A stretch of 35,342 nucleotides of DNA from Clostridia bacterium (lineage in GTDB: Bacteria; Bacillota; Clostridia; Oscillospirales; CAG-272): the NCBI GenBank assembly GCA_017936565.1, contig JAGBFG010000023.1, forward strand, positions 1 through 35,342. Reading direction: 5' to 3'. Of the stretch, positions 1 to 35,342 are shown piece by piece. Position numbers and translations under genes: made by a program. Position 1 is the first letter of the stretch; each line of letters begins with the position of its first letter. The notes under the pieces were generated by a model. It had not been told where the DNA came from, did not search any database, and worked only from the letters and a program-made list of their open reading frames with translations.

Positions 1-54
1 CGGTTCGGAAGATTCGAGGTGCCGGTGGCACATCGAAATTCCGGGTGGCGCCTC
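1..54. repeat. 54-bp direct repeat, copy 1
   Basis: This stretch recurs at 132-185 with one mismatch (C/A at position 29 of the unit). The two copies lie 131 bp apart, and copy 1 may continue beyond the left edge of the window. No coding function is apparent. It belongs to a GC-rich, hairpin-rich intergenic segment. Confidence 0.85.
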
Positions 55-77
55 AGCACCCCACAGGGTGCTTTTTT
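55..77 (+). terminator. Rho-independent terminator for a gene left of the window
   Basis: AGCACCC (55-61), loop of 4, GGGTGCT (66-72), then a run of T to position 77. It starts exactly where repeat copy 1 ends. Confidence 0.75.
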
Positions 78-107
78 GTTTTTCGCGTCACCCCCGTCGG
101 ACTGGGC

Positions 108-128
108 TCTGCCGCCTGTGGCGGCAGA
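108..128. repeat. 9-bp-stem, 3-nt-loop hairpin of a dispersed family
   Basis: TCTGCCGCC, loop TGT, GGCGGCAGA. It is followed by AATCCGGTTCG, and the same word follows a different perfect hairpin at 1367-1391. This suggests a family of intergenic hairpin elements. Confidence 0.6.
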
Positions 129-131
129 ATC

Positions 132-185
132 CGGTTCGGAAGATTCGAGGTGCCGGTGGAACATCGAAATTCCGGGTGGCGCCTC
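132..185. repeat. 54-bp direct repeat, copy 2
   Basis: Second copy of the unit at 1-54 (53 of 54 identical). It is followed by the 17-bp word at 195-211 that recurs inverted at 1323-1339. Confidence 0.85.
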
Positions 186-217
186 CAATGCGTCTTGACA
201 AAAAAGATGCCAAGCAG

Positions 218-242
218 AAAACCCGAGATTTTCTCGGGTTTT
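218..242. terminator. Bidirectional terminator hairpin
   Basis: AAAACCCGAG (218-227), loop ATTTT, CTCGGGTTTT (233-242). The 10-bp stem has A-rich and T-rich shoulders, so it could stop transcription from either side. Confidence 0.7.
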
Positions 243-392
243 CTTTGTTTTTGGCCGTTTTTCGGCACTTTGCGCGCAAAGTGCGGCTTTTCTTGAAATT
301 CGGATTTTAGTACAAATAAAAAGATGCCAATCGGCATTTTCGAGCAAGGGAGCAGAAATGAACCTTTACCATACCCATTTTCACGGCAAATA

Positions 393-421
393 TTGAAAAA
401 TATCAGAAAATATGATATAAT
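393..421 (+). promoter_or_regulatory. Sigma-A promoter of the 446-1306 gene
   Basis: TTGAAA (393-398), 17-bp spacer, TATAAT (416-421). A ribosome site AAAGGTGG follows at 431-438, just before the GTG start at 446. Confidence 0.8.
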
Positions 422-445
422 AAATCCAAGAAAGGTGGTGTTTTT

Positions 446-1306
446 GTGACGAAACAAGAAGTTCTACAAGGCGCACTTGCTTTGAATGAAAGCGATAAGA
501 AATATACTGTTTCAGTTGAAGGCGATAAAATAATTATCGAAACGAAATATCACGGTACACGTGTGAGAGAATCCACGTTCCGCTGTGTCGCACAGTTAAA
601 GGATGATAAAACCTATATAGAAACAACGTATGACTTCGACGGATATTGCAAGCAATATGGAGTTCGTAAAAAAACAGTTTCCTACTGTTTGGATGGATCA
701 AAAGAGGTATTCGATTCGGAAAAGGTAAAGAGCGTCTTGCGAAATTACCTCGATTCGTGCGGATATCAAAGAACCGTCAACAAAAAACTCATCGCATTTT
801 GCATCGCTATTCCGGTTGCTGTTATTCTTGCGATACTGATTGCAGTTATCATTTCGTTAGCCTCGGAATCTAAATTTGTTGATACAAACGGACCGGAGAA
901 TTTTGCGTTGACCGAAATTACTCGGGACGATATTTTAAGTAAGGATAACAATTACAGAAGTTCGATGGTGTCGGAAAAACATTCCGGACGTCATACAAAC
1001 ATAATTGGAACAAGACTTCGCGATGTCGATTACGATTACATCAGCAGATCGTTTGGAAAGATACATGGGGTTATAATTCTTCAAGCGACCAAAATATCGG
1101 GTAATACTCTTACGCTTAACATCAGCAGCTCCGTGGAAGCGGGAAATGCCGAAATAGTAATTATTATTGACGGAGAATATTATTGCTCGGTTGATGTTAA
1201 TGAAAGCCAAACTGTTACGTTGCAAGATGTTTCCAATAAGGAAGTGATCGTTAAGCTTGCGGCTGAAGGGGCAAAAATGAAAATTGATGTTACTCGCGCG
1301 TACTAA
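446..1306 (+). CDS. Hypothetical single-pass membrane protein
   Basis: A 286-aa protein that I do not recognise. The GTG start is set by AAAGGTGG about 6 nt upstream and by a good promoter at 393-421. Residues 1-110 are polar and soluble, followed by one hydrophobic segment at about 114-140 that begins after a basic stretch (NKKL). A roughly 145-residue beta-rich tail follows. With no signal peptide, the positive residues before the TM suggest the N-terminal domain is cytoplasmic and the tail extracellular. The gene stands alone, is noticeably more A+T-rich than the core genes further on, and is bracketed by a 17-bp inverted repeat (195-211 and 1323-1339). This points to horizontal acquisition. 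The coding call is firm; the function is unknown. Confidence 0.8.
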   Translation: MTKQEVLQGALALNESDKKYTVSVEGDKIIIETKYHGTRVRESTFRCVAQLKDDKTYIETTYDFDGYCKQYGVRKKTVSYCLDGSKEVFDSEKVKSVLRNYLDSCGYQRTVNKKLIAFCIAIPVAVILAILIAVIISLASESKFVDTNGPENFALTEITRDDILSKDNNYRSSMVSEKHSGRHTNIIGTRLRDVDYDYISRSFGKIHGVIILQATKISGNTLTLNISSSVEAGNAEIVIIIDGEYYCSVDVNESQTVTLQDVSNKEVIVKLAAEGAKMKIDVTRAY

Positions 1307-1322
1307 TAGGGCAAATGAGATA

Positions 1323-1344
1323 GGCATCTTTTTTGTCAACACGC
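1323..1344. repeat. Inverted copy of the word at 190-211
   Basis: The reverse complement of 1323-1339 is TTGACAAAAAAGATGCC, identical to 195-211, and the match extends imperfectly to about 22 bp. The pair flanks the 446-1306 gene in opposite orientation. Confidence 0.7.
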
Positions 1345-1359
1345 CTCCACACCTTTATT

Positions 1360-1470
1360 GGAGCGGGATTCTTGCGCCAAGCGCAAGAATCCGGTTCGCA
1401 TTCGCCGCCCGAAGATCGACAAGCTCGCTTGCCAGGCGGAGAGCGTGCGAATCCTCGCCTTCGGCGAGAT
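1360..1470. repeat. Intergenic multi-hairpin island
   Basis: Contains the perfect hairpin GATTCTTGCGC-CAA-GCGCAAGAATC (1367-1391) and CTCGCC-TTC-GGCGAG (1454-1468). The first is followed by the same AATCCGGTTCG word seen at 129-139. This gene-free gap between the 446 gene and the Xre gene holds nothing else I can identify. Confidence 0.55.
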
Positions 1471-1491
1471 TTCGGGAATTTGCTTTTCCCT

Positions 1492-1695
1492 TCACTTCTC
1501 ACTCATTCCAATAAAATAATCCGCGCTGACACCGTAGAATTCACACAGCTTGATTAAATCCTCGATTTTCAGCTCTGCTCTGCCATCTTCAATATGGCTA
1601 TACCCTTGCTGCGATTTGTTTATAACGGCGCCAACCTCTCTTTGCGTTAAATCTCTGTCCTCGCGCAGAGCCCTCATTCTCTTCCTATAATTCAC
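1492..1695 (-). CDS. Small Xre-family transcriptional repressor
   Basis: A 67-aa HTH_3/Cro-C1 protein made of one helix-turn-helix domain. The recognition region is TQREVGAVINKSQQGYSHIE, followed by the typical tail 'LIKLCEFYGVSADYFIG'. The start is GTG at 1695, set by AAGGAG six bases upstream; the reading frame stays open further but without a ribosome site. It is transcribed away from the small membrane gene at 1867. The shared gap carries two perfect TACTCA-N5-TGAGTA palindromes over both promoters. The simplest reading is that this protein binds those sites, represses itself and controls the divergent gene. Family assignment is confident; the operator link is inference from position and symmetry. 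Confidence 0.9.
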   Translation of the reverse strand: MNYRKRMRALREDRDLTQREVGAVINKSQQGYSHIEDGRAELKIEDLIKLCEFYGVSADYFIGMSEK

Positions 1696-1738
1696 AATAT
1701 TCTCCTTGCTTCCTCTTCTTTGTAAAAAAAGTTTAGCA

Positions 1739-1780
1739 TACTCATAATTTGAGTATTGACAAATACTCAAAGATTGAGTA
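1739..1780. promoter_or_regulatory. Operator array with two TACTCA-N5-TGAGTA palindromes
   Basis: TACTCA-TAATT-TGAGTA at 1739-1755 and TACTCA-AAGAT-TGAGTA at 1764-1780, 25 bp centre to centre. The inner half-sites also form TGAGTAT-N6-ATACTCA. The array covers the plus-strand promoter and the likely minus-strand promoter of the Xre gene, whose best minus-strand -35 is TTGTCA. Confidence 0.8.
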
Positions 1781-1784
1781 TAAT
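1756..1784 (+). promoter_or_regulatory. Consensus promoter of the DUF898-like gene
   Basis: TTGACA (1756-1761), 17 bp, TATAAT (1779-1784). The -35 lies between the two palindromes and the -10 overlaps the end of the second, so a bound repressor should occlude it. Confidence 0.85.
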
Positions 1785-1866
1785 GTGTTCATAGGCGATC
1801 GTCTCTTGCGGTTTTCGGTGTCCGCAGACTTCGATTGCACACATTTTTTATACTTTGGAGGAAATT

Positions 1867-2166
1867 ATGGAATCAAAATTCACAGGCGGTCTTCTCGGAA
1901 TGATCGGAATCGGTATTTTACAAGCGCTTATCGTTGTTTTTACCTTGGGAATCGGAACGCCTTGGGCTATTTGCTTAAAGGAGTCTTGGTATGTAAAGCA
2001 TACAATTATAAATGGGCATCAATTAACGTTTGATGGCACAGGGGGACAGCTTTTTGGTAATTACATCAAATGGTTCCTTCTGACTATTATCACTCTTGGC
2101 ATTTATTCTTTCTGGCTTTCTATAAAAATGAAACAATGGGTTACCAAGCACACCCATATGGTTTGA
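1867..2166 (+). CDS. Small DUF898/YjgN-like membrane protein
   Basis: A 99-aa protein with two hydrophobic segments, about residues 7-35 and 63-86. Between them is a motif seen in DUF898 (YjgN-type) proteins: a histidine-containing strand, then 'QLTFDGTGGQLFGNYIKWF'. Full-length family members are several times longer, so this is a minimal version. The ATG at 1867 is preceded by GGAGG five bases away. The promoter lies under the palindromic operator shared with the divergent Xre gene, suggesting tight repression and conditional induction. The molecular role of DUF898 proteins is not established. The operator layout would also suit a repressor-effector pair, but no toxicity can be read from sequence. 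Confidence 0.75.
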   Translation: MESKFTGGLLGMIGIGILQALIVVFTLGIGTPWAICLKESWYVKHTIINGHQLTFDGTGGQLFGNYIKWFLLTIITLGIYSFWLSIKMKQWVTKHTHMV

Positions 2167-2219
2167 TGAAAGCATTTTCACACCGAGCACTGTAATGTCT
2201 TTTTAGATACACAAAAAAA

Positions 2220-2248
2220 GCGGGCTGTCTTAAATAAAGACAGCCCGC
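2220..2248. terminator. Terminator after the DUF898-like gene
   Basis: GCGGGCTGTCTT (2220-2231), loop AAATA, AAGACAGCCCGC (2237-2248). The 12-bp perfect stem is preceded by an A run and followed by ATCATTTT. It can act on both strands. Confidence 0.8.
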
Positions 2249-2249
2249 A

Positions 2250-2279
2250 TCATTTTGCGTCAAAAAAGACGCAAAATGA
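2250..2279. repeat. Second perfect hairpin abutting the terminator
   Basis: TCATTTTGCGTC (2250-2261), loop AAAAAA, GACGCAAAATGA (2268-2279). Two 12-bp perfect hairpins stand one base apart. This one lacks a T tail, so its role is unclear. Confidence 0.6.
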
Positions 2280-2348
2280 GCTATTTTCGGCTCGTTTTCA
2301 GTGGCTCACAATAAGTAAACACCCCTTCTTTCCCTCACCCTCCGCTAC

Positions 2349-2377
2349 TTGACACGCTTTTTCTTCTGTGCTACAAT
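2349..2377 (+). promoter_or_regulatory. Sigma-A promoter of the 2442 gene
   Basis: TTGACA (2349-2354), 17 bp, TACAAT (2372-2377). Confidence 0.75.
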
Positions 2378-2441
2378 ATAATCAATATAATGGGAACGAA
2401 AAAGAAAGGCAAGAAAAACGATATTCAAAGCAAGGCTGAAT

Positions 2442-2861
2442 TTGAAATTTTATATCCTTTCCTTTGTCCTTCTTTGCCTTGTCCTTCTTTGCCTTGTCCT
2501 TCTTTGCCTTGTCGCGCTTTCTTGGACGGCGTCTTTCTTCGTGTTGGTTCGACAAATGACTGTGGGCTATGCCTTTTATATGGACGGAAGCGGCATTCAT
2601 CAAACCGCCACCGCCGTGACGGTTTTGGCGTTTATTTTCGTTTCGCCTGTCAAAAGAATTCCGTATAATGCCATCATAGAAACAGATGCGCAAAACGGTG
2701 TCCTTACGCTGAAATTAGGCAAATTGAAAATGGAGATTTTCCCTGTTTTCAAGCCCTTCGTAAGAAAAGAATACCGTTTCTTTTTGGGATTCACCAAAGA
2801 AAAACAAAGCGAAATCAAGCAAGCGCTTGCGCGGTTTATGAAAGCGGCAGATGTTGGATGA
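2442..2861 (+). CDS. Small membrane protein with PH-like C-terminal part
   Basis: About 139 aa, function not recognised. The N-terminal half is two hydrophobic segments. The first contains three copies of LLCLV, encoded by a perfect 15-bp tandem repeat at 2467-2511. The soluble C-terminal half ('PVKRIPYNAIIETDAQNG', then 'RFFLGFTKEKQSEIKQALARF') has the strand-rich, helix-capped look of small bacterial PH-like domains; this is a guess. The start is uncertain: the frame is open from 2391 without ATG, and the best choice is TTG at 2442 with a weak AAGG at 2432-2435. A consensus promoter 70 bp upstream supports expression. Repeat copy number would change TM length without shifting the frame. Confidence 0.6.
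   Translation: MKFYILSFVLLCLVLLCLVLLCLVALSWTASFFVLVRQMTVGYAFYMDGSGIHQTATAVTVLAFIFVSPVKRIPYNAIIETDAQNGVLTLKLGKLKMEIFPVFKPFVRKEYRFFLGFTKEKQSEIKQALARFMKAADVG
2467..2511. repeat. 15-bp tandem repeat, three exact copies, in frame
   Basis: The unit TCCTTCTTTGCCTTG occurs three times head to tail (2467-2481, 2482-2496, 2497-2511), with a partial unit upstream. It encodes LLCLV x3 in a transmembrane segment. Slippage would add or remove five residues. Confidence 0.9.
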
Positions 2862-2898
2862 TTTTTCATTTCAAGGAAAAATTTCTCGGCAAAACCGC

Positions 2899-2927
2899 TT
2901 TACAAAAAAGAAGAAACTGTGTATAAT
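2899..2927 (+). promoter_or_regulatory. Promoter of nagB
   Basis: TTTACA (2899-2904), 17 bp, TATAAT (2922-2927), followed by a leader of about 55 nt. Confidence 0.75.
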
Positions 2928-2989
2928 AAAAATAAAGAAATACGTTGCGGCGTTTCTTGCAACTGAAACATCATAAAGGAGACATGAAG

Positions 2990-3775
2990 ATGAAGCTTAT
3001 CATCAAGGAAAATTACGAGGAAATGAGTGCTTGGGCGGCAGAGCACATTGCCCGCGCCATCAACAACCACAAGGAAGCGCGCCCCTTCGTTTTGGGACTT
3101 CCCACAGGCTCTTCCCCCCTTGGCGTTTACAAAAGACTGATCGCGATGAACAAAGAGGGCAAGGTGTCCTTTAAGAACGTTGTGACCTTCAATATGGACG
3201 AATACGTGGGGCTTCCCAGAGAGCACGACCAAAGCTATTGGTACTTTATGCACGAAAACTTTTTCAACCACATTGACATCCCCGCCGAAAACATTCATAT
3301 TTTAGACGGTATGGCAGAGGACCCCGAGGCAGAATGCGCGCAGTATGAGGAGCAAATCGCTTCCTTTGGCGGCATTGACCTTTTCATGGGCGGCTGCGGT
3401 GTTGACGGGCATATCGCCTTTAACGAGCCTTATACCTCTCTTTCCTCTCGCACGGGCGTACGCGCCTTGACAGAGGACACTTTGATTGTAAACTCCCGCT
3501 TCTTTGACAACGACCCGAACAAAGTGCCCAAAACGGCGCTTTCCGTTGGCGTTGGCACCGTTTGCGATGCCAAGCAGGTCTTGCTCTTAATCAGCGGACA
3601 TAACAAGGCGCGCGCCTTGCGCCATTGCGTTGAGGGCGGCGTTGACCACGCTTGGACCATCAGCGCCTTGCAGCTGCACAAGGACGGCATTATCGCCTGC
3701 GACGAGGCAGCCTGCGGCGAATTGAAGGTGGATACATACAAATACTTCAAAGAAATTTACAAGGACGAGAAATAA
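2990..3775 (+). CDS. nagB: Glucosamine-6-phosphate deaminase
   Basis: A 261-aa cytosolic enzyme converting glucosamine-6-P to fructose-6-P and ammonia, the last step of amino-sugar catabolism. Family motifs are in order: [12 protein letters not shown] at 36-47 (phosphate loop), NMDEY at 68-72, and '[11 protein letters not shown]', the catalytic loop with Asp, His and Glu. The length is usual for the family. Two in-frame ATGs exist, at 2984 and 2990. AAAGGAG at 2975-2981 is two bases from the first and eight from the second, so I chose 2990. It has its own promoter and a strong terminator and is therefore monocistronic. No nagA or NagR/GntR regulator is nearby, although a NahK-like hexosamine kinase lies 29 kb away. 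Confidence 0.96.
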
Positions 3776-3793
3776 CGTCTTGTTTTCCGAAAT

Positions 3794-3823
3794 AAAAAGC
3801 CGATGCTTTCGCATCGGCTTTTT
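3794..3823. terminator. Terminator between nagB and the convergent Xre gene
   Basis: AAAAAGCCGATGC (3794-3806), loop TTTC, GCATCGGCTTTTT (3811-3823). The 13-bp stem with symmetric A/T shoulders should serve both nagB and the convergent minus-strand gene. Confidence 0.9.
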
Positions 3824-3851
3824 GCTTGAATTCTTAAAATGAGGAAGAGGG

Positions 3852-4058
3852 TTAGTCGTCCTCTACGTATTCCATAATATCCGAAAGGGCGCATCCCAAA
3901 GCCGCGCATATGCGGTCTAAAATATAGCTATCATAACGGACAACACGGTTTTTATAATAGCGGTCTATCGTTTGAAATTTAACCTCGGTTCGCTTGGCTA
4001 ACTCATATCGCGTTATACCGCACTTATCCAAATATTTATCTATCGTCAGTCTTACCAT
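3852..4058 (-). CDS. Small Xre/Cro-type repressor
   Basis: A 68-aa protein carrying one HTH of the Cro/C1 type (Pfam HTH_26-like): 'GITRYELAKRTEVKFQTIDR' then 'ILDRICAALGCALSDIMEYV'. The ATG at 4058 follows GGGAGGG with a 6-nt spacer; the frame extends upstream without a better site. It diverges from the SLOG gene at 4167. The 108-bp gap contains three near-identical GGRTATATA boxes spaced 32 and 16 bp apart over back-to-back promoters. The likely job is autorepression and control of the SLOG gene. The arrangement duplicates the logic of the Xre/DUF898 pair at 1492-2166, but sequence and operator differ, so the two are not recent copies. Confidence 0.88.
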   Translation of the reverse strand: MVRLTIDKYLDKCGITRYELAKRTEVKFQTIDRYYKNRVVRYDSYILDRICAALGCALSDIMEYVEDD

Positions 4059-4088
4059 AAATATCCCTCCCTTGATATATATTTTATC

Positions 4089-4147
4089 GGATATATACCT
4101 CATTGACAATTTCTTTGTTTGGGTATATACTTATATAGGTATATATA
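4089..4147. promoter_or_regulatory. Candidate operator boxes, GGRTATATA repeats
   Basis: GGATATATACC (4089-4099), GGGTATATACT (4121-4131) and AGGTATATATA (4137-4147), in 32- and 16-bp phase. They straddle the plus promoter and a minus promoter read as TTGTCA-17-TAAAAT. Confidence 0.6.
4103..4131 (+). promoter_or_regulatory. Promoter of the SLOG gene
   Basis: TTGACA (4103-4108), 17 bp, TATACT (4126-4131). The -10 is inside the second GGRTATATA box. Confidence 0.8.
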
Positions 4148-4166
4148 AAAGGGAGGGTTTTATTCT

Positions 4167-4508
4167 ATGAAATTACTTATTGTCGGGTCAAGAAGCATCA
4201 AGGAATTTGATTTGTCGCCTTACGTTTCAGCAGACATTGACACGATTATCAGCGGCGGAGCCAACGGAATTGACAGCTTAGCCGAGCAGTATGCCGACAA
4301 GCATCGTTTGTCCAAATGCATATTACGCCCGCGTTACGACCTTTACGGACGAGCCGCTCCTCTAAAACGCAACGAACAATTGGTTGATATGGCTGACGCC
4401 GTTCTCATCATTTGGGACGGTTTTTCTCGCGGCGCACAATATACTCTAAACTACGCGAAGAAGAAAAACAAACCGATAACGCTCATTGGTAATTGGGACG
4501 CAAAATAA
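4167..4508 (+). CDS. SLOG-superfamily (DUF2493/YpsA-like) nucleotide-sensor protein
   Basis: A 113-aa single-domain Rossmannoid protein. It opens MKLLIVGSRS, the 'VxGSR' strand-loop of DUF2493 proteins. The SGGANGID glycine-rich loop follows at about 29-36, and later come 'RNEQLVDMADAVLIIWDG' and a SRGAQYTLNYAKKK helix. These match the SLOG fold shared with DprA, YpsA and LOG proteins, proposed to bind or process nucleotides. The start is set by GGGAGGG nine bases upstream. Regulation is probably by the divergent Xre protein. Stand-alone SLOG proteins are thought to act in phage- or stress-linked nucleotide signalling (computational work by Burroughs and Aravind), but the role here is inferred. 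A second SLOG protein lies at 26021-26488. Confidence 0.85.
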   Translation: MKLLIVGSRSIKEFDLSPYVSADIDTIISGGANGIDSLAEQYADKHRLSKCILRPRYDLYGRAAPLKRNEQLVDMADAVLIIWDGFSRGAQYTLNYAKKKNKPITLIGNWDAK

Positions 4509-4546
4509 CCCCCACCTGCCAAATTTCCCCATAAGGCAACAGGGAC

Positions 4547-4575
4547 TTGCATTATCAAACAAAATGTGTTATACT
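4547..4575 (+). promoter_or_regulatory. Promoter of the acyltransferase operon
   Basis: TTGCAT (4547-4552), 17 bp, TATACT (4570-4575). The leader of about 85 nt contains an orphan GGAGG (4603-4607) with no start codon at proper distance and can fold imperfectly around 4614-4650. Confidence 0.65.
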
Positions 4576-4667
4576 GTAAGGCAGTAAATCTTTATTGACT
4601 TTGGAGGACGCAAACAGCAAGGCTTTGTCCGTTCTGGTCCGAAGCCCTTTGCCGCTTGAATAGAAAA

Positions 4668-5957
4668 ATGGCAAGAGATTATCATACCGAATTCAAAAAA
4701 AGAAAAATGAAAAAGGTCAATAAGCCATTGGCTTGGCTTTTAACCCACATATTAAAGATACTTTGCAAAAAACAGAACGTTTCCTTTTCCTATGACGAGG
4801 AGTATCTCGCCTTGAAGGACAAGCAAATCATTCTGCTTTGTCAGCACAAATCCAGCAACGATTTCGTTTACGTGTTTGGCGGGATAAAGCGCCTTGACGT
4901 GCATATTTTAGTGGGCTATCAAAATATATTTCAAAAAGGAGTTTACCATATTCTGAAAAGCCTTGGCGCGATTGCCAAGATGCTCTACCAGCCCGACGTT
5001 GCGGCGGTTGCCCAAACCTTACAGGCTTTGAAGCTTGGCGAGAGCGTTGTTATTTTCCCTGAGGGCATTCAATCCACCAGCGGCTCTACCCACCCCATCA
5101 ACCCAGGAACGATGCATCTTCTGATGAAATGCAAGCTTCCCGTGGCGCTTGCCACCATAGAGGGCTCGTATTTTGCCAAGCCACGCTTCACAAGAGAGCT
5201 GCGCAAGGGCGAAATCAAGGTGCACTATTCCAAGCTCTTTGACCCTGCTGATTTTGATACGTACAGTCAAGAGGTGCTATATCAAAGACTGCTCGACAGC
5301 TTCAAATACAATGAGTTTGAAGAGCACAAGGAGAATAAAATAGCCTTCCGCGGCAAAACCCCCAACATAACGGGGCTTGACAACATTATATACAAATGCC
5401 CGCACTGTCTTGCGGAGCACCAATTCTCTATCACAGGCGATGTGATGCGTTGCTCTGCCTGTGGCTTTGCGGTTTCTATGGACGAGTATTATGACATTCA
5501 TCCGCAAAACCATTCCCTTCCCTTTGCCAACATTGACGAATGGTATAAATGGCAAAGACAGCTTTTGGCAAGAGAGGTGCAAAGCCCCGATTTTTCTATG
5601 AGCCTTAACGTGATGCTGCGGAAAATCGATACCCAAAAATTAAGAAAGAACTATTCTCTCGTTTATGACGGCGAGGGTGTTCTGACTATCACCAACCGGG
5701 GGCTTGTTTATCGCGGAACCAAGGGCGAAGAGCAGGTCGAGCTGCAATTTGCGGCAAAAAACGTCTATTCCCTGAGCATTTCCCTTGCCTATGACTTTGA
5801 TATGTATTGCCAAGGCCGCTACTACAACTTCAAGATTTTAGAAAATGAAAAGCATATGACAAAGTGGATGATCGCCGCTGAGGAGATCCACAACCTTTAT
5901 GACCCTGCTTGGAAGGAGGCGAGCGAACAGGTTTATGAATACGCAAAAGAGAAATAG
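4668..5957 (+). CDS. PlsC-type acyltransferase with C-terminal zinc ribbon
   Basis: A 429-aa protein. The N-terminal half (about 20-240) is a 1-acyl-glycerol-3-phosphate acyltransferase domain with catalytic HX4D (HKSSND, H60-D65) and FPEGIQS at 130-136 for glycerophosphate binding. Next is a CPHC...CSAC zinc ribbon (about 245-270), then a roughly 150-residue C-terminal region I do not recognise. Ordinary PlsC proteins are about 200-250 aa, so the ribbon and tail are an addition. It likely acylates a lysophospholipid or related acceptor at the inner membrane face. The start is unclear: TTG at 4656 and ATG at 4668 both lack a nearby ribosome site. The downstream VTT gene begins inside its 3' end, so the two are translationally linked. 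Confidence 0.85.
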   Translation: MARDYHTEFKKRKMKKVNKPLAWLLTHILKILCKKQNVSFSYDEEYLALKDKQIILLCQHKSSNDFVYVFGGIKRLDVHILVGYQNIFQKGVYHILKSLGAIAKMLYQPDVAAVAQTLQALKLGESVVIFPEGIQSTSGSTHPINPGTMHLLMKCKLPVALATIEGSYFAKPRFTRELRKGEIKVHYSKLFDPADFDTYSQEVLYQRLLDSFKYNEFEEHKENKIAFRGKTPNITGLDNIIYKCPHCLAEHQFSITGDVMRCSACGFAVSMDEYYDIHPQNHSLPFANIDEWYKWQRQLLAREVQSPDFSMSLNVMLRKIDTQKLRKNYSLVYDGEGVLTITNRGLVYRGTKGEEQVELQFAAKNVYSLSISLAYDFDMYCQGRYYNFKILENEKHMTKWMIAAEEIHNLYDPAWKEASEQVYEYAKEK

Positions 5958-6660
5958 AATCATCCTTCTTTCGATAATAGGCGCCGTTTTGACCGCTCTT
6001 TCCATTTTTTCCGTTTGCAACTGGGAAATCATCGTGCATTTGTTTTCCGAAATGGTCAGTGGCGTTGCCATTGCAAAGGAATACGTGCTTGATTTAGGGC
6101 TCTCTGGCGTTTTGGCAATGTCGCTTCTGATAATCGCCTGCTTTTTCTTCCCTGTGATTTCTTCCGTTCCCATCCAGATAGCTTCCGTTATCAGCTACGG
6201 GCTGCCCTTCGCTATACTTCACGTTTCTCTTTCGATTTTCGTGGCAAGCCAGATAGCCTTTTTGTTCACCCGTTGCATTGGAACCTTTCAAACCAAGAAG
6301 AGAAGGGAAAAAAGGCAGGATTTAGAAGAAAAAATCCAAAACAGCAACCGAAGCATTTATTTCTTCATCGTTGCGGCGTACATTGCGCCCTTCGTGCCCT
6401 TTTTGCTGATTCACACGGTTGCCGCCGCCAGCGGCATAAAATGGTGGAAATATGCGCTCATCACGCTCTTTGGGCCGATTCCCGACATTTTTATCACGCT
6501 TTGGCTCGGCGAGAAGATTACCTCCACCAATCCCATCATTTCCTACGTGATTTTGATGGTGATTATCGTCTGCGTCGTGTTGTCGCTCGTTTTTAAGGAC
6601 AAGATTTTAGACCTTATATACAAACCCAAGAAAGAGAAGAGCTATGGAAAAAAGAAATGA
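5935..6660 (+). CDS. TVP38/TMEM64 (VTT domain) membrane protein
   Basis: A 241-aa integral membrane protein with about five or six hydrophobic segments. The VTT/DedA-like signature is clear near residues 155-200: 'YIAPFVPFLLIHTVAAASG' followed by 'LFGPIPDIF', that is P-x-x-P, glycine, then G-x-x-P. VTT proteins are linked to lipid scrambling and envelope homeostasis, which fits its place after a PlsC-type acyltransferase. I chose the ATG at 5935, which overlaps the end of the upstream gene by 23 bp. GGAAGGAGG at 5911-5919 is 15 bases away, a little far. The next gene overlaps its stop by 17 bp, so three genes form a compact operon. Confidence 0.85.
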   Translation: MNTQKRNRIILLSIIGAVLTALSIFSVCNWEIIVHLFSEMVSGVAIAKEYVLDLGLSGVLAMSLLIIACFFFPVISSVPIQIASVISYGLPFAILHVSLSIFVASQIAFLFTRCIGTFQTKKRREKRQDLEEKIQNSNRSIYFFIVAAYIAPFVPFLLIHTVAAASGIKWWKYALITLFGPIPDIFITLWLGEKITSTNPIISYVILMVIIVCVVLSLVFKDKILDLIYKPKKEKSYGKKK

Positions 6661-8062
6661 AAGCACAACGGACGTCAAGTTTGGGCTAAAAAGCTTTTTA
6701 ACCGTCTGCGGTATTTTGCTTGCCATTATGATTTTTGTCGGCATTCTGACCTTCGTCATTCCCGCGGGGCAATACCTGACGGACAGCGATGGCAAAATCA
6801 TTCCCGACTCCTTTCATCATATTGAAAGTCAAACCCGCCTTCCCGTATATCGCTGGTTCTCCGCGCCGATAGAGGCGCTCTTTATCGGAGAGGGCAACGT
6901 CACTATTATACAGATTATTGCCATTTTATTGGCGCTTGGCGGAACCTTCAAGGTGCTTGACCGCACGGGCGGTCTTTCCGCCATCGTGCGCGTTCTGGTG
7001 GACAAGTTCTACCACAAGCGGTATGGAATGATTTGGATTATCACGCTCTTTATGATGCTCCTTGCATCCTGCTTTGGCTTGCAGGAAGAGCTTTTGATTT
7101 TGTTCCCCTTCTTTTTGTCCTTCGCGAAGGCAATGAATTGGAGCAAAACGCAAGCCATCAGTATGATTTTGATAACCACGGGCGTTGGCTTCACTGCGGC
7201 GCTCTTCAACCCCTTTACTGTGGGTATTTCCTCGGGTCTTGCGGGGGTTTCTCTGGCAGACGGGCTTCTTTACCGCATTCTGATTTTAGCCGTTCTTTAC
7301 GTGGTAACCTCGCTCTACTTAGTGCATAGCGCCAAGAAGGACGAGCAAAAAACGAGCGACGCGGAAAAGACATCCTTCGTTCCCCTTTCCGATGAGGAAA
7401 GGGCACAGTACGGACGCCTGGCTCTTTCAACCTCGCTTTTGTTTTTGGCAGTTTTGGTTGTAATCGTTGTTTTCTCCGTTGTTCCCTTTCTTGCGGATTT
7501 GGGGCTCGGTATGGTGGCGATGACCTTGACCTTTGTTGTTGGCGCCTTTGCCTTGGGCAAGACGACGCTTGGAAGCCTGAAAAAGTCGCTTCTTTATTTC
7601 CTTTCAGGCGCAAAGGACACCTCGCCCGCCATTGTTATCATTCTTTTGGCGTTCAGCGTGAAATACATTGCGGAAAACGGCGATATTCTTCACACCCTCT
7701 TTTATTACTGCCACGCCTTTATCAGCGCGCAATCTCCCTACGTTGCGGTCATTCTTCTCTATGTTTTAGTGCTGATCCTGGAGTTTTTCATTCCTGGGTC
7801 CACCTCTAAGGCGCTTTTAATTATTCCGCTTCTGACTCTTGCGCCCCTGCCCGGCATCAGCGCCAACATCATCATTTTAGCGTTTTTGTTTGGCGATGGG
7901 TATACCAACGTTCTCTATCCCACCTGCGGAACGCTTATGGTCGGGTTGAGTCTTGCCGAGGTCGGCTTTGTCAGCTGGGTGAAAAAGACGGCTCTTTTCC
8001 AGCTCCTGCTTTTCGTTATCTCGACCCTGTTCCTTCTTTTCGCGGTATATATTGGACTTTAA
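6644..8062 (+). CDS. YfcC/DcuC-family transporter
   Basis: A 472-aa polytopic membrane protein of the C4-dicarboxylate anaerobic carrier family (Pfam DcuC, YfcC branch). It has about 12-13 hydrophobic segments. Typical family stretches are seen: 'VIPAGQYLTDSDGK' after TM1, a re-entrant 'FNPFTVGISSGLAG', and the C-terminal 'EFFIPGSTSKALLIIPL' followed by 'LFGDGYTNVLYPTCGTLMVG'. YfcC homologues are annotated as basic amino acid or dicarboxylate exchangers; the substrate cannot be told from sequence. The ATG at 6644 lies 17 bp inside the VTT gene with only a weak purine stretch upstream, so expression probably depends on coupling. A C-rich/G-rich terminator follows. Confidence 0.9.
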   Translation: MEKRNESTTDVKFGLKSFLTVCGILLAIMIFVGILTFVIPAGQYLTDSDGKIIPDSFHHIESQTRLPVYRWFSAPIEALFIGEGNVTIIQIIAILLALGGTFKVLDRTGGLSAIVRVLVDKFYHKRYGMIWIITLFMMLLASCFGLQEELLILFPFFLSFAKAMNWSKTQAISMILITTGVGFTAALFNPFTVGISSGLAGVSLADGLLYRILILAVLYVVTSLYLVHSAKKDEQKTSDAEKTSFVPLSDEERAQYGRLALSTSLLFLAVLVVIVVFSVVPFLADLGLGMVAMTLTFVVGAFALGKTTLGSLKKSLLYFLSGAKDTSPAIVIILLAFSVKYIAENGDILHTLFYYCHAFISAQSPYVAVILLYVLVLILEFFIPGSTSKALLIIPLLTLAPLPGISANIIILAFLFGDGYTNVLYPTCGTLMVGLSLAEVGFVSWVKKTALFQLLLFVISTLFLLFAVYIGL

Positions 8063-8069
8063 GAATATC

Positions 8070-8102
8070 CCTCTCCCCCGACTGTCTTTTTCGGGGGAGA
8101 GG
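8070..8102 (+). terminator. Terminator after the YfcC gene
   Basis: CCTCTCCCCCGA (8070-8081), 9-nt loop, TCGGGGGAGAGG (8091-8102), then CTTGACTTTTTC. The stem is very strong and the T run starts a few bases late. Confidence 0.75.
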
Positions 8103-8163
8103 CTTGACTTTTTCTTAACCTTATGTTATGATAACTGTGTTATCAGCAAAACAAAATTTCATA

Positions 8164-8259
8164 AAATAGCAGCTGCCCTTGGGCAAATGCGGGGAAAGCG
8201 CGGTGCAATTCCGTCACAACAGTCATTACGGTAAAAGTCCGAATGCCTGCCTGCTATTT
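8164..8259 (+). ncRNA. Cobalamin riboswitch aptamer
   Basis: The core elements of the cobalamin riboswitch family (Rfam RF00174) appear in order: closing helix AAATAGCAG (8164-8172) with CTGCTATTT (8251-8259), 'GGGGAAAGCGCGGTGCAATTCC', the short CACAACAGTCAT segment, and the hallmark AAGTCCGAATGCCTGCC at 8235-8251. It is compact. GGGCA at 8181-8185 and again at 8277-8281 can each pair with TGCCC at 8174-8178, so ligand binding may choose between them. Two hairpins with T runs follow before the lipoprotein gene, consistent with transcriptional attenuation. It predicts repression of the downstream pair by a cobalamin. Confidence 0.88.
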
Positions 8260-8287
8260 ACTGTGTCACTTTTCTTGGGCAATGAAG

Positions 8288-8340
8288 AAAAAAGGCATCG
8301 AAACACCTTTTTTTCGCGCGCGCAAGCACGCGTTTTTTGT
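8288..8340 (+). terminator. Expression-platform terminators of the riboswitch
   Basis: Two tandem elements: AAAAAAGG (8288-8295) pairing with CCTTTTTT (8306-8313), then a CG-rich hairpin at 8315-8332 with the tail TTTTTTGTTTTT. They lie between aptamer and first gene, as in a terminating platform. Confidence 0.65.
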
Positions 8341-8397
8341 TTTTATGGATATAAACACTCTGTTTATAAAAATTTTTACAAAAAAGGAAACAAAAAA

Positions 8398-8835
8398 ATG
8401 AAAAAACATCAAAGACTTCTCTCGCTTTTACTCGTCTCTGTCCTTTTGCTTGGCGCGCTGCTTCTTTCCGCTTGTCAAAGCACGCCCTTGGTTATTGAGG
8501 ACTCCGACACCTGCATCGTTATCCGAACAACGGAAAAATCCTTAGAGGGCAAGGATGACGTTCTTCTCATTGACTATATGGCAATGCTCAAAGAGGACGG
8601 CAAGCTACTTTACGAGGTCAAGGGCGGAATGATTACCTCTATAAACGGCATTGAAAATCCTGCCGATTACAGCAGCTGCTGGATGCTTTATACCTCGGAC
8701 GCTTCCCTCGCGAGCGCCGCCTTCGGAACGGTTCTTTACGAGGGCAAGGAATACGGCTCGGCGGTTGTAGGGGCTGAAGAGTTAAAGCTCAAGCCAGAGG
8801 AGCTTTACATCTGGGTCTATAAGAGCTTCAACTGA
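8398..8835 (+). CDS. DUF4430 (transcobalamin-C-like) lipoprotein
   Basis: A 145-aa exported lipoprotein. The signal peptide KKHQRLLSLLLVSVLLLG leads to lipobox LLSAC, with the lipidated Cys at residue 26. The mature part is a single DUF4430 domain: 'VLLIDYMAMLKEDGKLLYEV', 'MITSINGIENPADYSSCWMLYTSD' and 'YGSAVVGAEELKLKPEELYIWVYKS'. DUF4430 is the bacterial relative of the transcobalamin/intrinsic-factor C-terminal domain. Under a cobalamin riboswitch and coupled (TGATG overlap) to an ECF S-component, it is probably a surface corrinoid-capturing subunit. That role is inference; DUF4430 proteins also occur in other contexts. The start is the ATG at 8398 after AAGG; the frame runs upstream through the riboswitch but those codons are not used. 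Confidence 0.88.
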   Translation: MKKHQRLLSLLLVSVLLLGALLLSACQSTPLVIEDSDTCIVIRTTEKSLEGKDDVLLIDYMAMLKEDGKLLYEVKGGMITSINGIENPADYSSCWMLYTSDASLASAAFGTVLYEGKEYGSAVVGAEELKLKPEELYIWVYKSFN

Positions 8836-9350
8836 TGGAAAAAAGCAAGCATATTATCCGTGTTGCGCTGTGCGTCGCTATGCTTATCGGCGGGCAGATG
8901 GCGCTTTCCGCAATCCCGGGAATTGAGGTTGTCACCATTCTTTTCCTCTCTTTTTCTGTTACCTACGGGGTAAAGGACGCACTTGCCGCGGGGACGGTGT
9001 TTTCTGTTTTACGGTGCCTTATCTTTGGCTTTTATATCAACGTCATTTTGCTTTACCTCATTTATTACAACCTCTTCGGTCTGTTTTTCGGGCTTCTCGG
9101 CAAGCGGATTTTGAATGCCAAGCCCTTTTGGCGTCTTTTCACGGTGAGCCTGCTCGTCCTACTGTTCACCGCCCTTTTCACCCTGCTTGACAATATCCTC
9201 TCGGCTGTTCTTTTCGGGTTTGGAAAAGAGGCGTTTTTCGCCTACTCTCTCGCCTCTCTTTATACCGTCATTCCCCAAATGCTATGCGCGGTGGCGACAA
9301 CGGCAATGTTTTTTCTTCCCTTAACGAAGGTGATGCGACGCTTTGCGTGA
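8835..9350 (+). CDS. ECF transporter S component, probably for cobalamin
   Basis: A 171-aa protein with five or six hydrophobic segments, the size and shape of ECF S-components. It starts within the stop of the lipoprotein gene (TGATG), so the two are translationally coupled. The AAxxxG-type helix (AALSAIP, 'GVKDALAAGTVFSVLRCLIFGF') and the ending with two TM segments resemble the family. Because the operon is headed by a cobalamin riboswitch, I infer a corrinoid substrate. The energising EcfT/EcfA subunits are not in the window and would be shared modules elsewhere. The stop codon lies inside the stem of the terminator at 9345-9369. The specific substrate call is moderately confident. Confidence 0.8.
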   Translation: MEKSKHIIRVALCVAMLIGGQMALSAIPGIEVVTILFLSFSVTYGVKDALAAGTVFSVLRCLIFGFYINVILLYLIYYNLFGLFFGLLGKRILNAKPFWRLFTVSLLVLLFTALFTLLDNILSAVLFGFGKEAFFAYSLASLYTVIPQMLCAVATTAMFFLPLTKVMRRFA

Positions 9351-9369
9351 TGCTCCCAGAGCATCACGC
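9345..9369 (+). terminator. Terminator overlapping the ECF-S stop codon
   Basis: GCGTGATGCTC (9345-9355), loop CCA, GAGCATCACGC (9359-9369), then TTTTTTCTC. The 11-bp perfect stem contains the TGA stop. Confidence 0.9.
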
Positions 9370-9378
9370 TTTTTTCTC

Positions 9379-9406
9379 TTGCTTTTTGTAAAATTTCTGC
9401 TATAAT
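9379..9406 (+). promoter_or_regulatory. Promoter of the first YgjV gene
   Basis: TTGCTT (9379-9384), 16 bp, TATAAT (9401-9406). A near-copy of the -10 region (AAAATTCTGCTATCAT) occurs about 45 bp downstream. Confidence 0.65.
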
Positions 9407-9465
9407 GGAGCATATAAATCGCTTGTTTTTCACAAAAATTCTGCTATCATATTATTAGGAGCCTT

Positions 9466-10041
9466 ATGTTAGAGTTCTTTCCTCTGTTATTCAGCTTTAT
9501 TGCGCTTTTCCTTTGCTCGTGCAGCTATTTTTCCAAAAAGAAGATTTTTTATCTGATTTTTCAGATGATAGCCATTGTGTTTTTGATTTTGTCTTATCTG
9601 GCGGCAGGGCAATTTTTCGCTACGGTTTCTCTCGCCATTTGCCTTTTCCGTACCCTTGTCTACTTTCTCTACGAGCGAAAGGACAAAAAAGTGCCCGTTC
9701 TTATGGTGGCGCTTATTTGCGCTTTGGTCGTGTCGGCGTATTTCGTGGTGAATTTTGTGTGGTTAAAGACAGCCAACCCCTTGGACCTCTTATACGTCTT
9801 TTCCCTCTGCGGATACGCCGTTACCTTTTCCATTCGCAACCTCAGGCTTATGCGGGCGCTGGTTATCCTTCCCCACATTCTTGCGGTTTCCTATAACGTT
9901 TTGCTTCCCGCGCCCATTTTCACCACTATTTCTTACAGTATGGAGTTCGCCGCCACCCTTGTGGCTATTATGCGCTATGACCTTCCGTTTACGGCAAGGC
10001 TTTTTGCCAAAAAGAAAAACAAGAACGAGGTTGCAAAGTGA
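9466..10041 (+). CDS. YgjV-family inner-membrane protein (copy 1)
   Basis: A 191-aa protein with about six hydrophobic segments, recognisable as the YgjV family (Pfam Imp-YgjV). It shows the CSYFSKKKIFYLIFQMIAI helix pair, 'ICLFRTLVYFLYERK', and near the end YSMEFAATLVAIMRYD. Family function is unknown. AGGAG lies just before the ATG at 9466. Its stop overlaps the GTG of the ASCH-GH43 gene, so both are in one operon. A second YgjV protein is encoded on the opposite strand at 11594-12130; the two share fold and signature but are clearly diverged. Confidence 0.8.
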   Translation: MLEFFPLLFSFIALFLCSCSYFSKKKIFYLIFQMIAIVFLILSYLAAGQFFATVSLAICLFRTLVYFLYERKDKKVPVLMVALICALVVSAYFVVNFVWLKTANPLDLLYVFSLCGYAVTFSIRNLRLMRALVILPHILAVSYNVLLPAPIFTTISYSMEFAATLVAIMRYDLPFTARLFAKKKNKNEVAK

Positions 10042-11285
10042 CACATTATATGCGCCTACGCCCTCTTCCTTTTTTTGCCATCAAAGAGGGGCGAAAAAAA
10101 GTGGAAATGCGGCTTTACGATGAAAAGCGACGGGCTATTGCCAAGAATGACATTATCGTTTTTGAAAACACCGAAAGCGAAGAGCGTCTCTATGCGCTTG
10201 TGACAGGTCTTTCCGTTTTCAAGGATTTCAAGGAGCTTTTTGCCCACTATCCCAAGGACCTCTTGGGGTATGGCGCTCAAGAGCCCGCGTCAGACGAGGA
10301 TATGCTCGCCTACTACACGCGTGAGGAAATAGAAGTCTTTGGCGTTTTAGCGATTGAAATAAAGCTCGGGGTAGAGCTTTCGCCCCCAAACCCGAAAGGA
10401 GATACTATGGATTATCCAAGCAAGCTTTCCGACATTCACCTCCGCGACCCCTTTATTTTGGTAGACGGGGGGCTTTACTATATGTACGGCTCCAAGGGCT
10501 CTGCCGCATTCGGCCCTGCCACAGGGCTTGACGTTTTCGTCAGCGAGGACCTCGAAAACTGGTCCTTGCCCCACGAGGTGCTACACCGCCCCGACGGCTT
10601 TTGGGCAGACAGAGATTTTTGGGCGCCCGAGGTTCATCTGTACAACGGAAAATACTATATGCTCGTCAGTATGAAGGCAGAGGGCGTTTGCCGCGGCACC
10701 GTGATTTTCAAGGCGGACAACCCAAAAGGGCCCTTCCTTCCTTACAGTGACGGCCCCGTCACCCCAAGAGATTGGGAGTGCTTGGACGGCACCCTTTATA
10801 TAGAGGACGGTGTTCCCTATATGGTGTTCTGTCACGAATGGGTGCAAACCAAGGACGGCGAGATGTGCGCTGTGCGTTTGTCTGCCGATTTGAAGAAGGC
10901 AGAGGGCGAGCCCCTTCTTCTCTTCAAGGCATCTTCCTTCCCAGCCGTTGCAAGCGTGAAGGACGAGGGAAACTTCGTCACCGACGGGCCCTTTCTCTTG
11001 CGTCTTGAAAGCGGCAAGCTTTTGATGCTGTGGTCATCCTATATTGACAGGAGCTACCCCTGCTATTGCGAAATCGTTTCTTATTCGGAAAGCGGCAAGA
11101 TAAAAGGTCCCTGGCGCCACGAGGAAAAGCCACTCTTTGACGGCAACGGCGGTCACGGTATGGTGTTCAAAACCAAGGAACAGGACCCCTTCTTCGTGAT
11201 GCACCAGCCCAACAATATGCCAAACGAGCGTCCAGTCCTTTTTGCCTTAACAGAAACAGAAGAAAATCTGTCAAAAAAAGAATAA
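10038..11285 (+). CDS. ASCH domain-GH43 glycosidase fusion
   Basis: A 415-aa open frame joining two domains. Residues 1-115 are an ASCH domain (PUA-like, RNA-binding in many members), shown by MRLRPLPFFAIKEG and 'VEMRLYDEKRR'. From residue 124 it is a GH43-like five-bladed beta-propeller glycosidase: RDP with the putative base Asp137, 'APEVHLYNGKYYMLVS' around Glu198, and DGTLY blades; substrates are probably beta-xylosides or arabinosides. There is no signal peptide, so it acts in the cytoplasm. AAAGGAG at 10395-10401 lies five bases before the in-frame ATG at 10407, so the GH43 part can be made alone. It overlaps the upstream YgjV gene (GTG inside its stop). The fusion could reflect loss of a stop codon between two genes. 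Confidence 0.85.
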   Translation: MTHYMRLRPLPFFAIKEGRKKVEMRLYDEKRRAIAKNDIIVFENTESEERLYALVTGLSVFKDFKELFAHYPKDLLGYGAQEPASDEDMLAYYTREEIEVFGVLAIEIKLGVELSPPNPKGDTMDYPSKLSDIHLRDPFILVDGGLYYMYGSKGSAAFGPATGLDVFVSEDLENWSLPHEVLHRPDGFWADRDFWAPEVHLYNGKYYMLVSMKAEGVCRGTVIFKADNPKGPFLPYSDGPVTPRDWECLDGTLYIEDGVPYMVFCHEWVQTKDGEMCAVRLSADLKKAEGEPLLLFKASSFPAVASVKDEGNFVTDGPFLLRLESGKLLMLWSSYIDRSYPCYCEIVSYSESGKIKGPWRHEEKPLFDGNGGHGMVFKTKEQDPFFVMHQPNNMPNERPVLFALTETEENLSKKE

Positions 11286-11288
11286 AAG

Positions 11289-11340
11289 AAACGCTATGTC
11301 TTGTATCCTTCGGGACGCAAAGCATAGCGTTTTGCTTTTT
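11289..11340 (+). terminator. Terminator after the ASCH-GH43 gene
   Basis: AAACGCTATG (11289-11298) pairs with CATAGCGTTT (11323-11332) around a loop holding a small TCC-TTC-GGA hairpin. A TTTGCTTTTTT tail follows. Confidence 0.8.
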
Positions 11341-11360
11341 TATTTGTTTTTGTTTTAGCT

Positions 11361-11501
11361 CGGGCTTTTCGGTGTCGTCAAATCTGACAGCCCCAAAACC
11401 AAACCCAAGGGGATAGGCAGATTTAGGCGAGAAGCGTCGCTTCCTTCCCGAAGGCGTATTTTCATACGGCGAGAGGAAGGAAACGGCGATAGAAAAGCCC
11501 G
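11361..11501. repeat. 141-bp hairpin element with 10-bp terminal inverted repeats
   Basis: Begins CGGGCTTTTC (11361-11370) and ends GAAAAGCCCG (11492-11501), exact inverted repeats. Inside are GAAGCG-T-CGCTTC, TTCCTTCC pairing with GGAAGGAA, and CGTAT-TTTC-ATACG. The first 34 bp recur exactly at 11603-11636, inside the 3' end of the convergent ygjV gene. It looks like a MITE or structured intergenic element and encodes no protein I trust. Confidence 0.65.
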
Positions 11502-11553
11502 ATTACAATTAAATGGAGCGTTTCGAAGAAACTCCTCCTTAAAAGCAGAAGAA

Positions 11554-11574
11554 AGCCTCCCTTTTGGAGAGGCT
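11554..11574 (-). terminator. Weak terminator of the minus-strand operon
   Basis: AGCCTCCC, loop TTTT, GGAGAGGCT, with one mismatch. On the minus strand it is followed by TTCTTCTGCTTTT. It lies just past the stop of the second YgjV gene. Confidence 0.5.
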
Positions 11575-11593
11575 CATCTTGGATAAACAAATA

Positions 11594-12130
11594 TTACTTT
11601 TTCGGGCTTTTCGGTGTCGTCAAATCTGACAGCCCCTTCCGACGATAACGAATGAGTCCGACGATAGCCGAACCGATAGACAAAACCTCATTAAGAACCC
11701 CGCCCCAAACGGTAAAAACCAAATTATACGCCAAAGCGCAGGACGAGGTAAACAAAATACTGATTCTTAAATGCTGCACGTTTTCAGAGGAAAGGAAAAT
11801 CGTGTTTCCCACCAAGGACGCAATCATTAAAAGGGAAACGGGACCCTGCCAGGAAAGCGCGCCGACAACAAGGACCGCCCCCGTCAGCACGTACGGCCAG
11901 AAGGCGTAGGAAAAGATTTTGAACCTCTTGCCTGCGTAAATCAGGTTTCTCGCAAGACAAACCAGATACAGCGCCATTCCTGAGCGCGCGTCCAGACAAA
12001 AGTACCCAACGCAAAGGCTGATAATACCCACCGTCTGCAACACAAGCAGCGTTTTTTGCGTTTTGCACTGATAGGAAATCACCGTCAAAAGAGCGGCAAG
12101 TAGACCTGGAATTTGATTAAGCTCAAACAT
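11594..12130 (-). CDS. YgjV-family inner-membrane protein (copy 2)
   Basis: A 178-aa protein with about six TM segments and the YgjV pattern: 'ISYQCKTQKTLLVLQTVGI', 'CLARNLIYAGKRFKIF' and 'VLSIGSAIVGLIRYRRKG'. It is last in a minus-strand cluster behind the HTH-esterase (38-bp gap). AAAGG lies about 13 bases before the ATG, a weak ribosome site. The last codons (GLSDLTTPKSP) are encoded by a 34-bp stretch identical to the start of the hairpin element at 11361. The C-terminus therefore looks borrowed from a repeat element rather than ancestral. Function of the family is unknown. Confidence 0.78.
   Translation of the reverse strand: MFELNQIPGLLAALLTVISYQCKTQKTLLVLQTVGIISLCVGYFCLDARSGMALYLVCLARNLIYAGKRFKIFSYAFWPYVLTGAVLVVGALSWQGPVSLLMIASLVGNTIFLSSENVQHLRISILFTSSCALAYNLVFTVWGGVLNEVLSIGSAIVGLIRYRRKGLSDLTTPKSPKK
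11603..11636. repeat. 34-bp exact copy of the element end inside ygjV copy 2
   Basis: Identical to 11361-11394, offset 242 bp, same orientation. It encodes the C-terminal residues of the YgjV protein on the minus strand. Confidence 0.9.
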
Positions 12131-12167
12131 GATTATAAACGAACCTTTCTATACTGAACGAAAAACC

Positions 12168-13685
12168 TTATTTCTCAAATTGGATAAAGTCGCTTGACGT
12201 ATACAAATACCCCTTTTCAAAGCCATCGTAATTGGGGGTTGTTTCCTTGACGGCTCTTACCTCCTCGGAATATCCCCGAACGGAGATATAGTAGCAAGCG
12301 GCGCTCGTTGGTACGCTGACCGTCAAGACACCCGCATCGTCAAAGGACAAGGGCATAGACTTAAAATCGGGGCCCGTTGCGAAGGAAGAATACGGCTCAA
12401 TGGGCGCGGTGCGGTAATACAGGGTGGCGGTGACGTTTGTCATTCCATCGGGAATTTTTAAGCCGACTCTGTACTCGTGCCCGTCCTTTTCGGTGATTTG
12501 CCTGTCAAATGTTATCAAGGTATCGCCCTTTTCCAATATTTTCTTGCCAAAACAGTAAATTTCGGGAATGGACGCGCCCGCCGATTGGCTGTGCGTTAAG
12601 CCGGGCTTAATCAGGATATACCCGGTTTTCAGGTCACGGTAGGTGGCGGAAAGAACGTCAACCGAAGCGAAGCCGTCCTTCTCGCTGGAAATAAGCATAG
12701 TGGGAACGGTGGAAGCGGCAAAGCGCGCCTCGTCCTGCCAGAGAGATGCGGCGAAGGCGTTGGTGTTAAGACCGCCAACGGACGAGCCAAGGCTTTCTGC
12801 CATATGGAAGGATATATAAATGGGAACGCAGAAGGCAAAGCGCTCATCATAGCAAATGGCGGTTGAGGTCAAAAGTCCGCCCCAGGAAATACCCGTCAGA
12901 CCGACCTCTTCTGCCACAACGCCTTCCGTTGCGCGCAAAACCGTGTTGGCTATGGAAATATCGCAAAGGGCGTTATAAATCCATTGCCCTTCAAGCGCGC
13001 CCTCTACATTCGCGAAGCTGTCCTTGCCCATATGCCCCGCTACGTCCTTGACGTATGCTGCTTCAAGCTCGTTGTAGGCGCTTCCCGTTGTGCCGCCTGT
13101 GGTGTTCACACAGCCCTCGGTATCAATGGCAATGGCGGCAAAGCCGTGCTTGATTGCCTCTAAAACGTAGGTAGCGTATGCGTGCCCCAAGCCGCCGTGT
13201 ACGCAAACAATGCCGGGAACGGAGCCCTCGCCCACAGGCTTGCCGATATAGGCGAAGGTGCGTAAGATTCCCATATCCTTCAATTCCTCATCCTCATAAT
13301 ACGAGGGGTCAAAGGTCGTGGGCGCATAAAGAAACACTGCCGAGATGCCCGCTTTGTCGGGGTCCTCGCTGTCCTTATACGGTTGAAGCTCAGGAAGATA
13401 CTCTACCCAGATAGCCGCCGCGCCCCCGGGCCGTGGCGCATCTTTTCCGCAAACCAAGACAGGCAGGTCAAGACTGTTTATTTTCTGCTGTGTCATTTCC
13501 TGCAAGCAGGCAATATACCGTTTCATATTAAAAGCGTTCTCCTTAAAATGATGCATTGGCATTTCGCGCTTTCCGCTTTCATAAAGCTGATGCTGCTGTC
13601 TGGTGATACCTAAAACCAACGCTATATCCTCTTGCTTTTTATCCAAGTCTTCTCTGATGTCCTTCAATCTTTGATATACGTACAT
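12168..13685 (-). CDS. Xre HTH-alpha/beta hydrolase (esterase) fusion
   Basis: A 505-aa open frame. Residues 1-47 are most of an Xre domain (LKDIREDLDKKQEDIALVLG, then ITRQQHQLYESGKREMPMHH), cut off before the usual last helix. From residue 54 follows an acetyl-xylan-esterase/dienelactone-type alpha/beta hydrolase: 'PGIVCVHGGLGHAYATYV' (oxyanion region), GISWGG nucleophile elbow, 'LISSEKDGF' (acid) and THSQSA (His). A roughly 110-residue beta-rich C-terminal extension ends it. At residue 54 the ATG (13526) is preceded by AAGGAG (13539-13544) 12 bases away, so the hydrolase probably once started there and may still do so. The upstream ATG at 13685 lacks a good ribosome site. There is no signal peptide; the enzyme is cytoplasmic. 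Confidence 0.82.
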   Translation of the reverse strand: MYVYQRLKDIREDLDKKQEDIALVLGITRQQHQLYESGKREMPMHHFKENAFNMKRYIACLQEMTQQKINSLDLPVLVCGKDAPRPGGAAAIWVEYLPELQPYKDSEDPDKAGISAVFLYAPTTFDPSYYEDEELKDMGILRTFAYIGKPVGEGSVPGIVCVHGGLGHAYATYVLEAIKHGFAAIAIDTEGCVNTTGGTTGSAYNELEAAYVKDVAGHMGKDSFANVEGALEGQWIYNALCDISIANTVLRATEGVVAEEVGLTGISWGGLLTSTAICYDERFAFCVPIYISFHMAESLGSSVGGLNTNAFAASLWQDEARFAASTVPTMLISSEKDGFASVDVLSATYRDLKTGYILIKPGLTHSQSAGASIPEIYCFGKKILEKGDTLITFDRQITEKDGHEYRVGLKIPDGMTNVTATLYYRTAPIEPYSSFATGPDFKSMPLSFDDAGVLTVSVPTSAACYYISVRGYSEEVRAVKETTPNYDGFEKGYLYTSSDFIQFEK

Positions 13686-13724
13686 AAGCCATCTGCCATT
13701 TCAAAAGCGTTGTGTTTTCTCCCT

Positions 13725-15767
13725 TTACCAAAGAGAAGAAAGATACTCAAAATCATAGCTTCTGACGATTTTTTTATCGGGATAGTCTTCCTCTTTTACC
13801 TTGTCCGACACCAAAACCTCTGCTTCCTCTGGCGAGGAAACGACCTCTTTTGCCAGAATGGAGAAGAAGCGGTGCATATTCATTTTTTCGGTGACATCAA
13901 AATACCGCGAAAGGAAATGGGCGCTCTGCTCTGCCGCGACCCGCGTTTCTCCCTCTCGGGAAAGGTTCAGCCAGACAAGCTCTGCCTTTTCCAAATCAAG
14001 TCCAAAGAGATAGGCTGAGGTGCTATGGCAGTCAATGACAAAGGAGCTTTCTACCGTTTTCGGCTCAAAAACCTTGCCGCTGTCCTCTTTATCTCTTGCC
14101 ATATAGCCCGCTCTGCAAACGCATTCGGAGAAGGGTGTTCCCGAATACACGTTGTTGCAAAACACCATATAGGCTATGTGGGGATTTTTTTTGCGGAAGC
14201 CTTCTATGTCTACATCGAAATACTCCGAGCCGCCGTGATAGCCGCTTGTTTCATCACCCGAAAAGGTGATAAAGAAGGTCTGATTGTCCCACATATTGCG
14301 CCAGGAAAACTCCACCTGGGTGCCGTCCTTGCAGATGCCTAACACGCTTAAATCAATATCGTTTACCCGTTCCCAATAGGTAAAGGCGCGGATTTTTTTA
14401 TCCGCGGGAAAGGGAATTCTGCTCCCCTTGGGCAGTACGCCATACCCACCGTTTGAGGTACTTTCCTCTAACGGCAGAGCAATTTTCTTCATTGCCCCGT
14501 CAATATAAACCTTGCCGAGCCTATCCTTGTAGAACTCTTCCAGCTTCACAAGGAAAAAGGCGGAGAGAAACGCAATTTGGGTATCGGACAGGCGCGTAGT
14601 GCGGTGGGATGCCTCTTTTTCGGTTTCCGTATGCACGCGCAAAAGGTTGTTCTTGTGAAACACGAAGCGGCGGTATTCTTCCTCTTCTCTGTTGTAGCGC
14701 AGGAACAGCTGCAAGAGCAACGCCCCGTTCTGATAAGCGGGAAGGGACATAATAAAATTAATGTCTTCCATGCTTTTTGCGCGGCTGATGAGGTAGTTTA
14801 AGTTACGCAAAACGGCTCCGTCGCCCTTGGTTTCCTTCAACAGCGCCGCCGCCCCCTTCGTGTCGCCCTCTCGCATCAGCCCTTCCATTTCGCTGTACAC
14901 AGAGAGGTTTTCCTTTCCGCGAATGGCGCGAAGGAAGCATTCCGCCTGCACGGTTTTGGGCTTGTAATGCAACAGGTGCAAAAGCCCGTTCCACACCGCC
15001 TTTTTCTCAAAGCACTCGCGCGTGTTGCCTCTGGCGTTTTCAAAGAGATAGTCTAAAAGCTTTGTCAGCCATTTGCGGTCAGACGCCCTTAGTCGCATAT
15101 CGGTCAGGGTTTGACCCGTGCCGTATTGGAAAAGCATTCTCTCCAAAACCTTCACCACGTCCGAAAGCCAGATAAAATGCCCGAAGCGGCGAATATCCCG
15201 CGTGTCAAGCAAAAGACGCGCCGCCGTGTTCTTGGAGCCGACCTTTTCCACCGTAAAGGGATAATTTTTCAACACCAACGCCACAAAGAAATACTGGTCG
15301 TTGCTCAGAGGTCTTGACCCCTTCAAAAGAGCCTTGGCAAGCTCGATTAACTTTTCTTCCGCCTCTTTTTCGCTGATAACGGAAAAATAGCGCACCGGCG
15401 TTTCTTCCTTGAAAAGCCCCCGATAAATCTCTTCCTCTAACAAGGAATGCCCCGTTTCCTCTATAAGACCCAGGCCGTAGGTCTGGCAGTAGTGCAAAAA
15501 CTGGTCCAAAAGCAATGCCTTTTTGGATAATGCCAGCACGGACTTGGGAAAGCCCTTATAAAACGGCTCGGCAATATCCGTTTTCCCCAAGGCGTCTGCC
15601 GCCAAGCGCACAAAGGAAAGAGAAACCTTGTCTATTCCCGCCGTGAGAGCGATATTAAAGCGCTCCGCCAAAAAAGCAATGACTTCCGCTTGGTTTTCGG
15701 CAATATCCTCTTCTTCCCATACGAAAAAATGCTTTTCAAATAAATGTTTTTTCAAAATGTATTCCAT
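13725..15767 (-). CDS. TerD-like domain protein (MXAN_6230/SCO0854-like)
   Basis: A 680-aa protein. Residues 1 to about 430 are almost entirely helical and repeat-like. The C-terminal part (about 445-640) resembles the TerD-related domain of the MXAN_6230/SCO0854 family: 'YWERVNDIDLSVLGI', 'GDETSGYHGGSEYFDVDI', 'FCNNVYSGTPFSE' and 'EPKTVESSFVIDC'. TerD domains bind calcium and belong to tellurite/stress and phage-resistance systems. No N-terminal RING is visible. AAGGAG sits seven bases before the ATG. A tRNA-like RNA gene ends only about 25-30 bp upstream on the same strand, just as Ro60 genes sit next to Y RNA genes. The helical half could therefore be an RNA-binding scaffold; this is inference. 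The next gene starts 39 bp downstream. Confidence 0.72.
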   Translation of the reverse strand: MEYILKKHLFEKHFFVWEEEDIAENQAEVIAFLAERFNIALTAGIDKVSLSFVRLAADALGKTDIAEPFYKGFPKSVLALSKKALLLDQFLHYCQTYGLGLIEETGHSLLEEEIYRGLFKEETPVRYFSVISEKEAEEKLIELAKALLKGSRPLSNDQYFFVALVLKNYPFTVEKVGSKNTAARLLLDTRDIRRFGHFIWLSDVVKVLERMLFQYGTGQTLTDMRLRASDRKWLTKLLDYLFENARGNTRECFEKKAVWNGLLHLLHYKPKTVQAECFLRAIRGKENLSVYSEMEGLMREGDTKGAAALLKETKGDGAVLRNLNYLISRAKSMEDINFIMSLPAYQNGALLLQLFLRYNREEEEYRRFVFHKNNLLRVHTETEKEASHRTTRLSDTQIAFLSAFFLVKLEEFYKDRLGKVYIDGAMKKIALPLEESTSNGGYGVLPKGSRIPFPADKKIRAFTYWERVNDIDLSVLGICKDGTQVEFSWRNMWDNQTFFITFSGDETSGYHGGSEYFDVDIEGFRKKNPHIAYMVFCNNVYSGTPFSECVCRAGYMARDKEDSGKVFEPKTVESSFVIDCHSTSAYLFGLDLEKAELVWLNLSREGETRVAAEQSAHFLSRYFDVTEKMNMHRFFSILAKEVVSSPEEAEVLVSDKVKEEDYPDKKIVRSYDFEYLSSLW

Positions 15768-15793
15768 TTATGCTCTCCTTTTGCGTATCCTTG

Positions 15794-15830
15794 GAAAAAA
15801 AGAAGCGTGAAGAATACCATCGTCACGCTT
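15794..15830 (-). terminator. Terminator of the tRNA-like RNA
   Basis: On the minus strand AAGCGTGA, 12-nt loop, TCACGCTT, then CTTTTTTTCC. It lies between the RNA and the TerD-domain gene, so that gene would be reached only by readthrough or by an unseen promoter. It can also act weakly on the plus strand. Confidence 0.75.
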
Positions 15831-15840
15831 TTTTGATTTT

Positions 15841-15974
15841 GTGCGAAGAAGTAAATCGTCGGATTATTCATGCCGCCGCTCTACCCCTGAGCCACCACAC
15901 CCTTTGCACAAAGCAAAGAGCGGGATGGGATTTGAACCCATGACCTGCGGCTTATCACTGAGAAGTAAACCCGA
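15841..15974 (-). ncRNA. YrlA-class Y RNA-like, circularly permuted tRNA mimic
   Basis: Read on the minus strand, a tRNA 3' half comes first: anticodon-stem strand GCCGC (15951-15947), 5-nt variable loop AGGTC, T arm ATGGG-TTCAAAT-CCCAT (15941-15925), acceptor strand CCCGCTC. A TTTGT loop then joins it to a 5' half: acceptor strand and D arm GCTC-AGGGGTA-GAGC (15892-15878), then GCGGC (15876-15872), which pairs perfectly with GCCGC. The acceptor helix 15924-15913 with 15907-15896 has 11 pairs of 12. The anticodon loop is open and leads to flanking helix TCGGGTT (15974-15968) with AATCCGA (15865-15859) around an asymmetric loop. This order is that of YrlA Y RNAs that tether Ro60-type proteins. 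The transcript probably runs from about 16083 to 15794. Confidence 0.82.
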
Positions 15975-16089
15975 ATAGCCTTCCCTATCGGCAAAGCCGA
16001 CAATCCGCCGCCTGCCGCGCCGCTTTCCCGAAAGAAAACCAAGGACAGACACCGAACGCACAGGAAACCCGAAGGTCACCCATACACTC

Positions 16090-16117
16090 ATTGTAGCATA
16101 AAATTTCAAAAATGCAA
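16090..16117 (-). promoter_or_regulatory. Promoter of the tRNA-like RNA
   Basis: Minus strand TTGCAT (16117-16112), 16 bp, TACAAT (16095-16090). Start expected near 16083. The roughly 110-nt leader before the core contains TGTCGGC-TTT-GCCGATA (7 bp with a G-U pair), and a TGTGCG that can pair with CGCACA just 3' of the core. Confidence 0.65.
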
Positions 16118-16146
16118 GCGTTTTTTGGAAGAAACCCTCTTTTTTA

Positions 16147-16175
16147 TTGACAAAGCGCTTCTTTTATATTATACT
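16147..16175 (+). promoter_or_regulatory. Promoter of the M20 dipeptidase
   Basis: TTGACA (16147-16152), 17 bp, TATACT (16170-16175), diverging from the tRNA-like RNA promoter. Confidence 0.85.
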
Positions 16176-16273
16176 GAAAGCGCGCCCACGCCAAGTCTTT
16201 CCTTCAACAAGGTGGCGCAAATTCTTAATTTGTCAATAACTCTTTACATATCTTTTTAACAAAAGGAGCGATT

Positions 16274-17662
16274 ATGACGCCTGTATCCCCCTCTTATTTC
16301 GACGCCCTTTATGAGCAAACGGACAAAATGGTAAAAACCCTTTGCGAATGGATTGCTATACCAAGCGTTGCAAACGAAAACGCCACCGACGGCACGCCCT
16401 ACGGGCGCGCCTGCCTTCGTATGCTTGAAAAAATAGAAGAGGACGCAAGAGCGCTCGGTCTTTGCGCCTGCCGTAACTTTGACGGGCACGTCTTGACCGT
16501 TGACCTTTTGGAAAACGCGCCGACGGCTCTTGGCATTGCCTGCCACGCGGACGTGGTCGGGGCAGGGAGAGAGGGCTGGCGCACAGACCCTTGGCAAGCC
16601 ACCGTTCAAGACGGCTGTATTTTTGGCAGGGGTGCCTCTGACAACAAGGGGGCGGGGGTTTCTGCCCTTTACGCCTTGGCGTTTTTGAAAAAGCAGGGAC
16701 TGCTTCATAAAAATATCCGTCTGTATTTCGGAAGTGACGAGGAAAACGGCAGCGCCTGCTTGCGCTATTACCAAGAGCATTATGAAAGGCCAGAGGATAT
16801 GCCCCCTATCATCGTGCCCGACGCGGGGAATGAAATCGTCCACGGGGAATGGGGCATTTTGCGGGCTTCCCTTTCCGCTTCTCTTTCCCAAGGAAAAGGG
16901 GCTTCTCTTTTGTCTATCTCGGCGGGCGAGGCAATGAACATCATTCCAGGGCGCGCAGAGGCGCGGCTTTCGGGTGTTTCTCTTTCTTCCGTAAACGAGG
17001 CTATACGGCAGGTGGGAAAAGAGGGGCTTTCTGCCGTGGAAGAGGGAGATACCGTTCTCTTAACCGCTACGGGAAAGAGCTGTCATTCCTCTATGCCAAG
17101 CCAAGGGTTTAACGCGGCGCTTCTCTTGCTTTCAGCGCTTTGCCGTCTTCCCTTTTCTTCTGAAACGGTTGCTGTGCTTTCAACTCTTTATACCTTGTAC
17201 ACAACCCCGCCCTCTTTCATTGGGCAGCTCTTGGAGAAGGCGTGCTTGACCTTCTCTTTAACGGGGCTTTTCTTCAAGGACGGGCGTCTTTCCACCTGGC
17301 ACGACTCGCGCTACTCCTACTCTGTCACCGCAAGGAGCATTGAAGAGGCGATAGAAGGGGCGCTTGGCGCCTCTGCCCTCTTTGCAAGCTTTCAAAGAAT
17401 AGGCGCCCCTCACCTGATAGAAAAGGACCATCCCTTTGTCATGCGATTAGCGGACATTTATGAGGAATGCCAGAAGGAAAAGGCAACCGTGACCGAAATG
17501 CGAGCAGGCACCTACGCTTCCTCTCTTGACCTTGGGGTTGCCTACGGGCAGTTTGAGGGCGGCAACATTCACGGCATTGACGAGTACCTTCCCATTGACT
17601 GCCTGCCCAAAACGGCAAAGCTGTTGGCATACACCGCATACAGAATGGCAGAGGAGCAATAA
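16274..17662 (+). CDS. M20 family metallodipeptidase (PepV/Sapep-like)
   Basis: A 462-aa cytosolic zinc peptidase. Its M20 signatures are in order: 'GIACHADVVGAG' (first metal His and catalytic Asp), GRGASDNKG (bridging Asp), GSDEENGS (catalytic Glu and metal Glu), the 'VPDAGNE' metal Asp, 'HSSMPSQGFNAA' in the lid domain, and a C-terminal GGNIHGIDEYLP with the last metal His. Length and lid domain match PepV/Sapep dipeptidases, which remove N-terminal residues from dipeptides. AAGGAG is six bases before the ATG. It has its own promoter and a modest terminator, with no operon partner. Confidence 0.93.
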   Translation: MTPVSPSYFDALYEQTDKMVKTLCEWIAIPSVANENATDGTPYGRACLRMLEKIEEDARALGLCACRNFDGHVLTVDLLENAPTALGIACHADVVGAGREGWRTDPWQATVQDGCIFGRGASDNKGAGVSALYALAFLKKQGLLHKNIRLYFGSDEENGSACLRYYQEHYERPEDMPPIIVPDAGNEIVHGEWGILRASLSASLSQGKGASLLSISAGEAMNIIPGRAEARLSGVSLSSVNEAIRQVGKEGLSAVEEGDTVLLTATGKSCHSSMPSQGFNAALLLLSALCRLPFSSETVAVLSTLYTLYTTPPSFIGQLLEKACLTFSLTGLFFKDGRLSTWHDSRYSYSVTARSIEEAIEGALGASALFASFQRIGAPHLIEKDHPFVMRLADIYEECQKEKATVTEMRAGTYASSLDLGVAYGQFEGGNIHGIDEYLPIDCLPKTAKLLAYTAYRMAEEQ

Positions 17663-17688
17663 GGGTGTCTGTCCTTCTTCTCTTACCC

Positions 17689-17710
17689 CCTCTTTTTCTC
17701 TTGAAAGAGG
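17689..17710 (+). terminator. Modest terminator after the M20 gene
   Basis: CCTCTTT (17689-17695), 8-nt loop, AAAGAGG (17704-17710), then TTGACATTTTTTT. The T run is shared with the next promoter. Confidence 0.5.
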
Positions 17711-17739
17711 TTGACATTTTTTTCTTACCGTGATATAAT
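17711..17739 (+). promoter_or_regulatory. Promoter of the ArsB/NhaD-type gene
   Basis: TTGACA (17711-17716), 17 bp, TATAAT (17734-17739), a full consensus. Confidence 0.88.
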
Positions 17740-17805
17740 AATTAGAGATATTTTTTGCTCTTTTTTGGACAAAAAGAGCCTACGAGAAAAGAAAGGTTTG
17801 ATACA

Positions 17806-19107
17806 ATGGCAACTTCTATCATAATCGGCGGCGCTTCCTGTCTTTTGATGATTTGCGGGGTGTTGTTCTTCCCCCAGATAAGACTTGGCAAGGTAAAGCT
17901 CGATTCTTACTGGGTCATCGTGCTGCTTGGCGCTTGCGCTATGCTGTTAAGCGGGCAAGTGGGTCTTGGCTTTCTCAAAGAGCAGCTGTTTGCCGACTCA
18001 GCCATCAATCCCTTCAAAATTTTAGTGCTGTTTATTTCTATGACGGTGCTTTCCATTTTTCTCGACGAGGTGGGCTTCTTCCGCTATTTAGCCAACCTGA
18101 CCCTGAAAAAGGCAAAAAAGAGCCAGTTCACTCTCTTTGCAGCCCTCTTCGTTACCGTTGCGGTCCTGACCGCCTTCACCTCGAACGACATCATCGTTCT
18201 GACCTTCACCCCCTTTATTTGCTACTTTGCGAAAAACGCGAAAATTTCCCCCATTCCGTATCTGGTAACGGAATTTATCGTGGCAAATACGCTCAGTATG
18301 GTGTTTATCATCGGAAACCCCACCAACATTTATATCGGCACGTCCTACGGCGTGACCTTCTTGGATTACCTTCTTGTGATGTTCTGGCCCACGATGGCGG
18401 CGGCGGCTATCTCTTTCCTTGTGCTTTGGCTTTTGTTCCGCAAGGAGTTGAAGAAGGTGCCCGAGGTTGAGGATGAGGACGTTAAAATTGAAAACAAGCC
18501 CTTCCTTATCATCGGACTTGTGCTGCTTTCCGTCTGCACCGTGGCTTTGGCTGTCGGCTCCTATATCGGTCTTGAAATGTGGGCTATCTCCTTGGCGTCG
18601 GCCCTGCTTCTTTTCCTGATTATCGGTATTCTTTCTCTCGCGCAAAGACGCAAGCCCAAGGAGCTTCTCATGTGCGCCAAGCGCGCCCCGTGGGAGCTTA
18701 TTCCCTTCGTGCTTTCTATGTTCGTCATCATCCTGGCGCTGTCCGAAAACGGCGTTACCGACAAAATCGCTTCCTTGCTCGGACAAGAGCATATCGTTTG
18801 GAAATACGGCGTTACGTCCTTCCTTTCCGCCAACCTTATCAACAACATTCCTATGAGCGTTCTCTTCTGCTCCGTTATGAGCGGACTGGAAGGGGCGTCA
18901 CTGCAAGCCGCCCTTTACGCTTCCGTCGTCGGCTCAAACCTTGGCGCGTTCTTAACGCCCATCGGCGCCTTGGCGGGCATTATGTGGTCCTCTTTGTTAA
19001 AGGAGCACCGCGTCCGCTTCGGCTATATTGACTTTATCAAATACGGCACCGCCGTTTCTTTACCCGCCCTGTTTGTCACTCTGCTCGTGCTATGCTTTGT
19101 CCTTTAA
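17806..19107 (+). CDS. ArsB/NhaD (IT superfamily) ion transporter
   Basis: A 433-aa membrane protein with about 11-12 hydrophobic segments. The ion-transporter signatures are present twice, as usual for the inverted-repeat fold: 'AFTSNDIIVLTFTPFI' with 'IIGNPTNIYIGTSYG' in the first half, and 'LSANLINNIPMSVLFC' with 'VGSNLGAFLTPIGALAG' in the second. Members include ArsB arsenite pumps, NhaD antiporters and citrate/sulfate carriers; no ars genes are near, so the substrate is open. I chose the ATG at 17806 (GAAAGG nine bases upstream); the upstream extension to 17755 has no ribosome site. Only 47 bp without a terminator separate it from the TIR-LRR gene. Confidence 0.88.
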   Translation: MATSIIIGGASCLLMICGVLFFPQIRLGKVKLDSYWVIVLLGACAMLLSGQVGLGFLKEQLFADSAINPFKILVLFISMTVLSIFLDEVGFFRYLANLTLKKAKKSQFTLFAALFVTVAVLTAFTSNDIIVLTFTPFICYFAKNAKISPIPYLVTEFIVANTLSMVFIIGNPTNIYIGTSYGVTFLDYLLVMFWPTMAAAAISFLVLWLLFRKELKKVPEVEDEDVKIENKPFLIIGLVLLSVCTVALAVGSYIGLEMWAISLASALLLFLIIGILSLAQRRKPKELLMCAKRAPWELIPFVLSMFVIILALSENGVTDKIASLLGQEHIVWKYGVTSFLSANLINNIPMSVLFCSVMSGLEGASLQAALYASVVGSNLGAFLTPIGALAGIMWSSLLKEHRVRFGYIDFIKYGTAVSLPALFVTLLVLCFVL

Positions 19108-19154
19108 GCGCTACAACATAATTTCAATCGCCATTTATGGCAGGGGAGATACTT

Positions 19155-20747
19155 ATGGAACACAACGAAGCCGCAAAATTCGAAAAAATCACCATTGAGT
19201 CCTACAATGGAACCGAGCCCTTCCTCTTTGTCAGCTATTCTCACAAAGACTCCAAAGAGGTTTCTCGGATACTGGAATACATAGACAAGGAAAAATTCCG
19301 TATGTGGTATGACGATACCATGGAAATCGGAGAGGACTTCCGCGAGGAGCTGCGCTCTAAAATCGAGTCCTGCTGTGCGGTACTTCTTTTCCTGTCGAAA
19401 AGCTCCTTGAACTCCAAATACTGCGGTATGGAGATTATCACTGCCTTTAAGTACAACAAGCGCATCTATCCCTTCTATCTGGAAGAGAACGTGGAAATTC
19501 CCGCCGCCTTGAAAATGATTTTGGAGAACTTGCAGCACGTGACGGGAACTGCCGTTGCCGCCAACAAGAAATACCTGCAAAAGCTCGTTTCCTCTCTTCC
19601 CATTGAGGCGATGAAGGCGTTGCATATGGAAGGGGACGTTCTGGTAAAATGCAAGGACGGAAGCCCTGAAATCCGCATTCCCAAGGACGTGGTTGCCATT
19701 GGCAACTCCGCCTTTAAGAACTGCGAGAAGTTAGAGCGTCTTATCATTGGCGAAAACCTCAAATCCTTGGGAAGCGAGTCCTTCCGCGGCTCCAAGCGCT
19801 TGGAGCGTCTTGACCTGCCCGACACCGTCAAGAAGATAGGCGACAGCGCCTTTCGTGACTGTATTGGTTTGACCGAGGTCACTATTACCAACGACGATAT
19901 TGAGATAGGCGAGCGCGCCTTTGAAAACTGCGCCGAGCTTTCCTCTGTCTCCCTGCCGTCCGGTATGGCGGAGATTTACGGGGGCGTGTTTAACAGCTGT
20001 AAGTCCTTAGAGGATATTAAGCTGCCCTCGGGCTTGACCATTATCGGCGAAAGCTCGCTGGCGGACTGCGTCAAGTTAAAGAGGATTGACGTTCCCTTTG
20101 GCGTTACCAAGATTGACGATATGGCGTTTAACGGTTGTATAGGTTTGGAAAGAATCAACCTGCCCGCCACCGTCACCAAAATCGGTAAGAACGTATTTAA
20201 GGATTGCGTCTCCCTGCAAAACATCACCATTCCCGCGTCCGTTTCCGCTATTGGCACGAGCCCCTTCCGCGGCTGTACGGGATTGCGCTCCATTTCCGTT
20301 GACCCCAAAAGCCGTTACTACAAGTCTGTCAACGACATTCTGTTTAATAAAAACAAGTCCGTGCTTATCTGCTATCCCGCCGCTTGCAACAGCAAGGAAT
20401 TCACCGTTCCCGACTCGGTGACCGTGATTAGCGATTGGGCATTCTGCGACTGCTATTTCTTGGAAAAAATCATCATTCCCGACTCCGTTTCCGAAATCGG
20501 CGAGGGCGCCTTCTACCGCTGCGAGAGCCTGCGGTCCGTTGAGCTGCCTGACTCCGTGACGAAAATTGACGACACCGCCTTCCGCGGTTGCACGCGCTTG
20601 GAGAAGCTCGTCGTTCCCGACTCTGTCAAGGACTTCGGCTGGGGCGTTTTGAACGGCTGCGAGAACGTGACCGTTATTTGTAACGACCATTCCGCCGCTG
20701 CCGCTTATTGCGAAAGAAAGAACATTAAACATTGCGAATCTCTTTGA
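19155..20747 (+). CDS. TIR domain-BspA-type leucine-rich repeat protein
   Basis: A 530-aa protein. An N-terminal TIR domain (about 20-150) shows FLFVSYSHKD (box 1), 'WYDDTMEIGEDFREELRSKI' (box 2) and 'FLSKSSLNSKYCGMEI', with Glu93 at the position of the NADase catalytic Glu. From about 165 to 515 there are roughly a dozen LRR_5/BspA repeats of the form AFxxCxxLxxIxLPxxVxxIG. There is no signal peptide, no TM and no anchor, so the LRR is cytoplasmic, unlike adhesin-type BspA proteins. The design, a sensor LRR plus a TIR effector, is that of innate immune receptors, without an NTPase between. AGGGGAG lies six bases before the ATG at 19155. It probably shares a transcript with the upstream transporter. 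Confidence 0.92.
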   Translation: MEHNEAAKFEKITIESYNGTEPFLFVSYSHKDSKEVSRILEYIDKEKFRMWYDDTMEIGEDFREELRSKIESCCAVLLFLSKSSLNSKYCGMEIITAFKYNKRIYPFYLEENVEIPAALKMILENLQHVTGTAVAANKKYLQKLVSSLPIEAMKALHMEGDVLVKCKDGSPEIRIPKDVVAIGNSAFKNCEKLERLIIGENLKSLGSESFRGSKRLERLDLPDTVKKIGDSAFRDCIGLTEVTITNDDIEIGERAFENCAELSSVSLPSGMAEIYGGVFNSCKSLEDIKLPSGLTIIGESSLADCVKLKRIDVPFGVTKIDDMAFNGCIGLERINLPATVTKIGKNVFKDCVSLQNITIPASVSAIGTSPFRGCTGLRSISVDPKSRYYKSVNDILFNKNKSVLICYPAACNSKEFTVPDSVTVISDWAFCDCYFLEKIIIPDSVSEIGEGAFYRCESLRSVELPDSVTKIDDTAFRGCTRLEKLVVPDSVKDFGWGVLNGCENVTVICNDHSAAAAYCERKNIKHCESL

Positions 20748-20766
20748 TATTCCAAAGCAACATCGC

Positions 20767-20784
20767 CAAGGACTTTTGTCCTTG
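20767..20784. repeat. Small perfect hairpin after the TIR-LRR gene
   Basis: CAAGGAC (20767-20773), loop TTTT, GTCCTTG (20778-20784). It is just upstream of the larger terminator. Confidence 0.5.
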
Positions 20785-20797
20785 CGGGCTTTGATGA

Positions 20798-20845
20798 AAA
20801 GCACAAAGGGCAAGTCGGCATTTTTTGCCCGCCTTTTGTGTTTTT
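20798..20845 (+). terminator. Terminator after the TIR-LRR gene
   Basis: An outer CACAAAGG pairs with CCTTTTGTG (one bulged T), an inner GGGCAA with TTGCCC, and the tail is TTTTTCTTTT. Confidence 0.75.
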
Positions 20846-20915
20846 CTTTTCCACTCGCCCTTTATCCCGTTTTATTCCGCAAGAAAGGAGCCTTCATTAA
20901 GAGGGTCTATTCAAT

Positions 20916-21812
20916 ATGGCAAATGCACTTTCGGGGCTTTTCCTGCTTCACAAGGAAAAGGGAATGTCCTCTCAAACGGCTGTCAACCGTGTCAAGCACC
21001 TCTTCGGCGCAGAAAAGGCAGGGCACACCGGCACGCTCGACCCTATGGCAGAGGGCGTTTTGCCCGTTCTTATCGGGCGCGCCGTCAAGGCAAGCGAGTT
21101 TCTGCTCACGGCGGACAAGCACTATTTAGCACATCTTCGCCTCGGTCAGACCAGCGATACCGAAGACGCAACGGGAACCATTTTGACACAAACGGAGCTT
21201 TTGCCCCAAGAGGAAGAGGTCTTTGCAGTCTTGCCGCGCTTTACAGGCAAGCTTTTGCAAACGCCCCCTATGTACAGCGCCTTAAAGATAGGCGGACAAA
21301 AGCTGTGCGACTTGGCAAGAAAGGGGCAGGAAATTGAGCGGCAAGCGCGGGAAATCACCGTTTTTTCGCTATCAGCAGAAAGGCTTTCGCCCTCGGAATA
21401 CGCTCTTTCCGTCCATTGCTCCAAGGGAACGTATATCAGAACCCTGTGCGCCGATATCGGCAAGGCGCTTGGCTGTGGGGGGCTGATGAGCCGATTGGTC
21501 AGAACAAAGGCGTCGGGCTTTTCGTTAGAGCAGGCGCAAACGCTTGCGCAGCTGGAAGAAACCCCCGCTTCTCTTCGTCCCTCTCTGCTTTTGCCCACGG
21601 AGCGCATCTTTGCTTCCTGCGCCAAGGTAACCCTTCCGCCCTTTTTTGCGCGTCTTGCAAGAGCGGGGCAGCCCATTTACCAAAAGAAGATAAACACCCA
21701 TTTTCCTCTTGACACCTTGGTTTCCTTTTACGACAACGAGGGCTTTTTCGCCGTTGCCAGAGCCGAGGAAAAGGAAGAGGACGTTGTCCTCAAACCCCTT
21801 CGCCAATTCTGA
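20916..21812 (+). CDS. truB: tRNA pseudouridine-55 synthase
   Basis: A 298-aa enzyme that isomerises U55 in the T loop of tRNAs. The catalytic motif AGHTGTLDPMAEGVLPV contains the nucleophilic Asp. 'YLAHLRLGQTSDTEDATG', PPMYSALKIGG and 'CSKGTYIRTLCADIG' are the other TruB blocks. Length is usual. The ribosome site is weak: GAGGG about 11 bases before the ATG, with a better AAGGAG further upstream not matched to a start. In many Bacillota truB follows rbfA and precedes ribF; here it sits between TIR-LRR and addA, so the usual cluster is broken. T loops of YrlA RNAs are also TruB targets, which is relevant to the RNA at 15.9 kb. Confidence 0.96.
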   Translation: MANALSGLFLLHKEKGMSSQTAVNRVKHLFGAEKAGHTGTLDPMAEGVLPVLIGRAVKASEFLLTADKHYLAHLRLGQTSDTEDATGTILTQTELLPQEEEVFAVLPRFTGKLLQTPPMYSALKIGGQKLCDLARKGQEIERQAREITVFSLSAERLSPSEYALSVHCSKGTYIRTLCADIGKALGCGGLMSRLVRTKASGFSLEQAQTLAQLEETPASLRPSLLLPTERIFASCAKVTLPPFFARLARAGQPIYQKKINTHFPLDTLVSFYDNEGFFAVARAEEKEEDVVLKPLRQF

Positions 21813-21830
21813 TTTCGCGTTTTCCATTTT

Positions 21831-21860
21831 TCATTATGCATTATGCGTTTTGCATTCTGC
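21831..21860. repeat. AT-rich word repeat (ATTATGCATTATGC family)
   Basis: TCATTATGCATTATGCGTTT followed by TGCATTCTGC, placed between truB and addA. The reverse complement of the same words appears around 34717-34757 and in fragments near 35020. It looks like a low-complexity dispersed repeat of this genome. Confidence 0.5.
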
Positions 21861-21879
21861 CTTATACAAAGGAGCTTTT

Positions 21880-24800
21880 ATGCCCAACTGGACCGATGAA
21901 CAATTAGCCGCCATTAACACCACAAGCCAGACGCTGTTGCTTTCTGCCGCGGCAGGCTCGGGAAAAACCGCCACCTTGACAGAGCGGCTCATTCGACTCA
22001 TTACCCGAAAGGAAAATCCCTTGCGGGTTTCCCGTATGCTCATTGTTACCTTTACAAGAGCCGCCGCGGCACAGCTGCGCGAAAAAATCGCCGAGGCGCT
22101 TGGAAGGGCATTAGAGGAAAACCCCGAAAACACCTTTTTGGCAGAGCAAATGCTTTTGCTTCCCTTGGCGAAAATTCGCACCATTGACAGCTTTTGTAAT
22201 GATTTGGTCAAGGAAAACGCCGACCCTTTGGGTATCTCCCCCTCTTTTCGCATTCCCGACGGAGCAGAGTCTGTCATCTTGTCCTCTTCTATTATGGAAG
22301 AGGTGGTGAACGACGCTTTTTGCGGGCTTTTTGAGGCAGAGGGGCTTTCCGTCGCGCTTTTGGCAGACACCTTAACGGACGTCAAGGACGATGAAAGCCT
22401 TGCTCCCTATCTTTTGGATTTATATCAAAAGCTGCTTGGATACCGCAAGGGCGTTTCTCTCTTGGAAGAAAACGCAAGGGCGCTTGACGCGGCGGCTTCC
22501 TCACCCTTTTTCCAAACCCCTTGGGGAAAAGAAGCAAGGAGACTTTTGACCCAAACGCTGTCGGATTTGACAGAGGGGTACGAAAGGGCGTTTGTCGACT
22601 CCTTCGGGGAAGACGGCAAGGCGAAGGGCTCCTTGGCGTTTGCGGAAAATTATAAGGACGCCACCAGAAAGGAAATAAACGCCTTCAAGGCTCTTTTATC
22701 CCTACTGCAAGAGGAAAGGGATTACACTTGCATCAAGCAGGCGTTTTTCGCCTGTAAAAAAGAAACCGTCGGAAAAAAGAAGGCGGCTGACCTGTCCGAA
22801 GAAAACCTGTGGTTCAAGGAATACCGCAATACCGCTTGGAAAATTTTTGTTGACAAAAGAGACACCTTTTTTGCCTGGGACGAAGATGAGCTTCCCTATG
22901 CCTTCATAGAATCCGCAAGGCTATCAAAAGGGCTCTCTCTTTTGCTCACAGAGTTCCACCGCCGCTATATGGAAGAAAAAAAGAGACGGGGGCTTTGCGA
23001 TTTTTCGGATCTGAGCCGATACGCGCTTGGTCTTCTCTTAAAGGAAAACGGGGAAAGGACGGCGCTTGCCGAGGAGCTTTCCCTCTCCTATGACGCCATT
23101 TGCATTGACGAGTATCAGGATGTCAACGAAATCCAGCACCTGCTCTTCGAGGCAATATCCACGCCCCAAAATCCCTTTATGGTGGGCGACATCAAGCAGA
23201 GCATTTATGCCTTCCGCGGCGCGCAGCCCTCGATTTTCGCCCAACTGCGCCAAGACTACGAAAAGGAAAGCGACACCGCTTCCCATACCGTGCGCTTTTT
23301 GCGACGCAACTTCCGCTCCAAGGAAAACATTTTGTCCTTCTGCAACAGGGCGTTTGATTTCCTTTTCGGCGTTTTAGGGAAATCCATTCACTATTCTTCC
23401 GAGGACGACAGATTAAACCCGCCCCAAAAGGACAAGGAAGACGCCCCATCTCTCCTTCCCCCCGCGCCCGCTATATACATCGTGGGAACGCAAAAGGGGG
23501 AAGAGGAAAACGAGGAAGAGGAAGACGGTATTCCCTACGAATGCCTTTTTGTCGCCAAGGAGATTGAACGCCTGTTAAGAGAAGAAAAAAAGGCAGACGG
23601 CACGCCCCTTTCCCCGTCCGATATTGCCATTTTATATCGGCAGGGCGCCAAGCGCCCCGTTCATTTTTCCGCCGCCCTTGCGCGCTTTGGCATTCCCGCC
23701 TTCACCGAGGACAAGGAAAGCTTCTGGGATAAAAAAGAGGTGCTTTTGGCGCTGTGCCTGTTAAACACGGTAAACAACCCAAGAAGAGATATTTATCTTG
23801 CAGGGCTTTTGCGCTCGCCCATTTACCGCTTTTCCATGGACGACCTTATCCGCATACGAAGGGAGTCGGGCAAGGAAGCCGCCCTTCCCCTTTTTGACGC
23901 CCTTCTCGCGTATGCCGAGGCACACCCGGATTTTCAAAAAGCGACGCGCTTTTTGTCCGACCTTTCCCGTTTCAGGGAAATGGCAGAGGGTATGCCCGCG
24001 GACAAGCTGCTTCGCGCTCTATATACCGAAACGCGCCTTTTCTCCTATTTGGAGGAAAAGGAAAAGCAAAACCTTCTTTTGCTTTATCACTACGCCCATC
24101 GGTTTGAAGCCGTCGCCTTTCACGGTCTTTATCGCTTTATCGACCACGTCAACAGTATGACGGAAAAGGGACTTTCCCCCGGCGAAGGACGGACGCTTGG
24201 AAACGAAAAGGGTGTCTATATTTCCACCATTCATCACGCCAAGGGTCTGGAATATCCCGTTTGCTTTGTGGTGGGCTGTGGCGTTTCTCTCAAAAAAAGA
24301 AAGCCGAAGGAAAGCCCTCTTGTCTTCCACGAAAGGCTTGGCGTTGCCGCCGCCGTTTGCGACAGGACAGGCTTTGCCCGCTTGGACCATCCCCTTCTGG
24401 CAACAGTGAAGAGCGCATTGTCAGAGCAGGCAATGGAAGAGGAGCTGCGCGTTCTTTACGTTGCCTTAACGCGACCCAAGGAGCGCTTGTTTGTGACCGC
24501 ATCCCTTGGCGCCCGCTCCCCCGAAAACGCATTAAAGAACGGAATGCTCATCTCCCGCTTCCCCTCGTCAGCCCTCCTGACGCACTACGCCTACTATATA
24601 GACTGGCTGCTTGGCGCGTTTTCCGTGGGTGTTGAGGAAAAGAAGGAAACGCCCCTCTTCTCCTTTGCCGTTTCTCTTGCAGAAGCGCAAGACGCCCCGC
24701 AGGAGCCCCCCGCTCCCTTGTCTGAGGCAAGCGCCCCTGCCGAGAATGCGGATAGAGCGCAGGAAAAAGCCACAAGGTGCGAAGCGAATGCTTCCCCCTC

Positions 24801-25677
24801 GCTCACAGCAGAGGAATTGGCGGCACTCTTCAAGCGGCGCTTCTCCTTTGTCTATCCCTATGAGGCGCAAACACGCCTGCCAAGGAAGCTATCCGTTTCC
24901 CGCCTGTCCCCCGCGGCGCTTGACGAAAAGGACGACCCCATAACCCTTGTCCTGCAAGAGCCCAAGGACGAAAGGGCCAACGCGGAGCAGCCCAAAACCC
25001 TGCCCCGTTTTCTGTCGGGCAAGGAAGAAAACCCCGCCGCCAAGGCAGGAAGCGCCACCCATATTTTTATGCAGTTCTGTGATTTTCCCTCGCTTATTCC
25101 AAGCGCGGCGCTCTCTGCTCTTCGCCAAAGCCCCGCCCCGAAAGGCGCTTCGCACGCCGCCATTACCGCCCTTTCTCCCTCTCTTCTCTTCGCTCTTGTC
25201 GAAAAAGAGATAGACCGACTGACCGCGGCACACTTCATAGAAAAAGGGGACGCTGACCGCATTTACCGCAAGGAAATTGTGGCGTTTATCCGTTCCCCTC
25301 TCTTTACCGCCATTCTGCAAAGCCAAAAAATGCTACGGGAATTTCGCTTCCACGCGCTCTTGCCCGCCTCTCTCTTCACCGAAGAAAACCAAGAGGCTTT
25401 ACAAGAAGAAACCCTTCTTGTGCAGGGCGTTATGGACCTTTTACTTTTCACAGAGGACGGCATTATCCTGGTAGACTACAAGACAGACCGTCTCTTCCCT
25501 CAAAAGAATGCAAACAGTTCTTTACAAGAAGACCAGCCCTCGCCCGAGGAGCTGCTTCGCTTGCGTCACAGTCCCCAGCTGACCTATTACAAGGCTGCGG
25601 TAGAGAAAATTTTTGACGCGCCCCCGAAGGAAACGCTCATCTATTCTCTCGCGCTTGGCAAGAGCGTCCCCGTTTAA
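21880..25677 (+). CDS. addA: AddA helicase-exonuclease subunit
   Basis: A 1265-aa UvrD-like helicase with C-terminal nuclease, the AddA half of the AddAB recombinational-repair and phage-DNA-degrading enzyme. Walker A AAAGSGKT (Lys29), Walker B/motif II CIDEYQDVNE, motif III 'VGDIKQSIYAFRGAQP', motif V 'TIHHAKGLEYPVCFVVG' and motif VI EELRVLYVALTRPKERL are all present. A PD-(D/E)xK nuclease follows: AGSATHIFMQF (His), 'VQGVMDLLLF' and VDYKTDR. A low-complexity, Ala/Glu-rich linker of about 60 residues separates helicase and nuclease. The ATG at 21880 is set by AAAGGAG five bases upstream. AddB, usually adjacent, is not in the window; truB is upstream and a SLOG gene downstream. Confidence 0.95.
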   Translation: MPNWTDEQLAAINTTSQTLLLSAAAGSGKTATLTERLIRLITRKENPLRVSRMLIVTFTRAAAAQLREKIAEALGRALEENPENTFLAEQMLLLPLAKIRTIDSFCNDLVKENADPLGISPSFRIPDGAESVILSSSIMEEVVNDAFCGLFEAEGLSVALLADTLTDVKDDESLAPYLLDLYQKLLGYRKGVSLLEENARALDAAASSPFFQTPWGKEARRLLTQTLSDLTEGYERAFVDSFGEDGKAKGSLAFAENYKDATRKEINAFKALLSLLQEERDYTCIKQAFFACKKETVGKKKAADLSEENLWFKEYRNTAWKIFVDKRDTFFAWDEDELPYAFIESARLSKGLSLLLTEFHRRYMEEKKRRGLCDFSDLSRYALGLLLKENGERTALAEELSLSYDAICIDEYQDVNEIQHLLFEAISTPQNPFMVGDIKQSIYAFRGAQPSIFAQLRQDYEKESDTASHTVRFLRRNFRSKENILSFCNRAFDFLFGVLGKSIHYSSEDDRLNPPQKDKEDAPSLLPPAPAIYIVGTQKGEEENEEEEDGIPYECLFVAKEIERLLREEKKADGTPLSPSDIAILYRQGAKRPVHFSAALARFGIPAFTEDKESFWDKKEVLLALCLLNTVNNPRRDIYLAGLLRSPIYRFSMDDLIRIRRESGKEAALPLFDALLAYAEAHPDFQKATRFLSDLSRFREMAEGMPADKLLRALYTETRLFSYLEEKEKQNLLLLYHYAHRFEAVAFHGLYRFIDHVNSMTEKGLSPGEGRTLGNEKGVYISTIHHAKGLEYPVCFVVGCGVSLKKRKPKESPLVFHERLGVAAAVCDRTGFARLDHPLLATVKSALSEQAMEEELRVLYVALTRPKERLFVTASLGARSPENALKNGMLISRFPSSALLTHYAYYIDWLLGAFSVGVEEKKETPLFSFAVSLAEAQDAPQEPPAPLSEASAPAENADRAQEKATRCEANASPSLTAEELAALFKRRFSFVYPYEAQTRLPRKLSVSRLSPAALDEKDDPITLVLQEPKDERANAEQPKTLPRFLSGKEENPAAKAGSATHIFMQFCDFPSLIPSAALSALRQSPAPKGASHAAITALSPSLLFALVEKEIDRLTAAHFIEKGDADRIYRKEIVAFIRSPLFTAILQSQKMLREFRFHALLPASLFTEENQEALQEETLLVQGVMDLLLFTEDGIILVDYKTDRLFPQKNANSSLQEDQPSPEELLRLRHSPQLTYYKAAVEKIFDAPPKETLIYSLALGKSVPV

Positions 25678-25696
25678 GAAAAAACAAAAAAACAAT

Positions 25697-25742
25697 AAAA
25701 AACAGAGAACGCGCGGGGCTTTGCCCCTGTTCTCTGTTTTTT
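25697..25742. terminator. Terminator after addA, copy A of a duplicated hairpin
   Basis: Outer stem of about 13 bp (AAAACAGAGAAC with GTTCTCTGTTTT), inner GGGGC-TTT-GCCCC, GCGC/T internal loop. Its 36-bp core (25702-25737) is identical to 26501-26536. Confidence 0.9.
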
Positions 25743-25800
25743 GATGCGCTTTGTCTGATTGATAGAAATTTTAAGCTTTATAAAAAAACCCTTTTCCATA

Positions 25801-25829
25801 TTGAAAAATAAAAAAGCCTGTGGTATAAT
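25801..25829 (+). promoter_or_regulatory. Promoter of the second SLOG gene
   Basis: TTGAAA (25801-25806), 17 bp, TATAAT (25824-25829). Start expected near 25836, giving a leader of about 185 nt. Confidence 0.82.
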
Positions 25830-25835
25830 ATGTAT

Positions 25836-26020
25836 GTCACATCATCTTAATAATCAAAATAACCTACAAGGGGGTACTATACCCTTTTTCAGCCATACTA
25901 ATTTCGGTAGAAATACGGTATCGCAATAATCGGCTGAAAAGTGGGTTATAGATGGTGTGACAACTATGCGAGAGGTATTCTACGGTGTCATCTCGCAAGG
26001 GGTGGCACCTTATTTTTTGT
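25836..26020 (+). ncRNA. Long structured leader RNA of unknown class
   Basis: Between the promoter and the SLOG start there are three plausible helices: GGGTA-CTA-TACCC (25872-25884), TTTTCAGCC (25886-25894) with GGCTGAAAA (25932-25940) around a 37-nt loop, and GCGAGA (25968-25973) with TCTCGC (25991-25996). The last sits next to AAGGGGTGG, the only ribosome-like site. I do not recognise a known riboswitch or attenuator. It may be a cis-regulatory RNA or an independent small RNA. Confidence 0.5.
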
Positions 26021-26488
26021 ATGGAAGAAAAGATCTGTTCGTTTTTTGGGCACCGCGACATTGATATAACAGACCGATTATATGCTATAACATTTGCCGA
26101 AATTACGAGAGCAATAAAGCTTGGATGCCGCACTTTTTATTTTGGGGGTTTTGGCGCTTTTGACGATCTTTGCCGCGAAATCGTAACAAAAATAAAAGAC
26201 GAAAGCCCCGCGCTGAAAATCAAGCGTATATACTGTGTTCCGCAGGAACGGTATTTGTATAAAAGCGTGCGGTACTTCAATCGCGAGGACTATGACGAAA
26301 TTATATATCTTATGCCTTCCTTTGAGGGATGGTATAAAAGCATTTATTTCCGAAATTGCGCGATGATAGACAATAGTGCTTTTATAATCTTTTATGCGAA
26401 AAGCCAAGAGAACAGCGGCGCCTATAAGGCTTATAAATACGCAAAAAAGAAAAAAGACAAGCAAATAATAAATCTTTTGGAAAACTGA
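26021..26488 (+). CDS. SLOG-superfamily (YpsA/DUF1273-like) protein
   Basis: A 155-aa protein. It opens with 'CSFFGHRDI', the first strand and GHR motif of DUF1273/YpsA-type SLOG proteins. 'FYFGGFGAFDDLCREIV' is the glycine-rich nucleotide loop, and 'IDNSAFIIFY' with GAYKAYKYAKKK gives the last strand and helix. The start is uncertain: ATG at 26021 lies 18 bases from AAGGGG (25997-26002). GTG at 25985, preceded by GAGAGG, is in frame but would put coding sequence through the structured leader, and an ATT at 26012 is best spaced. The gene stands alone with its own promoter between two copies of one terminator. The role is probably nucleotide or ligand sensing; exact function unknown. Confidence 0.82.
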   Translation: MEEKICSFFGHRDIDITDRLYAITFAEITRAIKLGCRTFYFGGFGAFDDLCREIVTKIKDESPALKIKRIYCVPQERYLYKSVRYFNREDYDEIIYLMPSFEGWYKSIYFRNCAMIDNSAFIIFYAKSQENSGAYKAYKYAKKKKDKQIINLLEN

Positions 26489-26495
26489 CCAACAC

Positions 26496-26543
26496 AAAAG
26501 ACAGAGAACGCGCGGGGCTTTGCCCCTGTTCTCTGTCTTTTTT
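26496..26543. terminator. Terminator, copy B of the duplicated hairpin
   Basis: Same 36-bp core as 25702-25737, with AAAAG and CTTTTTT shoulders. It serves both the SLOG gene and the convergent serine hydrolase gene. Confidence 0.9.
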
Positions 26544-26557
26544 CTAAAAAGCGCTTT

Positions 26558-28363
26558 TCAGGTGTTTTCTTCAAAAAGATGCGCTTCCGTATTTTCCCCG
26601 TCATCCTCTTCGTCCTCTTCTTCCTCGTTTGCCGCAGGGGCGGGGGCTGAAAGAAGCGCGAAGGCGGGAGAAAAGGTTTTTCCGATACGGAAAAAGAGAA
26701 AATCGGGGCGAAGCTTGGCGCTGATAAAGTCCGTCAGGAAGTTTTGGGAAAAAATCCCCGCAAAAGCGGAGCTTGCCACGGCGGAAACCACCGAAGCCCC
26801 CGGCGTTTCCGTAAAGGTGGCTTGGGGTCCGTCCTCTGTCAGACGCAGTAAAATCCGCCGCGTCACGGGAAGCTCGGGGAATTTCAGCTCTATTTTGAGA
26901 ACAGGCAGGCGGTTTTCGTCCGCCGCCACCTCATATGCCGCCGCTACCCGATATTTTTCACCGTTGAAATCCAGCGTCTGATGCAAATATTGGTGCCGCT
27001 TGGCGTAAACGGTGTAGACACCCTTGCCCTCGTCCGTTTGTATTTGTAAAACGCCCTTCCTTTTCTCTTCCAAGCGCAAGGTTTTAATGCCGTCGGTATG
27101 GTTGTTTTGCACCAAGCGACAAAGCAAGGGCATCAAGGACGCGTTGTTTTGGGGCAAGTGATAAAGCCCCAAGGGAAAGGGATACGGATGGTGCTCCAAA
27201 TGGCGCAAGGAGAGCCAGGAAACCCTGTGCGCGAAGCGGCGAAGGAGTCCTGCCATTCGCAGACGGTAAAAGGGCAATCTCTCCCTTTTCCAGCTCTCGT
27301 CCTTGGTCAAGACGTCCATTGCCTTGGTTAAAGCCTCGGCATCCTGAAAGACGCAGGGCTCTTCCGCGGTAAACGCAAGCACCACTTTACGCTTGGGATA
27401 TACCCAAACATTTTGCCCAAGCATTCCGTTAAAAAGATAGCTTTCGTTGTTTCTATGCGTCCAAAGATGGTAGCCGTAATCAAAGGCGCCCACGCGCTCG
27501 GGAACGGCGGTGTGCGCACCAACCGCTTCCGCTAAGCGCTCCTCGCTTATCAGTCTTTTGCCACGAAAAACGCCCTTTTGCAAAAACAGCTGTCCGATTT
27601 TCGCCATGCTTTGCGCGGAAAGGTAAAGCCCCCAACCGCCCTTTTCCACCCCTTGCGGACAGGTCTCCCAAAGGACGTCCTTTATCCCCAAGGGCTTCCA
27701 CAGCCGCTCCTCTAAAAAGGCGGAAAGGGAAATGCCCGTCACTCTTGTGTGAATGGCGGCGAGCATATAGGAGTTCATACTGTTATAGGAAAATGACGTG
27801 CCGGGCTCAAACCGCAGCCCTGACTCAAAAAAGGCGCGGGGCCAGTTCGTTTCGGTAACGGCGCCCGTCTCTCCGAATATCACGCCGCTTTGCATACAAA
27901 GCAGGTGCTTGATGGTGATGCCTTTCATACGGGCAGGCACACGAAGCTCAGGGAAGAAAGAGGCAGCCTTATCATCCAAGGAAAGCTTCCCTTCTTCCAA
28001 AAGCATTGCAATAGCAAGCCCCGTGACCGTTTTGCACATGGAAAAGGTCGCGTGCGGTATGCGCGGACTGTAAGCGGGGGCAGCCCCCTCTAACACCAGC
28101 TTCCCATCAACCAGAAGAAAAAAGCTGTGTATATGCGCCTTGCGGTCTTGGGAAAGGCAGCTTATCAAGGAAAAAAGCGCCCTTTCCGAAAGCCCCGCGC
28201 GGCGAGGCGAGGTAACAGGAAAGCCCAAGGGCTCTTCCTTTTCATAGGCAACGGTTTTCTGCGGCAAAAAGGGGATAGAGGGAATTTTCGCGCTTCCCCT
28301 TATCAGCGCCTGATTTACCAACCTTGCCGCCGCTATATTGACCTTTACGTCCAACGATATCAT
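26558..28363 (-). CDS. Serine hydrolase, beta-lactamase class C/EstB-like
   Basis: A 601-aa protein. The N-terminal 365 or so residues form a beta-lactamase-family (PF00144) domain: nucleophile motif SMCK in 'ATFSMCKTVTGLAIAMLLEEG', then SYNSMNSY giving Tyr-x-Asn-like YNS, and 'LFNGMLGQ' where KTG/HxG usually lies. The remaining 230 residues are beta-rich and unrecognised, ending in an acidic tail (EEEEDEEDDGE). No signal peptide, unusual for a penicillin-interacting enzyme, so an intracellular esterase or peptidase is more likely than resistance. AAAGGAG directly abuts the ATG at 28363, so the TTG three codons on (28354), nine bases from it, may be the real start. Last gene of a minus-strand cluster with rnmV, maf-nth and the U32 gene. 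Confidence 0.85.
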   Translation of the reverse strand: MISLDVKVNIAAARLVNQALIRGSAKIPSIPFLPQKTVAYEKEEPLGFPVTSPRRAGLSERALFSLISCLSQDRKAHIHSFFLLVDGKLVLEGAAPAYSPRIPHATFSMCKTVTGLAIAMLLEEGKLSLDDKAASFFPELRVPARMKGITIKHLLCMQSGVIFGETGAVTETNWPRAFFESGLRFEPGTSFSYNSMNSYMLAAIHTRVTGISLSAFLEERLWKPLGIKDVLWETCPQGVEKGGWGLYLSAQSMAKIGQLFLQKGVFRGKRLISEERLAEAVGAHTAVPERVGAFDYGYHLWTHRNNESYLFNGMLGQNVWVYPKRKVVLAFTAEEPCVFQDAEALTKAMDVLTKDESWKRERLPFYRLRMAGLLRRFAHRVSWLSLRHLEHHPYPFPLGLYHLPQNNASLMPLLCRLVQNNHTDGIKTLRLEEKRKGVLQIQTDEGKGVYTVYAKRHQYLHQTLDFNGEKYRVAAAYEVAADENRLPVLKIELKFPELPVTRRILLRLTEDGPQATFTETPGASVVSAVASSAFAGIFSQNFLTDFISAKLRPDFLFFRIGKTFSPAFALLSAPAPAANEEEEDEEDDGENTEAHLFEENT

Positions 28364-28417
28364 CTCCTTTATCTATAAAGCCCAAAAGCTCTTCCTGCCA
28401 AACGGCTTTCTTTCGGG

Positions 28418-29026
28418 CTACTCTTGGCCCCTTGCCTCTTGCTCCGCTAAAATTTGCAGGATTTCTTCTTTTGTATATAACAAATTCAGCGCCGCCAAGA
28501 GCGCATTTGCCGTCATATCCTCAGGAAAGGACAGCGCCCGTGCCAGCCGCGCCCGCTTTTGCGCGCTGTTCTCTCTTCCCGCAAGACCAAAGGCATAAAA
28601 ATCCTTCTTATCTATTTTTACCCCTTGCGGTCTTTGCCATTCGCCATCCTCGGAAAACGGAAGAAAGAGCTCACGAAGCAAAGCCGCTTCCATTCCCTCT
28701 ACTCCCAAGAGCCCCGCCTTTGAGGCTTTTTCCTTGCGCTTTTCCTTCCCCTTTTGCTTGGGAATGTATAAATGAAAAACCTTTTCCTTGGGTAAAATTT
28801 CAGATAAAAAGGCGCGAATCTGCCGCCCGCCGCCGTCAGAGTCGGTCAGGACGATAATGCCCTTTTTCTCCGCCAAGCGCCGAAAAAGCGCCGCCTTTTC
28901 CTTATTGTTGAACAGGCGAAAGCCGTCCGTCTGCAAGATATGCGCGTCAATCACAGAGGACAAGGTTATCTTATCATATTTCCCCTCTACCACGACAGGC
29001 AATGCCACCGAAAGCCTCTCTGCCAT
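28418..29026 (-). CDS. rnmV: Ribonuclease M5
   Basis: A 202-aa protein that matures the 5S rRNA 5' end in low-GC Gram-positives. The TOPRIM domain is N-terminal: VVVEGKYDK with Glu14 and 'IIVLTDSDGGGRQIR' with Asp62 and Asp64. The C-terminal part ('LLGVEGMEAALLRELF', 'KKDFYAFGLAGRENSAQKR') is the usual M5 tail. Usually it neighbours ksgA or tatD; here it follows maf-nth by 53 bp. The ATG at 29026 has no clear ribosome site. M5 recognition depends on ribosomal protein uL18. Confidence 0.92.
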   Translation of the reverse strand: MAERLSVALPVVVEGKYDKITLSSVIDAHILQTDGFRLFNNKEKAALFRRLAEKKGIIVLTDSDGGGRQIRAFLSEILPKEKVFHLYIPKQKGKEKRKEKASKAGLLGVEGMEAALLRELFLPFSEDGEWQRPQGVKIDKKDFYAFGLAGRENSAQKRARLARALSFPEDMTANALLAALNLLYTKEEILQILAEQEARGQE

Positions 29027-29079
29027 ACCGTCAACCCCATTTCTTGCGCCTGTTTTTCAAAAGAAAAAACAAAAACGCC

Positions 29080-30270
29080 TTATTTTTTCTTCGCGTAATG
29101 GCGGCAAAATTCTCTCATCACGCACTCCTTGCATTTTTCGCCTCTGGCTTTGCAAATTTCTCTTCCAAAATGCACGATGCGGTGGCAAAAGTCCGCACTT
29201 TCCTCCGGGGGTAACAGCTCCCCTAAAATCTTTTCCACCTTGAAGGGATTTTTCTCTGCCTCATCATATGCCCCAAGTCTTCCGCAAATGCGAATGCAGT
29301 GCGTGTCCGTCACCACCGCGGGCAAATGATAAATATCTCCCAAAAGCAGATTGGCTATTTTCCTGCCAACCCCGGGGAAACGCAAAAGCTCGTCCATCGT
29401 CCGTGGCAAAACGCCCCCGAACTCTTCCACCAAAAGCCGCGATGCCTCTTTGATGCTTTCCGCCTTGGTGTGATACAGCCCGCAAGGGCGCACAAGCGCC
29501 TCAATTTCCCTGATATCCGCTTGCGCCATCGCCTCGGGCGTGGGAAATTTTGCAAACAAATCTTTACAAACAACATTCACACGGGCATCGGTGCATTGGG
29601 CAGACAAGCGCCCCATCACCAAAAGCCGCCAAGGAGAGCCGCCGTATTCCAAGGCGCAGGTCGCGTCAGGATACAGGGCAGTCAAGGCTTCTGCCGCCTT
29701 TGCCATCAAATCCCGTTTTTCGTGCTTGTCCAAAAGCTCTCTGACCAAAGAAACAGGAAGCCCTATCACGTTGTCGAGGTTCCCGCGGAATTCCTTAACC
29801 AGCTTCCCGCCCTTGCCCTGTATAGCGTAGGAGCCCGCCTTTCCCATAGGCTCGCCGGTGGCAACATAACGCTTGATTTGTCTTGGCGTCAGCGCGCGGA
29901 AAACCACCTTGGTTTCATCGACACCCGAAAAAAGCACCCCTTTGTGCCATATAGCAACGCCCGTATATACCTCGTGCGTTGTGCCCGAGAGGCGCGAAAG
30001 CATCTCTTCTGCGTCCTTTTCGTCCTTGGGCTTTCCTAATTTTTCACGCCCCAAGGCAACCAGCGTGTCAGCGCCAATCACAACATCGTCAAAATCCACC
30101 TTTTCTGCTCCCGCCAGGCACTTTCTTTGCGCCAACAGCTCCACAGCGTCACGCGGCAAAACCTCGTCGGGCAGGCTTTCATCGGCGTTTTGCGCCAAAA
30201 CAGTATAGGGAATTTGCGCCTTTTCCAAAAGCTCGCGGCGGCGCGGCGATGCCGAAGCAAGATAAATCAT
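29080..30270 (-). CDS. Maf nucleotide pyrophosphatase-endonuclease III fusion
   Basis: A 396-aa bifunctional protein. Residues 1-185 are Maf (non-canonical dTTP/UTP pyrophosphatase): LASASPRRRELL, VIGADTLVAL, GTTHEVYTGVAI and 'SYAIQGKGGKLVKEFRGN'. Residues about 188-396 are Nth endonuclease III: 'LLRFPGVGRKIANLLLG' helix-hairpin-helix with the catalytic Lys, VVTDTHC with the catalytic Asp, and a C-X6-C-X2-C-X5-C [4Fe-4S] cluster (ICKARGEKCKECVMREFC). The fusion couples nucleotide-pool cleaning to pyrimidine base-excision repair. The start is the ATG at 30270, about seven bases after GAAGGAAAGGA; the frame extends ten codons further without support. No strong ribosome site exists at the junction, so it is probably one polypeptide. 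Confidence 0.93.
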   Translation of the reverse strand: MIYLASASPRRRELLEKAQIPYTVLAQNADESLPDEVLPRDAVELLAQRKCLAGAEKVDFDDVVIGADTLVALGREKLGKPKDEKDAEEMLSRLSGTTHEVYTGVAIWHKGVLFSGVDETKVVFRALTPRQIKRYVATGEPMGKAGSYAIQGKGGKLVKEFRGNLDNVIGLPVSLVRELLDKHEKRDLMAKAAEALTALYPDATCALEYGGSPWRLLVMGRLSAQCTDARVNVVCKDLFAKFPTPEAMAQADIREIEALVRPCGLYHTKAESIKEASRLLVEEFGGVLPRTMDELLRFPGVGRKIANLLLGDIYHLPAVVTDTHCIRICGRLGAYDEAEKNPFKVEKILGELLPPEESADFCHRIVHFGREICKARGEKCKECVMREFCRHYAKKK

Positions 30271-30335
30271 CACGGTATCCTTTCCTTCACGCATTGTCAA
30301 TATATAAATAATTGTTTACTTCTAAGCGTTCTTGT

Positions 30336-32381
30336 TCATACGCTTTCCTTGGGGAAACGGCGCTTGTGGGGTATTTCCTCTTCCTTGCGGTAAGAGGCAA
30401 GCAGCGCCTTGGCTTCGGCAGGCGACTCCACGGAGAAAATAAAATGCTCTCCGTCAAGGCCCGCCTCTTGCAGCTCTTTTCTTTTGTCGCCCATATAGGT
30501 GGGTAGACTGTTAAAAATCAGATTGCGGTGCAAATACTCCCGCATAAAGGGAAAATCAACACCCTTGTGGTCACGCAAGGCGGCGCTATCGCACCGCGCG
30601 CATCCGAAATTATCCTTGATAAAGCAGCGCTCCGTCACCATCAAGGGAATTCTGCCAAAAACGCAAGCACCACCCTCTTTTATCTGCCGTATCTCTTTAA
30701 GTGACAGCTCAGGCGACAAAACAAACGCCGAAAAGCCAAGCGCGCGATAAGCATTAGCGCTCTGCTTGTTGGTGATATTCAAGCGGAAATCCCCCATAAG
30801 GGAAAAACCCCATTTGGCAGCCAAGCGCGCGCTGCCAAGCCCGCCGCACAAGGCAACCGTCACCCCGCGCTCCTTGGCTTGCTTTAACAAGACCTCAATA
30901 TCCTTTTCCTCGGCGTCGGTCAGAACGGGGGGCATCAGAATGCCCTTGGGTGTCTTTTTCGCCTCGGGCAAGCGAAAGAGGGGCAAAAAGTCAATATCGA
31001 AAAACGAGCGGTCTATACTCTCAAACACGTCAACACGGTAAAAAACCACGGTGCGCCAAGGACGGTCCTTGGGCAAAACGAGCGGCGGCGCAGAGAAAAG
31101 CACGTTATGGGCAGCCTTGCGAGGTATGACGTCCTCTCTTTTGCTTTTGAGCATCGCTTCGAGTGCCATAACACCCTCTCGGCGCAGGGCATTTTGCGCG
31201 CCGACAGGCAAAAACAGCCCCTTATCCAAAACAACCGAAAGCCTCTCCTTGGGCAAAACGAAGTGCGTTGCGCCCATTTTGCAAAGCCTTTCCTTCAAGG
31301 ACTCCTCTTCCAAGGCGGCGTTTTGCGCAATCAAGGGGGTTTGTCCCGTCACTGTCACCTCGCAAGACCCATAAACGAGCGAGAGCCTTGCCTTTTCTCC
31401 CTGCCTTATCTCTGCCTTGCCCGACAAAACCAAGGGCTTTGGCAGAAAGGCTTTTGTTTCTATGGACTTGGTGCTGTCCTTGTCCGCTTGGGAGCGCACG
31501 CCCAGCATTCCTTTTCCAAGACGCTCTGTATAATAGCCGTCCGTAAAGCCCCCGCGGGAAAACAGCCTTGCCAAATACTCCATTTCCTCGGCGGTGGCAG
31601 ACCGACCTTGGTCTAAAAGGCGACGGTAAAGGCGTGTTACGCCGTATACGTAATCGGGCGATTTCATTCTTCCCTCAATTTTCAAGGAAGCAATACCCGA
31701 GGAAATCAAGGAAGGAATATGCTCCGCCAAGCACAAATCCTTCAAGCTTAGCGCATAACCTTCTCTATACGGCAAGCGGCAGGGCTGAGCGCAGGTACCG
31801 CGGTTTCCGCTTCTTCCCCCCACCAAAGAGGAAAACAGGCATTGCCCCGAATGACAAACGCAAAGCGCCCCGTGCAAAAACACCTCTATTTCCAAGGGCG
31901 TTTTCTCTACCAAGGCGGCAATATTCTCTGCCGAAAGCTCCCTTGCGGGCACCACTCTTGAAAAGCCCATCTCGGCAAGCGCATTTGCTCCCTCTGCCGA
32001 ATGAATCGACATTTGCGTAGAAGCGTGAAGCGGAAGGCGGGGAAAATGCTCGCTTATATAGCGGGCAAGCCCCATATCCGCGACAATGACGCCATTTGCC
32101 CCGACCTCGTCTAAAAAGGCGATATAGTCCGTCGCGTCCTTCCATTCTCTTTCAAAAAGCAGGGTGTTTACTGCCACGTATACCTTCACACCGTGCCCGT
32201 GGGCATACACAAGCGCCTTTTCCAAGGCTTCTCTTGAAAAATTGCCCGCGTAGGCGCGCGCGGAAAACGCCTCGCCCCCTAAATAAACGGCGTCAGCGCC
32301 GCCTTCGATTGCGGCATAAAGGGCTTCCTCTGTTCCCACAGGAGCCAAAAGCTCGGGTATTTCCTGCTTTCTTCTTGCCAT
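30336..32381 (-). CDS. U32 family peptidase / RlhA-like protein
   Basis: A 681-aa protein. The N-terminal U32 domain begins ELLAPVGTEEALYAAIEGGADAVYLGG and carries 'HASTQMSIHSAEGA', 'VFLHGALCVCHSGQCLFSS' and GRSGNRGTCAQPCRLPY, with the conserved cysteines thought to hold an Fe-S cluster. The middle resembles DUF3656, and a second TIM-barrel-like half ends with 'ERCFIKDNFGCARCDS'. Relatives include RlhA, which hydroxylates 23S rRNA C2501, and collagenase-like PrtC; the rRNA role is the better guess. AAAGGA lies five bases before the ATG. It is first in a four-gene minus-strand cluster (gaps 53-65 bp). A minus-strand TACAAT inside the 13-bp repeat at 32453-32465 may be its -10. Confidence 0.9.
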   Translation of the reverse strand: MARRKQEIPELLAPVGTEEALYAAIEGGADAVYLGGEAFSARAYAGNFSREALEKALVYAHGHGVKVYVAVNTLLFEREWKDATDYIAFLDEVGANGVIVADMGLARYISEHFPRLPLHASTQMSIHSAEGANALAEMGFSRVVPARELSAENIAALVEKTPLEIEVFLHGALCVCHSGQCLFSSLVGGRSGNRGTCAQPCRLPYREGYALSLKDLCLAEHIPSLISSGIASLKIEGRMKSPDYVYGVTRLYRRLLDQGRSATAEEMEYLARLFSRGGFTDGYYTERLGKGMLGVRSQADKDSTKSIETKAFLPKPLVLSGKAEIRQGEKARLSLVYGSCEVTVTGQTPLIAQNAALEEESLKERLCKMGATHFVLPKERLSVVLDKGLFLPVGAQNALRREGVMALEAMLKSKREDVIPRKAAHNVLFSAPPLVLPKDRPWRTVVFYRVDVFESIDRSFFDIDFLPLFRLPEAKKTPKGILMPPVLTDAEEKDIEVLLKQAKERGVTVALCGGLGSARLAAKWGFSLMGDFRLNITNKQSANAYRALGFSAFVLSPELSLKEIRQIKEGGACVFGRIPLMVTERCFIKDNFGCARCDSAALRDHKGVDFPFMREYLHRNLIFNSLPTYMGDKRKELQEAGLDGEHFIFSVESPAEAKALLASYRKEEEIPHKRRFPKESV

Positions 32382-32452
32382 AGCGTTCCTTTCCCGCGCC
32401 CGTTTTCAATGACAAAGGACTGGGGCGTTTCTTTCTTTTTTTCCTCGTTTTT

Positions 32453-32626
32453 TATTGTATCATAAAAAAGCCGTGAAATCTACGATTTCGTTTTGCGAGC
32501 TCTGTTCGCCCCCATCGGCTAAGCCGATGCGGCTTATTCCTGATGGTATCCACTCTTCGCCTTTGGCGAAGTGCCGCACGCTGTGCGCACTTGGCGGCTT
32601 TGCCGCCTGTGGATATTGTATCATAA
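32453..32626. repeat. Hairpin island between 13-bp direct repeats
   Basis: TATTGTATCATAA occurs at 32453-32465 and 32614-32626. The 148 bp between contain stem-loops with three-base loops: CATCGGC-TAA-GCCGATG, CTTCGCC-TTT-GGCGAAG (32555-32571) and GGCGGC-TTT-GCCGCC, with outer arms TATCCAC/GTGGATA. Noncoding. The direct repeats look like target duplications or a recombination product. Confidence 0.7.
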
Positions 32627-32684
32627 TTCGCCCGAAAAAAAAAGAGCTTTTGTAAAAAACATTGTCTGATTTTTGTAAAACCTC

Positions 32685-32712
32685 TTGCTTTTTTTATTGT
32701 TTTGTGTATAAT
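32685..32712 (+). promoter_or_regulatory. Promoter of the sugar kinase gene
   Basis: TTGCTT (32685-32690), 16 bp, TATAAT (32707-32712). Confidence 0.75.
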
Positions 32713-32743
32713 AATAAAAAACGCTCCTCGAAAGGATGCCGCT

Positions 32744-33808
32744 ATGAAAGATTCTTTTGAAATATTAAAAGATTTATACGGACAAGAGGTAGACCCCACC
32801 CCGTATGGCAACGGGCATATTAACCGTACATACGTTTCCAAGGGCAAGCCCCGTTTGATTGTTCAGCAAATCAACACCCACGTTTTTCCGCGCCCCTTGG
32901 ATATGATGAACAACATCGTTGCCGTGACGAAGCACCTGACAAAAAAATTAGTGGCGGCGGGCAAGGACCCCCTTCGCGCGACCTTAACGGTTGTTCCCAA
33001 CAAAAACGGAGAGAACGTTTCCGTCATCGGAAACGACTATTACCGTGCGTATCTCTTTGTCGAGGACTCGGTTTGCTACGACCTTGTTTCTCCTGCCATT
33101 TTGGAAGAGGCGGGCAAATCCTACGGAGCGTTCCAGCAGCTTTTGGCAGACTTCCCTGCCGAAACGCTCTTTGAAACCATTCCTCATTTTCACGATACGC
33201 CAAGCCGCTATGTGACCTTTACCGAGGTTCTTGAAAGGGACGCGCACGGGCGCGCCGCTTCCTGCAAAGAAGAAATTGCGTTCTTCAAGGCACACGAGGA
33301 CTTTTATCACACAGTACAAGACCGTCTTGACAGCGGCGTCTTGCCCTTGGCTGTCACGCACAACGACACCAAAATCAACAACATTCTGTTTGACAAGGAC
33401 GGAAAAGGGCTTTGCGTCATTGATTTGGACACCGTTATGCCCGGCTCTCGCCTGTATGACTTTGGAGATGCTCTGCGCACAGGCGCGGCTACCGCCGCCG
33501 AGGACGAAGAGGATTTGGAAAAGGTCGGCTTTGACGAAGAAAAATTCGCCGCCTTCGCCCGTGGCTATTTAAGCACCGTCAAGGACGCAATGACCGAGGA
33601 AGAAATACAACTTTTGCCCGAATCCTTCCTGCTTCTGACGTTAGAGTGCGGTATGCGCTTCTTGACCGACTATTTAGACGGAGATAACTATTTCCGCATT
33701 CATAAGCCAAACCACAATTTAATCCGCGCCCGCAACCAGATGAAGCAGGCGATTGAAATTGAAAAGCGCCTGCCGCAGCTTCACGAAATTGTGAGGGAAA
33801 GCACCTGA
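32744..33808 (+). CDS. APH-fold sugar kinase, NahK-like
   Basis: A 354-aa kinase with the aminoglycoside-phosphotransferase fold. Catalytic loop THNDTKINNILFD and metal-binding 'VIDLDTVMPG' are followed by YDFGDALRTGA, a combination found in N-acetylhexosamine 1-kinases (NahK) that phosphorylate GlcNAc/GalNAc for salvage of mucin and milk glycans. The N-terminal 'PTPYGNGHINRTYVSKG' and 'RLIVQQINTHVFPRPLDMMNNI' also fit. The ATG at 32744 follows AAAGGA by seven bases. It is monocistronic, with promoter and terminator. No lacto-N-biose phosphorylase gene is near, so a NahK activity is inference. nagB in this window could feed on the same sugars. Confidence 0.88.
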   Translation: MKDSFEILKDLYGQEVDPTPYGNGHINRTYVSKGKPRLIVQQINTHVFPRPLDMMNNIVAVTKHLTKKLVAAGKDPLRATLTVVPNKNGENVSVIGNDYYRAYLFVEDSVCYDLVSPAILEEAGKSYGAFQQLLADFPAETLFETIPHFHDTPSRYVTFTEVLERDAHGRAASCKEEIAFFKAHEDFYHTVQDRLDSGVLPLAVTHNDTKINNILFDKDGKGLCVIDLDTVMPGSRLYDFGDALRTGAATAAEDEEDLEKVGFDEEKFAAFARGYLSTVKDAMTEEEIQLLPESFLLLTLECGMRFLTDYLDGDNYFRIHKPNHNLIRARNQMKQAIEIEKRLPQLHEIVREST

Positions 33809-33896
33809 TATTTTCCACTCGCCTTCCGGTGCGCCCGCCGAAAGCGAAACGAAAAGCGCTCGCGGGAAGCAATAGGCAAAAAAGCAAAAAAGGCGC

Positions 33897-33930
33897 AAGC
33901 CATCGCGAAAAACAACCGCGATGGCTTTTT
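33897..33930 (+). terminator. Terminator after the NahK-like gene
   Basis: AAGCCATCGCG (33897-33907), 9-nt loop, CGCGATGGCTT (33917-33927), then TTT. The 11-bp stem has purine/pyrimidine shoulders and may act both ways. Confidence 0.85.
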
Positions 33931-34000
33931 CTTTGCGCTTCCTTTCTTACAACCCTCTTTGCAGCGCTTGTTTATAAACGTATAAAATGCAGATTTTCTC

Positions 34001-34029
34001 TTGCAATTTTTCCCCAAAACGTGTATAAT
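34001..34029 (+). promoter_or_regulatory. Promoter of the TM2-like gene
   Basis: TTGCAA (34001-34006), 17 bp, TATAAT (34024-34029). The roughly 140-nt leader holds GAAGC-GTTTT-GCTTC and GCTTGCG-N10-CGCAAGC, so it may be structured; no known riboswitch seen. Confidence 0.78.
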
Positions 34030-34174
34030 GTAAGTGCTGACAAGCAAAGGACGGTGTTGGGGAAGCGTTTTGCTTCTGTTTCCGTTTTTTGCACGGCAAC
34101 AAAAGAGGCTTGCGTTTTTCGGTGCGCAAGCTTCACCCAATACATTTCATATTTAGACCTTGAAGGAGAAAAAA

Positions 34175-34399
34175 ATGGACAACGAAGTTTCTCGTTTTTT
34201 ACTGACCTTTTTCCTTGGTTGGATTGGTAGCCTCATTATCAACCATACGTCCTTGAAGCCCGAGGGATACACCTCTCGCACGGGCGCGTACCTCATTCTT
34301 TCCTACATTACTTGCGGCATTTACGGATTGGTTGCTTCTATCTGCAATCTCACCTTTGACCCCGCAAAAGAAAAAAACATAGGATACAAGAAGGACTAA
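34175..34399 (+). CDS. Small TM2-like membrane protein
   Basis: A 74-aa protein with two hydrophobic helices, about residues 6-24 and 37-58. The pattern 'RFLLTFFLGWIGSLIINH' then 'AYLILSYITCGIYGLVASI' is TM2-like, with FLGWIGxxxF-type first helix and GIYGLVA second helix. The linker is polar (TSLKPEGYTSRTG) and the C-terminus is charged. GAAGGAG lies just before the ATG at 34175. It has its own promoter, a long leader and a terminator at 34449, so it is monocistronic. Function of such proteins in Bacillota is unknown. Confidence 0.8.
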   Translation: MDNEVSRFLLTFFLGWIGSLIINHTSLKPEGYTSRTGAYLILSYITCGIYGLVASICNLTFDPAKEKNIGYKKD

Positions 34400-34448
34400 T
34401 TTTCTCTCGCGCGACAAGCGCGCATAAAAAACCAATACACCGAAACAG

Positions 34449-34477
34449 CAAGGGCAGACACAAACGGTCTGCCCTTG
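34449..34477 (+). terminator. Terminator after the TM2-like gene
   Basis: CAAGGGCAGAC (34449-34459), 7-nt loop, GTCTGCCCTTG (34467-34477), then TTTGCGTTT. The stem is perfect over 11 bp. Confidence 0.8.
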
Positions 34478-34754
34478 TTTGCGTTTATCAGCCCTTCTCT
34501 CTTCCCTTCGGTATACCGAAAAGAAAAGATGGTGTCTTTTCACGCGCACCCAAGCATTTCAATGCAAATTGCTGAATGCAAAAGTCTGACTTTCTGAAGA
34601 GGTCATACTTTTTTAAGGCGCGGCTTTTTGTGGAGGGCGGCGGCTTGCGCCTGCTTTTTCCGTCCACAAAACAATAAAAAAACGGGAAAATGTCTTTTCA
34701 CGCCCGTCCAAGCGGTTCAATGCAAAACGCTGAATGCATAATGCATAATGCAGA

Positions 34755-34895
34755 ATGAAAATTGAAAATCAGGTTGGCGGAAACGGTGGCAATGGCGGTA
34801 ATGGCGGCAAAGGTAGCAAAGGCGGCGTTTTTAAGATGGCTTGCTGTGGTATGCACTTGCTTTTTTCGTCTGCCAAAAGCCAAAAATCAAGATAA
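34755..34895 (+). other. Possible small Gly-rich ORF inside the repeat array
   Basis: An open frame of 46 codons starting MKIENQVGGNGGNGG, with GGKGSKGG and a short unrelated tail. No ribosome site precedes it, and it lies inside a repeat copy. It may be a decayed piece of a Gly-rich repeat protein gene. Confidence 0.3.
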
Positions 34896-35239
34896 CACCT
34901 TTTCACACGCGCCCAAGCGGTTTGATGCAAATTGAAAATTGAAATTCGAAAGTAGAAAATCAGCCCGGGGTAAAGGCGGAGCGGATGGAAACGGCAGAAA
35001 TGGCGTCTTTTCTTCAATGCAGAATACAAAATGCTGAATAGAAAATGGAAAGTGGAAAGTGAAAATGGAAAGTGGAAAGTGAAAATGGAAAAGTCCGGCT
35101 TCCAAAAGAGGTCAGGCTTTTTGTTGTTTTATGGGAGAGGCTTTTTGATGGGCGGCGGCTTTTGTTTGCTCTTTTTGCGCCACTAAAAAGCAAGGAAAAG
35201 TCTTTTCACACGCCCCCATGCGGTTCAAATGAATTGAAA

Positions 35240-35342
35240 ATGGAAAATCAGCTCGGTGGTAAGGGTGGAACTGGTGGCAAAGGCAGTAACGGTGACAACA
35301 GCAGCAATGGTGGTAAAGGTGTAAATGGTGGTGATGGCGGAA
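35240..35342 (+). other. Possible Gly-rich ORF running off the window
   Basis: An open frame from ATG at 35240 to the window end, starting MENQLGGKGGTGGKGSNG and continuing with NGG/KGV repeats (34 codons so far). It shares its MENQ/MKIENQ opening with the frame at 34755. No clear ribosome site; the real extent is unknown. Confidence 0.35.

Follow-up and report, generated by a model that had tools for sequence, protein, structure and literature searches.

To our knowledge, the bacterial Y RNAs described so far are paired with Ro60 orthologs. On a Y RNA, Ro60 binds to the lower stem; in the case of YrlA the bound Ro60 is tethered to PNPase. Burroughs and Aravind (2016) reportedly described RNA repair systems in which a tRNA-like RNA accompanies another type of scaffold, a Band-7/SPFH protein. 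According to passages of PMC8394870, YrlA has a stem formed by both ends and a permuted tRNA-like domain with D, T and acceptor arms. In Salmonella, passages of PMC7790460 place rsr and the Y RNA genes within the rtcBA RNA repair operon. The locus described here lies in the window, i.e. the whole stretch of 35,342 nucleotides that was analysed. It carries the same kind of permuted tRNA module next to a gene for a different protein, termed P0001. An initial annotation had assigned the RNA, as probable, to the YrlA class and, by implication, to a Ro60-type partner. We conclude that the element is a variant Y RNA which does not belong to YrlA.

The RNA element and its fold

The Y-RNA-like element as a whole occupies 15845..15987 of the minus strand. 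Read 5' to 3' it starts with GGGAAG-GCTA, TTCGGGTT and an unpaired TACTTC, continues through a head composed of GCCGC, AGGTC, a T arm, an acceptor hairpin, a D arm and GCGGC, and ends with AATCCGAC, GA, TTTA and CTTC. In the basal module the 5' strand (15976..15983) comprises GAAG (15980-15983), which pairs with CTTC (15848-15851), and the conserved GCTA, which is part of the AGCTA of the family consensus. The adjoining 8-bp stem, for which covariation was found within the family, is formed by TTCGGGTT (15968..15975) and AATCCGAC (15858-15865) with a single mismatch, the outermost T-C. The conserved unpaired TACTTC (15962..15967) follows 3' of the first stem strand. The head opens with the 3' strand of the anticodon stem, GCCGC (15947..15951), which pairs with the 5' strand GCGGC (15872..15876), and with the variable loop AGGTC (15942..15946). 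The T arm ATGGG-TTCAAAT-CCCAT with the loop TTCAAAT (15925..15941) and the D arm GCTC-AGGGGTA-GAGC with GG in its loop (15878..15892) were assigned by a covariance model, R3, and by sequence. Between them is an acceptor-like hairpin with the 5-nt loop TTTGT (15895..15924) which is longer than that of other members and contains mismatches. The 3' strand (15848..15865), assigned by R3, consists of AATCCGAC, a GA bulge, TTTA at the place where most members have TATC, and CTTC. All tRNA-like pieces which the initial annotation had described in permuted order on the minus strand are present at 15872-15951, and the further helix which it had seen leading outward corresponds to the 8-bp stem followed by GAAG/CTTC.

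R3 was built from 23 tRNA-headed elements of homologous loci, none of them from the genome of the window (G000) or from the genomes G028, G033 and G050. In the window the element was its sole match at E<=5 (70.6 bits, E=6.2e-13, model positions 1-132 of 132). This bears out, by a custom model of the kind that had been suggested, the claim that the RNA is of the Y-RNA type and contains a tRNA module in circular permutation. The model R1 missed the window copy (10.3 bits, E=1.5). In 27 tRNA-headed elements including that of the window, 89.7% of the cells pair, a share which favours the structures because these were written by hand from the same sequences. Changes on both sides were seen in 29 of 39 pairs, and the covariation score was 0.562 compared with 0.084-0.129 for slid structures. 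When the elements of G000, G028 and G033 were omitted, the remaining 23 gave 90.6% paired cells, again 29 of 39 pairs and a score of 0.592 versus 0.091-0.133. The anticodon stem was the weakest helix (74-77% of cells paired). Its complementary strands GCCGC and GCGGC, already pointed out earlier, changed on both sides in 5/5 pairs, those of the acceptor stem in 6/7, and both figures were unaffected by removal of the window copy; a lack of covariation in these two stems had been named as grounds for refuting the assignment. The tRNA-headed alignment A7 contained 23 of 26 long elements and left out L073, L088 and L092:5424-5559, the latter two with heads in canonical order.

Folding was less informative. 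When the element was folded alone, the T arm and the acceptor hairpin were retained and the remainder paired differently (z=-2.0; 5/200 shuffles as good). For a 171-nt piece z was -1.1 (28/200 shuffles as good), and for a region of 244 nt -2.8 (1/200). The predicted full structure thus rests on comparison, not on energy. The span originally given, 15841..16083, holds for 15845-15987; for 15988-16083 no homology support was found in the comparison with relatives. Similarly, of a promoter and a terminator said to bracket the RNA, the latter corresponds to a terminator-like hairpin with a T run at 15795..15830 (minus strand), predicted by folding at -12.7 kcal/mol with 0/200 shuffles equally stable. 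A consensus scan, the loop limit of which was 8 nt, reported no terminator for the element, and as it found no minus-strand promoter either, the claimed promoter was not confirmed. TACAAT at 16090-16095 (minus strand), with a weak -35 region, is only a possible promoter of the element.

Could the element be a tRNA gene or a tmRNA in permuted form that serves translation? The order of the halves does resemble that of permuted tRNA genes, and a weak tmRNA match was observed (13.7 bits). The tmRNA reading was discounted in view of the complete D stem. Furthermore, an anticodon loop and a CCA end are absent and the strands of the anticodon stem continue into the basal stem, so that we regard a role in translation as extremely improbable. 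Rfam including RF00005 yielded no match above threshold at the element. Its best Rfam match was YrlA (RF02553) with 23.6 bits (E=0.021 in a 1-kb search), below the gathering score of 69 and confined to the tRNA module (model positions 23-85 of 114). The check by the Rfam YrlA model, which had been recommended for the YrlA assignment, therefore turned out negative. As in YrlA, the element combines D, T and acceptor arms in a permuted tRNA-like module, and its 5' and 3' ends form a basal stem. The differences are another sequence module in the basal stem, a setting in which no Ro60 was found, and a family that also includes plain and canonical-order heads.

Association with the P0001 gene

P0001 (13725..15767, minus strand; 680 aa) is the proposed protein partner; its C-terminal part appears TerD-like in profile comparison. 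The gene is located directly downstream of the RNA, and the terminator-like hairpin lies between the two. Among 59 genomes P0001 homologs were present in four, G000, G028, G033 and G050. The five best R3 matches, 89.4 and 88.2 bits in G033, 89.4 in G028, 70.6 in G000 and 46.9 in G050, fell exactly in these four genomes. Overall, 28/59 genomes had an R3 match at E<=0.01, with the sixth-best score at 41.5 bits. With the seed genome excluded, the chance of picking the right 3 of 58 genomes is 1 in 30,856, a figure which uses a cut set post hoc between 46.9 and 41.5 bits and ignores kinship, as three of the four P0001 genomes belong to one genus. Matches to the DNA of G037 were dropped; they lie inside long open frames.

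Four of the weaker R3 places (in G009, G032, G038 and a second site in G000) were checked and are tandem tRNA genes. This lends some colour to the idea that the element is itself a remnant of two tandem tRNA genes, the 3' half of one and the 5' half of the next. However, ARAGORN found no tRNA in the window, the basal stem covaries and is present in relatives, and the same stem occurs without a tRNA part in 80 of 107 related elements (loops up to 50 nt; see below), which leaves this origin next to no credibility. Within the genus the window copy is diverged (70.6 bits compared with 88-89 for G033 and G028). G033 has two similar elements, both of which precede a gene 42% identical to P0001, and G028 has one with a tRNA head. 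In G028 the RNA and the protein (L118) are on separate contigs; the two were compared for a possible join, and their LRR stretches are 93% identical over 703 bases. In G050 the same basal module with a plain hairpin in place of the tRNA lies directly upstream of the P0001 homolog.

The best 80 of the 113 loci with P0001 relatives found in a genome collection came from Lachnospiraceae, Oscillospiraceae, Coriobacteriaceae, Atopobiaceae, Eggerthellaceae and others. They were searched for GCTR-N6-YTTAYTYC with a matching 3' strand. In 842,844 bases 107 elements were located on the strand of the gene and none on the opposite strand; five rounds of shuffled loci gave a total of 4 elements on both strands. 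At least one element was present in 66/80 loci, and in 63/80 within 1 kb upstream on the strand of the gene. Of the 14 loci without an element, there are five in which the upstream sequence present is 51 nt or less (L090, L100, L110, L123, L124). The other nine are true misses in which neither the finder nor R3 detected anything (L059, L072, L075, L076, L078, L083, L118, L130, L137). Another conserved neighbour was not apparent, the commonest neighbour families being present in only 8/80 loci. Out of 391 genomes from the class, 2 were matched by the P0001 profile and 1 by R1; this single match reports on specificity only because it is identical to a training element from L087. Among the literature matches listed no paper dealt with a pairing of this RNA with P0001; Chen 2014, Sim 2020 and Burroughs and Aravind 2016 may mention the family.

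The family consensus reads AGCTA-[8 bp]-TACTTC ... RA-TATC, with an internal loop of AGCTA opposite RATATC. Loop lengths of the 107 elements were 9-50 nt in 80, 77-98 nt in 26 and 146 nt in one. Of the 27 long heads 25 are permuted and 2 have the canonical order of arms, and ARAGORN independently called tRNAs inside heads of L088 and L092. For plain-headed elements of four loci no Rfam family was reported at E<=0.5. For the 60 plain-headed elements, all those whose loop does not exceed 26 nt, the share of pairing cells is 88.2%, and the covariation score was 0.659 versus 0.074-0.168 for slid structures. Both-side changes occurred in 14/18 pairs (shuffles: mean 12.5, with 15/500 reaching 14) and in 275 cells compared with 98 in shuffles. 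The 53 of these 60 that were chosen first, alignment A4, gave 91.0% and 0.690; seven had been dropped on account of weak tails, overlaps or near-duplication. L080 with its loop of 146 nt and 20 elements with loops of 27-50 nt are outside every covariation alignment. In L062, L069, L079, L098 and others an element with RTT before TACTTC comes first and is followed by one of a second, mostly plain-headed class with GCT before TACTTC.

The consistent orientation on the strand of the gene and the mostly close upstream position would also fit a cis-acting leader, i.e. a riboswitch- or T-box-like regulator of the P0001 mRNA instead of a free RNA. Several observations are at odds with this. Boxes with at most one mismatch to TATAAT begin 14-32 nt upstream of GCTA in 51/107 elements, the commonest distances being 20 and 22 nt (13 and 8 versus about 0.4 expected at each), and TTTTT occurs within 25 nt after the element in 31/107 as against 77/2140 random places (3.6%). 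Both suggest separate transcripts. In addition, elements are arranged in arrays, such as the one in L092 with five members by the finder and eight by eye; two elements are positioned some 2.1 kb within or past the start of the gene, and that of G028 is on another contig. An unsystematic look revealed no alternative structure over the start codon. A leader is thus an unlikely reading, and we prefer that of a free RNA. In L092 (4494-5930) permuted and canonical-order tRNA heads alternate along the approximately eight elements.

Viral sequences gave a corresponding picture. Nine loci in IMG/VR encode P0001 homologs, two of which (L192 and L193) are identical and two (L186 and L188) nearly so. In this test set, which was outside the models, R1 identified 28 elements in 9/9 loci, all on the strand of the gene and at most about 520 nt upstream. 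With R3, L186 and L188 were seen to carry permuted heads (78.0 bits); three further matches (in L187, L186 and L188) were weak and confined to the tRNA part. In the Rhodococcus phage Weasels2 (L183, 1855-4228) the gene for a more distant P0001 relative is followed, about 165 nt downstream, by an R3 match of 65.4 bits; a tRNA array is located upstream. This was the only full-length R3 match in ten loci of distant relatives. In the phage loci L161 and L163 R3 covered the tRNA part only (25.1 and 26.7 bits), and searches with R3 and Rfam, and with R1 for L161-L166, gave no RNA next to the relatives in Streptomyces, Vibrio, Variovorax and Niallia.

Other features of the window are an AdoCbl-II (B12) riboswitch at 8181-8256 (plus strand; 43.3 bits, gathering score 36.5) and, at 19137-20747 (plus strand), a protein that combines a TIR_2 domain with BspA-type leucine-rich repeats. 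Adjoining P0001 a 505-aa protein is encoded at 12168-13685 (minus strand); it has a weak helix-turn-helix match at its N-terminal start, and domain scans reported no further family. A TruB pseudouridine synthase is encoded at 20916-21812 (plus strand), about 5 kb from the RNA, and is probably a housekeeping enzyme. TruB modifies the T loop of YrlA, as passages of PMC8394870 have it.

P0001 and the Ro60 systems

Pfam scans of P0001 and 40 homologs gave no meaningful family, in particular no TROVE and no vWA domain, nor did they indicate a Band-7/SPFH domain. The likeness to the Band-7/SPFH systems is that of a non-Ro scaffold with a tRNA-like RNA. Against PDB, P0001 had four matches, all with E>0.1, and the P0001 profile had none. 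Residues 289-609 matched the NCBIfam family MXAN_6230/SCO0854 (NF041916; E=1.7e-27) with 96 bits at a cutoff of 600, and a RING part is not listed for P0001. By these scores P0001 is a relative, not a member, of that family. tblastn located relatives in 23 plasmid records (Streptomyces, Vibrio, Variovorax, Mycolicibacterium, Embleya, Niallia) and also in 11 phage records.

For profile comparisons an alignment of 51 rows was used (41 close and 10 distant relatives). With hhalign its C-terminal part aligned to TerD (PF02342) with a probability of 94.1% (P=1.3e-7; reversed control P=0.22), a likeness that no Pfam hit had indicated; by profile comparison the C-terminus of P0001 appears TerD-like. 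D470, D472, D505, E515 and D518 in this part are present in 51/51 rows, as is R321; H267 is present in 50/51. Compared with a 12-row Ro alignment the 51 rows reached 39.5% (P=3.1e-4), with LLRNLN-like motifs opposite each other. The close relatives alone gave 2.9% (P=0.016), the distant ones alone 0.6% (P=0.089), and reversed profiles had P values of 0.16 and 0.31. A weak similarity of the middle part of P0001 to Ro is thereby suggested. P0001 would share with Ro60/Rsr (TROVE, PF05731) the proposed role and this weak similarity, and it differs in having no Pfam TROVE match and a TerD-like C-terminus where Ro60 has the vWA domain.

The plasmid loci provided some further observations. On a Variovorax plasmid a RING-containing P0001 relative is three small genes away from rtcR, a regulator gene which adjoins TROVE in Rhizobium and Pseudomonas plasmids. 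MXAN_6230/SCO0854-family genes of Streptomyces plasmids (L164, L165, L180) lie within 5 kb of VWA genes, in L164 also within 5 kb of an RNB ribonuclease gene. On a Vibrio plasmid (L166, 3315-9678) some 3 kb separate the gene of a P0001-related 'TerD family protein' from one of the RNA ligase family.

The Ro60-type partner implied by the initial annotation received no support: TROVE was found neither in the genome of the window, which is 85% complete, nor in any of the 59 genomes, 31 of which have a completeness of 90% or more and a contamination of 5% or less. In these searches the same one of 14 control genomes was positive each time, and TROVE was detected in 6/249 genomes drawn from the phylum. 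In the 59 genomes the Rfam YrlA model reached at best 47.6 bits in relatives and exceeded the cutoff of 69 in none. As true Ro-linked RNAs of Bacillota likewise stay below this cutoff (39.9 bits), the score test is weak on its own; on the score together with the failure to find TROVE, we reject YrlA membership. An ordinary YrlA whose Ro60 gene resides in the missing part of the genome would account for the shared permuted module and for YrlA being the best Rfam match. We consider it very unlikely given that TROVE was found in 0/59 relatives, that the RNA tracks P0001 and that the YrlA score is 23.6 instead of 69 bits.

A probable relationship to Ro-linked RNAs is indicated elsewhere. In three loci from Bacillota, R3 matched over its full length upstream of the TROVE gene: L139 (78.6 bits), L140 (72.7) and L142 (64.0). 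ARAGORN found no tRNA in these matches. Across 14 TROVE loci R3 reached at least 64 bits in 3, 41.9-49.4 in 2 and at most 32.4 in 4, and it had no match in 5. A YrlA of Rhizobium (L171) scored 49.4 bits with R3 and 56.1 with Rfam. A match in L141 was discarded; it overlaps two tRNA genes. Because the tandem tRNA genes that were checked score 35-42 bits, much of the excess in L139, L140 and L142 probably derives from the basal part. These Bacillota RNAs have the permuted head and UUACUUC directly after the 5' stem strand in common with the P0001-linked elements; they are unlike them in the internal loop and the 3' strand, and their partner is a TROVE-vWA protein. The P0001-linked and TROVE-linked Y RNAs are probably related, the partner proteins at best distantly so.

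A proposed RNP with an exchangeable head

We consider it likely that the RNA and P0001 form a Y-RNA-like RNP, with P0001 in the position of Ro60 and with the tRNA mimic as an exchangeable head. The replacement of Ro60 by P0001 is suggested by genetic linkage, from which we infer binding and function. P0001 would dock on the conserved RNA stem as Ro60 does on the lower stem of Y RNAs, and the head would recruit or lure a protein that reads the tRNA elbow. Candidates are exonucleases, PNPase among them, and enzymes of tRNA modification, tRNA cleavage or RNA repair. The permuted head retains D and T arms and has neither a free 3' end nor an anticodon loop. The elbow is the common part because the canonical-order heads share it with the permuted ones. 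As the heads have the elbow in common, but neither a free anticodon loop nor a free acceptor end, it is the elbow that the RNP would offer as a bait or an adaptor. In this way it could gate or redirect RNA processing under stress or phage attack, and the TerD-like domain, in the position of vWA, may sense a metal or a ligand.

With less assurance, though still inclined towards it, we extend this proposal to a second, Ro60-independent lineage of Y RNPs in Clostridia, Coriobacteriia and the viruses of these bacteria. In this lineage the stem would dock a TerD-fused protein, the head would be exchangeable between a plain loop and a permuted or canonical tRNA, and the elbow would act as bait or adaptor, possibly in a phage-host contest of tRNA cleavage and repair.

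The same tRNA mimicry in the company of another protein would separate those traits that belong to the RNA itself from those of Ro60. The head is modular, with 25 permuted and 2 canonical forms among 27 long ones and loops of at most 50 nt in 80 of 107 elements, and tRNA mimicry of this kind is extended to gut Clostridia and to viral contigs. Finally, the RNA and P0001 constitute a concrete, testable pair, which may provide a possible role for a TerD-containing family so far named by numbers.
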